The notes under the pieces were generated by a model. That model had not been told where the DNA came from, searched no databases, and worked only from the letters and a program-made list of their open reading frames with translations. A DNA stretch of 64,000 nucleotides from Sipunculus nudus (lineage: Eukaryota > Annelida > Sipuncula > Golfingiida > Sipunculidae): NCBI GenBank assembly GCA_026874595.1, contig CM049315.1, positions 9,587,664-9,651,663 on the forward strand. Reading direction: 5' to 3'. Shown here piece by piece: positions 1 through 64,000 of the stretch. The number at the start of each line of letters is the position of its first letter. The stretch's first letter is position 1. A program made the position numbers and the translations under genes.

Positions 1-935
1 GTAACACGTCAAATGATTATAGTGTACAAAGACAGGTCAGCTACGGTGATGTTAAATCATGAATTCGGTTTTATCTTGTAAGTTCCAGATACAGCCGGCC
101 CCACGAGTGCACAACTTGGGAAATCCCGCGCCACGTGACATATGAACGGAACAGACGACTCCTCTGCCACCGTTGTAGCACACAGCATGAATTCCCCGTA
201 TGGAAATTGGTAGGCCTGTACATGAAAAATATACAATATGCTTGACACTGTCCATACCCAACCAAAATTTTAACTTGAGACATGACAAAATCCATTTGAA
301 TTTCGTTTTATATGTAAGCATTCAATACAAGGTAGGTCAAAATTAAAGTCATATGAATGAATATAGTTGTTTTGCGAGTGAATATATAAAATATAATACA
401 AGCCTGCATGATAATAACGTAATTGAAAACATACAAATGAGAGAAATTATAAGACGGACACACTTGCAAATGCATGTGTGTAAGTATGCATGTATCTTTG
501 CAATTATTATTATTATTATTATTATTATTATTTTTATGTCTCTGTGTCTGGTATGTGTGATAGTGTGTGTGTCAGTGTATGTATGTATATTATTTTATAT
601 AATTAACGAAATGAAATGTAAGGGTTTTTATCATGTAAATTAGTGGTATGTAATCCAATTTGGTATGTAATGATATATATTGTGATTAATGCAGTTACAT
701 GTATATATCCAATTATCCATGCAATTATGTAATAATGTAAAATATGTCATTTTTTATTTCTGTAGGTCTGTATTTCTGTAGGTATGTTTGATGTATGTAT
801 ATAGGTGTATAGACAGGGTCATTTTTTTAAATTCTTAACCGTGAAAGCATTTTTATAACAATGTTATACAATACGGCAAATTGATATATTTTTCCTTTAG
901 GTGCAGTATTATGACATCGCATATTTTGCATATAA

Positions 936-1002
<67 letters not shown>

Positions 1003-1143
1003 TGCATGTATGTGCGCGCGCATGGTTCAGGATGATATTATTTTGGTATACAGCAGCTATTTCTTTTGCCTCTAGCTCCCTTTTTTATCTAACACGTGAA
1101 TTGCTGAGTAAAATTTAATAAAGACTAATGACTAGGTGATGTT

Positions 1144-1199
<56 letters not shown>

Positions 1200-2229
1200 T
1201 ATGTTACTAATGTTAAAGGATTTTCCTTAAAAAATTAACAACATATAATTCCCGAATGATACGGCAATAACCCTTTAATATTTTAAATTGCGCACGATGT
1301 GAGATTAATTGATAGTTTACACATACTACAGATTTTTTTGTATAAAAGTAAAGTTGTGATAATCGTTGCTTCCAAATAGCTACTTAAATCCCATTACCTA
1401 CCTATCTGACGAACAAAACATGGGCTCTCGGCAACATCATGCAGTTAATTTAACTTTTTGTACTATAGCGCCCTCGGGTATATCTGGTGAACACGCAGAT
1501 CCAAATGATAACAATGGAGTGAACTTCTCGGAGGAGGTGAGGAAGTGTGAAGAGACCGGCAGGTGATCCTGACGCCCGGGCATTGTGACGTCACAAAGAC
1601 AGCTTGTAGAGAAACAGGACTCTCACCATGCAGTTCATTACCCCGCCGCAAAGAGTCCTGCGAAAGTGATAACTAAAAATATTTCACAAATCCTTTCCAA
1701 AATTTATATGTGCATATATATATATGGGGACGAAGCCTCTAAAATGGGTAAAATGACCTTTTTATAGAAGAGCTATACCTTGACCTAAAATAGGCCAATA
1801 TTTGGTCAAAATCACACAACAGCTTAAATATCTCAAGAAAGGTTGCATGGATTGGTCCGAAAATCAGGTTGACCGAAGATCATTCACAGCTTTAACGTGT
1901 ACGGAAAACCTGTGGTGCTACCTACAAATATCTCTCTGTTTACCACCTTTTAATACCTCCATCCTTGCCACGACGAAAATGTGAGCAAAAAAAAAAACAA
2001 AACAAAAAAAAAAAAAAAACTATTAAACAGATAACTTTCATATTATGCATGCAGATGTATGTATCTGGGTAGGATGAAGCCAATTTTAATTGGGATCATG
2101 ATCTTTTTTATGAGAGTCCTTTTGACGTTAAACATTTCCGAATTTATTTAAAAAGCAAATAAAAGCATTAATTTTGTCAGGTGATAGGACGTATTGTTCT
2201 GAAATTTAGTATAACAGATTTCAGATACT
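1..2229. other. AT-rich intergenic DNA with microsatellites
   Basis: No gene can be supported here. The stretch holds a (TTA)n run at about 502-532 and two long (TA)n runs at about 940-996 and 1147-1196. Short open frames across these runs are artefacts of the repeats. Around 1370-1660 the base composition is more balanced and a 66-codon frame exists, but I see no splice context or recognisable motif. Confidence 0.7.
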
Positions 2230-2720
2230 ATAATGTCGGACGAGTTTGAAAACTAGTGACCTCGACCGTGATCCCCAAGGTAAAATTAGCCCAAATGCAG
2301 GATAATGAGTAAAGAACAACATTACTTCTTATAAGTACTGCATATTTCCCCTTCAAAACTCGATAGACAAATGATTTCAACCAATTTGTCTGACAAAACT
2401 GGTGATTTCGACCTTGATCTTCAAGATCGAATCTTCGGAAATATCAGACCTTTGTGAGCCAAATATTGTTTTAATTACTGTGTATTATTTCCTCAAATTT
2501 AATAAAAAATATTGATTCTACAAAGATCTCGGACATATTTGAAAACTGGTGACCTGACCTTTATCTTCAAGGCCAAAATATGCGGATTTAAAGGGTTTAT
2601 GAGAGCCCCACAATTTTGCAAGTACTACGTATTTCTTCTTCAATTTGACACATCAGTTGTTTCTATCAAGTTATTAAACAAGTTAAAAAATTGGTGACCT
2701 TGACCCAGGTGTCCCTGCTG
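2230..2720. repeat. Degenerate tandem repeat, about 147 bp, four units
   Basis: The phrase 'tttgaaaactggtgacct..gacc..gatcttcaag' recurs with drift. The GGTGAC core is at about 2255, 2401, 2549 and 2693, giving a spacing of 144-148 bp. The units are diverged, so this is an old array. No coding potential is conserved between units. Confidence 0.65.
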
Positions 2721-3159
2721 TCAATATATGCTACAGAAGAAGAGGGCCTGTGTTAAGGGGTTCGTGCCCATGCAGTCTGGGGATACTCTGGCATCTCCGA
2801 TACCATGAATTTCTAATTAAGTCCTTCCTTTCATGTAACTAGTTTACCTACCTTGACAGAGCTATATATGTGTTTATTCTTATTTGACTGTTTGTTTTTT
2901 TTTTGCTCACACAATATCTCAAAAACCTTTGAGTGAAATTTAATGAAATTTTGTGGCAACTGGGTATCGAGTAAATAGCAGAGTAATTAAAAAAAGTTCA
3001 TATTCCAAGTATTTGTACATGTTTTATTGTATCAACCGAAACAAAATTATGTTTCTGCCCGGGTTCCGCCGCCGCCTTTACCGCCACGATCGTTTTCGGA
3101 GAACTCCTCTGAGACCCTTGGATCTTTCCGAAAACCGGCATATTATTCGTTCCCCTATG
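2721..3159. other. Non-coding spacer between arrays
   Basis: No gene seen. It contains a poly-T run near 2890 and a GC-richer patch at 3055-3120 with several CCG triplets. Two overlapping short frames cross the patch, but neither shows a recognisable protein. Confidence 0.5.
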
Positions 3160-4330
3160 TAGTTGTGCCTATCAAAGGCAGGTGGTGCCACCTGCAGTCC
3201 TTATTGTGCAGTATGAATCTGGGTGTCTTTTTAAAAACAGCCAATATAACAGACGCGGTTCAATGTATTGAACAGAAATTTTTCATGTCCATAAATCTTG
3301 GATCTCTCCATCTCCTAGTTATGAGACTGTTGGCGTAAATCCGTACGTTTGCTTCAGGTGAAAATAGCTCATATATCAAGAGTGCTTCAATCAATGGGGC
3401 TGATATTTGGCATGTACATCCATCTCGGAGAGTTTTCTCGTCAACCAGACAGGCGGCGCCACCAACCTTACTGTTTTCATAGTATAAATTAATCCCCTTT
3501 TTCTTAGGAGTGAATTGCCGTTATGATCCGAAATTGTGCTTGTTCATAGATCTTGGATACTTTCATCTCGTTTTCAAGACTGGTGGCGCCATCTGCAATC
3601 GTTTTCGTGTAGCGTTCATCTGTTCACTTGCTTTGGGTGAAAATTGCTCATATATCAGGAGTGCTTCAATCAATGGGGCTGATATTTGGCATGTACATCC
3701 ATCTCCTCGTCAACCAGACAGGTAGCGCCACCAACCTACCCGTTTTCATAGAATAAATTAATCCCCTTTTCTCAGGAGTGAATTCATGTATTGAAAATGT
3801 GCTTGTCCATAGATCTTGGATACTTTCATTTCGTATTCAAAACTGGTGGCGCCATCTGCAAGCATTTTCGTGTGGCGTCCATCCGTACACTTGCTTTAGG
3901 TGAAAAGTGCTAATATATCAGAAGTGGTTCAATGTACTGGTCTGAATTTTGGCATGTTCATACATCTTGGAGAGTTTTCTCATAGACCAGACAGGTAGCG
4001 CCACCTACCTACCCGTTTTAATAGAATAAATAAATGCTCTGTTCTCCGTTGTTATTTGCCGTATTGGCCTGAAATTATGCATGTCCATAGATCTTGGATA
4101 CCTCCATCTTTTATTCAAGACTGTTGACGCCATCTGCAGATGTTTTACGATGGCGTCCATTCATCTATTTGCTGAGGGGTAAAATTGCTCATTTTTGAGG
4201 AGTGGAAGGGTGTGCCAGCCTGAAATTTAGGCATGTTTATCAGTCTTGGATAGCTTTCTTGTAGACTAGACAGCGGATCCACGTAGTCGCTTGTCGGCTA
4301 CCCGTATTCTAGTTTTGTTGATAGGGATTA
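3160..4330. repeat. Tandem repeat array, about 270 bp units with GGTGGCGCC-type core
   Basis: Units contain 'agacaggNggcgccacc' near 3449, 3717, 3987 and, degraded, 4267, and 'ctggtggcgccatctgca' near 3580, 3843 and 4124. Spacing is about 265-280 bp. Phrases such as 'gtgcttcaatcaatggggctgatatttgg' recur almost unchanged. The array ends near 4284-4320 in a motif (tagtc.cttgtcg.ctacccgtattctag) that reappears inverted at about 25,550-25,580 beside another array, so it may mark the end of a larger mobile unit. Confidence 0.75.
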
Positions 4331-5700
4331 CATTTTTTCTTTGTATAAAGTATCATTTTGTTCCATGTCTGGTGTTTTTACATTTTAAAAGCACAGAGAA
4401 TTTACTATTTGAATAAATAGTATTTCTAGAAAATGGATCAATATAAAGCCGCTTCCCACTGCTGCATATCTATAACTCTCTTTGCTCAATATTATCCAGG
4501 CACCAATTTGCATTGTATTTTGACTACTCAGTAATTTATTTTATCTTCATCTGACACTTTCATGACTTCTTTATATTTCATAGCATTTATGAACATATTG
4601 TTTTCTTGTTAAAACGACTCGTCAATAATTGTGTCACTTTATATTTTAAGTTTTGTAATTGGACCCTTTTTGAAAAACAAAAAATAAGATACCCTAATTA
4701 AACAATTAATAAGAGATAAGTAAATAATAAAAATAATTCTTTGTTGTCCATCGTCTTTCTGTCGTTTCCTATCTGTATTCTGTATTCAGATCTAAAATAA
4801 TGGTTGTCCTTTGGGAAATTAAAATTATAATTTGCCAAAAGTGATTATTGCTGGGCATATCCCAAAACAATAACATCGGCGACGTCTGCAAAATACAAAT
4901 GAACATAAAGTGATATTCGATTATGAAGATTCATGATTATTGTTTATAGATTTTACTTTCACTCTATCATTTCAAATTCTTAGTTATATATATTGGCTTT
5001 AACTTAAGCTTCTTTTTTTTAACTTGGCTTCTGCTTTCAATTGGGGGTCCGGACCCCCCCCCCCCCCCACCCCCACCCCATCCTTTTATCAGCTGCTTTT
5101 TTTAAAGGGTTTCAGACCAATTTTAGCAGCCTGGAATCAATTTTTCTGGATCTGGGGACCTTTTATTAGGTTCTGTCATTAGTCCTCCTGGGTTTGACCA
5201 CTCCTTTTCCTAAGACCTGGATCCGCCCCTGAAGTGATACGACGCTGCCTCCACACGGAGAAGTAACTCAGGATGGTTTGTCGACATGGATTATCAGGAT
5301 AATGGGAGACGCGCCTATACAGCTACACTGCATTTACTAAATGTCACCTTTCTTTACCACCAGAGGAACACACTAGTCAGCCTTACACGCGCGCGTTTCT
5401 CCCTGTATGGAAAAATGGTACAAACCCCCGCAAGCCTCCACCACAGATGACTCTTGTACATCCTTACGTTACTTGTTATTCCCGCGTACACTGTAGGGTA
5501 TAGCTACCTTCGGTGAAAAACCGTGCATCGCACTTACCGCTGTATCCATCGAGGGTGTCCGCGTACATGAAAAGAGGCCGCATATGACAGGGAAGGATTT
5601 AAAATTCCTGACATGACCACTACAGAATGACCAAAGGTCAGTGTCTAACAAACCCTTGTATTAAAACCTCTTCTGTTAATAATTTTCATTTTTTTTTATC
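4331..5700. other. Intergenic DNA with poly-C run and a hAT-like terminus
   Basis: No gene is supported. A run of about 14 C lies near 5055-5068. The stretch at 5217-5232 reads 'cctggatccgcccctg', which on the minus strand is CAGGGGCGGATCCAGG, a sequence of the kind that ends hAT-type DNA transposons. I did not find its partner terminus upstream, so no element is called. A 60-codon minus frame at 5469-5651 has no recognisable feature. Confidence 0.5.
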
Positions 5701-6545
5701 TCAGCTGACTATAATTCATATGAGCTATAGTCGTGGTCCATTGTCCGTCCGTCGTGCCGTCCGTCTTGCCGTCCGTCCGTCCGTCTAGCAGTTCGTCGGT
5801 CCGTTAGACTGGCATGTTTTGAAACCGTTAGACATACGAATCCAAAATTTGGCATACTGTTAGATGTCCCCAAGATTTCCTACCAACTGAAAACTGGGTC
5901 ACTGTGACTTCGTCCCTTTGAGAATTATAGAAAAACCTCAATTTTCCATTAAAAACCTATGATCACACTTCAAATCTGCCTAATATCAAAACCACTCATC
6001 TTCTTTTCTTCAAATTTACCATAAGTATTCCCCAATATAGTTTCTATGTAAATGTCAGAAAATAAGTCAGTATTACAGTGGAACCCCACAATTAAGACCA
6101 CCTTGGGGACTGACCAAAGTGGTTGTAATTAGGGGGTGGTCGTATTTGTGAAACTCTAAATTACCTGGATCGTTTATTCAGGACCAAGAAAAGTGGTCGT
6201 AATTGCGGAGAGGCCGCAAGGCGGGGTTCCACTGTACTTAATTTATGAAAGTTATGGGGCCCAATATAATGCACTTTATAAAAAATCAGTTAAGATATTT
6301 ACTCACTTAACTTGATAAGTGTTGAAGCTAGAGACATTTCTTTCAGGTATATAAATTTATTTAATCAAGATTTAAATGCATACCAAAAATTAGATCTGAA
6401 TTTTTACATTAATATGAAATAAGTACCTTAAATTTTGTCCATCTTTTACCATGGCACGTTTTGTTTTCCTGTTAATACATTTGATTTAATTTTCACAGCA
6501 GGTATACATAAGTAATTAATCTGTTACATTCTAAAATTTGAAAAT
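5701..6545 (-). repeat. Copy of a long dispersed repeat (family A), inverted relative to 55.5-56.3 kb
   Basis: Read on the minus strand this matches the order of motifs at 55,570-56,278: 'attaaatccttatg..', 'ccatggtaaaagatgg', 'agatct..aatttttggtat', 'gggccccataact', the 'gacccagttttcagttgg' region, a GGAC/GACGG tract, and the terminal 'ctatagctca..gacttatagtcagctgag'. The copy is interrupted at 6074-6236 by a small transposon. It does not appear to encode a protein. Confidence 0.75.
6076..6234. mobile_element. 159-bp MITE with pogo/Tigger-like ends, TA target duplication
   Basis: The element begins CAGTGGAACCCC and ends GGGGTTCCACTG, with TA on both sides (6074-6075 and 6235-6236). CAGTGGAACC-type ends with TA duplication are typical of pogo/Tigger non-autonomous elements. 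Related family A copies at about 55.2 and 55.9 kb lack the insert and give an approximate empty site. There is no room for a transposase. Confidence 0.8.
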
Positions 6546-7446
6546 AAAAGCTGAAAAATTAGGCTTGTTTCTTTCTTAGGAAGTTTCTTTCAAAGGCTCT
6601 ATTGTATTCATTTGCACCTTCAGGCTGCCCACTTCCCGTCACTACAGCCCTGCCTGGGTAACCTTATTAGTGATGCAGCACTGGTCCAGCACCCCTGCTG
6701 TCACAGGTGTACAATTATTCTCATCTCAAGCCCTCCCCCCCTCCCCCCATGCTTCAGTTTCAACATTTGGAAACATATGGTCAGATCACAAAATATTATT
6801 TGCAACAATATCTTCAATCATGTCAACCATCCATGGCCTATATTAACGTTTACTCTCAGATTTTATCTCCATTTGATATTATTTTAGATTTTAAACTTCA
6901 AGGTCAACTTCAGCTCGGCACAGTGACCCATGGGTCCCTTGTTTTAATTGGTTTCCCTTATACTCAATTGGATGAATAATGAAGGGAGTGCCATTATTTC
7001 GCAACCGTTAATTATTCTGTCGTTCTTCGTAAAGTCATATACATGTATTATGCTTATAACAAACATGTTATGTTGCAACACAGTGAAGAGTGACGGAGTA
7101 TGATGCTGGTTTAAAGCTACCATGTTATTAATCAGATTAATTGTTATTAATACTTGATTTTTTTGTTCGCATGCCGGTGGTGGCTTTCCAAATAATTAAC
7201 TTAGCAAATGCATCTATTTGTATATGCTATTGGACTGTGTGTGCGTAGTACCATGTCGGTACCTCTGCCATTAGAAAGTCTACGACCAGCGCGAACTTAG
7301 GCTCACTAGCCGAATATAAATGACTAGTGAATCGTGTATTCATGACTATACATAGTTTGTGCGTTACTCTTTTAAAACCATATATCATTATATGTATACA
7401 TATAAAAATATCTGCGAATGAACCGTATGTATAATTGCATTCGATA
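6546..7446. other. Intergenic DNA, no gene seen
   Basis: Two overlapping frames (6612-6887, 6707-6979) cross a poly-C-rich patch and show no protein features. The phrase 'gtgacccatgggtccctt' near 6931 belongs to a motif found elsewhere in the window (about 16,625, 19,548 and 53,140), so at least part is dispersed repeat. Confidence 0.5.
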
Positions 7447-7852
7447 ATTTGCATTCGATATATACAGGCTATATATTTGGTCAAATATTTTCCATCTTAA
7501 CTTAACTTAATAATATATCTATTATCCTCAGTATTATTGGACGACAGAACTTTTCTTGAGGTCCAAATTCTAAGGCCCAAATTTTAGAATAAAAAATGAC
7601 CTATATCTATTCTTTCTCTAAATTTCCTTCTTGTAGCCATCGTGTTCTGGTGACCCAACGTTTCTGGTGTGTTTGCATGGCGCTTTTGTCCCTTCTTTTA
7701 ACTCACTGTTTGAAAGATCTTTGAGTATATCATATAGTGGGCCTCAAGAAAAGTTCTGTCGTCCAATAATAATGGGGATAATAGATATATTATTAAGTTA
7801 AGTTAAGACGGAAAATATTTGACCAAATATATAGCCTGTATATATCGAATGC
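7447..7852. repeat. Foldback (inverted repeat) element, about 112-bp arms
   Basis: The left arm (about 7447-7562) and right arm (7741-7852) are near-perfect inverted copies. 'cattcgatatatacaggcta' at the left pairs with 'tagcctgtatatatcgaatg' at the right, and 'gacgacagaacttttcttgagg' pairs with its complement beginning at 7741. The loop of about 178 bp has no ORF of note. It could be a foldback MITE or a hairpin-forming transcript; I saw no clear target duplication. Confidence 0.8.
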
Positions 7853-8028
7853 AAATGCAACATATAGGATTACAGAAAACAGGCCATACCCTCACATTAC
7901 CTTATGAAATAAGGATAATTCCCGTTGACTTATCAATGGGAACAGCGAATCCAGCCAGACAACCACTGTAAAAAGCAGGCACGGGCTAAAAGACAGTGCG
8001 TGAGAGACGGTCCGCTTCAATCAGCATG

Positions 8029-8492
8029 ACTTCAACGCCAGAGGCATTCATACATACTTATGTCTTACTTGTTCATGGCCAAGAAACGCAGTCACATTTT
8101 ATCAATAAAACAGGCATTGGAAAGGAAGTGCAATCGTTTGTACTACAATTTATTAGAGTGGACATGGATAACTTTACAGATAACTGACCTTTTCGTCAGC
8201 AAGCGCACGTCGCCTGCTGTGTTCGAGCAAAGAAGGCTTGCATTGCTATTAGTCTTTTGTCAGCTTCATACTGCGACAGGAACATCAATCTTTTTTGTTT
8301 ACTTTTGTCATCTTAGGTAAAATAAGATACGATCTTTCTTTGTCTCACACAGAGTTCCAAGAATTAGTGGATGGAAAAGATATACATGTTGCAGTTAACG
8401 TTATCATTACGGATTTTGAATGTCAACCAAAGGCTACAGGACTGTGGATTAATCGAAACGTAGATACACCCAAAAGATCTACACGTCGATAA
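8029..8492 (+). CDS. Possible exon fragments of an unrecognised protein
   Basis: Two stretches look more coding-like than their surroundings. One runs from an ATG at 8029 to a stop near 8187. The other is open to a TAA at 8490-8492 and contains 'HTEFQELVDGKDIHVAVN' and 'CQPKATGLWINRN'. The second is preceded by possible acceptors: 'catcttag' near 8316 and 'ctcacacag' near 8352. They are in different frames and no donor-acceptor pair joins them cleanly. I do not recognise the protein. This may be a decayed gene fragment or chance, and the boundaries are not firm. Confidence 0.22.
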
Positions 8493-11000
8493 AGTTCGCC
8501 TTGGCCTGCCGTATTATTTGTGCTGAGGCGACACAATAACCATAAAGATAGAATGAACATTTTTTCATGTTAAGTATACAATAGAAGTTTATGATGTGTC
8601 ATACTCCATACTACATTAGCAAGTAGGTTAACGGCAAAACACAGAAAAGGTCCCAACCGTGGTACTATCTCTCAAAATCAGCTACAGGTGCACGACCGTG
8701 GTATCACGTGACAGAGCTTTCCACCTAGCGGTGGTCTGTTTGGGTCCAGTGAACTGTAGCATTACGACTTTCGTTATATGAAACCAGATACATAATACAG
8801 ACTAAACCAGGAACCTCCCCTTTGAAGATATGATTTCATTTTACTAAGTGAGATTTAGTTAGTGAGATACTAACTTGATAAAAACGACCCGAACATATAT
8901 TGTCAGTTGTCACCATCACATGTTTTTTAAAACATTAATAGCTGATTAACCCGGTACCCGGGCTATTTATCGGTGTTGGGGGATGTATTAAAAGAGATGA
9001 GGAATATGAGATCATTTTTCTATTCTAAAAGTTTAAACAAAACTGTCCCAATAAGATATATACAATAATTTTTACATTTTTAATTCATTCAACTGTATGT
9101 TTGAAATACCTAGAAGAACTGGCTGGTGATGATGTTTACATTTGCGAACCGGAATAGTACGCGGGGGCATCAAGATTTTAAAAGACCTTGACTGGTTACA
9201 TATATTATTATTGTCAGACATATAAAGGATAGATTGATCTAATGAAGTTATGAAAGATGAATTAAAAGTATGTTTAATTTTAAGGGAAGGAAGCTGTTCA
9301 TTTAGAAACGGGAATATGCATTCCTCGTAAGTCACAGACGCGGCACCCCCTCCCCTCCACCCTTTCTGTATACGCCCTTTACACAGCGCTTTAACTATAG
9401 GCCTACTTCCTATATGGTAAGTGCTGTTTGTTATGACCTCGTATCCTGAATTGCTACACCAGAGGGGAGCACTGTATTTTTGTCCAATCAGATGAGACCT
9501 TGTGCTGGAAGACACGGCCAAGCGAGGAATACAAGGAGCCAATCATGTTCATTTCGTTTTGAGTGACATCTCATCGCCCCGGTAACCGTATGAACAGGCC
9601 ACAGGCTCAGAGAGAATTGCCGCAGACGTGGTTTACTTAGGGCCTTGAGCACATAGGATGCCCGGTCGGTGAGCTGTGATTCAAACGAAACGTAACAACA
9701 AAGGCTGCGTGCACACCTCGCTGGTTCAGTTCTGCAGACACCAGACACATGGCTACGCTAACACAGTCATACTGTCAGAATCGAATCGGTCGATGATGCG
9801 AGAATGCAGAGGGAACAATTAAAATTCGAACGTTATCTTGTCTTCAAACGGCGCTTGAAGCGCAGCTATGGGCGGAGCCAGGATGCCTTTCGCGTGTTTT
9901 ATTGCCATCTGGTTTGCTGCTTGTCACATCATACGCACGTTTTGTTCAGCGGACAACGAACCGCCGTCTGGTGTCTAAATATATCATAAACGGTCAAAGC
10001 TGGCAGCGTGAAAATCAGTTGCTTCTTAAGAAGCGTTAGATTTCCGCTGCCTCGGGAGCGTACTTTCTGTACGGCCATCGCAACATCTTTTAAGGGCTTC
10101 AGACCACTTTGTGTGGCCAAGAGCTCCCTTTTCTGGACCGTCGGACCTTTTTGATGAAATTTTGACGGAAGGCCTGCATTGCGGAGCCCTGTTTCCCCCG
10201 TTTATAGGCCAGGTAATGTCCTTGTTGACATTGTGTCACATTCTCCACACAGACTAACTATCTATGAATGTGAAGGATAAACCTCCTGTCCACATTCATT
10301 CACACAGCACGCTTATACGCCGAAAACCTGAGGAGTGTAAGTTACAAACAAAAATTATTAAATGGACAAATATAGAGTCTGCATCGACAACATTCATGCC
10401 AAATATAACCAACAGAAGGTAATTGTCCGTGAAACATATTTGTAAAATGATAAACCTGTCCATCTACTTCGCGGTGTTATATCCATGACGCGGTATTATA
10501 AATATAAGTAATAACTTATGCACGTGCTTCTTTCGATCGTTTACCTGATTCAACTGTTTCCAAAAATGCTGAAGATATAAATGCAAAGTAATAGTGCAGC
10601 GACATGCACTTGTTGTGGTCATTTCAACATTAAGCAAAAAGATGACATGGATGAATTGGGGGATTAACTCTCATTGCGTGCTGACATAAGAAACGAGAGC
10701 CAAAGGATCTAGAGTCATATGCTTTTCACATTAACTGACCATACACGTGGGTCAGTGACTGGGTCAAATGTCAGACCAAACATACTTAAATTCGTCACTG
10801 ACAGCAGGAGTTATTCATATGCACAATAGTCCTTAATTCTGCCCTGGAGGCGACGAAGCAGAATTAAGAAGCGGTCTTTGCCGAAGGCAGTTCGACTGTT
10901 TTATGTGGTAACCTCCACCATATTTAACTAGGCCTACAGGCCTAATGCGAACCTGTGCAGTGAGAATTACATAAGGTATAATGCTTCAATGCTGGACCAT
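8493..11000. other. Intergenic DNA with dispersed repeat fragments
   Basis: No gene is supported. Phrases are shared with another part of the window: 'tacacagcgctttaactataggcc' near 9380 resembles 17,538, and 'gatttccgctgcctcgggagcg' near 10,040 resembles 17,588. The two phrases are 660 bp apart here but adjacent at 17.5 kb, so the 17.5-kb copy looks deleted or this one has an insertion. Minus frames at 9072-9542 and 9488-9748 lack recognisable protein features. Confidence 0.5.
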
Positions 11001-11079
11001 TACTTTTCAAGAACATGTGTAACATGTACATGAACAATGCAAGAACTAAACATTTTGAACAAGAACCAATAACAGAAAC

Positions 11080-11500
11080 ACCAATGCGGAAATTCTGGCA
11101 TGGGTGCACACAATACAAAAATGACAGGAGCTGGCACTACCAGTCTTGTATACAACTAAGCTATCAGAGATATAAACATATGCCCAATTTCAGACTGATG
11201 GGTCAAACCCCTCCTGAGAAATAAGCAGGGACATCAATGTGCAAAAAAATTATTGTAGGTGGCGCAACCAGTCTTGTATACGATAAAGCTATCCGATATG
11301 TATATATATGCCCAATTTCAGGCTGATATATCAAATTCCTCTGGAGAAATAAGCAGGCAAATACACTGTGCAAAAGTCATTGTAGGTGGCGACACTTGTC
11401 TTGTGAACGAGAAAGCCATCAATGACGCATAGACAAGTCAAAATATCAGGCCAATACATCAAACTTCCCTTGAGTTTGATGCATTGGGCTGATCAGGCTT
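11080..11500. repeat. Tandem repeat, about 128 bp, three units
   Basis: The phrase 'accagtcttgtatac..aaagctatc' with a following 'gcccaatttcagactgat' occurs near 11,137, 11,268 and, diverged, 11,390. The 'gtaggtggcg' motif links these units to the other arrays. The last unit ends in an imperfect hairpin at 11,453-11,492 (ccaatacatcaaact paired with agtttgatgcattgg). Confidence 0.65.
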
Positions 11501-11528
11501 AGGTGAGAATGGGAGTTGCCCCGAGTGA

Positions 11529-11576
11529 ACTGTGACAAATTGCTTGCTCAAGCTTGAGCAAGCAATTTGTCACAGT
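11529..11576. repeat. 48-bp perfect palindrome
   Basis: The left half ACTGTGACAAATTGCTTGCT plus CAAG is the exact reverse complement of the right half, centred on AAGCTT with no spacer. It lies at the junction between two different repeat arrays (units before it are GGTGGCG-type, units after it are 'cttgacctg'-type). Confidence 0.95.
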
Positions 11577-11960
11577 GAATTCTTGACCTGCACCTGGTTA
11601 GATTGAGTGAACATTTGACCTGTACCTGGCTGCACTGAGGGAACTCTTGACCTGTTGCATAATCTGACACAGTTGGTAGTCTGCCAAAGCTATAAATAGA
11701 TCCTGGCTAAACTTTGAGTGCCAAATCTGGTGCAGTAGTAGTCTGCCAAAGCTATAAATAGAATGCAGCTACTGCACTGAGTGAACTCTTGACCTATACC
11801 TGGCTGCACATAGTGAACTTTTGACCTGTTGCCTAATCTGACACAGTTGCCAGTCTGCGAAAGCTATGAACAGATCCAGGCTGACCTTTGGCCTGTTACC
11901 AAATCTGAAATAATTGGCAGTCTGCCGAGCTATTTAACCTGTAATCTAAAAGGCCTAGTG
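11574..11960. repeat. Complex tandem repeat ('cttgacctg..cctggctgcac' units)
   Basis: The phrases 'gtgaactcttgacctg', 'atctgacacagttg' and 'gtctgccaaagctat' recur several times at irregular spacing (for example 11,665-11,697, 11,736-11,760, 11,835-11,870 and 11,910-11,935). It looks like a tandem array with internal deletions. Confidence 0.65.
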
Positions 11961-13075
11961 GCATGAATTAAAGATGCTGATAAATTGGTGCCAGATCAGA
12001 TGCTAATGCTTCACACAGCTAACGTATATGGTAAAATGACTCAATTAAATCTTTAAATTCAGCCAAAAATCATTCATGTGGAACCATTAAAGACAATTAT
12101 TATAGAAATTATTGTGGGGATGCTTCTTGTAAAATATTAAACAAATTGGCTTCAAAGGCATCAGTCAAAAACGTTTTGCAGATTTATTCCTCATATAAGA
12201 AAATGCAGCAAAATGACCAAGTTCAGTTTCCCGTAAATCTGCCAAAATTCTCTGACCAAAACCATTTGAACACACTTGAATTATCATCATCTAAGAATAA
12301 TTAATGTATGAGATCTAAGAATTTGGCCCAATGGTTTTTTGAGAAAAAGATCTTTGTAGCCATTGTGCTAAAATGGGCTGTTATGGCATATGACTAAATT
12401 CAGCTTCCCATAACTTGGCCAAAAGTCACTGAACTTATACCATTTGAACAAACTTCAGAAAGCACTACCCCAGGATCATTTCGGTACGATATCAAACAAT
12501 TTGGCCATATGGTTTCAGAGAAGAAGTTTTTTGTAGCCCTCATTATGATGACCCCCGTACAAAAAAGGCCGATGCAGGTGGCGCCACCAATACCTCAATT
12601 TCAGATATGACTCATGTGACCTACTTTTGCATAATGTGGTGATGATAGCTCCAGCCGTTTCTGAGACTGTAATTTTAGTATGCTTTTTTGGACAGATGAC
12701 TAAGTTCAACTTCTTGTAACTCGCCAAAAATCACCAAACTTAAACCATTCGAACAAACTGTGGTGAGATTGTTCCAGGAATCATTTCTGTGAAATATTGG
12801 ACAATTTGGCTGAACAGTTTCGGAGAAGATGATTTTTAAAGTTTTTTTTAGCTTTTCCCCTATAAAATCTAAGAAAATGCAGTTAGCCAAAAAATTAGCA
12901 AAATCCGATAGAGTTTTTTAGATGACTAATTTTTTGCATAAAATTTAGTGATGCTAGCTCCTGTCGTTTTCGAGATTGTTTGGCCTGGGTTCACGTACAG
13001 ACGACGGACGACTGACGCCGGACGACGCCACACCATCGCATAAGCTCACAGGTTCGCTAAAAACCCGACAATCAC
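11961..13075. repeat. Diverged repeat block with a 'gacgccggacgacgccac' terminus
   Basis: The phrase 'aagttcaacttc.cgtaactcgccaaaaatcac..aaccatt.gaaca' appears near 12,218, 12,400 and 12,703. A perfect GGTGGCGCCACC palindrome lies at 12,577-12,588. The block closes with GACG-rich sequence and 'catcgcataagctcacagg' near 13,035-13,055. No coding potential. Confidence 0.6.
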
Positions 13076-14700
13076 TCAAAATGATGTGATTATTAAAAAT
13101 TATTGATTCTCATATTACTGAGGTCACTTCGAGAACAATAACCTTTAAAATGAGGTAGGTCGGAGTGTCAAACGCAACGCGGTTCCAGAGAACATTAAGG
13201 ACAAAAGTGGACCGAAATCCTTTTGTAAGTATTAGATTTTTTATGTATTATTTGATTTCAGTTTCGGAATTATAGATACCGTTATAAAGAACCCAGAACC
13301 CTTAATCATAAGTGCTTTAAAAAGTGAAAAAGTGCCCAGGTCCGAAAAAGGGGGATATAAGCCGCAAAAGTGGTTAAGCTTTTGACATGAAGATTACAAT
13401 TTCCTTAGGCAAATTATTTAAATCAAATATTATTGAGCTTGATTAAACTGACTGTTCTTATAATTTCGGCCCATGAACTATAAATTAAATAGGCCGGTAA
13501 TTTATTTTGATAATTTTTACTTCCAGATCCTTATACATAAGGGTTATCCTACTGGTCTTCCAATTCTAAGATTATTCACAGGTTTGGAGGGAAAGCCTAA
13601 ATATTTGGGCTAATGAATGTGAAATATAACGAGCAGCAGTTTTCAGGAAAATTCCCGGCATTCCGAGTATTTCTTCTTTCATACTGAAATTAACTTTCAA
13701 CAGTTGTGACAAAACAAACTGGCTAGATACTCAACTAAATTTAAAAGATTCACCATTAAAATTTGCGATTTCTAAAGATGATGTTGTAATGCTGTATTTG
13801 CAAAATTATCGTTAATTTTCTTTTCAATAGACATATTGCAATCCACTCATTAAATTTTCAGGATCAATCTGAACATTGAATCTGAGGACGTTTGAGAAGG
13901 TAGTTTGTGTTAAGGAGCTATCCACATGCAGCCTGTGCATGTTTCAGCAATTATGTCAATCAACAAGGCGTAATATCCTACAGAAGTGGATCTAAATGTC
14001 AGTTTGCAGACCAGTCACTACTTTCATTTCTTCGTAATGCTTTCTGATGTGCCTATTCACGTTAGTTAATCACATAAGGTAAATCATTTATGAACCATAT
14101 ATTTTTTAGGGACTTAATGTCCGGGCGAATAAAAAGCGCGTCGTTATTACACATTTTCAAAGAATCGTTTTCCTACGTTTCCCAGGCCAGGTTCACACCA
14201 GAAATTAGCCAAATACACACAAAAAAAGAATTTTTATACCTCGTCGATAAATTTTTAATTCATATTTATTAATATGAAGACATCCGTTAAAATATGTGTC
14301 ACTAATGTATAAAGGGTAAACTATAACTTTGAAATATATATTATAATATCAAGACAGTCATTCTAGAAGTAAACTAAGTAACACAAGTGGCTCTTGTAAC
14401 ATGCTGTTTATAGCTGAAGATTTTATTGTGTTGGTCTAATTTACTAGCAATATAAGGTTCGGAGCGTAGGTAGTCTCCATTAAAACAGACTACTAAAACC
14501 ACAGTGTTTCCTGAATAAAGGGGGAGTGCAAGTATATTGAGAAATCCATCGATGAAACTGGAATTAGAATTATGCGGTCTAAATATGGAACAAACTAAGA
14601 CAGAACCGATTTCCCCCAAAATGCTTTTAACCCATACATATTCACCACAATGCGAGTTTAACGTAATCAACTCGGGTTTAAAAACTCTCAGATCACATCC
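13076..14700. other. AT-rich intergenic DNA, nothing recognised
   Basis: No gene, hairpin or array stood out. Short frames at 14,090-14,272 and 14,374-14,670 show no recognisable features; the latter is antisense to sequence that trails the tRNA-like SINE head at 14.71-14.79 kb. Confidence 0.5.
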
Positions 14701-14710
14701 CGATTACCTT

Positions 14711-14785
14711 TCATGGGGTTCGAACCGCCGAGGACAGTCTGCCTTGACGCCCAGCGCCTTGAACACTTGACTATGTCCTAAACTA
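14711..14785 (-). mobile_element. tRNA-derived SINE head
   Basis: On the minus strand the sequence reads as a tRNA-like module. It has an A-box-like stretch (agtcaagtgttcaaggcgctggg) and a B box GGTTCGAACCCC spaced as in a tRNA, resembling a leucine-type tRNA. The acceptor stem does not pair convincingly, so I call a SINE promoter region rather than a functional tRNA gene. The body would continue leftwards from 14,710; its end was not defined. Confidence 0.5.
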
Positions 14786-15602
14786 ATATTATGTTTATTT
14801 ATTAACGGTACTCAGTAATCTTAGATGGAGAGGTACTCCCTGATTATATAACATACCATCATTTTGTACGTCTGTGTACTGACATCTGACTGCAGGCATG
14901 TTGTGCTAGAGCCTTTGGCACGGAAGGATCCATATAGTCTGGTGGTTAAATAACGCGTTTTTTATTTTAAGAAATGATTACTCTGTTCCCACATGGATGC
15001 TCATCGAAATTTTGCATTATTTGAAAAAATGGCAGGTTAATTCAAAGAAGTAGCAAGAATGGATGAGACACATTGGTCTAATTAACGAAAAAGAAACCAA
15101 TACCATTTATACTTTAGAAAGGTAATAAAATTCATAAATCAGTAAGCATTCTTGTTTTTCACATCATCTCTTTCCCACCGATGAAGAGCAATGTCACTGA
15201 TCGCATGCACAAAGAACCCCACTTCAGAGAAACTGATTTGTTCTTAATATCATAAGATATTTTAATAAATGTCACTGTCACAGTGAGGTCGGCAAACTAC
15301 GGATGACACCATGTTACTGGGCAAAAAAAAAGAAGAACCAGGCGTGCATGTGATGGATACCCAACAGACTGTAATGCCTTCTTTCCTTTTAGTAGCAAAA
15401 ATGTAATGTTATCCATGACGTAGCCTTCCTTATGAATGATAGGGGAAGATGATTGGAAACATCAAAGCCAGATATTCATCTACCTTTTCTGTAGAATTTA
15501 CGCGATTCCGACTTACTCTGTGTACATATCAATGAACACGAGGTAAGTTCTTATAACGCCCCGGTGATGGATGTATGAGCGTGTTTACATACACGCTGTT
15601 TG

Positions 15603-16241
15603 TTAAAGGGGCCCAGTCACCTATCTGACCTTTATAAACTAAAGGTAATCCCTGGGAGCTTTCATAAAATAGGCCAGAAAACGTGGATATCACCGCACAC
15701 AGACTGCTTGTTTGTTCATATCAACGTGTTTATAATATATGGGGGCCTGCCAAAATAATTAAAACAAATTCAACAAGGGCATTTAGCACTAAGTCAGATC
15801 AGCCAGAGCTTGGCAACTGGCATTTTGCAACAAGTGATCTTTCTGCCTCTGCATATATGTAACCTACCATATTAGGTTACATGTTTTCCCGTTTGTCAAC
15901 ATTTTTGTGTTTAAAAACATGTTTTTGATAAACAAGTTCACAAAGGCCTTATAAGAACTTTTCACAACCAGAATTACCCTGAGAACATTTATACATACAC
16001 AGAGGAAGCCAGAAATCACATCAATTCTTTTTTCAAAAGGTAGGTCAATGAGCACTTTAAGAAAGAAATGCTGACAAACGCAAAAACAAGGTGCCCTTAG
16101 GTGATTGTTGCATATGTGCGGAAGTTAAAAGGTCACTATAGTTGCAAGGAAGCACTTTGCAAAACTCTGGTCCTTCCCGTCTGATGTCCTTGTTAAATGG
16201 GATCGGATTAATTGATGGGCCCCCACTTGTTATAAACCCTT

Positions 16242-16299
<58 letters not shown>

Positions 16300-16397
16300 G
16301 AACAGCCTGTGTGCAGATGGACTGGCCTATTTTTATAAAAGGTTCAAGGTATTATCTTTAGTTAAAAGACGTCAGATAACGTAATAGGTCCCTTTAA
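15603..16397. mobile_element. MITE/foldback element with TTAA ends
   Basis: It starts TTAAAGGGGCCC and ends in the complement of TTAAAGGGACC. Inverted similarity continues inward about 150 bp: 'atctgacctttataaactaaaggtaat' and 'aaaataggccag' on the left match the reverse complement of 16,330-16,385, with a (TA)n run at about 16,243-16,296 on the right arm. TTAA at both tips suggests a piggyBac-type target, but TTAA is also the palindromic tip itself. No transposase frame. Confidence 0.65.
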
Positions 16398-17600
16398 GTA
16401 AACTTAACCATCAGGTCAAAGTTTTGATTATTTTAAACTTATTTATACATCAATCTCTCCCAGCAAAGTGTTGCCACAGAGGTGATTACTAGAGGAATAG
16501 GGCACTGCACCACGCACATGCGAAGGTTGTATAATCGCTCAAAATAGCTGACGGAACCATCAGAGTCTTTCTCTTCAACAATGTGCCTGGCATCTGAGAT
16601 TTAGCATTTGACAGGGGTAACATGTGACCCATGGGTCATGACGCTAAGCTAACCAACTTGCAATTTTAGCCTAACATTTACAACAAGAATTTTATCATCA
16701 GAAAACCATATTGAAATTAACTTCAGATGTGAAATTAACCTTTGACCTTTAACATTCTGACATCAAAGTCGACAGAGTTTTTCCCTGTGATAGGTCACAC
16801 ATGTGCAGACTGAATCCAGTCATGACTCGTTTATACATGTTGTTCAAGAGAAGAATAAGATCAAGGTGACCGGTTTCGAAACTCCTCTGAAAACTTGGTT
16901 GAAACAATTTGTCTATCAAATTTGGGGACAATATTTGTTATCATGTTCACAAGAAATCCTGGAGATGATAAAATATGATATGGCTGGGTCAGGGGCAACA
17001 GTTTTTCGAACTCTTCTGGGAACATTGCGGAAACAAATGGTGTGTCAAATTTGAAGAAAAACATTTACAGTGCTTACAGAGGTCATAATAATCCCAAACT
17101 GATTTGGCGAAGAATGACAACGATGACAATGACAGATGATGGAACTTAAACAATATGTCTCCTCCAGAGGAGGGAGAGGGACATAATAAACACACCAGGT
17201 TTCAGGAAACTAAATGAAACAAGAGCTGAGAACTGACACCTTTGCTGCTATATGGCAATCTTAAAAATATAGGAAAAATGTATGAAAAATAGAAAAACGT
17301 CACCTTATCAGTTAACTGATAAAACTGGTCATGATCAATAAACACCTGAGGTTTCAGGACACGAGATGAAATCACAGATTAGAAACTGACACCTTCCTGT
17401 ATATTGGCAGTCCAGAAATATTAGAGAAAAAATGCATGGAAAATAGAAAAAACCCCGATCTGTCTATACCAGTCTTCGGGAACTGATACAACTAGTCATG
17501 AAAAATACACATATAAGATTTCAGGTACGCTCTATACACAGCGCTTTACCCATAGGCCAACTGCCTATATCGTTAAGAAGCGCAAGATTTCCACTGCCTC
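16398..17600. other. Intergenic DNA with dispersed repeat phrases
   Basis: It contains the 'gtgacccatgggtcatgacgct.agct' phrase near 16,625 that is found elsewhere in the window. Two phrases ('gaaactcctctgaaaacttgg..' at 16,880 and 'cgaactcttctgggaacattgcgg' at 17,006) look like diverged tandem copies. No gene supported. Confidence 0.5.
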
Positions 17601-17629
17601 GGGAGCGTAGATGATGGTCATTTTTTGGC

Positions 17630-19470
17630 ATACATATTGATCAAGAGGTGTTCCATCAGTCCCTGCAGACTGGTGGCGCTACCTGTATTTTTTTTCAAAT
17701 TTTTACAATTTTTTCTCTCTATTTTGAGACCTTTAAGGATGTAGTTATCTGTCAACAGGGTACAAATCGTAACGACTGGACCTAGAATCTTCATTCTTGA
17801 CACACAGGGAGACCCATGAAAAGTCTCCATGGAAACCTGAAATAAGGTCTCGGTTACCCATAGCCTTTGAGCTATGGCACTCCGAAGTACAGCTCAGAAT
17901 AATGGAAAATTTGATACAAAACAGAAGTATCTGAACAACTAATGCAGAGATCACCATAACTGTTTGCATGGATAATGATCATGGAGTGTTTCATCAGTTT
18001 CTGCAGACTGGTGGCATCACCTGTATTTGTTCGGGTTTTTTTACGATTTTTTTATCTATTTTTGAGACCTTTAAACATATGAACATCTGTTAACAGGGCA
18101 CAAATCATAACAACTGGACCTAGAATCTTTATTCTTGACTCACAGGGAGACCAATGAATAGTCTCCATGGAAACCTGAAAATAGGTCTTTGTTACCCATA
18201 TCCTGTAAGATGTATGGCTCCAAAATACCCTCAGAATAATGAAAAAAATTGATACAAAAACTGCAGTATCTCAATATCTACAACACTGATGGTCATGATT
18301 TTTGGCATACATATTGATCATGAGGTGTTCCATCAGTTCTTTTAGACTGGTGGCGCTACCTGTATTTTTTCAAATTTTTACAATTGTTTTCCTCTATTTT
18401 TGAGACCTTTAAGGATGTACTTATCTGTCAACAGGGTACAAATCGTAACGACTAGACCTAGAATCTTCATTCTTGACACACAGGGAGACCCATGAAAAGT
18501 CTCCATGGAAAATTGAAATTAGGTCTCTGTTTCCCATATCCTTTGAGCTATGGCACTCCAAAGTACAGCTCAGAATAATGGAAAATTTGATACAAAAGCT
18601 GAAGTATCTGAACAACTAATGCAGAGATCACCATAACTGTTTGCATGGATAATGATCATGGAGTGTTTCATCAGTGTCTACAGGCTGGTGGCACCACCTG
18701 CATTTGTTCGGGATTTTTTTTACGATTTTTTCTCTATTTTAGACCTTTAAAGATATGAACATCTTTTAACAGGGCACAAATCATAACAACTGGACATAGA
18801 ATCTTCATTCTTGACACACAGGGAGACCCATGAAAAGTCTCCATGGAAAACTGAAATAAGGTCTCTGTTACCCATATCCTGTAAGCTGTATGGCTCCAAA
18901 ATACCCCCAGAATAATGAAAAAAATTGATGCAAAAACTGCAGTATCTCAATAACTACAACACTGATGGTCATGATTTTTGGCATACATATTGATCATGAG
19001 GTGTTCCATCAGTTTCTGCAGACTGGGTGCGCCACATTTATTTTTTCAAATTTTTACGATTTTTTTTCTATTTTTTAGACCTTTTTAAGGATGCTGTCAT
19101 CTGTTAACGTGGCACAAACTGTAAGAACTGGATCTAGAATCTTCATTCTTGTAATGCAAGGAGGCCCATGAAAAGTGTCTGTGGAAACCTGAAATTAGGT
19201 CTCAGTTACCCATATCCTTCAATCTTTAGGACTCCGAAGTATCCCTCTGAATAATGGAAAATTTGATACAAAAGCTGAAGTATCTGAACAAATAATGCAG
19301 AGATCACCATGATTTTTTGCATGGATATTGACCATTAAGTGTTTTCATTAGTTTCTGCAGACTGGTGGAGCCACCTGTATTTTTTTTAAAGTTTATGCAT
19401 TTTTTCTCTTTTTTTGAGATATATAAATACAGACACAATCTTGGCCTGTTGGTTAGTCTGTTTGATGCTT
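17630..19470. repeat. 338-bp tandem array with alternating A/B unit types, six units
   Basis: The phrase 'gatcatgaggtgttccatcag' begins at 17,639, 17,977, 18,316, 18,654, 18,992 and, diverged, 19,330, so the spacing is 338 or 339 bp throughout. Units alternate. Units 1, 3 and 5 carry 'ttttggcatacatattgatca'. Units 2 and 4, and 6 in diverged form, carry 'ccataactgtttgcatggat'. The real period is therefore a dimer of about 677 bp, repeated three times. Each unit also contains 'agaatcttcattcttgacacacagggagaccc' and 'gtctccatggaaa'. Open frames of about 65 codons in the units are repeat artefacts. Confidence 0.9.
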
Positions 19471-20346
19471 CAGTTGAATGGGTATATACTACCATTCAGA
19501 TGATAAAATTTCCTTTTGCGAATCTCTTCCCAGTCAACTGAGCGTCATGACCCATGTGTCACTTGTTATTTATTTCTGGGGTGCTATATCATGCCTCATA
19601 ACTCGGAGAATATAGATCACAGTGACCTTAATTCAGGTTTCCAAGGAAATCGTTTTATAACATCTGAGAATGCTAACGTTCATGATCCTGGCCCTCAGGA
19701 TTACGATTGGTGCCTCCTAACAGACAACTGGAGATGACTGGGGTATAAATGGCACAAATCTAGAAAAAGGATCAAAGGTCAGACCTTATTTCATGTCTGC
19801 AAGGAGATCTTTTTGTAACCACTGAAAATGCACAGTTTCATGATCCCAATCCTTACGGTTACGACCTGTGCACCACTTTCGCAGAGAAAGACAACCGGAC
19901 GGAAAGTAGGACGGACAAAGGATGATCGCTATAGCTCAGGATGACTTAGAGTCAGCTGAGCTAAAGACATGTTTACCCAGTAATTATATCCCCGTATTGT
20001 CATCCGTTTATTGTTTATACAGGAGTTGCTTTGACAAGAAGTCAAAAGTTCGGGATTTGTTCGTTCTGCTTCCCCTACTTAAAACCTGTCAACAACATAT
20101 CATAAATAAGGAATGCATCTTCAAGAGCATCCATGCTTTATTAAAACTTTATTTATTTTGACTACCAGGATAACTGAATACAGTAATGAGAGATGATTCC
20201 TTTCAAGTGGGCCTGGGAGACCTTTATTGCATAACCCGTCGGTCTATTTATAGTGCCGCCCGGGACGTATACGAGTGGATTTCAACTTAAATTCAAAGTG
20301 CACGTCAGTAAATATACCATAATGATAATGGAAAGGAATTAAGCAA
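19471..20346. other. Intergenic DNA with a family A terminus
   Basis: Near 19,929-19,962 the sequence 'ctatagctcaggatgacttagagtcagctgagctaa' matches the end of the dispersed repeat at 56,250-56,278. Upstream phrases ('ttacgattggtgcctcctaacagacaactgg' and 'ttacgacctgtgcaccactttcgcagagaaagacaa') form a two-unit diverged repeat of about 160 bp. No gene. Confidence 0.5.
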
Positions 20347-20348
20347 TA

Positions 20349-21901
20349 CCGTAGATCCGCGTTTTGCCGCCGCGGCCATAAAATAAGACTTCCAGCCAAA
20401 AATCCTGACTAATATTTCTCGACAAGGGATGCGGCTATAAAACGCAGGTTAGGCTAAATTCAAACATGTACAAGTGACTCGACGGCCCGCCGAGGCGCAA
20501 TGGGCGATAATAGGCTAAGGGAAGAAGTGAATACTGAGAACGTATAGGTAATGATACTGCATATTTATATATTAATTTTATTCATTATTAATTTTATAAA
20601 ATGTAAAATTGATATTTTAAACAGGCTTGTATGTATTATAAAAATTTTCTGAGTCAGTCATAAACCACGGCAATTGTCACGCAATGATTGATAAAAGATC
20701 GATATTCACTCGCCAAATTATGCATTCTATCAAGACTAACGGTTATACCTATATTTGAGTATGGTTGCAATATCGGTAAAACATTATTTTAAGATATTTC
20801 TTGAACATATCATTTCTTTTAAAATAAACTGTAAAACAAAAGATAACCAAAGACCATACGTTCTTCGGCAATTAAACCTGCGTTCACGTTCAGATACTTC
20901 TTCGTTGATCACATTGTCAATAGATGGCGCTCAAAGGTCATAACCTCACCAGCTAGTTCCGTAATCTTTAAATATGGCACACTTTGCTAGCAGACGGTTC
21001 GGGCACCAGTGTGTATATATTATGATCAGCAGGACCCTGGGAGTACGCGTAAAGGCTCGACGCGGGATTCGCTTATTCAAAGGTTTTGTCAAGGTTGTTA
21101 ATTGACCGACGTTGTATAGAGTGTAAATAAAAGCCATCACAAAGAGTCCCGTTGGCTATGATATCCCATTGAAGTTTAATTAGCCAGGGTAAAGGCGCAA
21201 GGTACACCAAGGCCCGCTAGTTCCGTAATCATTTTATGTGGCATCTTTTGCCGGTTGACGGTTCGGACACCATTTTGCATATATTATGATCAGCACAACC
21301 CGAGGTGTTCTGGAAATATGATCACCGACGAATGTGTCGTTTATTTAAATGTTTTGTTGTTAAATGACCGACGATGTATAATGTCTAAATAATATTTAAA
21401 CTACAGTCGTCCCATAAAATGCTTTGATGCCTCATTGAACTTTAATTAGCCAAGTTAAAGGCGCAAGATTCTCCGGCATTCAGTGATGTGTCAAATTAAT
21501 TTCGTAGCCCTACTAGAATTCGTCTATGATGAGTCGTTATAAACCGAACAAATTGTCATCTATTCTAATCGGATAGATCAGGCGGTTTAACCAATTAATT
21601 ATATTAATTAATTAGCCAAGCAACATACACAGTTGCAACTGTAATGAACTGTAAAAACTGTAATGCCTGACCGCATATCAGCATACCGCTGCGTACCTAG
21701 CTGCAGCCTAGCGTTTAAGAAAGAACCTTTTTTCGTTGTGTTCCCATACCTCACCCGGCAATGGAACGTGATGAGAATGTGGTGCGGCCATTAAGTAAGG
21801 TTTTGGGAATTTTTTACTCCAGTGAAGGAGCCTTCCAGATATTTTACGAACATGGGGTGCGGCCATTAGACGACGTGCGGCGGCAAAACGCGGATCTACG
21901 G
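20349..21901. mobile_element. 1.55-kb non-autonomous DNA transposon with 25-bp perfect TIRs
   Basis: The first 25 bases (20,349-20,373), beginning CCGTAGATCCGCGTTTTGCC, are the exact reverse complement of 21,877-21,901. The dinucleotide TA lies immediately outside each end (20,347-20,348 and 21,902-21,903), as expected for a Tc1/mariner-superfamily target duplication. Just inside the TIRs, 'ggccat' and 'cttccag' recur on both sides in inverted orientation. The interior holds two direct repeats of about 264 bp (from 20,952 and from 21,216, each starting 'gctagttccgtaatc'). No transposase-like frame is present, so it would depend on a partner in trans. Confidence 0.85.
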
Positions 21902-21993
21902 TACTGAAGGAAATAGATGTGGAAGTTGTGGACACGTACCGAGGGTTGTATAGATGGTAAGAAACACGTACGATCATCAGACAGCGGAATGCC

Positions 21994-22251
21994 ATGATAT
22001 ATTTTGCTCTGTCTCAACTGCTGCCAGTTTTACTGGCCAATGACAACAGTGGAAGTGGACTGCATCATCTGTATCAAATGAAAAAGGATCTGTACACTGT
22101 CACAAGACTTTTTCAGCACCATTGTAACGCAATGCTCCGATTAGGAGAAAAACCGCGGCTTCCCGAGTTTAATTCCATGGGACTAACAAACAAGGCAATC
22201 CTTCTTGGCAATCTCATTAGATTGCAAGACACCGATACCCATGCAGTTTAA
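21994..22251 (+). CDS. Small unrecognised protein (85 aa) or terminal exon
   Basis: The ATG at 21,994 opens 85 codons ending TAA, with balanced codon use unlike the surrounding AT-rich DNA. The start MIYFALSQLLPVLLA could be a signal peptide with cleavage before NDNSG. The rest is helix-prone and includes 'KKDLYTVTRLFQHH', one cysteine and 'EKPRLPEFN'. An in-frame stop lies at 21,958-21,960. An acceptor-like 'atcatcag' ends at 21,980 and leaves the frame open, so it could instead be a last exon. AATAAA signals follow at 22,462 and 22,479. The start is only 92 bp from the right end of a transposon. I do not recognise the family. The helix-then-LPxF layout loosely recalls the first helix of IL-6/CNTF-type cytokines, but that is speculation. 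Confidence 0.5.
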   Translation: MIYFALSQLLPVLLANDNSGSGLHHLYQMKKDLYTVTRLFQHHCNAMLRLGEKPRLPEFNSMGLTNKAILLGNLIRLQDTDTHAV

Positions 22252-22461
22252 AATTCACCACTTAATTCCATGAAATCTTGCATTTAGTGAGGTAAACTGA
22301 GTGCTTCATCGTCAGGTAATCAATCAATCAAGCACATAGCGTGTCATGGATTGTCTAACGACTCGTTCCGCCCTCTAGTGGCAAAACCAAAACAAACAGC
22401 ACTTGAATACCGTAGGTGCAGATAAAGCATTATGTATGAATTTTTGCTGCTTGTTTCCTGC

Positions 22462-22484
22462 AATAAATGCTTAAATCTAAATAA
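22462..22484 (+). terminator. Poly(A) signals for the small plus-strand ORF
   Basis: Two AATAAA hexamers (22,462-22,467 and 22,479-22,484) lie 210-230 bp after the stop codon at 22,251, a normal 3' UTR length. They support this being the 3' end of a plus-strand transcript. Confidence 0.5.
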
Positions 22485-22680
22485 AAGTTGAAAGGCCTAA
22501 TTAGAATGATATTTTGAATTTCCAATATAAAAGTAAAAAAAAAAAAATAATAATAATTAAAAAAAAAAACAAAAAAAAAAACAGCATTGTGGGAAAACGA
22601 GTTTTATCTGGAACGATGCCTCATACGAAAATAAAATGCAGTGAAATAATTCTCAAACGTTTTTGTGACGGATCTGGAAT

Positions 22681-22686
22681 TTTATT
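22681..22686 (-). terminator. Candidate poly(A) signal of the galaxin-like gene
   Basis: The minus strand reads AATAAA here, about 290 nt downstream of the galaxin stop codon at 22,974. It faces the plus-strand poly(A) signals at 22,462-22,484, so the two genes would be tail to tail with roughly 200 bp between signals. Confidence 0.45.
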
Positions 22687-22973
22687 ATTAATCAAGTTAA
22701 TTCAGTCGAAGCAGCACGAAAACATAGAAAACAAAAGAAACATCTAGTCAAACTTACAATCTATAAATATATACTGTATATCTGGCCAGTTCTGTATATA
22801 TCTTTCGCTCACTGAAATCCATTTTTCTCAATAAATACAACATAATGTGTATACAAGAAAATATTCATAATCTTCCTAACAGGAAGGCGAACGTACAAAC
22901 ACTGGTGATGACATAACCTCCACTTGGCGGAGGTAGATAACGGGCCTAGATTAACATCTGTTAATTAACTGAG

Positions 22974-23416
22974 TCACTTTTTGTATACTTTTCCATTTAT
23001 ACAGAAACCATTGCTTGTGTCGTACACATGATCCGCACAACAAGCGCTGGACCAGGCGTACAGCCTTGACCTGACCTGTCCTTTGCAGCACATCTCTGTG
23101 GCAGCCTGGTACGTTTTATTTCCACAGCAGACGGGAGCCCAGCCGAGCAGAGCGACACCTGACGGGCGGGGGTGTACACTTCCGGCGCAGCACACTTCCT
23201 TCGTCCAATCATAGCTGTTCTCGCCACAGCAGCCTAGTTTGCTGGTAGATACTCGGGGCAGCAGACGACCGCTGCAGCACAAATGATATTTCACATTGTA
23301 AGCCTCTGTACCGCAGCAGTTAGAGTTACCGTGTCGTGGATGGACTGAGCCAGCACAACATAGAGACTTGAGAGGATTATAAGGTTTATTCCCACAGTTC
23401 GCCTCCAAGCTTATAC
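22974..23416 (-). CDS. Galaxin-like secreted protein, exon 2 (main coding exon)
   Basis: The exon begins after acceptor 'tttgtttcag' at 23,417 and encodes the mature part of a 169-residue protein ending FCINGKVYKK. It holds 18 cysteines, mostly as CC pairs in the galaxin pattern: CCG....Y......CC.G. In the joined protein, cysteines fall at 30, 42/43, 56/57, 69/70, 85/86, 98/99, 119/120, 132/133, 148/149 and 161, giving about five repeats. 'CCAGSVHPR' appears in repeats 1 and 3. Galaxins were first described from coral skeleton. Relatives occur in molluscan shell matrix and in squid, where one has antimicrobial activity. The role here (matrix or host defence) is inferred only from family. The exon joins exon 1 at 39,441-39,507 in phase 1, giving ...FFTG-ISLEANCGNK. 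A TTG at 23,408 is not the start. Confidence 0.88.
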
Positions 23417-25689
23417 CTGAAACAAATAAAAAACTTCAGATTTTCCGAACCATAAAAATAAACATTGGAAACAACTTTTAATTTGTATATAGCAAACAGG
23501 TCTATCTTTCATTTTCAGAATGATATGAGTTCTTGATACAAAAATTACAAACTATTGGATAAACACAGGAAACAACTTTTACCTTGTACATTTATAACAT
23601 CAACCGTCCCATTGCTGTATAATAGTATGAATTTCATGAATATTTAGTTCAACAATCCTCACGACAAAGATGATGTACCATAGCGCTTTGAAGAACGAAC
23701 TATATACTGTAATTCGTTAAAGGGCTTAACTCTAACTTAATATGAAGGACATTTTTGATAATTGAGAAGCTTTTCAACATAACCACTTTACTGACCAGAG
23801 ACCACCTAAGGACCTCATCACTGACACCTAAGACCCTCGTGTCTCGTGTTAATGTATCCAGACATGATGCATTTACTTATTTTTATTTTTTAAAAATCAA
23901 TATTCTCAACAAACAGTCCCTGTATTTCCTGTTAAAAACTTGATAAAGATAAAATAATAAATAAGATATTACCCGTAATGTAAATTAATAAAGAATATCA
24001 AAATGTTTCAGAAAATTAAAATTAATCTGTTAAAAGTAAAGCGTTCATCAGTGATAAAGTCGGTCAACCCATCGCCAAGCATTTAATCACTGAACGCGTT
24101 TCAGTTTATCCACATACATTTACACAATGTCATTAAATGGGTTTCCTTTTGAAGATTTCAGTAAAGTAGATTGGTAGGCCTATTGTGCACTTTTAAAGGT
24201 CTGCACCAGATACAAAATGTTATATTGTGAAAGAAAATATAGAACCATATCGACACTATTTGTAATTATTTGGTTGCGGGCAGACAGACCCCATCGTCAC
24301 GTCTTCAACCTTTCTATATAATCCATTTCTCAGAGGGAGACCATTGAAATCTTTAAATCTTTCTACAAATTGTACGCCTAGTCCAAAAAGGAAGCTTCAA
24401 TGACAGGATGACGCATTGGCCTAATTTAGCAGAAGGAAACTGAAAGCAAAATTTGGCAAACCAATTAAGCTAATTCACCATAATAGAAAACATTGTATTC
24501 ACTCACGAAAACAGCACCGGAATATGATGTTAAGGCACTTTGATATTATGTTTAAGTAATTCTCGTTTTCAGAAGCTGTTAGGCTGCTGACAAGGGATAA
24601 GGGGGCGTATCCAACGCTCTTTCCGACATATACACACTTAATAGTGAGCGCCGAAAAAACTGCTCCATATTACACCGTCTATAAAAATTTGCACATTTAT
24701 TTGTTTGCGATGTTCTTAATGTGATGATCATGCATATTACTTATTGATGTGATAACTGAATAAAATCTGTCTAAGATTTATACCATTCAAAAAATGCTCT
24801 CTCCGCCCCTAACTGAAGTCTTATAAACATTAAAAAATAAATTAACCGTCGCACGAAGTTGAGCCTTCTGGTGACGTCATGTTATAAAAGAAGAAGCAGT
24901 GCAAGATTTATTTTTCAGTTCTTGTTATCACACTTTATTCTTCGTGGCCGTTTATGATACAATTCCATTGACACTCTTTTCATGTCAGTTTTTACTTCTC
25001 TGCTTTCAGTTAAGAAGGATTTTAAAGGCAAAAATGAATCGCAATTCCAGTTCTATGAATCACATAAAATACAGGTCTTTATGTCTGGCTGTATGTCGGT
25101 GAATTCGGTATCCCTAGGTGATTTATATGGAAGGTTAAGTTGGTTACATAAAAAAATATTTGTAAAGATTTAGTGAAATAAAGCAGTCCATGAGGAGTTT
25201 AATTTTTATTAACGGTCGTAGGAACTTCCACAGCACGGCCGACTGAATTTATGCAAAATTGGTAGTGTATCTTTTATCCTGCACGACTGTGAAGTATGAA
25301 TGGGACAAACACGTGACATTATAGTATACCCTGCTAGTATGCCTTTAATGAAAGCTTTCACATAAGTGACTTTTTTAAACTACCGAAGTCATATTCTACT
25401 AATACGTACACATGCGTAAACAAGCTTTGTCTTTACCAGGTGTTTTTTAATTAGATGTGAACAAAAGCTGGTCTCCAGAGGACGCACAAGGGTTTTCAGT
25501 CAGAATCAATTAAATAGCGTCTCTCATATGACGAAATCAGTAACAAACTAGAATACGGGTAGTCGACAAGTGACTACGTGTATCTGCCGAAATCAGAGTG
25601 GGATGGGTGAAGTGAGGCATGGTTTTGAGTGGCGAGGGGAATTAGAGTGAGGTGTGTTGCATATTAGCATGGATGTCTGCAGCGGAAAT

Positions 25690-26600
25690 ATGTATGTAGG
25701 TTGTGCCACCTATTGCAAAATCCAGAAAGTTGCCCAATCTGTTTACATATGCAAAATTTTAGGCAGATAAATCAGACCACTACTTGTAGTGGATAAGTCA
25801 AACCACTGCCGAGATATGAGTGATTTTATCCAAAGGCATATGAACAGATGGACACTGTGCAAAAATAGTTGCAGGTGGCGCCACCAGTTTTGCATGTGAT
25901 TAAGAGCTATGTGAGAATTATACACATGCAAAATTTTGGCCCAATCGGTCAAATGGTTCCCGAGATATGAGCTTGGATATCTGCAGCGTACACGTGAATG
26001 AAGGTGGTGCCACCTGTCATAAAAGCAAGAAAGCTGTCCAGGATGTATAAACCTACAGAATTTCAGGTGGATAAGTCAAACCACTGCCGAGATATGAGTT
26101 ATTTTATCCCAAGGCATATGAACAGATGGACACTGTGCAAAAATGGTTGCAGGTGGCGCCACCAGTTTTGTTATGATAAAGAGCTATGTGAGATCTATAC
26201 ACATGCAAAATTTAAGTGTAAACCTGCAAAATTTCAGGTGGATAAGTCAAACCACTGCCGAGATTTGAGTGATTTTATCCAAAGGCATATGTACAGACGG
26301 ACACTGTGCAAAAAATGTTACAGGTGGCGCCACCAGTTTTGCGTATGATAAAGAGCTATGTAAGAGATCTATACACATGCAAAATTTTGGCCCAATCGAT
26401 CAAATGGTTCCCGAGATATGAGCTTGGATGTCTGCAGCGTAAACGTGAATGTAGGTGGCGCCACCTATCATAAAATCAAGAAAGCTGTCCAAGATGTATA
26501 CACATGCAATATGAGTGATTTTATCCCAAGGCAGATGAACAGATTGACGCTGTGCTAAAATGGTGGCGCCATCTGCAATGTATGTTATAAAGCTTTCCAA
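25690..26600. repeat. Tandem repeat array with perfect GGTGGCGCCACC cores
   Basis: GGTGGCGCCACC occurs at about 25,874, 26,152, 26,323 and 26,454. The phrase 'tttcaggtggataagtcaaaccactgccgagat' starts at 26,061 and 26,232 (171-bp period) and has a variant near 25,780. Spacing between cores is 278, 171 and 131 bp, so units have been deleted or merged. A 116-codon frame at 25,998-26,348 exists because 171 is divisible by three; it is not a gene. The array is bordered near 25,550-25,580 by a motif shared, inverted, with 4284-4320. Confidence 0.8.
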
Positions 26601-27000
26601 GGGCTACATGTGTGGGAAAATGTTTAGCCTGATCGGTCAAACGGTTCCCGAGATATGTGGGTTTATGTGTGGAAACAGATGCACAAATGGACTCTGGGCA
26701 GAGAGGAAAGGTCAGAGGTCAACCAAAAATGAGGGCGCAGCAGTACACATGTGACCCGATCATAATCCCGTATTTAAAAAAAATCCGCCCGGAAACCTAA
26801 GCGGCGGCGACGGCGGCGGCGTCCGACTGAAAACATAGTATCCGCAAAACTCTGTTTTTGGGGATACAAATATTTATCCACATTTTTATGGTATGGCGTT
26901 TATTAGAGCTTAATAAAGCAGGCTTGGGTACAACATATGTAAAGCCACATTTGCGTTTGCATTTAAATCCGGGGGTGAATCAATTTGGTTTCAAAAGACA

Positions 27001-27062
27001 AATGCCTGATCATGATAAATTATGCAAATTATGCCTGATCATGATAAATTATGCAAATTTAT
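27001..27062 (+). repeat. Recent direct duplication, about 31 bp x 2
   Basis: 'atgcctgatcatgataaattatgcaaatt' is present twice back to back (from about 27,001 and 27,032) with no mismatch, indicating a recent slippage event. Confidence 0.85.
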
Positions 27063-29693
27063 GATAAAAACATATGACATCAAGCGGCAAAATAGAGGTA
27101 TTTGCATTTGATAATATTTTATTATGATTGAATTTATATTTAAGCTGATTTATCTAAAACATCTGCATTTGTACTTAAATGCTTCGAGTCGTATTTGAAC
27201 CCCAACCCTGGAATAAAGTTAATTGTTGAGATGATTCAAAGACACGTAAAGCTTGCTATAAATTTGAGTTACTGAAGAAAAAATTTCCAGTAGGTCGCAA
27301 AATGCCCTGACAGGACAAAAAAATAGAGTGATGGTCGTGATGGCTGGGAGGTCGTAAGATGTGATTTTAATTGTTCATATATTCTCATCTTTTTTCAAAA
27401 AAGTTATAGCACGGTACATTTATTGTCTCTCCAAATTCTCACGTCCCGGGAGTTGAAAGCATTTTGTTTCATTTATTTTAGAAAGTGCTTGGGAAATCTT
27501 ATATGCTGCACGGACACAATTTTGTTTTCTTTGACGTTAGTCATATTACCATTTTTTCTATTAGTAAATGAGAAAAATATCAGCTTCCCGTACAAAATTC
27601 ATACGATGTATTTTTATAACTATTTCAAAAAGTTTATTTATTAGAAAAACAATGCTTAAGCTTACCAATGTTAAAACTCAGTTGAAGTTTCTGCACGACT
27701 TTTTGAGTCTTAAAACCATTAGAAAATTGTTGGGCGCCAGGTTTCTACGTAATTCGTCTCTGACATACGTCCATGTTATCTCGCCGGGAGGTACAGGTTG
27801 CATTTTACCGTATTAAAACCTGTTCTGGCTGGCCCGGTATCACACTTGGGACAGTGTGGGCTCATTAGAACAATATAACGTCGGCACCTGACAGAAAAAC
27901 GTCAGACTGAGATACTCCACAAGGAGCCGACAAAATACAAAAACATGGTTTACAGTCATGTCAAGGATATCGGACAATCTGACCAGACGGCACTCATACA
28001 GTCAAGACATGGCGCTAGAGTAGCAAAAAATACTGTGCAATCGTCCAAGGCCACAACACTTCACAGGATAAATAGGCATTTATACTGGTGTTTATTCAGT
28101 TTTTAATTCAGCCATTGTTTATCCAGTCACTATAATTGTTTTTCGTAAAGCGAATCTATGGACCATCACCAAAATGTATTTAATTATTCATCATGGTATC
28201 TGCTCTGTAGCAAGGCATGTCTCCGCAAGAACTCTGGAACAGTGGCTGTTCAATTTAACAGGAAGACGTATAATGTGTGCATGTGAGGTAATGCCTTTCT
28301 GAACCAATAATAACATTTAAACAATATTTAATAAAATTTGCTTATAAAAATACATTGCACAAAAAAAATTTGAGGAAAGTCAAAATGACAAATGATTAAT
28401 ATACAAACGAAAGTGACATGTACCTTATGTGCTGATAGATGTAGTGGTCAATGGTTGCTTTCTACACAAACTTTTCCAATTTTATCTTTTTGCATTGAAC
28501 AATAGCGTATTTCTTTCTACTCCGTTCCTTTTTCGGGGGAGGGCGCGGGGGACATGTCCCTTTTACTTTTCTAGGAAGCGGTTGACAAAGTATTTTTTAT
28601 GAATGTTTGAAAATGGAGATGACTTAAAAGGAAAAATAAGGTGTCGAAAATTGAGCAGCAATACTTTCATATATCCCAAATATATACTCTGTAATACGTA
28701 CAGAGAAATTGGAATGTGTTTTGATGTCCTGAGGAGAATTTTAGCTGGGGTAATAGTTCAAGTGTCAGGAGGTTGGGGGGGGGGGGGGAGGGGGAGCGGT
28801 ACACACTGCTGATGCTTTCCCAAAATATGGTCTCAGCGAACAAGCCCAGCCTGCCATCGGAAAACAAGTGTGCCTGGAGTTCTAGTGGACCTGTATACAT
28901 AGCTCTCGTATACAAAGGTATATGGGGCGCTGCTTTCGGAACTAAACGTATGCTATTTTATATCACGGATTTCCAGGTCAAAAAAGAGGGTGGGTGGGGG
29001 GGGGGGGGTGGGGGTGGTCAGCAACCTACTAAATCCGCCTTCCCCTGTGTGGCTCATGCTTACATAAATCATAGATATTTTGAAAAATTTTAAGCTGAAC
29101 GACCAGTTCAGTTTGTCACAAATTTCCCCAACATTTGTTAAATGAATGGAATAACTAAATCTTGGACATTTATTAACTGATGCACAAATCTGTTTGAAAA
29201 GTGAAAGGCTCGATATCAAATTGAATATTTAATCATTAAAATCCATTGCAAGACTCTATAATTTCTGTATATAGGTTCCACTATTGGATGTATAGACAGT
29301 CAGACGGACGGACGGACACTCGAAGGAAACGGGTCTCTTCCCACAATATTAACGGGTGGATTGAAAGCCAGAAGGCCGGGCCCTTGAAGGATACGGACCC
29401 ATCCCCACAGCTGAGATGACTTTCTGTCAACTAAACTGAAATAATTCACCTAAAAAAAAGAGTTCTTGTAGTTAGCACTGGTATTAGGAAATTTCGTCGC
29501 TGATCAAAACCCTATCTAACACCTTATGATCCTATATTTCGTTATTCAAGTATCAATCGATTTATCTTCTTTCTTGGGAGTTTGGTATGCATTCAGGCAT
29601 GTCCCTTACGTATAACTGTTGTCTTCTGTAGGAAAGGTGTTTCCCGAGAACAAAAGACCCAATTATCAATAAATAAAGCGATGTATTTATATA

Positions 29694-29820
29694 GAGTAAA
29701 GCGTCGTTTGCAGTAGCGTCAATTTTTCTTCCAGGGTGGGGGGGGGGGGGGGGTGACTTTGTTTATTTATATATATATACACACACACACACCTTTTTCA
29801 GCGTCTTTGAGTGACATATT

Positions 29821-29878
<58 letters not shown>

Positions 29879-30795
29879 CTATTTATATATATATATGATA
29901 TAAACATACCAATGTTAATCATATTTAAAAAAATTATAATATTGTAATAGAAAATAAGTTTTTGTAATTCAAAGCAAGGTTTAGATATAACATTTTTTAG
30001 TAAACGAATCCAAAGTATTTAATTCTATTCAATAAAATATTTCATTTGCAATATCATAGTATTATTCTCTGAAAAGTGTGGGGGGGGGGGATGATTACAT
30101 TGGTCATCCCCCTTGCCAAAAAAAGTGGGGGGTATATATATACCCCCACCCCCTATATTGACGCCCCTGGTCGTTTATCCGAAAAAAAGGCTCGTTAATT
30201 GGACACGATTTTTGCTCTGATTGACCGTGATTACAAACCTGCCGCCGAGTACTGGACGTTCTTAGAGACTGACAGACCCGAATTGATGAAGCTCACCCAT
30301 AAAAAAACGTTGGCAATAATATTTGTGTAACATAGGGATTTTAGTCTGGATCAAATGGCGTCAGGATCAGGATCATTCCTTATACTACTAATTCATGTCA
30401 TGCGTCGCCGTCATGATAGAAAGTGGACAGGAACAACTAGGAGTTCAATTACAAAGGAACGTAACAAAATAAAAAAATAATCATTTAATAGTCGTTTTTA
30501 TTTAAAAATTATTATTTCTGTTATATCAACTGTGAGGGTCTTGTCTAACATTTTTCTTGTTCACCCCACTTGGGATGCGTGATTAAAAGGCGAGAAGAAG
30601 ACAACACGCACCGGCGGAGCGATGTTTTTCACACTTAATACCTGAGGTACACTAATTATCCGGCTTTATGTATAACTACTGATCTCTGTAATAATATGAT
30701 CTTTTATACTAACATGTCAGATATTTTTATGAATATCGGAAAAACGATCATAATTTATCGTTCTCAACGGTTTTCGGATAAACGACGCTCTACTT
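29694..30795. mobile_element. pogo/Tigger-like element interrupted by a hAT-like element
   Basis: The left end reads GAGTAAAGCGTCGTTT[insert]ATCCGAAAA and the right end, reverse complemented, reads AAGTAGAGCGTCGTTTATCCGAAAA. Both are flanked by TA (29,692-29,693 and 30,796-30,797). CAGTAGAGCG-like tips with TA duplication fit pogo/Tigger-type elements. Removing the nested insert (29,711-30,169 plus one target copy) leaves about 635 bp with no transposase frame. Confidence 0.7.
29711..30169. mobile_element. hAT-like MITE nested in the pogo-like element
   Basis: It begins CAGTAGCGTCAATTTTT and ends in the complement of CAGGGGCGTCAATATAG. Eight-bp target copies GTCGTTTG (29,703-29,710) and GTCGTTTA (30,170-30,177) flank it with one mismatch. 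An 8-bp duplication and CAGGGGCG-type ends are typical of hAT elements. The interior carries a G run, a (CA)n/(TA)n stretch at about 29,770-29,895 and 'gtggggggtatatatatacccccac' near 30,125-30,150. It has no coding capacity. Confidence 0.8.
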
Positions 30796-32437
30796 TATTT
30801 AAATATACACACACCTCGGATTCTGGTCTCAATAATTTCATTATTTAAACTTAATATTCAGCTTATTATTCAACTCATTATTAAATGACAGGGTAATAGA
30901 TGTTACAGAGAACAAAAACATATGCAGCCCCATTCAGTATGCACGTTCATATACCATGTTTTTAATCCAATTTAGAAGTTCATTCTTGATATATAAAAAA
31001 CGCATCCCAGGCGTTAGAACTGCAACGTGTTTATTTGAAGTGGAAATAAAGCTTGTGAACTGAGTTAATTGTAAATTAACGGCCCTCAAGCACACTTTAA
31101 GTTTTGACGCTAATATTATTCTTGGATGGTACTCATGAGAGACTTAAAGCCATCCTCTTCTCTCCTGCAATGTAGCGTGCCTATGTCTGATTACAGGGAG
31201 GGCGCGACCTTCACGGAGCACGGGAAAAACTTACCCTAGCTTCCCGAAGCTTCTTGAGTTTCTTATCACACATAACCAGACAGATCCCGGGAAGCTATGG
31301 GTGATTTCCTGACGGAGCATAAAGGAATGAGATGTCTTTTGATTATTCCCATTTGAGAGATAAAAACTACAGCCGTTTACAACTGCATGTGAGCATCAAG
31401 CAGAAACTAAGTGTCGGGTCAGATTAGGCGGTCGATGTGTAAGGCTTTCTGAAATTCTGCACATAGAGAAATAGTCCATACACCTGCAGTGCGATAAACT
31501 GAAAGAATATTATCTCTAATGAGGTATCAATTGTGAACTACTGGTCATGACGCTCAGCTAACAAGCACTGTAAAATACTGCAATACGGTCGTCTGATATC
31601 AACGCAAAGAACACCAAGTGATACTCTTCGTTGTGTCTCTTGTTTGACCTGACGATATGTAACATTTGTATAAATATATGTTACAAAATATATAATTTAT
31701 CTAATTCTGATTCTGATCTATTCGTATTAAGGAAAAATTGCAAACTATTTTATTTATTGTTAAAGCTACAATATAATTTGAATGATAAGTGATCGTTTAA
31801 AAATTAATGTTTAATTAATTAAAGGACTCTGTAAGTTGCCTCACCAGCCTTGAGCGCTAGTCCAAAACCTATGATCAATAACCATAGTGAACTTTATGCA
31901 ACCATTGTTTGAACATCTGAAATCCTACATAATGATTAATTAAAACTGGAAAAAATAATGGTTGAATTTAATTGACTACAGTAAGTAAAAGGTCGAATTA
32001 TTTTGTTGGAGTGGTTTGACATTATAACACACTGAAGCCAAATATTTCAAATCAAAGAAAATTCTTTTCTTCAGCAGGATATAAGGTGACAGAGACCTAA
32101 TTTCTGGTTACCGTCGATTTATCCGTGCAGTGAATCTAATGTCTGTAGCTCTTCAAATGACCTGCTAATAGTATGCTTAAAGAACTGTGTATGAGATAAA
32201 TTATTCACAATCCTTAATGTTCAGATGACACTCAGTCAGCTCCACCAGAAAATAAATAGAAATAAAGTCTACTGATTCATTGTCACATCCCCGAAGGAAT
32301 GGACGTCCAGGTTCTTTTAAACGGTAAACCAAACCGGTTACAACTCACACATACACTCCAAAAGATGAAATGGCATGAGTAAACAAAATATTAAAATATA
32401 TTAAAACACACGTACATTTCTCTGGAGAGGCGTTCTA

Positions 32438-32440
<3 letters not shown>

Positions 32441-32508
<68 letters not shown>
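32441..32508. repeat. (TA)n microsatellite
   Basis: This is an uninterrupted (TA)n run of about 34 units in the galaxin intron. Similar runs lie at about 34,079-34,146 (same intron) and 29,824-29,869. Confidence 0.95.
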
Positions 32509-32511
<3 letters not shown>

Positions 32512-32864
32512 TGATCACAAGAGTCCATATAATCAAACAAAATCACTAATTCCTGTTTACTCCTGTATGTTCAAAGCACAAGAAAATTCACTTGTATACA
32601 CGGCTCCCAATCACATGACCGACGTGCACACGTGACATTGGAGTGTCAGCTCCTAGCTCAGTCCGCCCACACTGTGTATGTACACATGTATTCTTCAGCG
32701 CTTTACACCACCAATCAGCATAGTTCCTCACTGATTTACGCGCTCGCCCCTCAAGGAAACGTCCAGAAAGCACTGGAAGATAGGCTCACAGTCTCCTCTG
32801 TAGGAATGCGGAAGAAATGTCTTTTGCAGCATATGTCTCCTGGATTCATCCAGCAAGAAATTAC

Positions 32865-33175
32865 CTGAATATGCCCCCGCACGACAATATTCAGTACCAC
32901 TCTCGTTTCGCGTGTATATCGCCCTGGCCATCTAATTGGACGCGCTCAAGGTAGACACACATCGCCGGATTACCAGTCCTTCGGCAATCACAATATCCAC
33001 TCAGAAGTCCGTTACAGGGGTATTTACGTGGCCGTCTTCAGACACTGACGTTTTACGCTCAGGAACATCGTCTCTCAGTTGACCTGACACTGGATCCGGC
33101 ACAGACAAACACGGACCGGCCTCTGGACCGCAGAAAACCGTAAGATTACACCCAACTGTCGAGCTGACCCAGGCA
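32865..33175 (-). other. Candidate first exon downstream of an intronic promoter
   Basis: About 30 bp downstream of the TATA-like box at 33,204-33,210 lies GC-richer sequence. It leads to an ATG at 32,931 and 22 codons (MARAIYTRNESGTEYCRAGAYS), then a donor-like CAG/GTAATT at 32,865/32,864. The frame leaves phase 1, the same phase as galaxin exon 1, so it could splice to galaxin exon 2, but the peptide has no signal sequence. At least one upstream ATG exists (uORF MFLSVKRQCLKTAT). It could equally be a non-coding transcript or chance. Confidence 0.25.
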
Positions 33176-33202
33176 ATTGTAAAGAGTTCCTCTTATCCCT
33201 GG

Positions 33203-33251
33203 CTTATATACTCTTGCTGACGTAACAAGTCCTGACCATCTCCTGGCCAAT
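33203..33251 (-). promoter_or_regulatory. Promoter-like cluster: TATA, CRE-like site, CCAAT box
   Basis: Read on the minus strand, in transcription order: ATTGG (inverted CCAAT box, 33,247-33,251), TTACGTCA (CRE-like, 33,218-33,225), then TATATAAG (33,203-33,210). Order and spacing resemble a TATA promoter firing leftwards. It lies inside the galaxin intron on the same strand, in an island less AT-rich than its flanks. Confidence 0.4.
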
Positions 33252-34077
33252 CATCTGACAGCATTATCCAGCTTGTCATAAACTGCATGAATACTTAAAT
33301 GGACACGCCTCCAGAGAGTAACCCATGAGAAAAAGCAGATAAGCAGGTTAGCTGCCTTTGATGTCTACAATAAACAATGTCGCTATAGGAACCTTCTTGA
33401 CATGAATCGGCTCCCAAGGAATTAAAACCGTACTGAAATTAACATCAAATGAGACACCTGGGTTCTCTCAACTAAGTTCTCGCGCTAACATCTATACAAG
33501 GTACTCCATATTAAAGTTAAATAAATTATAAAAACAATCATTATGTTATATTCCTTACTTGAAAATGCAGTAAAATAATTAAGTCTCAATCCTCAGGCGA
33601 CATTCATGTTAGTTAAACTAATTCAATGACGTGATTAGAAATCATTAATTAAATATCATCATTTCATTATCACTGTACCATTGACGGTACATCGTACCAC
33701 TGTACACAAGAAATAACGTAATTGATCTAATTATGTGATTCATTTGTCGCTTAAAAATTATTTTTTTTAGCCAGATTGATTTCGTGGTTTATATCTGCTC
33801 GGTAGTTGGTGGGCAAATGGCCAGTGTGCTCACTTGTCATCGGGTTATATACAATTCTTGAATTATTGATTAATACGTTAAAACTACTCTTACATTATTT
33901 AAAAGAGTTTTAAGTTTTTTATTTCTCGATGCCCCATGTACATTACAGCTTATCAGCTTACATCTGGCCGATAGGTTTAAGATAAACATACACACACACA
34001 CACATATATATATAACTGTGTGTAAGGAACTGTAATACATGTATATAGTTGTAAATTTCAAGTCTTGAACTATGTAA

Positions 34078-34078
<1 letters not shown>

Positions 34079-34146
<68 letters not shown>
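34079..34146. repeat. (TA)n microsatellite
   Basis: This is a pure (TA)n run of about 34 units. A short (CA)n/(TA)n run lies nearby at 33,990-34,012. Confidence 0.95.
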
Positions 34147-34153
<7 letters not shown>

Positions 34154-35712
34154 ATACATCATATAATAATGAAATCTTGATGGCGCCTCTAAGATTCGAT
34201 CTGACGTCTTAATGTCAGGTTATGACTGGATTATTCCGAGCCCCATTCATATAAAAAGCTAAATCTAGAAGGCTTACAAAATACATTTATCTTGTCAACT
34301 GATTACCCTCATCCTCAGTCAATAGGCAGTGCTACCAAAAGACCATGGGCCTATCCTTTAGCAAGATATGGTTTATGTATCTTGGTATCTTGACCATATA
34401 ATACACACAGTAAAATCTGCCAGAGCAGGGCGGTCAAGGGACTGCAACATGTTTGTGTCTGTATTTGACAGTTAGCCTTTCACATGAATTGTCAGTATGT
34501 GCTCTGCCCTAAGTCACACTTCGGTAATCACTATTATTGGTTCATCTGGTCAGCTGCTGAGAAAGGCTAGTCCTCATAACAATGAATGGAGCGATCTCTC
34601 TGTATCTGTATACTTGTTGCTGATTTAAGGAAAAGCTAATGGCTGTCACTTTCAATTCATGTTTGCTGTACGGTTCGCTTTGTGTTAACAATTGGATTTG
34701 CATGAGGGCATTGGTGCATTAACTGACTGCCATGCGTAACCTTTACAGTTCATTAGATTAACTCATGAATTAATCAATAAGAGGTCAGGTTGACACAGCT
34801 GAAACAAACTGTAACCGAAACACACGCAATGCAGGCAGACACACTAACACATATCTAAAGCATTCAAGGGACCAACCTTCTGAAATGCTCACCAGTAATT
34901 ATCCCTCTAGGTGACCAAATATATCATGGGTTTCTATAACAGAGAACCCCATGAGAGATTTACAAGGAATGCAGTTTCCTATCACTTAGCATCATTCAGG
35001 TGGTGTTAAAAGTATTGATTGGTCTTTCTGTGTGTAACAAATTACAAAGACCTGAAGCAGTGAAGACGATGCCACATTTCAACCGAGGTCACCCTGTAAA
35101 AATATGTTTAATATATAACCAAGGCCCATATACGACTTCGAATGAATAGCCGTCAGTCAAGTTCTAAGCCAGTGTCTAATATTACCAAATTAAAATCACC
35201 ACTGATAGATCTACGATTAGATGAATAAATTAGAAGAGACACAGTTGTGTTCAGATAAAATTCCGGAATAAAATACCGGTTAGGATTTCCAACGCGGAGA
35301 GTAAATACTCTTATTTCTAAAACGAAATATCACATTATATAGTATCGATCATATTTCAATATCCTTCATGTTCAACATAACAAAAAAAAACTTTCTGACA
35401 GGGAAACAGTGAGGATGCAGAGAGAGACAGAGAGCGAGTAAATCCCCCATGAGTGATACCTCGATCAGATCCAAGATTTAAAAAAATGGTCGAAAAAAAA
35501 ATATTCAATAAACAAAGGTTAGAATTGTGCTTATAATCAATTTACTTCAACCTATACTAAGTAGACCTTCCCTGGCCTAAGGAACCAGCTCGATACATTA
35601 TTTCCACGATAATCCGACCTATCATCGGTCTATAGTCCTAGAGAATATACTAAAACATGTGCAAGGGTTATTGGATGGAACATGGCCTGTAAGTTAGACA
35701 GCAGATCCTAAG

Positions 35713-35970
35713 CACAGGCGCTTGTTTCCCTATTTGTGCAGATATTGGCTTAAATAGAGTTCAATCATCTTTAAAACAATCCCCTGTCCTTTAATGAGTT
35801 CTAAACAAGGACATAACGCCTGCCGGTACTTCTTCCATTCTCTATATCAACAAGTACCGGCAAGCGTTATATCCTGGTTGAGAGCTCATTAAACGGTAAG
35901 GGACTGTTGTTTAAGGTGATTGAACTCTATTTAAGCCAATATCTGCACAAATAGGGTTCAAGCGCCTGTG
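35713..35970. repeat. Long hairpin (inverted repeat), about 118-bp arms
   Basis: The left arm begins CACAGGCGCTTG and continues through 'ctatttgtgcagatattggc' and 'ttaaatagagttcaatca'. The right arm is its reverse complement with roughly 85% identity by eye, ending CAAGCGCCTGTG at 35,970. The loop is about 22 bp. TCCTAA lies at 35,706-35,711 and again at 35,971-35,976, a possible 6-bp target duplication (one extra G on the left). It could be a foldback MITE, or a transcribed long-hairpin small-RNA precursor; both are inference. Confidence 0.85.
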
Positions 35971-37338
35971 TCCTAATGTCCTTGGTTTAACCCGACCATA
36001 CCCCAAATCATGCATGCAGAATTGTCTTATATCATACTTTAAGGTCTGCATAAAAATAAGGGTAAACATACTTTTAAGTTATATCAGCTAAATCAAAAAC
36101 ACATTGATTAGCACGACACTAATGTCTCCGATTCTCTTCCTGCAGCAAAGTATTCGTCAATTCGTGGAAGATTTCGCTTAAATAAAATATACCGTGCGAC
36201 ATGCTACCGTCATCATGAAAGGAGTTCCCCGGGCGAATAACAAAGCCCAAGATTAGGCATGAGTAAAAGAGGTACAGGGTCTGCATTTATGGCGCAAAAG
36301 GCTTACAAAACTACGAGCTGAACGGAACAAGAGAAAATCGGAGATAGGGAGGATAGGTTCAAAGCTGCCTATCCGTAGAAAGTACTCCATCGACTTCAGG
36401 AACATTTTGTCTTTGGTATATAAAGATATGGAATGTCCCAAGCTGATTGACGCTGCCGCCTAAATATGTAAAGAGACAACAGCCATAAAAACAAACGTCT
36501 GATGTCCAGAAAGCTTACAGTAAATGCTTTTAATGGAATTTATTATACATGCAATACGGAAGTGTCTACGGATGCCTGGGGAACGAAAGAGAGCTTGAAA
36601 GAGCACATTTCTAGGGCCCAGATGTAACTTCATCAATTTATTGCTCGCGCATGCGTACAAAACATTTCCGGTTGGGGAGTGCAGCAAAAGATGCCTCAAT
36701 TTTCTTGTGTTCCTTTAGTAGCTATGAACGCTGATAGGTTCGTGTAATGCCATCAGGGGGCCCAGACAAGCGACCTCAGACATGTCAGCCATCCCTAGCC
36801 ATATCATCATGAAGCCTTCATGTTTATTTGGGGGACGTGTCTTTTGGGTACCCAGTAATGGTCATTCATCTTGTACGAGTTTTTAAGTACGCTGAGGTAG
36901 TTGATTAAAATTCAATCAGCACTTCAAACGAGGTAAAGTTAGATATCTTGGTTTTTCTAAGATTCCAGGAAACAATCTTTTTTACAAAATATCGAGTGTC
37001 AGCCATTTCACACAAAATGACATTTAAGACACAATACGATCTATCAGTTGTTACATTATTACCGTATAATCATATTATATGAGGGATTTGTTCTGAAAAT
37101 ACCGATATTTCATTTGATTTTAAAATTTTGTATAGATGATGACATTTATTTTAGTGAACCCATCATCCGCGATCGGTTTTTTAACACGTGGTTTTAAGAG
37201 TATAATTTGTTTCGTTTGTAGGATGCTATAACTAGCCAACCATGAAACTTAACGCCTAAGTTTCTTTTTTAAATTTTATGGTACTGGTTATCATGCTATT
37301 GCCCTCAACAATACTTCCTTGTACGTCCGTATACACAA

Positions 37339-37735
37339 GGCTCGGTGTGTCGCATTATCCTGGTGACAACAAGGCTCGGTGTGTCGCATTATTCTGGTGA
37401 CAACAAGGCTCGGTGTGTCGCATTATCCTGGTGACAACAAGGCTCGGTGTGTCGCATTATCCTGGTGACAACAAGGCTCGGTGTGTCGCATTATCCTGGT
37501 GACAACAAGGCTCGGTGTGTCGCATTATTCTGGTGACAACAAGGCTCGGTGTGCCGCATTATCCTGGTGACAACAAGGCCCGGTGTGCCGCATTATCCTG
37601 GTGACAACAAGGCTCGGTGTGTCGCATTATCCTGGTGACAACAAGGCTCGGTGTGTTGCATTATCCTGGTGACAACAAGGCTCGGTGTGTCGCATTATCT
37701 TGGTGATAACAAGGCTCGGTGTGCGGCATCTGTAT
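37339..37735. repeat. 34-bp minisatellite, about 11.5 units
   Basis: Units begin GGCTCGGTGTGTCGCATTAT and continue CCTGGTGACAACAA. Starts are at 37,339, 37,373, 37,407 and every 34 bp to 37,713, the last partial. Units differ at only a few positions. It lies in the galaxin intron. Confidence 0.95.
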
Positions 37736-39440
37736 GCAGGTCACGCGTGTGTAATCATTCCCACACATTGGGTCAAACCACCGGGGACCCCCCCCCCACC
37801 GGAAGGGGACCCTATGAATGAAACACGACGTTTGGGAATAGCCCTCCCATTTAGCCCCGGATCGCGCTCCCTGAGTAGAAGCCGAAGGGGGAAAAAAAAG
37901 AAAACAATCAAAATTTCTCCTGGCTTTTGGCCATAGTCCCTGGACCACAAACCACAGTAAATAGCCGGAAGAAAATTTCCTCATGTGCCTATAGCTACTC
38001 CCAGGACCCTGATATCCAGATATTGGCAAATAAAGATTTAATAATATCTAATTGCTCCAATCGGACCGTCTTCAGTACTCCCGAAGAAAGAGGATTACAT
38101 CACAAATCTTTTTGTGGACAATATGTACGGCTGTTACAGCACGAGCTATTGATCAATAATGTCAATGCAGCCGTTCTTTGCGAAGACGTCTGGCGGCAGA
38201 TTGGTCAGTCCTTTGTAAGACTGTGGGGAACATTATGACCCATTTATCAAGCCCTGTGCATCATTAACTGTTTGTGATCGTTATTGCTCCAAGGGACTGT
38301 TGTAAAACACGTGTAATGAAGGTAGCTGCTTTTATTGGACGGCCGGCCGGAATAGCACTTACACTGCCCGGTCGACCGGCAACTTGAGAAGAATCCCCCG
38401 TCACGTGCGGGCAAAAAAAAAACTTGATTTTCAATTAATCCGAGTGTCGTTTTAAACCGGTATGAGACTACATGAAGTATATATGGTTTTACACCTAACA
38501 CAATGTTCTATCTGATGTATATTTTGATTGTTTATTTAATTTTTACAATTTTGAAAATGATGATATCCCCATATATATATATATATACATATATACCAAC
38601 ACTTTGTTGTGTGTTCATCCACTGTACTTATTTCTTACATACATTTAAGATTTAATTATTAAAGTTTGAATAAAATGTTACAATTCAGCTTTAAATGAAA
38701 AAGAGGCAAGATGGCTAGACGTGCAAAAATCCTTGATTTGTTCTAATCTAGTTGATTACCCCCCTAAACGGTCTCTCATTCCTGGAATAACTCAACTTTT
38801 TTAATTCAGACTATCTACTTTTGATGATATAAATTGATGATATAATATATAAACCCTTACTCCAGGTATTTCTCTTGCAATAAGGTGACTTAAGTCATGA
38901 GTATGTGTGTCACCATGGTAACCATTATGGCATCTCAACTGTAACATACGAATAAAGGCCGCTACCTGGCCAAAGTAAATTAAATCAAATGCCATAATGC
39001 GCAATAATGACAAATTATTATCATTGGCTTTTCATTAACTTTGTTTCACAAACCGTGGCAATTACAGAACATACGCTAAATCTTCAAAATTTCCCAAATA
39101 TACATTTTTGTACCATATGATCACAAACCAAACTTTATCAATGCTTTTCTTTACTGTCAGACCTAAGTTTTATGGAGAAGATGTTACTCTTTGAAAACAG
39201 TAGCTTTTCTCAGGGGCAGGATATGAAATGAATAAATATTTATTGTTACATTGTGTCATTAATCGTAAGAATTAACTCAATTATGAAACCATAAAAAAAC
39301 GGAGTTCTTCTCGTTTACCTGGTTATCAGAAATTAAGTTAAGTATCGATTATTTTAACATTTAACACGATGTTTAATGGGTTAAATGATTTAAAAGATTA
39401 AGACATTCTAGGGAGCGTTCGAGGGAAACGACTCACTCAC

Positions 39441-39507
39441 CAGTAAAGAAGCCATGCGTTTCCCAAGCAAGGACGGCAAACAGAAGACACGCCACCAGAT
39501 AAGACAT
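39441..39507 (-). CDS. Galaxin-like secreted protein, exon 1 (signal peptide)
   Basis: The ATG at 39,507 opens 22 codons, MSYLVACLLFAVLAWETHGF plus FT, then one base of a split glycine codon before donor G/GTGAGTGAG at 39,441/39,440. The peptide is a standard secretion signal with a hydrophobic core LVACLLFAVLA and likely cleavage near THG/FF. Phase 1 matches exon 2 exactly: 67 + 443 nt = 510 nt, 169 residues plus stop. A TATAAA lies about 87 bp upstream. The model needs a 16-kb intron. The pairing is inferred from strand, phase and the lack of any other signal exon for the galaxin exon. Confidence 0.75.
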
Positions 39508-39593
39508 TTCGTTATCACCAAGGAGACACGCGATCCTTCTAAGATGGTACAGTGATATAAAAGTCCCGGGGTCTGTCGACGTGAGCGTCACCG

Positions 39594-39599
39594 TTTATA
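39594..39599 (-). promoter_or_regulatory. TATA box of the galaxin-like gene
   Basis: The minus strand reads ATATAAACGG here, with TATAAA 87-92 bp upstream of the exon 1 ATG. Transcription starting about 30 bp downstream would give a short 5' UTR of roughly 55 nt. A weaker TTTTATATC lies at about 39,555-39,562. Confidence 0.5.
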
Positions 39600-39699
39600 T
39601 TATCCTTCAGGGGCAGCAACCTCTGGTGAGCCTCTCACTGAGCTGGATGGCACGGTGGCTAGGTTTATAACGGGCGGCTCGGCGCCTGAATCTCCAGAC

Positions 39700-42600
39700 A
39701 AGTGTCAAGGTATCGGCACCTCAATGGGCCAGTAAGAAGCCGGGCTGGTTACAAAGTATATCAGTTGATCTTACTCAGGTGTATACTACACGCAAACAAA
39801 ATATCAATTTCATGAACAAGTATTAATTCCATGTGTCGTGAATATAAGGCTAAGTATACATGATCGGATTATGAGTCCGATATCAGGGTATTTAGTGCCT
39901 GCTATCAATGATACCTGAACGCTTGACATTTCTACGTGCGTGTGGTCATCATGTTCTGTGACAAGAAACAGGGACAAAGTTAGCGACTTGCTTATTTCTT
40001 AACTCAGTAATCCCCAAATTTGGATTTGCAGGGGCGCAAATAAAATTTACTTACTGATATCAGCCAGCTCTCCCCCTCCCCACCCCCATCACGCTCTCCT
40101 GTGAGTGTACCCACTCCCTTGTTGACTCACAAACTTCGTAACATTACTGAACTCATCCTAAGGCCACACACACACGCAATATTGTTTTACTATCTTTGAT
40201 AATAAAATATGGTACGAACGGGAGGGTTTTTTTTTCTTTACCGGTCGAGACATAACGTTTAGAATTTTGCCAGCTTGCCAACAAATACATCAATATTACT
40301 TATAGTTCCTGAAATAGTGTATATGATCAACTCAAATAGAGTAGATTTTCCAACCTTTAAGGATTCTTATTAGGGATGTTGTGCCATTGCACAAATCAGC
40401 TCAATATTCAAGACCTGGTCTTCATTTGCAAAAAAAAAAAAATAAATAAATAAAAATCCATGAAAAGTGGAGCGGCGAAACGGAGGAACTATTTTGTAAT
40501 CATGGCCCGAGAAGCAGTGGTGGCCGTTGGGAGGGTTGGGGGTGTTTTTGGTGACTTTTTTATAGGGCCACAATTAAGGTTCATAAGCAAGACCTGTAGA
40601 ATCACAGAGATATAGATAAAGACTATAAATCATAATAAACTAACATCTCGAAGGTAGGAAGCAGTTAGACATTCAAAATGTGTACCGAAAAAAAAATTCA
40701 TGCGAACTCAGGTCGGAGCTACATCTAAATAAATGGCAGCGTCATAGTTCCATTGAAGCTAGTTTGGCATAAATGGCCAGAATTTCAGTCCTTACACAAC
40801 AGTTATTTACTTATAAACTAATTCATGAGGAACTAATGAAATTCTGAATTTGATCTTTTAGCTTACATGTCATGACAAACTAGAATGCATGTTTTTTAGA
40901 TAATAAATTATTTTTCATACTCAAATCCTTTACAAGGTATGTGTGGTCATGTTCTTCTCGATAATTGCCAAATGCATAATTTGTATAATGGAATGTTTTT
41001 TTATTACAAATTATTTTAAGAAAAGATAACCTGGAAGCGCAGAGGGTCCCGGTTGGCGGTCATTGGTGAACAAACCATTGAAGCTCTCGAAAGGTCTGAA
41101 GTGGTTGACAATAACAAGGCCCCATTGGGTGATGGGTCTAGTTGGCTGCAATGGTCCCAGGGGCCTCATTGATAAGATCTCGTTGTCCTTTTATAAGTTA
41201 AATATATGACCTATTAAAAAAGCTTTATATGTCAGGGCCTCATTTGAACAACTCCGCATGGAAACATATAGGACAGAAACGGGAGGCCGAACTGTCTTTC
41301 GTACCCAAAGGACATGAAAGGTCAATTATTTGCAGGATCTTTTGATTGCCATAAGATTAAATCATATACCTGTCCATCTACATGAAGATAGGTCGAAATC
41401 CACAAAAAAAGTAATGGCTTCTGTGGTTGTATGGCCACACAGGCAACCAGGGCAAAATAAATATGAAATTATCCCACTTCAAAAGCAGAGATAACTATAA
41501 ATGTATACAACCGGTTGTCAATGACTAGTAGTCCACCCCCCCCCCCCCTTGCCATCCGCCACCCCTCCATCTATCCATCGACACCCCCCCCCCCCCACAC
41601 ACACACACCGAGCCCGCAACTGAGCGATCATGGTGAATCGGGCATGGAGTGTACGACCTTGGTAATAAGTTCAAGGTTAAAAATAAATAACAGGTACAAA
41701 TCTGTGACCTAGGACTATTATTGAACACTCATTTCATCAGCCTTTGAAAATTTTACGCAAACAGACGAAAGAAAAGAAATAAATAGTTTTCACACAAGGG
41801 AGGGGGGGGGGGGGGCTTACTTGGGATCAATGGAACAGTGGAAAGTATAGTCCCGGTAGTATTGAAAAAAAAAACCAGTTAAAATGTTGTGGTCACTGAT
41901 CTTGTATTAACCAAAGAGTGTTCCGGGAATCAAATAATTATTATACGTATATACGCACTACCTGATATGATAATATAATCAATAAAATGTACCAACAAAT
42001 GTACCATTCATGGTGGAAACAAGGAAAGTACATAGACGGTCACATGATCACATGATCACATGATCTTTCCATTCTTTAAGCTTATCATCATTTTAAACAA
42101 AATTGAACTAAAAAATAATAGAAAAAGGAAAACGGTTGCCAAAATATAGGATTGTGATTTGACGAGGTTTGCTTTGATGTTAAATTGTTGCAGAAGGAAA
42201 GCTTGTCACAAAATAAGAAGATAATTCAAAATAGGAGGACAACCAGATTATGAAACAGCTTGTACATGGCTTTATGCAGAGTAATTCCTTTTGAGTCTAA
42301 CCTTGAATCTTAATTTAACAAAAGAGTGGGCGACCGAATGCTCGATGTGATATATGGTGTGCGTATGGTAAATGTTATCATTTTTAAATGACGCGAAGAA
42401 CAATTTTTATAGAAGATTGCCAAAAACAAATATCTCCACCTGGATAGGTGGATACAAAAATGAATCAGTTGAAACATAATCAAAAGAAACCTTTAAATGT
42501 ATGTCATTCTCTTTGTTAGATTTGGAGATCGAAATTCTGTGTCAATTGAAGTGTGATGGCACGTCGCCATTAAAGGGCCAACAAAAAGAGCAGGCCGGTT

Positions 42601-42846
42601 TTTGGAATCACTCACGAAGCATTATTGTACATACATTTACAATTTTTGTTCAGAATGAACATAAAGTTTAATCATACTAACCATACTAATGGAACATAAA
42701 ATGTTTGTGCACCAACCCTCAAAAGGAAACTTAAGACGTGTACTTACAAATATCAAGAACCCTTATATATGAAAAATGACCATAAGACCTCCTTTCCGCT
42801 TCATATCTAATAATTAAAAAAATATTAAAATAAAAAATAGTGACAG

Positions 42847-42892
<46 letters not shown>

Positions 42893-42941
42893 GAAACTTT
42901 GCCCATCGTCAAGGTTTCCTCTTCCTCTCTCTCTCTCTCTG

Positions 42942-43002
<61 letters not shown>

Positions 43003-45530
43003 TGCTTCTGTACAGAATTCGGGGGAAGTAGACTGAACTTTAATGTTTTATGGATACAATTTTTATGATGGGACATGCATGTTTGTGGGGGCTTAGGATA
43101 ACAGATACTTCGCATCTACTGAAATACTTATATCATATTATCAAAAACATGATACAAAATAGTACCGTAATAACCATATAGCGGTGTATTACTGCAGTGT
43201 TAAGCTTGGCATCCCTAGGGATGGATTGCATTCCTTAACTAACCAATCTGAAAAATGTCTGGCCTATTGTGTCACTTGATGCGGTTCAAGAAGCACAGAT
43301 TGGAGGAGTATTTCCGTTGTCTTCCCCTTTTATAATAGGTAGATTGTCTGGCATGGCATGCCGGGCTGTCCGAGACAATACTGTTTACAGGGCTCCCCGT
43401 GTCTGTGTCACTAGCACGTAATAGACTCCACAGGCCGATGCAGACTGGAATATTAACTACCCTGAAGATTTTGCAGTGTAGCCATGATTGGAATTGAAAG
43501 TCTAAAAAGAATATAAAGAAATCCTTATTTCATTGATATAATCTGCAGGTAGTGTTAATTTTCATGCAACTGCTGTTTCACAAAATAGATTGTAGCTAAA
43601 ATTCCCTGTGTTTTTGTATATATCATATGCGGAAAATGTAATTACACGTACTTTACATGTTCAGGCAGCATTATAGCCTTTCTTCTTCGTAAAAAAGACG
43701 CATTTCATAGACATAGCTGTTGCTTTAATGAGAAGATAACATCATTGTTTGTAAAAGTTTCAGTTCACATTATATCGACCCCCTCAAATAAGGGGATGTT
43801 ATTATACCCAATGTAGCTAAAATTCAGCACTATTGTGTACGGTATTGGGCATCTTTATTACAGAGTTATCTTTGTTTATAATTACTTTACTCAACCTTTT
43901 CTCCAACATAAGACTAGAGATTCAGGGAGCTCATTCCGACACCTGTTTGGTCGCGATGTAGAATTTCCTAAAATGGGTTTGTTAAGCCAACAGACAGCTA
44001 GCTAGACGCCTCGCCGTCTTCTCCCCGATACTAGTACACACACGTACACTTTCTACAAATCCATTTGATTAAACATTCTGCTCGAATGGGGCATTAGCCG
44101 TGGATCGCAAACAGTTGCTGGCAATGGGCCAAGATTCCTAGACATTGGTTTCGACCAATAAACACATTGCCTTCTGATGGCCTTCCGAAAACATGGCTGA
44201 TGTTTGAACGCTTAATTTGCACATTGTCGGTAAAATACTGCTTTCCTAATTGAATCTATGGCAAAGGACTTCTTTACTTCAGGAAACTATTTTCTAACCT
44301 AGAATTCTGTCAAGTGTTACTCGGAGTAAAGGCAAAAACAGAGCTTGATACGCGGGTCGTTTGGTACGGGTACAGTGTAATCTCTTTGAAGAGAGTGCCC
44401 CTTCCCACCTGACATCTTTATTTTAATTTTATATGCAGCAAGATGCATTTAGGGAAAAAGAAAAATGTAACCATCATGATTGAGCGAATTTGGATTGCAT
44501 TTTGAATAAAAAGAGAAAGAGGTTTTTTTTTAGTAGAAACGACATCTGATTCCCGGTATTTAGATAAAAAAATAACGTGAGCAGACGGTAAATGGCACAG
44601 CCAACAGCGGACAGACCCACACGAAAAGATGCCACTGGAAAATTGCTGATGGTCCAATTTAATTTTCCGCAAAAATCATTCGTTTTCACCAAATTCCAGA
44701 ACGTGTGTTTTGCCCACATAATAACTTCGAATATTTCGATATATAATTCAGTTAATAAGCAATGTTTCCAGATGAGCTCGCAAAAATTGTCATCGAGCGA
44801 TGTGTCAACGACATAAGTGATAATAATTACCTCAATGATTGGTAAGAAACAGTAAAAAATAATATGATGCTTTCTTTGAAGAAATTAAGTAATAACTGTT
44901 GTCGTCAACTCTACGTTATTATTTATTTTCCAGGTATTAAGACTGTTGGTCGCGTCCCGTACATAGTCGTGGTATGATGGCAGCTAGGAAAGCCCGCTGC
45001 TCAACACCGGCTGCCAAAATGTTGAATAATAAATTAACTACTGATTAAATATCCAAACATCTTGTCCACATAATATGAAACGATAAAAAACGAAACCTAA
45101 ATAATATCAGGAATATTCATCGGTTCTGATACTGGTATAAATGAGATAATCAATGTCATACAGTCACTTGAAATATCGCAGTTATACGCTGGACTCAGGA
45201 TCACTCAGCTTCTTAAGGATGCTGAGAGCTAAGATTCCACATCCTCGGAATGCATGCAGATCCGGCATGCGGAATGTAGTCGCTATTGACTAAAAAAATA
45301 AAGTGAGATTATATATCCGAGTATCCGGCATGCGCAATGCATAACCGTAATGAAGCGCCACATGTTGCATCACATATCGGCTGCGACATATAGATCAGTA
45401 GGTCCGGTACACTGCGCAGACTCGAACTCGCAAGAGTAGAAATGACATCCGGCAAAAGGGTTTTAAGTCCGCTACGTATGAATTCTCTCAACATGCACGC
45501 CTTCGGCATTAAGCGTCCCGCATATATGGA
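39700..45530. other. Intergenic DNA upstream of the galaxin-like gene
   Basis: No gene is supported over this long stretch. It holds poly-C runs near 41,527 and 41,585 and a G run near 41,802. It also holds a 10-bp triplet repeat 'cacatgatca' at about 42,041-42,066 and a compound microsatellite at 42.85 kb. Short frames at 44,418-44,816 overlap on both strands and show no recognisable protein. Confidence 0.5.
42850..42999. repeat. Compound microsatellite (TA)n ... (CT)n
   Basis: A (TA)n run at 42,850-42,891 is followed after 33 bp by an interrupted then pure (CT)n run at about 42,925-42,999. The open frames with poly-Ser/Leu or Arg/Glu that cross it are artefacts. Confidence 0.95.
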
Positions 45531-45533
45531 ATC

Positions 45534-46014
45534 TTAAAGGGACATAATCAGGAGCAATATTATGCTTATTCTTTCACACATTCAGTTAAGTTTTGCTTTA
45601 TACTAAAGTTTCCCAGCAGAGCCATCCCAGCACACAGTCTCATCTCCCCGCATACGGCCTTTTAACACCTTGTTATGGCTCTTATGTCTGTTTAACATAA
45701 GGCCGCGTGACCGGAGGTCCGATTAAGAGGGGCAACACGCAGTGTTTCACCGAGCGGGAACATGTATTATATTTTTTGCCGAGTCAGTCAGGGCATCTCC
45801 TGATTAATGTGTTGTAGCTCCGCGCTGCACACGGCCCCACTCACTGTTTTTATGTTGACACCTGAAATCGCGCCCGGTCAACTGTTTTTAAAACTCGTTA
45901 ACAAGAGTAAGCAAACCGTTTCAAGGCAATATGTTGGCAGGGACAGATTTACTTTAAAGGGAAGAAGCAATTTTTCGTAATAATTCAACATGCTATGTGA
46001 TTGGGCCCCTTTAA
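45534..46014. mobile_element. MITE-like element with TTAA ends
   Basis: The left end TTAAAGGGACATAATCA and the right end reverse complemented TTAAAGGGGCCCAATCA match at 14 of 17 positions. The tips resemble those of the 15.6-16.4 kb element. TTAA at both boundaries fits a piggyBac-type target. A secondary 'ttactttaaagggaagaagcaa' lies inside the right end. No ORF for a transposase. Confidence 0.5.
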
Positions 46015-48470
46015 GCCCTAGTCACGCATACTGAAAGGCATTTTACGACAACCAGCAACCAAAAAATATGTTGACAATTACTGACGACCAAATGCCCCCC
46101 CCCCCCCAAAATGCATTAAAATTTAATCGGCGATAAGTTGGCGACTTAAGAACGACTTATTAGCGGACATTGTACGTAGATTAACCGGTCATCAGCAACC
46201 GTCTGTCGACTGTTCATACTACTGTCGGCATTCGGTTGGTTGATGACTGTTGATGATAGTTGATGACTGATCGGCGACCGGGGGGGGGGGGGGGGCATAT
46301 AGGCTATATAGGCGCAGCCCTGACAAATCTCACTATTGCTTTAGCCGTTGGAAAGGCAACACCTCAGGACGGCTCTTCCAATTTTAGTTCCAGGTGCTGG
46401 AAATGTTGTAACAGGAAGAAGAAAGAGATAACGCTGCATTATTTATCCTTCAGCGTCACAGAAGGAGAAGGCAGAGACGTTTCTGGATGAGGCCATGGAT
46501 CCCCAGGAGGCTTCAGTTTGGAGACTGAAAGTCTCATGATTGAGATGGAAAGGGAGTTCCCCGGAGACTAGTGTAATAAAAACCAATATAGCCTAATTAT
46601 TAAGATTAAATCGTGATGGTTAATTGGATTTTCTAGACTGTTAACATCTCCCGTCCCAGAGTTTTTGAAAAAGTTCCATTCTCTCCGATGTACAGCGATT
46701 TACTATCACAGAGGTGTGTCGTAATATTCTTTTCCCCCTCCTTTATGGGCTGATATTTTATCAATTTTATCAGTGGTTTTGATTTAATATCAAATTGAAT
46801 AAATTAGTTTTCATTGTTTTTAGTACATGTATTGCTATATGATCATTATATGTATTACTACGATTATTATTACTTTTTCTTCTATTATTATTGATATTTA
46901 TTAATTTTTATCATTATTTATATTATAATTTATTATTACTATTATTTTTTATTACTTTTACTTTTATTATTATTATAATTATGTATTATTATTATTATTT
47001 TCATACTTATCATAAGGCTATACAACTACAGCTACTCCTATACTGTTGTTGCTACTTATAATAATATCAAGCATGCTCCAAGATAATCAACTTTTACTTC
47101 AGCCTTGGTAATCCACGTTTTTCTGCTGGTGTATGTGGACCTATATATCACAGGTTGAGCCATAGATAAGTTTTGTCTAAAATGATGTGAAATAAATTAA
47201 ACATACTTGTAGTGACCTTTCTTTTTGTAACCAGAATACGTTTATCTTTCTTTTCATGTGAGAGACTATTAGTTTTCTTGCATCTCACATACGAAGCCTT
47301 ACGATCGTTGATAAGGACAGCAGAGGCTGCCACCTGCAGTGATGATTGAGAACTACTCTTAATGGCCGAGGGAATGTCGCCGAACAAGCGAAAAATCAGT
47401 TGTACCACGGAGAGCATTTATATATTGAGTGAATAAATGATTTATTATAATACTATTGGCAAACTCAACCAAAACGTAATGATCAGATTTTAAAATTTTC
47501 TCTGGAGGGGTTGAGTAAACACCTGAAAACACCAGAAAAAATTCTTTGAATTTTTAGAGATAGTATGGATCACCACAACTTGATTTATAATACAATCTCC
47601 TCATAGTAAAAATATTGTTGTAGTTCTAGGCTGCGTCAATTGTATTTTAGAATATGTGAGTATGCTTACCCACTTTGCGCAGTTTTAGAGTTATGAACTT
47701 ATAATTATTCAATTAAGTATTTAAATTTAGAATAGTTGAATCGCTGAAATAAATATCATATACTGAGTTATTTACTTGCATTTAATATTTGCCACATCAT
47801 ACAACTATTGTCTGTAGACAGTGAAAAATCGAAAGAAACAACAGTAGTCAGGATAGTGTGAACGTTTTTATTTTAACGAGACTGTTGTAAGACGATTACT
47901 AAGTAACATTCACTCCCCACAGTATAAAGTGTGTTTTATATATATTCGTGGGGAATCATGGAAAAGGACCTTTAAGGTTAATGAAGGCTCTTGAAATATA
48001 CTGATATTCTTATAAATTCAAGAGTTGAAATTCTTTATACATCCCAAGGATAGTATAATTCGGCATAACATTTTTCCGCATAACGTGTAAGAGAGATACC
48101 CCTACGCCACCAGGGGACATTGATCTTCTGGCAAGGATTTCTGTAAACGTAACCGCCCCTGAATGCATTATCGGTCAGATTCTATATGGCGTTCTGGCAT
48201 TGCAGTACCGCTGATCTATTAAAGAATAACAACAGATCTGCAATTATTCTATCGTAGCTTGTATGTAGAGACCGTTCGCGGTTATTTCATGGTTACATTG
48301 CTCTGTAACACCTGAAATAATTGGAATCGGGGAACACAGCAAAAAAAAAAAAAAAAAGAAAAAAGACATAAAGTTTCCCACCAATCCTTACAAAAGGTCA
48401 AATTTGTACCTATAAGTATTTACTTTTTGAGGAACACCTTTTGTCACTCAATTATCCTAATTCTCCGAAA
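46015..48470. other. Intergenic DNA, no gene seen
   Basis: It contains poly-C (about 46,096) and poly-G (about 46,280) runs and an imperfect (TAT)n tract at 46,865-47,000. A minus frame starting MLSVVQLIFRLFGDIPSAIK at 47,417 is followed by a donor-like CTGCAG/GTGG but lacks other support. Confidence 0.45.
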
Positions 48471-48473
48471 TGC

Positions 48474-49330
48474 CCCCCCCCCCCCCCCCCCCATAGATGC
48501 CGCACGTGGCGGACCGCTCCTGTAGTGATGTCCAGAGTTGCGTGTTATAACTGAAGCATTACCGTAATTGTTACAGGTGTCTCTTATATTGTGCGCTGTT
48601 GACATTCTGTTTCGTGTTAGGCTCAAACCATGGGCTATTTGTAGAGACACAGCGCTCGGTGTAATCCGTACTGGGTGAACCATGGCATGTAAAGACACAG
48701 CGCTCGTGCTAATCTGGAATATTCTGGGGTGTTCGCGCTCTATGAGCGCGTGTCTTGAATTGTTCTTTCGGCGCGTAAGCATTATGTATTGTTGTGTTCT
48801 TTGGATTGTTCGTGAAATAGAAGTTTCTAGGCTTTTGGGTGAGAAGCTATAAATAAGGGGCTGTGTTAGAGCCCAGGGAGGGGGAGAGAGAGAAAAATTC
48901 AAGCGGACACGGAAGAGTGTGAGTCAGTTTTATGAACCTTTCCGATTATTGCAGAATTTATAGATCTTTTCTAAATTTGTAACGGATTTTATACAGTCTT
49001 CAGTTTGCCTTTGAGACTATTACCAGAACTTCACTTTTAGATTACAAAAGATTTTTTTCGGGATAACATTGGACTATTATTCTCTGAGAAGATTTATGTG
49101 AACTGTTCATCTGGATTATATGTTTTAAAGGACTTGTTGCGCTGTGACAGTTGTGGTATCCATAAAAGCCTAGGATCCGGACACTCTGGTACTGTACACT
49201 ATTTTTATACTGTGTTATTGTATTGATTTACTGTTATACTGTTGATATACTTTGTAATTGTATTGATATAGTGTATTGTAATGTTAGGGTTGTTTTAAGA
49301 AAAAATTATAATTATTTGTTAACAAAAAAA
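48474..49330 (+). other. Promoter- or LTR-like region, with a local duplication
   Basis: A run of about 19 C (48,474-48,492) precedes an island that is less AT-rich. The phrase 'aagacacagcgctcg' and its context are duplicated at about 48,647 and 48,694. At 48,848 'gctataaataagg' looks like a TATA box followed by a G-rich start region. Repetitive 'tgttatactgttgatata' sequence follows at 49,210-49,280. This could be a solo LTR or an isolated promoter, but I cannot find defined ends or a primer-binding site. Confidence 0.25.
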
Positions 49331-49700
49331 ATAAACACTGACTTCTTTATTCATTCCCCTAGACATTTCACGCTGCCTAGTATTACAGAATTTGATTTTA
49401 TTAATCTCCATAACAAAATTTATGCTCATCACGACTACGTGATCTGTTGTTATTAGGTTCCATAACATAATACACCTGCGACTTCTTTGAAAGGTAACAG
49501 GCAGTAATTTCATAAAGTCTTTGCGATTTTGCCGAACATGTTTTGGTGGTCCATATGGTTAATATTGCAAGACACTCAATAATGCCGCACTGCAACAAGT
49601 TGGGATATTATCAGCCATATCATATTTATTCTAAATTTTGTCGAAATAATAATGATAAATTCGGGCCTATTTCGTGATACCGTTGCAAATTTTAGTACTA

Positions 49701-50252
49701 ATGGGGCTGTCCCACTTATGCGACTCTACAGGCGACTTCAGGCGACCAGGCTGTCGCCTCATTGTCGCCGAAAAACAGGCGACAGGACCTCCGCTACGAC
49801 AATATTCTACGACAAGCTACAAATGGTTGGCGACTGTCTGACGACAAGCTACGACAAGCTGCCGACAACCGGCGACACAGTCGCCGCGACAAAGGACAAT
49901 CACCAACGACAACCTACGACCACATCTACGACAACCCACGACCACACTGGCGACAACCTACGACACCTGAATTCTTGCTACGTCCACCCGCGACAAGCTT
50001 CGACGAGGCTCTACCATGTGCTTTGTGAGGAGCCGGACACAAGGATGGGCCATGTTTCAAGTAACAAAAGACCGCGACAACACACACGACAACCCGCGTC
50101 ACCTGGCGACAGCCTACGACAGGACCTACGACAACCCGCGTCAGCTGGCGACAGCCTACGACAGCACCTACGCCATTAGAAGACAGGCAACGCTCACTGG
50201 CGACAAAAAAGCTGTCGCCTGAGAATTTTGAACATGTTGGGGACAGCCCCAT
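49701..50252. mobile_element. 552-bp MITE with internal GGCGACA / CTACGACA simple repeats
   Basis: It starts ATGGGGCTGTCCC and ends GGGACAGCCCCAT, with TA on both sides (49,699-49,700 and 50,253-50,254). Most of the interior is built from short GC-rich phrases: 'ggcgaca', 'ctacgacaa', 'cgacaagct', 'cctacgacagca'. A 175-codon frame (49,652-50,179) and frames on the other strand reflect this repetition and run past the element's left end, so they are not genes. Confidence 0.75.
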
Positions 50253-50400
50253 TAGACAGTACATGTATATTATCTGGGTAGGAAACACATCATACGTAAA
50301 TGTGTTTATTAATGCAAAAAAATTTAAATAATAATGTTCCTGTTTTTAAAATAACCAATGACTGGCTTCTCTAGGGAAAATAGGGTTAATGGCCCATGTG

Positions 50401-50800
50401 CAGGATTCATGATTAAACTAGGTAACACTTGCCCAGGATTCATGATTAAACTAGGTAACACTTGCCCAGGATTCATGATTAAACTAGGTAACACTTGCCA
50501 AGGATTCATGATTAAACTAGGTAACACTTGCCCAGGATTCATGATTAAACTAGGTAACACTTGCCCAGGATTCATGATTAAACTAGGTAACACTTGCCCA
50601 GGATTCATGATTAAACTAGGTAACACTTGCCCAGGATTCATGATTAAACTAGGTAACACTTGCCCAGGATTCATGATTAAACTAGGTAACACTTGCCCAG
50701 GATTCATGATTAAACTAGGTAACACTTGCCCAGGATTCATGATTAAACTAGGTAACACTTGATCAGGATTCATGATTAAACTAGGTAACACTTGCCCAGA
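50401..50800. repeat. 33-bp minisatellite, about 12 units
   Basis: Units read CAGGATTCATGATTAAACTA then GGTAACACTTGCC and recur every 33 bp with very few differences (for example 'gccaagg' near 50,498 and 'tgatcagg' near 50,760). Because 33 is divisible by three, both strands carry long open frames of an 11-residue repeat; these are not proteins I would call. The near-identity implies recent expansion. Confidence 0.95.
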
Positions 50801-53017
50801 AAAAAATGAAACCATCAACCTATTCCTAGAATTTAAAAAATTCATTTTATATAATTTTATAAACTTACAAATTTGGGGCACAGCTTGAACCATTAATTAG
50901 CCAGTTTGATTACATTACATGTAATATTAATTACATGGATTAGTTACACATCACATGATTTAAACATGTTGAGATAAAAGGGACTGTTATATATAACTGT
51001 TTACAATATATATATATATTAGGTATAAAAAAAAGGATTTTCAGTAGAAATTTACTTATACGGAGGTCAAACTGTTCGGATATATTTTTCAAGAAAATAA
51101 AATAATAAAATTTTGAATGTTTTCCCCTTGTTATGTTGTGCTTTTGCCTGTTTGGCAAAACAATTTTAATTATCATGTTGTTCCCTGATCATGATTATTT
51201 TTTAATCAAAAACATCAAATATATGTAAACAGAAAGAATATTGCCTGCACACACAGATTTTGGGGGGAAAAACCTGTACCTGAGATACCAACTTTTGTAT
51301 TTTTTTTAAGGGAATAGTGTGGGCAGTAATTTTGCAACATTAAGATCGAGGCCTTGCTGGTCCCTCACTATGGGGGTGAAAGGACCTTCCCTTCTGCAGA
51401 ACAATTATTTTTTTTTTCATAGTGGCCACATGTTTTAACTCTTGGCTGGGGGCAAAAGATGATAGATATGGTCAATCGCATATAAAATAATCAAGAATAT
51501 AATATGAACTAACAACAATTAAATAAACTATAGTTTATTTGTGTATGATTATATAGACATTTGTAATTCCTATAATATATATACAAGGGCTTGTACACAA
51601 CCATGCAATATGAAAAAAACTTTTATGACTCAACAGAAAACCCTTTTATGATTAATACAATATTTGTGAAATATGACCTGTGTTTTTAGTTGTAAAGATG
51701 AATCAATTATTGTTTCAATAGCTTATGTCATTTTTGTGAATGCGTTAAGAAACCTAAAACATTCTTTCACAAAGGTGTATATAAAAAAAACAGTCTGAAG
51801 TGCATGTTTGTAGTGTGAAGACTGACAGAAAACTGGAACCTCATGAAGTCTTAATAAGACCTTAGCAGGTCTCACAAACAATGTGAACCAGCTGACACCT
51901 AGAGTACACTGATACAGGTATAAGTGAGTACTCCGACATAAGCATTAATGGAATAAATAAAAATATCAGACTAAAATAAAAAATATCATGAAATTTCTAA
52001 AGAAACTAAATACTTAAGCTATTTACAAACAGATATATGTCACATGTTGATATGTTTGTGTATATATAATCTAGATGCATGCTTATATAAGTGTATTTAT
52101 ACATATGTAAATGCAATGCTGTATTTACAATTACTACAAGAAGTTCAAATTACCCCAACACTTGCTCATGTTTAGAGCAGGTTCCACTAGTCATCCAACT
52201 GTAATTTATTCCTCTATTGTTCATGTGACTTTTCATGAAAATAGAACCGAGTTTGAATATTTGCTAAACATTCAGTGTATTATTAAATACTCAAATTTAT
52301 TTTGAAATTCTCAGCATTTACAAGAATTTCAACAGTTATACATACATTGACAACCTAAGCAGTAATGTCTTATGCCACAAAGGCTCAGTTCTCTTATTCT
52401 TAAAATAACAGCTTAATGAACACAACTTTGATGATTACATTAGATAAGCCATTTTGATTTTACAAGCATGTTCATAAATCCAGTAATGTACTTATTTCAG
52501 TGTTAATTGGTAAGTATGTTCAACAGGACCCCCAATAAATCCTTACAATCAAGTGATGTACCCATACACTGTGATGCTAATCATTTAAATTTCATCACTC
52601 TACCACCAGAGGTCACTTCAATTCAAAACAAACCTCCCCCAGTTAGGGATTGTGGGAAGGCTGGGACTACTTTTCTGAACGATTGAACTCCAAAATCAAT
52701 ATTTGTCACCATTTAAGAAAAAACCTTGTTAATATTGTACATGCCCATGCTGAAAAAAATATCACTTTTTCAATTCCAATCTTATTGCAGAGAGATTCAT
52801 GTCCACATAATGTGATGGAAGCAATTCTATTCCAATATACTTTAACGGACTACATCTACTCCTTCGATACATTTTATGACTACACCACTGGTGTACTTAG
52901 AAGCCCCAGTGCACTGTGGGGAAAGGATTACTTTACTTCCATGATTTGTGACAGTCCTAAACAGCACTATACAACAGGACCTTTATCAGGCTGTATACAT
53001 CAACCATGTGTGGGGCA
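50801..53017. other. AT-rich DNA including the presumed 3' UTR of the NuMA gene
   Basis: No independent gene seen. The right part (towards 53,017) should be 3' UTR of the minus-strand NuMA gene. On the minus strand AATAAA occurs at about 52,205-52,210 and 52,296-52,301, 720-810 nt after the stop, but AT-rich sequence makes such matches common. A plus frame at 52,650-53,057 is antisense to the last exon. Confidence 0.45.
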
Positions 53018-53053
53018 TCAGTTTCTGTTCTGTTGCTGTAATGGTTTCTTCCC
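53018..53053 (-). CDS. NUMA1: NuMA-like protein, last coding exon (tentative)
   Basis: A strong acceptor (tttttctttctttcag) ends at 53,054. In phase 0 the exon reads GKKPLQQQNRN and stops at 53,018-53,020. A basic, glutamine-rich tail suits a NuMA C-terminus, and phase 0 fits the long version of the preceding exon. If that exon instead used its upstream donor at 56,706/56,705 (phase 1), this exon would read GEETITATEQKLMPH... to a stop at 52,986. The first option is preferred on composition only. Confidence 0.5.
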   Translation of the reverse strand, partial: GKKPLQQQNRN

Positions 53054-54933
53054 CTGAAAGAAAGAAAAAATAAATCAATAAAAAATAAGCCCAAGTAAAT
53101 ATATATGTGCATCTGTCTTCTTCACATGAGGAAAAACAAGGGACCCATGGGTCACGGCGCTCAGCTGATCGTGATTGGACTATAAATGTTTCACCACTGT
53201 GATACTATATCGAGTTGATAAAGCTTATGAATATCATGTACATGTTGGGCTATTATAAAGGAATGTAATGTAATATGTGAGTAAATGATAAATGAAATTA
53301 CCTGACTGATGGATTAATAGAGTCAAATAAAGTGGTTTATTTTTTATTTATTTAGGAGGGGTTGAAAATTGTGATATATTTGAGCAAATATGAATGCAAT
53401 GACAGCAGTAATAAGCAGTAGTAGATGATAAGGCTATTTGTTGAAGGATCTAAAGTGTATGGTAGTCTGCAAGCGTTCAATTTGACAGATATGATGTTAT
53501 GATTAACTATGCTGATGAAGTGATTTATGAATATGTGACTGTATGACACAATATCTCTTTAGTCTTGACAAGGTACATTATTGTGATGCCCACTATGTCT
53601 ACATATTACACAATATTGACATAATTTCTGGCATGTACATAGGTACCTATGGACGAATAGTTATACAAAATATTAAAGTATGAATATATCTGATTCATCT
53701 TGTTCTTGCTTACTGAGGCTGACTTTGGGATGGGGTTCGGAGAAGGGAAAAGTGAGGGCAGCACGAAGGTGGATGTAGAAATATTCTATTGTAATGTTTT
53801 TCATTTATATAAGAATATGAAAATCTAAGAGGAAAGGGGCCCTCCTACTTGGTTAAAGTTCTAAATATATGATTGCAAACTAATACTCTGACAAGACTGT
53901 CATGAAGAAAAACAGTAAAAGTTTTGAGATACTGTGTTGCATACGAAAATTTACAGATGGACAGGCAAGTGGACAGAATGGACTAATACCTTTATTTCAC
54001 TTTCAAGAGAATAATGCATTTAAGTTTATATATAATCCTATTTTTTTAAGCAGATCCACTTTTTCCATTAAGAAGTTTTTATCTGTATCATTTTTTTATT
54101 TACAGGTTTATAAATTTTTAATTAAAAAACCTGAAAATATAAGTTAAAATATTAGAATTGTTGCAAAAGTTGCAATCATTATATATACAGAGTAAAAAAC
54201 ATTGGGTCATATTATGCATACACATATATTTTATTATTTTTAAATCATAAATGTTTTAACTGATTTTAAAAGAAAATAATGCCACAACATGGCATCTACA
54301 AGAATATTCCTTGAATCACTATTAAAAAGTTTTTGCATACTGGAGTTTTCAGGACATGCTTAATTTTATTCACCAAAATAAAATAAAAGTAAATTTGACA
54401 AAATAAAATATCTTTTCAAATAAAGTATACACACTGTTGGTTGAATGAGGGACAAACAATATCATTGTGCTAATTACTATCCCAGTTTTAATTAATTACT
54501 GGAATTAATAGTCAATTTCACACCTGGTGAAGTTTTTACTCTTCTGAAGTAAGGAATTACTTATCTCATGAACATCCAGACTTTCACAGCAAAACACCAC
54601 TTTGTGGACACAATTAAATGTACACTTTAATCATTGTAAACCTGGTGGTTCAATACAAAATCTAAAGTGTAGCATATCCAAGAATAAAATAAAATACAGA
54701 AAAATTATAACATTCATCTAGTTTATGCACCAGCTGGGGGGGGGGATGAGTGCAGGGCGAGAGGAAGCCTGCTAGTAGTGGCCAAGCTGGGCCAAGGTAA
54801 GCTGCCTGGGGTGGGTTACATAATGCAAGTGAAGGCTGTACTACTAGGTGGGCTAGATGTAAACAACACTTGACATGGTGTGTGAAAACATGAATAAAAG
54901 CTATTCATTCCAATCAATTTCTTTTGAAAGTAC

Positions 54934-56278
54934 AGATTTTAAAAGATTAAATCCTTATGCATATATGCTGGGAAAATTAAATCAACAGTGCCAAAGTTGG
55001 ACAAAATTTAAGGTATTTATTTTATTTATGCTAATAACTTGAAAAATTTGCAAAATTCAGATCTAATTTTGGGTAAACAATTGAATTTTGATTAAATAAA
55101 GTTATATTCCTGAAAAAAGGTCTCTAGGTTCAGCAATTCTCATGTAAGTAAATATATTTCCTGATTTTTTAAAAAATTGCATTATGTTTTGGCCCATAAC
55201 TTCAAAATAATACTCAATACTGACCTAATTTTTGGTATGTTCATAGAAAATGTATAAAAGAATGTGAATACTAAATACGATCAAAAACAGATCAGTGGTT
55301 TTGATATTAGGCAGCCTTGAAGTGTAACAATGGAGTTTTTTTCCTTAATATCTCGAAGGAACAAAGTCCTAATGACCCAATTTTCGGTATGGTAGGAGAT
55401 TTTGGGGACATCTAAAATTATGTCAACAGCCTGGGGAGCATAGAGATGTGCACTGAATGACCTACAGTCATCAAAGTGGACTGCTTGACAATGTAAGGGA
55501 ATACAACAAGAGCCTCCAAAAAAATTCAATAACTAGCCTAATTTTGCAGCTTTAATTTTCAAATTTCAGATTTTAACAGATTAAATCCTTATGTATACAT
55601 GGTGTGAAAATTAAATCCACAGTACTTAAAGGAAAAAAACGTGCCATGGCCAAAGTTGGGCAAAATTTAAGGTACCAATTTTATATTTTTGCCAATATTT
55701 AAAAAAATTTAACAGATTTTGATCTAATTTTTGGTATACTATTAAATTTTGATTAATTAAAGTTGTATTACTGGAAAAAAGTCCCTACCTTTAACACTTT
55801 GGGTCTTAAGTGACAAAATATCTTCCTGATTTTTTTACAAAGTGCATTATGTTTGGGCCAATAACTTTTTTAAATTATATAATACTGACTTAATATCTGG
55901 CATGTACATAGGAACTATATAGAGGAATATTTATGGTAAATATGAAGAAAACCAGATGAGTGGTTTTGATATTAGGCAGTCCTGAAGTGTGAAATAGATT
56001 TCTAATAAAGAATTGAGGTTTTTCCTTAATATCTCAAAGGAACGAAGTCCTATTGACCCAATTTTTGGCATGGTAGGAGATTATGGGGACATCTAACTGT
56101 ATGCCGAAATTCAGATTGGTAGGTTCAACGGTGTCGAAACGTGCCAGTCTTACGGACGGACATCCAGACGGACAGACAGACAGACGGACGAACGGACGGA
56201 CGGACGGACAGACAGACGGACGGACAACTTACAATCGACCATGACTATAGCTCAGATGACTTATAGTCAGCTGAGCTA
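54934..56278 (+). repeat. Family A dispersed repeat, two tandem copies of about 635 bp
   Basis: Copy one (from about 54,934) and copy two (from about 55,567) share in order: 'agattaaatccttatg', 'ccaaagttgg.caaaatttaagg', 'gttttgatattaggcag', 'ccttaatatctc.aaggaac' and 'ggtaggagatt.tggggacatctaa'. Copy two continues into a GGACGG tract (56,154-56,225) and ends 'ctatagctcagatgacttatagtcagctgagctaa'. The inverted relative at 5701-6545 has the same order and end. Confidence 0.8.
56154..56225. repeat. GGACGG/GACAGACA simple repeat
   Basis: Imperfect GGAC/AGAC tetramer repeats lie just before the family A terminus. Similar tracts sit at 5740-5805 (inverted) and, shorter, near 29,300. Confidence 0.85.
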
Positions 56279-56667
56279 ATAAAAAATTAAATAAGTGAGT
56301 ATCTGTCTTGTTCACTTCATGAGGAGATTTATTTGTTCTTTGAACAAAAATCTGATAGATTTTGAAGTACCTATATGTTAAACTTTCAATCATCCTATAA
56401 GGATGTTCCCTCATCACCAACCTCAGTTAAGGTATCTTTTTTTAATAACATTAGCATATTGTCTGAACAACAAAAATCAGGTCAATAAGCAAATTGATCG
56501 AAACCTGAAACTGGTTTATTTAATGGCTTGGCACTATTTATTAATCCCAGTATTTGTAACATTTCTTGTGTATTTACTTCTGTAAGGTATGTTGACAGTT
56601 TACAAATGCACTATTCACTGAGGACTGACATTTATAAAATTTACTGATTAACAACAATATAACTGAC

Positions 56668-56775
56668 CTGTTTCAACTTTTTGGCTGATCTGGTTATCAT
56701 CTTACCAAGCCCCAGGCGTCTTATCTTTTTGTTGGGTGTGAAACCAATGTTAAATGCCATGCTTTCCCTTTTTCC
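56668..56775 (-). CDS. NUMA1: NuMA-like protein, penultimate exon (MAF..TP-K motif, basic tail)
   Basis: After acceptor 'ttttttttgcag' the exon reads GKRESMAFNIGFTPNKKIRR, then LGLGKMITRSAKKLKQ, to donor CAG/GTCAGT at 56,668/56,667 (36 codons, phase 0). ESMAF-I--TP-K matches the human NuMA segment QSMAFSILNTPKK, close to its C-terminal end, and a basic stretch follows in both. An alternative donor G/GTAAGA at 56,706/56,705 would end the exon at LGL in phase 1. The longer form keeps the basic residues and is preferred. In the partial protein this is about residues 659-694. Confidence 0.75.
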
Positions 56776-57823
56776 CTGCAAAAAAAAATTACACTTCCAG
56801 TCTCAAGATGTAGCAGGAGAATTACATGTACACAGGAAGCAACAGTTTTGACTCTCTCGTCATCAGAAAGCCATATCAAAAACTGAAGGAACATGTCAAC
56901 AGCAAAAGCCCCCATACAGTTCTATATTATGTAATCACAAGGTACATAGATATGAGGAGAGAATTTGAATTTTTACTAGCTAACCAAAAAAATAAACAAA
57001 CAGAAAAGACTCTAGAGCCTCATATTCACACTGTGAAAAAAAATTGTCCTTGACAGCTGGTGAAAACTTGGAACTAATTTGGTTTTTACAGCAAATCTTA
57101 AGAGGACAGACCAGACAAATTAGGTCACTAAAATCTTTTACACAATGGAGATGGTTCAGTGGTAAAATGGCATTTGTGCATGATTGTTTAACACAGCTCT
57201 CCATAAGAGGTGTTGCAAGCTGTTTGAACAGTCATGCTATAACTACTGGAGCCAATTGGCTGTCATGGAACAAAAGACTCTCCTTATTTCTACATAAAAT
57301 ACAGCTTTGTTCAAGGTATTCTGTTAGCCAATTCTGTGAGCCCACCATCTGTTTGGTGTGGTTTAAGATCACATAGTTTGCATTAATCAAGTATTTTTAA
57401 TCTATGGCTAATCAAAGACGCCGTGGCCAAAAACGCTTGACTAAGACTGAGGAGGTGGTGTCAGAATTTTAGAAAATGGGATGCACAAACCCTCCTCTTG
57501 TTACATTCTAAAACACAAACTCAGAGAACAAAATATTTTGTCAGAATTTTGTTAGAAAGTTGTCCAAACAATGACAAACTTCAGGCCTTTACAGAATCAT
57601 ATAGGACATGTACCCTGGCTGCATGACCCTGAATGTAGCATTAATTGATATCACTTTTGACCACCAGATGTCACTTCTATATTAAAATAGTCTGTGGTTG
57701 GGCATTATATAACTTCAGGACCCACCAGCAGGTGTCAGTTGTGTAATTTTGAATACTGTTGAACAAAGATAATTTGTTACAGCAAACTGTAGAGGGAGAC
57801 TTGCAAAAAGAATAGCAGCTTAC

Positions 57824-58467
57824 CTTTCTTTTCCCCCCACTGCTCTGTATGGAGCTGTTCATTGCGTTTTTAGGAGTTCGGTTACGGTGCTTTGGTGACC
57901 TGGTCGTCTCTAGAGAATCGTCCAATGATAAATTAGCCATGGCTAATGGTGTTCCTAAACATGACAGGGCATCAAGAGGTGTGGTTTTGCGGGACGATCT
58001 GAATGGTGTTTTCATTGGCCTAAGCACCATGTGGCTATTCGTAGAATCGTTCAGAGCATGCTCCTGGGAAGGTTTAGCCCGCGTACTGGTGGTCCGAGTT
58101 TCTGTCTGATTGGGGGCCAGAAGGTGAGGCTGTTGTGACCATTTATTAGTGTGGCCTTTTACGTGGTTTTTCATCATTGTATCGGAGACAGAGCCTTTAG
58201 CGTACACGGTCGCTACTTTGACGTTGCCAGCTTTCTCTTCAGGCATGTGGTTGTATGATCTCAGCACACGTGTGGGCTCAGGAGGGTTGGCCAGTGTAGT
58301 GTCCGATATAGTTTTAGTTGGACACGTTTGTGTCTCGACTGGATAGGTGGTTCTAAGGTGAGGCAGACATAGTGTGTTTCGTCTCTGCAGCTCATGCAGT
58401 CGATCCCACTCGAACGTTTCCATCTCATCCTTCTCATCCTCTGACATGAACAGGCTGCCCATTCCTC
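57824..58467 (-). CDS. NUMA1: NuMA-like protein, exon with LGN/Pins-binding motif
   Basis: Acceptor 'tatattgcttgcag' precedes the exon, and donor AAG/GTAAGC ends it at 57,824. It begins GMGSLFMSEDEKDEMETFEW and continues DRLHELQRRNTLCLPHLRTTYPVETQ (about residues 445-490 of the partial protein). This aligns with the human NuMA peptide that binds the TPR domain of LGN: human WNRIAELQQRNRVCPPHLKTCYP against WDRLHELQRRNTLCLPHLRTTYP. That interaction anchors NuMA and dynein at the cell cortex to orient spindles. The rest is Ser/Thr/Lys-rich and disordered, with several SP/TP sites such as RSPK and RTPK that could be mitotic kinase targets (inference). The exon continues the split AGA codon from the previous exon. 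Confidence 0.88.
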
Positions 58468-58888
58468 CTGCAAGCAATATATAATTCAGAAACATGGCTA
58501 CTAGTCTGTTTTAAGAATAAGAGCATACTGATTTATTTAACTTGATGCACTACATCATGAGGTTACAATACAATTAAAGGTTTGATGAGAGCATCCAATT
58601 AAATTAAGGGCACAAAATCTCGCAAGTTGTCCAGATAGTCACAATTTATGGGGGAAATGTTTGGTATTCAAATGATCAGACCATAATAATCAATTTGATT
58701 TTTAAGGATATACAAGTTCATTCAAGTCATGTGCCTGACACTAATGCGAAGCATATGCACCCCTGTTGAATTCAGGAGAGATGAAAATAAAGCAATTTAA
58801 TATTAAGCAATCAAAGGTACTGGTATATAACAGGTCTAGGTGAAATTACTCTTAAAATATAACTGAGGAGCAAGCTTGTCAAACTTAC

Positions 58889-59270
58889 TGAGTTGTTTCT
58901 GGTGCTGACTGGCAGTCGCACTCCTAAGTTTTCTCTTCATTCCATGTTCAGGTGGAGTTTTCGGGGCCACAAGCTTATCAAAGGGTTCAAGGTCAGTGTT
59001 CATATCATCTTCTTCTGAACTAAAATTGGGCTGTGGTGGTATACGATGTTCCGGTATACGATGCTCCGCTACACGCTTTTCTGGTACACGCTTTTCTGGT
59101 GCATGGTTTTCTGGTCTGTGCTGTTCTGGTCTGTGTTTTTCTGGTCTGTGTTGTTCTGGTTTGTGCTGATCTAGTTTGTGCTGTACTGGTCTGTGATGAT
59201 TTGGTTTGTGCTGATCTGGCCTATGTGGCTTGGCTTTTTCTTCCTCATTCTCCTCTGGGAACTGACTTTC
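58889..59270 (-). CDS. NUMA1: NuMA-like protein, exon with pentapeptide (EQHRP) repeats
   Basis: Acceptor 'gttgctgttgcag' lies at 59,271 and donor CTCA/GTAAGT at 58,889/58,888 (ends phase 1). It starts ESQFPEENEEEKAKP. About 12 tandem pentads of the form [DE]-x-H-[KR]-P follow, for example DQHKP, EQHRP, EKHRP, EQHRP, then drifting to EKRVP and EHRIP. After them come an acidic patch (SSEEDDMNTDLEP) and a basic stretch (MKRKLRSATASQHQKQL). The pentad block corresponds to a 15-bp tandem repeat in DNA at about 59,035-59,215 and I recall no counterpart in vertebrate NuMA. It lies between the coiled coil and the LGN-binding motif, so it probably acts as a flexible linker (inference). Confidence 0.8.
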
Positions 59271-60080
59271 CTGCAACAGCAACAAACATCATCACTTTTT
59301 TTTAAGGATAGGTCCATGGCCTGTTGGTGGTAGCCCTCACTTTTGAACAACTTTAACTGGTAACTATACATATAGCGGATATTTTATTATTCAATGATCT
59401 GATTTTCAGGTTCAATATGCATGGGGTTAATCGTGATCCAGAAGTCATAAGTGTCATTCCAACATTTGAGTAAATCTCTGAAAGTAGGTGGAGAGTCATG
59501 TAAGTAGGTGTAGAGTCATTATACCTGTGATATAATTCACTGCCTGAATGACAGGCCTGTTGTGGAGATCTTTTAGGGGAGCACGTGCAGTTATAAGAGA
59601 ATAAGTCTGATGTGAGCATGTTTGAGGTTTCAATCACAAGACCTTAAGCGAGGTTCTGGACACACAGATGTTCAAAAATGTTTATAAAAATGAAAGAGTA
59701 ACAAAAATTTAATTATTTAATTAGAAAGGAGCTAGAGACCACAAGCTCTGCAAAGATCCTAATTAAACTACATGGAAACTCAAGAAATTCTGGTCACTGT
59801 TCAACAACTCTATTCACTGGTTATCTGTCAATAATAATTGTTTTGGGCCTCAACAGGAACATAATAAACAGCTGTAAAATACAATGGAAAGGAAGTACAT
59901 TCAAAATTTAACGGATCTTTCCTTGGGTATTAACTGTTTTCCTAAAACTAAACAAAATTTCAACTATATTTGTTCAGAACATTAAAAAAAAACAAACAAA
60001 AAAAACAGACATCTTAAAATCTGTTTATAGCATGATATATATATTGAGGCAAAAATAAAATCAATTTCCTCAGTCTGGCA

Positions 60081-60605
60081 CAGGACTCGACATTAATGGT
60101 TAACTGCTTGCCCAGGGCAAGTGAAAATTCCAGAGGCCTGGACAGCTGAGCGGTAAAACGCTTGGCTTTCTCCGCTGGCGACCCGGGTTCGATCCCCGGT
60201 GTGGCTATGAGAGTGGGTTGTAGTTGCCCGTCCAAGGTTGGTGGTTTTCTCCGGGTTCTCCGGTTTCCTCCACCCTTTCCGACTACCGAGCGCCAACATC
60301 CGAGCCATGGAGAGTGCCTCGTATTAGTTATAATAACTAGTTGTACAATCCATGTAAAATAAATAAAGTTTATAAAGAAAAAAATTCCAGAAAATGGTTG
60401 TAGGGCAACTACAAGACACCTACTTACCAGTCAGGCTAGTGGGTTCAACATAAACCTTTACCCTAGGCCTAACAAAGGATCTATGTGTTCTTGAATGCAA
60501 TCAATAATATTTGTAGGGCAAGTAAAAATTGATGCAGGGCAAGTAAGAGCTAGACATTACTCGCCTGACTGGGCAAATACTTTCAAAAGTTAATGTTGAG
60601 CCCTG
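60081..60605. mobile_element. hAT-like MITE in a NuMA intron, carrying a nested SINE
   Basis: The left tip CAGGACTCGACATTAA and the right tip reverse complemented CAGGGCTCAACATTAA match at 14 of 16 positions. Inside both, 'ttgcccag' and 'gggcaagt' recur in inverted orientation. Ends of the CAGGGCTCGACATTAA type are characteristic of hAT elements. I could not identify a clean 8-bp target duplication. The SINE at 60,135-60,380 splits the left part. Confidence 0.65.
60135..60380 (+). mobile_element. tRNA-derived SINE with 11-bp target duplication
   Basis: The head is tRNA-like, with an A-box-like 'cagctgagcggtaaaacgct' and a B box GGTTCGATCCC near 60,187. It is followed by a 'ggttttctccgggttctccg' segment that resembles the conserved central domain of several lophotrochozoan SINEs (Nin-DC type, from memory). 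The tail is 'aaataaagtttataaagaaa'. The 11-bp copies AAAATTCCAGA at 60,124-60,134 and 60,381-60,391 flank it exactly, which shows retroposition. It is not a functional tRNA gene. Confidence 0.88.
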
Positions 60606-60706
60606 TTGTATCTGGGAAGAAATTTTTTGTTCTAGATGAGGTATGTTTGTATGACCAAAACCGTGAAACAAGTCCCACGTCATAATGATTTGAATATGTC
60701 ACATAC

Positions 60707-60814
60707 CAGCGCTGCTTTTGCTGCCTCATACTTTGCTTCCAGATTCCCGAACGACGATCTTAAGTGTTTACTTTCCTGGTTGCGTTCTTGATTCTTCTGT
60801 TGCAAGTCCAATAT
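60707..60814 (-). CDS. NUMA1: NuMA-like protein, coiled-coil exon
   Basis: This is a 108-nt, 36-codon exon between acceptor 'tttttcatttacag' (60,815) and donor CTG/GTATGT (60,707/60,706), phase 0 at both ends. It reads ILDLQQKNQERNQESKHLRS, then SFGNLEAKYEAAKAAL, a continuation of the coiled coil. Both neighbouring exons are also phase 0 at these junctions. Confidence 0.8.
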
Positions 60815-62487
60815 CTGTAAATGAAAAATGCATGAAGTATATTTTTTTGCTACCATTGATTATTAACACTGCTTTTATTATTGCTTGAATAAAGTTACCT
60901 TGCTGAAAGATGCCATTACTTAGATAAACTTCACAGAAACATTGTCCCAGAAACATCAATAATTCATTGATTGTCCCATACCAATGACTGATATTCACAT
61001 GTGAGCCCAGTGTTGACCAACTATAATAAATACACAGGTTTCATCCAATCCCAAAAGGTAATTTCTAGAGCTTTTATAAAGACATTTAAGGACATTTAAA
61101 AAATAAGGACTTTCTTTTACAACTCTGGCACCAGACTGACATAACTGGGCAAGGAAAACCCATTTTGTAAAGTTCACTATACACATGAAATATAAACTTT
61201 CTAAATAAATACAGATATTTGAATGAGGAGAATTATAACTGACATCCGCATTTCATGCTTTTTTTTTTTTTTAAATATTTGTTCACACCAAGATTTGTTT
61301 GTAAACCTTTTTGTTTGCTTAAATCACCCTATGATGACCAGTTATAAGAATTTATGCAGGACATTACAAATGAATATAATAACATGTGCAATTTTAAGTA
61401 AAATTCAACAGATTCAGAAAGTGAGGCTTTTTCCAAAGGTAGTGCAGGAGTAGCCAACCCGATTGTTTCATTACAGTCAGGTGGCTTTGCTTGGTTCATT
61501 CACAAGTTCACAAATGAATAGCATTAGTAACTAAAGACTAAAGTTAAACCACCTTAAACTGTTAACATTTAAAATTCTTTCAACTATGTATCACATTTCC
61601 TTGTCATAATTTATTATTATGGATCTATGTTAACATTATTAGACCTTTGTATCCCAATGTGGGTGGAATCGACAGTCAGGCTCCCTCACAAGGGATTTTC
61701 CCCGAGATCAACCAATCCGAATGAAGCAACACAATGCGGGTCATGCTTTGCGGGTCATCCTGCAAGGTCCATTGATTTGAATCTATGATCATCCAGTTGA
61801 CTGCTTTAGCTGAACTTGTGACAATTTTCATATATTTCTTAATGTTATCCAATTGTTGAGGTTTAGAGATCACTAAACTGATATTCCTTATGTTTGTACA
61901 TTCTGTAGGAAACCAAGGTGAGCATGTCATTTAAATCACTGCTTTTCATTTCGGCTTCACGTTGGATTGTTTACAAAGGTAAAAATTCCTGCTTCCATGT
62001 GCTTATATTTCTGTAAACTGAGTTTTATCATGATTCTCATACTTTTAATTAAGCCTGCTTTTTATAAACACATTTTTGTTATTGTTGCACTTTTTCACAA
62101 AGTTACACTTGAATTGGGGTGTATGTTCACTAAAGGGCGTCCATTTCTTTTGTGCCATAATCCATTATATGTGGCGCAACAGCAGACATTCTTCCTCTAG
62201 CATGCAACACCAATCTTTGTTTACTTCATTTAGTTAGACACATCTTACTAACAAGATATTGGGTGGATGTGAATGATCAAACCTGCTAACTTTGAATTAA
62301 TTCCTGCGACCGACTTACATAACAATCCAGATCAAAGACAGCCACTTATTTTCTGATTAGCATTGGTGTCAGAATACCTCACACGATTGTGCTGTTTTCA
62401 GGCCATTGGTGGTTTTCAAATGAATCATTTGATAAGTAATTCAGTAAAGTTATCTATATATTAAAAAATGTACCCTTTGTTTTGGTG

Positions 62488-62518
<31 letters not shown>

Positions 62519-63160
62519 TTCTTTTATGGAATGCATTTGAGTGCTTAATGTATGTTTTATTTATTCATTTTGGGCATTGATCCTCTTTGGATGGCACTTG
62601 ACCCACTATCTTTTTTGTTTATAATTATTATTTATATATTGTGTGGGGATGTGTTCATTAACCACCGATTAAAATCTTTTGGGCATTTTACCATTACTAT
62701 TTACTTTTTTTCTTTTTGGGCATAAGACCACTGTATTTATGGCATTAGACCCACCATGATTATTACATTATTTTTCATTGAGCAGAAGACTATTCTTTTT
62801 GGCAGAAGACCCACCTGACCAACCAATTAATCTATTAATTTTTTAGGCACTTGACCCACTCAGTTTTGTTATATTCCATCATACACTCATGTGTACATTG
62901 AATCCCAGTTTAAATTCATCTTACTGGAACATTATATTTATGATCTTTGACTATCCACATGTAGCACTCATCCCACATTTATGTTTTATATTTTCTACCG
63001 ACCATGCATCATGGCATTTACAGATTATACCCACTTTCATATACATGATGCACATAATTTCCTAATATCTTTTTTTTTGGGAATCCTCTAAAATTTGTTA
63101 ACTGTTTTGTTTGTTTAAATTTAAATTCTTTCCTTTTTAATAAATCTGAATCATCCTTAC
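60815..63160 (-). other. NuMA intron
   Basis: AT-rich, with a (TA)n run at about 62,490-62,515. From 62,570 to 62,880 there is an odd series of 'gggcat..gaccca' phrases: 'ggcacttgacccact', 'gggcataagaccact', 'ggcattagacccacc', 'ggcagaagacccacc', 'ggcacttgacccact'. I read it as a degenerate short-period repeat. No extra exon recognised. Confidence 0.6.
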
Positions 63161-64000
63161 CTGTGCTGAGAGTTTCTGTATTTTAGTCTTGTCGTTAGTT
63201 CTCTGCGTCTGATACTGTTGTATCTTTCTTTTCAGCTTTGTCAGTTCTATTGTCTTTTCCTCCAAATCTTTCTGCAGGGATACGGTGTTGTTACGGTTGT
63301 TTTCTTTTTCGTTTTGAAGGGCTTCATTTGTATTCTTGAGTGTTTGAGTTTTGGTTGCAACATCTGTTTTTAATTCTTCTAGTTTTAGCACCAGACATGC
63401 ATGGGCGTCTTCATGACTTTTTATTATTGATCGTGACTCTGAGAGTTTTAATTCAAGATCAGAAATATGTCCATTCTTAGAATCAACAGCTTTTGCAAAA
63501 TCCTGCAATCTGGTTTCAAGCTCACTTGCTGCCTGTGCTTTCTGCTGTAACTTGGTTTTGTACTTTTCCAGTTGAACGGCAAGATCTTTTCTCACCTCTT
63601 CACTTGCATTAGCTTCAACAAGCTTAGACTGAAGATCTGATGTTAATTGTTGTTTCCATTCCACCTCTTTCTCAGCTGTCTGAAGTCTCTGTTTCTCAGC
63701 TGTTAACTGCATCTCTAGCTCTTCTAATTTAGATGTCAAACTTGCACTGTTTTGCTCCTGGGTCTGTACAACAGACTGGTATTCTTCAACTTTTGATTGA
63801 AGATCTGAAACTTGTGAAGACTTGGACTCTACAACTTCCTTTAATTCACATAGTTCTGTCTCCAGATCACTAGTAAATTGTGTTTTCTGCTTCAAATTTA
63901 TTCTGTATTTCTCAAGCTCCTGATTCAAAGCCAGTGCAGTATTTTCATTTATTTTTCCAGTTTCTGATATTTGGTCTAGCTGGGTCTGGAGGACAGAAAT
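63161..64000 (-). CDS. NUMA1: NuMA-like protein, large coiled-coil exon (5' end beyond window)
   Basis: The frame is open from the right edge (ISVLQTQLDQISETGKINEN) to donor CAG/GTAAGG at 63,161/63,160, 280 codons, phase 0. The whole stretch is heptad-patterned coiled coil, rich in Glu, Lys, Gln and Leu. A segment starting LEKYRINLKQKTQFTSDLET repeats 115 residues later as LEKYKTKLQQKAQAASELET, and the match continues over about 70 residues. Alone it would only be called a long coiled-coil protein. The NuMA identity comes from the downstream LGN-binding and MAF..TP-K exons. NuMA crosslinks spindle microtubules at poles and recruits dynein; its long rod separates an N-terminal dynein-binding part (outside this window) from the C-terminal tail. 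Full-length family members are usually about 2000 residues or more, so most of the gene is to the right. Confidence 0.82.

Follow-up and report, generated by a model that had tools for sequence, protein, structure and literature searches.

A predicted two-exon galaxin-like gene with a 16-kb phase-1 intron in Sipunculus nudus

The locus and its predicted protein

The window, which here means the whole 64,000-nt stretch of DNA that was analysed, lies on contig C10 and carries on its minus strand a short signal-peptide exon and a cysteine-rich galaxin exon (Table 1), at the positions and on the shared strand given in the original prediction. Exon 1 consists of 22 codons from the ATG plus one base and is followed directly by GTGAGT. 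Exon 2 is preceded by the acceptor TTTGTTTCAG/GT at 23,416, and its frame is open from this position to a TGA whose end is 22,974; both splice sites are phase 1, as had been claimed. Joined in frame, the exons give 169 codons and a stop, encoding the protein MSYLVACLLFAVLAWETHGFFT-G-ISLEANCGNKPYN..., which contains 19 cysteines, 18 of them past residue 19 or 22, in agreement with the predicted 169-residue product with 18 mature cysteines. With a predicted pI of 8.7, the mature product is basic. Upstream of exon 1, a second TATAAA is found at -162 relative to the start codon in addition to the candidate core promoter in Table 1. TATA-like matches within 140 nt were present at 6 of 13 galaxin loci, the window gene counted in, and are thus not a family-wide mark.

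Table 1. Predicted features of the window gene, and signal-exon candidates with introns at 12 related loci in the same genome
Feature	Position	Strand	Description
Exon 1	39441..39507	minus	67 nt; ATG, signal peptide MSYLVACLLFAVLAWETHGFFT and 1 base of the next codon
Exon 1 donor GTGAGT	39,440-39,435	minus	phase 1; junction CTG/GTGAGT
Predicted intron	23417..39440	minus	16,024 bp, phase 1, GT-AG
Exon 2	22974..23416	minus	443 nt; remaining mature protein, ~five galaxin repeats, stop
TATAAA, candidate core promoter	39594..39599	minus	92 nt before ATG; consensus match only
AATAAA, candidate polyadenylation signal	22681..22686	minus	~290 nt past stop
Paralog C13	C13		signal exon 76 nt; intron 11,853 bp
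Paralog C5p	C5		signal exon 76 nt; intron 10,940 bp
Paralog C5q (L026, L040)	C5:5,584,757-5,586,841		signal exon 76 nt; intron 6,272 bp; stop at junction
Paralog C5m	C5		signal exon 76 nt; intron 2,327 bp; weak donor
Paralog L007	C17:50.496 Mb		signal exon 76 nt; intron 2,812 bp; signal weaker
Paralog L015			signal exon 61 nt; intron 5,667 bp
Paralog L016			signal exon 67 nt; intron 1,348 bp
Paralog L017			signal exon 67 nt; intron 770 bp
Paralog L031			signal exon 52 nt, short; intron 799 bp
C10 paralog	C10		signal exon 64 or 70 nt by start chosen; intron ~5.4 kb; acceptor uncertain
C4, first locus	C4		signal exon 64 nt; intron 3,950 bp
C4, second locus	C4		signal exon 64 nt; intron 1,438 bp

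When compared with Pfam, the joined protein matched the Galaxin_repeat profile (PF24748) over residues 29-164 (E = 3.8e-27; 95.2 bits versus a cut-off of 28; profile positions 3-131 of 131), which bears out its description as galaxin-like. Di-cysteines are located at residues 42, 56, 69, 85, 98, 119, 132 and 148 and single cysteines at 30 and 161, so that the mature protein has the pattern 1 + 8x2 + 1 = 18 cysteines in ~five repeats, and the tandem ~30-aa repeats contain the two di-cysteine motifs that mark the family. The window gene is an ordinary, well-formed new member of the known galaxin family. A match to IGFL stayed below threshold (E = 0.0025, 18.2 bits versus a cut-off of 25); it was read as shared cysteine spacing and dropped. 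The protein had no match above cut-off in NCBIfam and no sequence relative in the PDB, and in a genome-wide DNA search (1.43 Gb) the sole match to exon 2 was exon 2 itself. In a single-sequence AlphaFold2 model, repeated pairs of short strands were predicted (mean pLDDT 65; other four models 31-46); this hairpin model, though weak, would agree in kind with the beta-hairpins described for galaxins and calcarins (PMC12419799).

Elsewhere in the window, Pfam searches took in 20 of the 41 open reading frames (ORFs) of the ORF list. These included every ORF of 90 aa or more that overlaps the intron, 10 in all, none of which matched above cut-off; the ORF at 25,998-26,348 gave sub-threshold matches to DUF6965 (E = 0.0048) and ADGRF3_N (E = 0.037), both rejected. 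Two minus-strand exons of another gene, with boundaries placed by eye, lie at 57,824-59,270 and translate to FEWDRLHELQRRNTLCLPHLRTTYPVET, which we take to resemble the C-terminal region of NuMA; Pfam reported nothing above cut-off for this gene. Tandem arrays were present at 17,622-19,419 (~338-nt unit, 5.3 copies, 77% matches), 37,335-37,723 (34-nt unit, 11 copies, 96% matches) and 50,401-50,799 (33-nt unit, 12 copies, 98% matches), the last of which is open on both strands because its unit is a multiple of three. A search of the window against Rfam at gathering thresholds was negative.

Signal exons at the locus and at related loci

Candidate signal exons were sought as phase-1 ATG-to-donor stretches scoring 5 or more at the donor, on the minus strand of the 40.6 kb upstream of exon 2 inside the window, using generic splice weights and hydropathy values not tuned to this species. 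Five of the 30 candidates contained a hydrophobic stretch, and the exon starting at 39,507 was top by combined score, with a donor score of 10.3 (the other four: 6.9, 6.5, 5.3 and 5.0). Of 150 first-order Markov simulations of the 40.6-kb stretch, one gave a phase-1 candidate whose hydropathy reached 3.25 and whose donor score reached 10. In a control with looser limits (hydropathy of 2.95 or more, donor of 8 or more, phase free), the minus strand of the whole window yielded the 39,507 exon only; on the plus strand, a poly-isoleucine microsatellite contained two ATGs that share one donor (score 8.1). The putative signal peptide of the predicted join has a fitting hydrophobic stretch (hydropathy 3.25), and the residues at -3 and -1, T and G, suit cleavage by eye. 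Among the 41 acceptor-like sites passing the filter used, the one at 23,416 has the longest phase-1 frame; its pyrimidine content, 68%, just clears that filter.

The genome comprises 1.43 Gb in 153 contigs; C1, C2 and C17 are 111, 98 and 61 Mb and C18-C21 are 52-92 kb, and contig sizes up to C21 suggest 17 chromosomes. A protein search of this genome returned 71 matches. Grouped by position, they make up 13 loci besides the window gene, together with two isolated fragments at 44.607 and 54.693 Mb of C17. The galaxin family in this genome therefore has at least 14 loci. All seven paralog exons tested, out of 13 loci, matched Pfam Galaxin_repeat above cut-off. Galaxin exons of great length, whose frames stay open for 721 to 1,310 codons, were observed at C5:6.83, C5:6.87, C13:56.38 and C10:75.01 Mb. 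A tree was built from eight galaxin exons (the truncated C5q and L031 were dropped, and C10, C2 and C4 left out); it placed the window gene beside the large C5/C13 genes (99/99 support) and was set aside on the program's long-branch warning.

At 12 of the 13 other loci, a short signal-exon candidate with a phase-1 donor lies upstream of the galaxin exon across an intron of ~0.77-11.9 kb, some of these candidates being weak (Table 1); the layout is an architecture found in this genome and corresponds to no published criterion. The C2 locus had two weak signal-exon candidates in 9.8 kb, neither of which was accepted. Paralog signal exons were selected manually: for C13, C5q and C5m, likeness to the C5p exon guided the choice and not top score alone, the C13 exon being third in its candidate list and the C5m exon needing lowered thresholds. 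As a strand control, the 13 paralog upstream stretches (102 kb) were scanned for exons of at most 110 nt with donor at least 5 and hydropathy at least 2.2, giving nine candidates on the sense strand (seven among the accepted exons) versus one on the antisense strand; the C5m and C5q exons fall under these thresholds because their donors are weak. The 76-nt signal exon of C13 and the three on C5 resemble one another. Upstream, C13 has no DNA in common with two of its three C5 relatives except the stretch around the signal exon (the third gave no match), which argues against extra coding exons in between. If the acceptor closest to the repeats is used, the junction codon at both C4 loci is T/GT, which recreates the first conserved repeat cysteine; a more upstream acceptor is likewise in frame and leaves no junction cysteine. 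The galaxin exon of C5q has a further stop 90 codons in, and with the stop at its junction this paralog is probably a pseudogene. The 16,024-bp intron of the window gene is longer than those of all 12 paralogs.

Gene models compared

Because related genes in the same genome share this build, we favour, at a probability of roughly 0.87, a single gene for a small secreted galaxin-like protein whose two exons are predicted to be joined. The original prediction of a gene spanning a ~16-kb intron thus gains the support of 12 of 13 paralogs with the same layout, as a prediction. The two-exon model is probably right and also ordinary, since phase-1 introns after signal peptides are common: human genes are reported often to have an intron of this phase just past the signal peptide, and a first intron is often long (PMC7259759). 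Among the titles and abstract openings listed for galaxin papers, none gives an account of the two-exon architecture itself. Transcription would proceed on the minus strand from near 39.5 kb, and removal of the 16-kb phase-1 intron would join the 67-nt signal exon to the galaxin exon, a single one, at 23.4 kb. Cleavage of the signal peptide would probably follow Gly19 (ETHG/FF), and the mature protein of ~150 residues may fold into successive beta-hairpins held together by di-cysteines.

Splicing of the galaxin exon to some other signal exon, nearer or further upstream than 39.5 kb, is unlikely. The candidate at ATG 34,040 is slightly more hydrophobic than the 39.5-kb exon (3.30 versus 3.11), and the scan ended at window base 64,000, but the 34,040 candidate adjoins a TA array (34,079-34,165) and has the weaker donor (6.9 versus 10.3), whereas the 39.5-kb exon is first in the overall ranking and has the same length (67 nt) and phase as the signal exons of L016 and L017. 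Sequence comparison leaves its descent less clear, which also favours a different exon: the window signal peptide showed no clear likeness to nine paralog signal peptides (the best, C4a, was equalled by 7 of 300 shuffles), so kinship of exon 1 to the paralog signal exons is only putative. The galaxin subfamilies of this genome have the repeat exon and the intron phase in common, but their signal exons, at 52 to 76 nt, vary in both length and sequence, which may reflect exon shuffling; exchange of signal exons by phase-1 shuffling, with the window gene having recruited its own signal exon 16 kb away, is nevertheless rather improbable. We consider it highly improbable that the 39.5-kb exon is part of some other gene for a secreted protein, with the galaxin exon being a fragment or pseudogene. 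Such decay has a parallel at C5:5.58 Mb, where stops interrupt both the junction and the galaxin exon, but exon 2 of the window is open to its stop with a complete cysteine pattern. Inside the intron, moreover, no acceptor among the 41 filtered sites opens more than 57 phase-1 codons, and the 10 intron-overlapping ORFs of 90 aa or more had no Pfam match above cut-off.

Under the preferred one-gene model, the full precursor is given for a gene at risk of truncation in automatic annotation. This risk had been raised originally, and it is plausible that the 67-nt exon would be missed; the accompanying idea of an internal start that loses the signal peptide needs a correction, since exon 2 has no methionine ahead of residue 131 and an annotator missing exon 1 would be left with a stub or partial model and not with a nearly whole mature protein. 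The paralogs also supply a rule for where their signal exons lie: 52-76 nt, with a phase-1 donor, up to ~16 kb upstream. Outside the galaxin family, the model changes little.

Possible role and comparison with known galaxin-like proteins

Galaxin-like proteins are reported from corals, sponges, molluscs and annelids (PMC7853314, PMC12419799), and the window protein may act extracellularly as a disulphide-rich structural or matrix protein. By analogy, a chiefly antimicrobial or mucosal function, and not one in shell or skeleton matrix, is a tentative alternative that concerns the role only and that we hold to be possible but the less probable. The squid protein EsGal1 is galaxin-like and has antimicrobial action, and an antimicrobial or mucosal role is reported for it (as recounted in PMC7853314); the basic mature protein predicted here would fit such a role. 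Against it, cysrichin, a protein of much the same size, functions in forming the shell (PMC10045328), and a galaxin is reported from a slipper-snail shell proteome (PMC9365450).

The nearest comparison within the genome is paralog L007, which has the same 1 + 8x2 + 1 cysteines (counted by eye) and a similar length but differs from the window gene in its sequence (37% identity), its 76-nt signal exon candidate and its 2.8-kb intron. Cysrichin of the mussel Hyriopsis cumingii is likewise small, secreted and galaxin-like, with 163 aa, a 26-aa predicted signal and five di-cysteine repeats; it differs in being 14.7% cysteine and serine-rich and is expressed in mantle and gill, the likeness being one of description and not of alignment (PMC10045328). 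The calcarins of Sycon ciliatum, as here, are secreted di-cysteine proteins with predicted beta-hairpins, but have 10-23 di-cysteines per protein (PMC12419799), compared with eight in the window protein. In Galaxin and Amgalaxin of stony corals, a signal peptide is followed, as in the window protein, by ~30-aa repeats with two di-cysteines; the coral proteins are described as having 338 aa, an acidic mature protein (pI ~4.5) and a dibasic processing site (PMC2726143), whereas the window protein is shorter and basic and has only a terminal KK.
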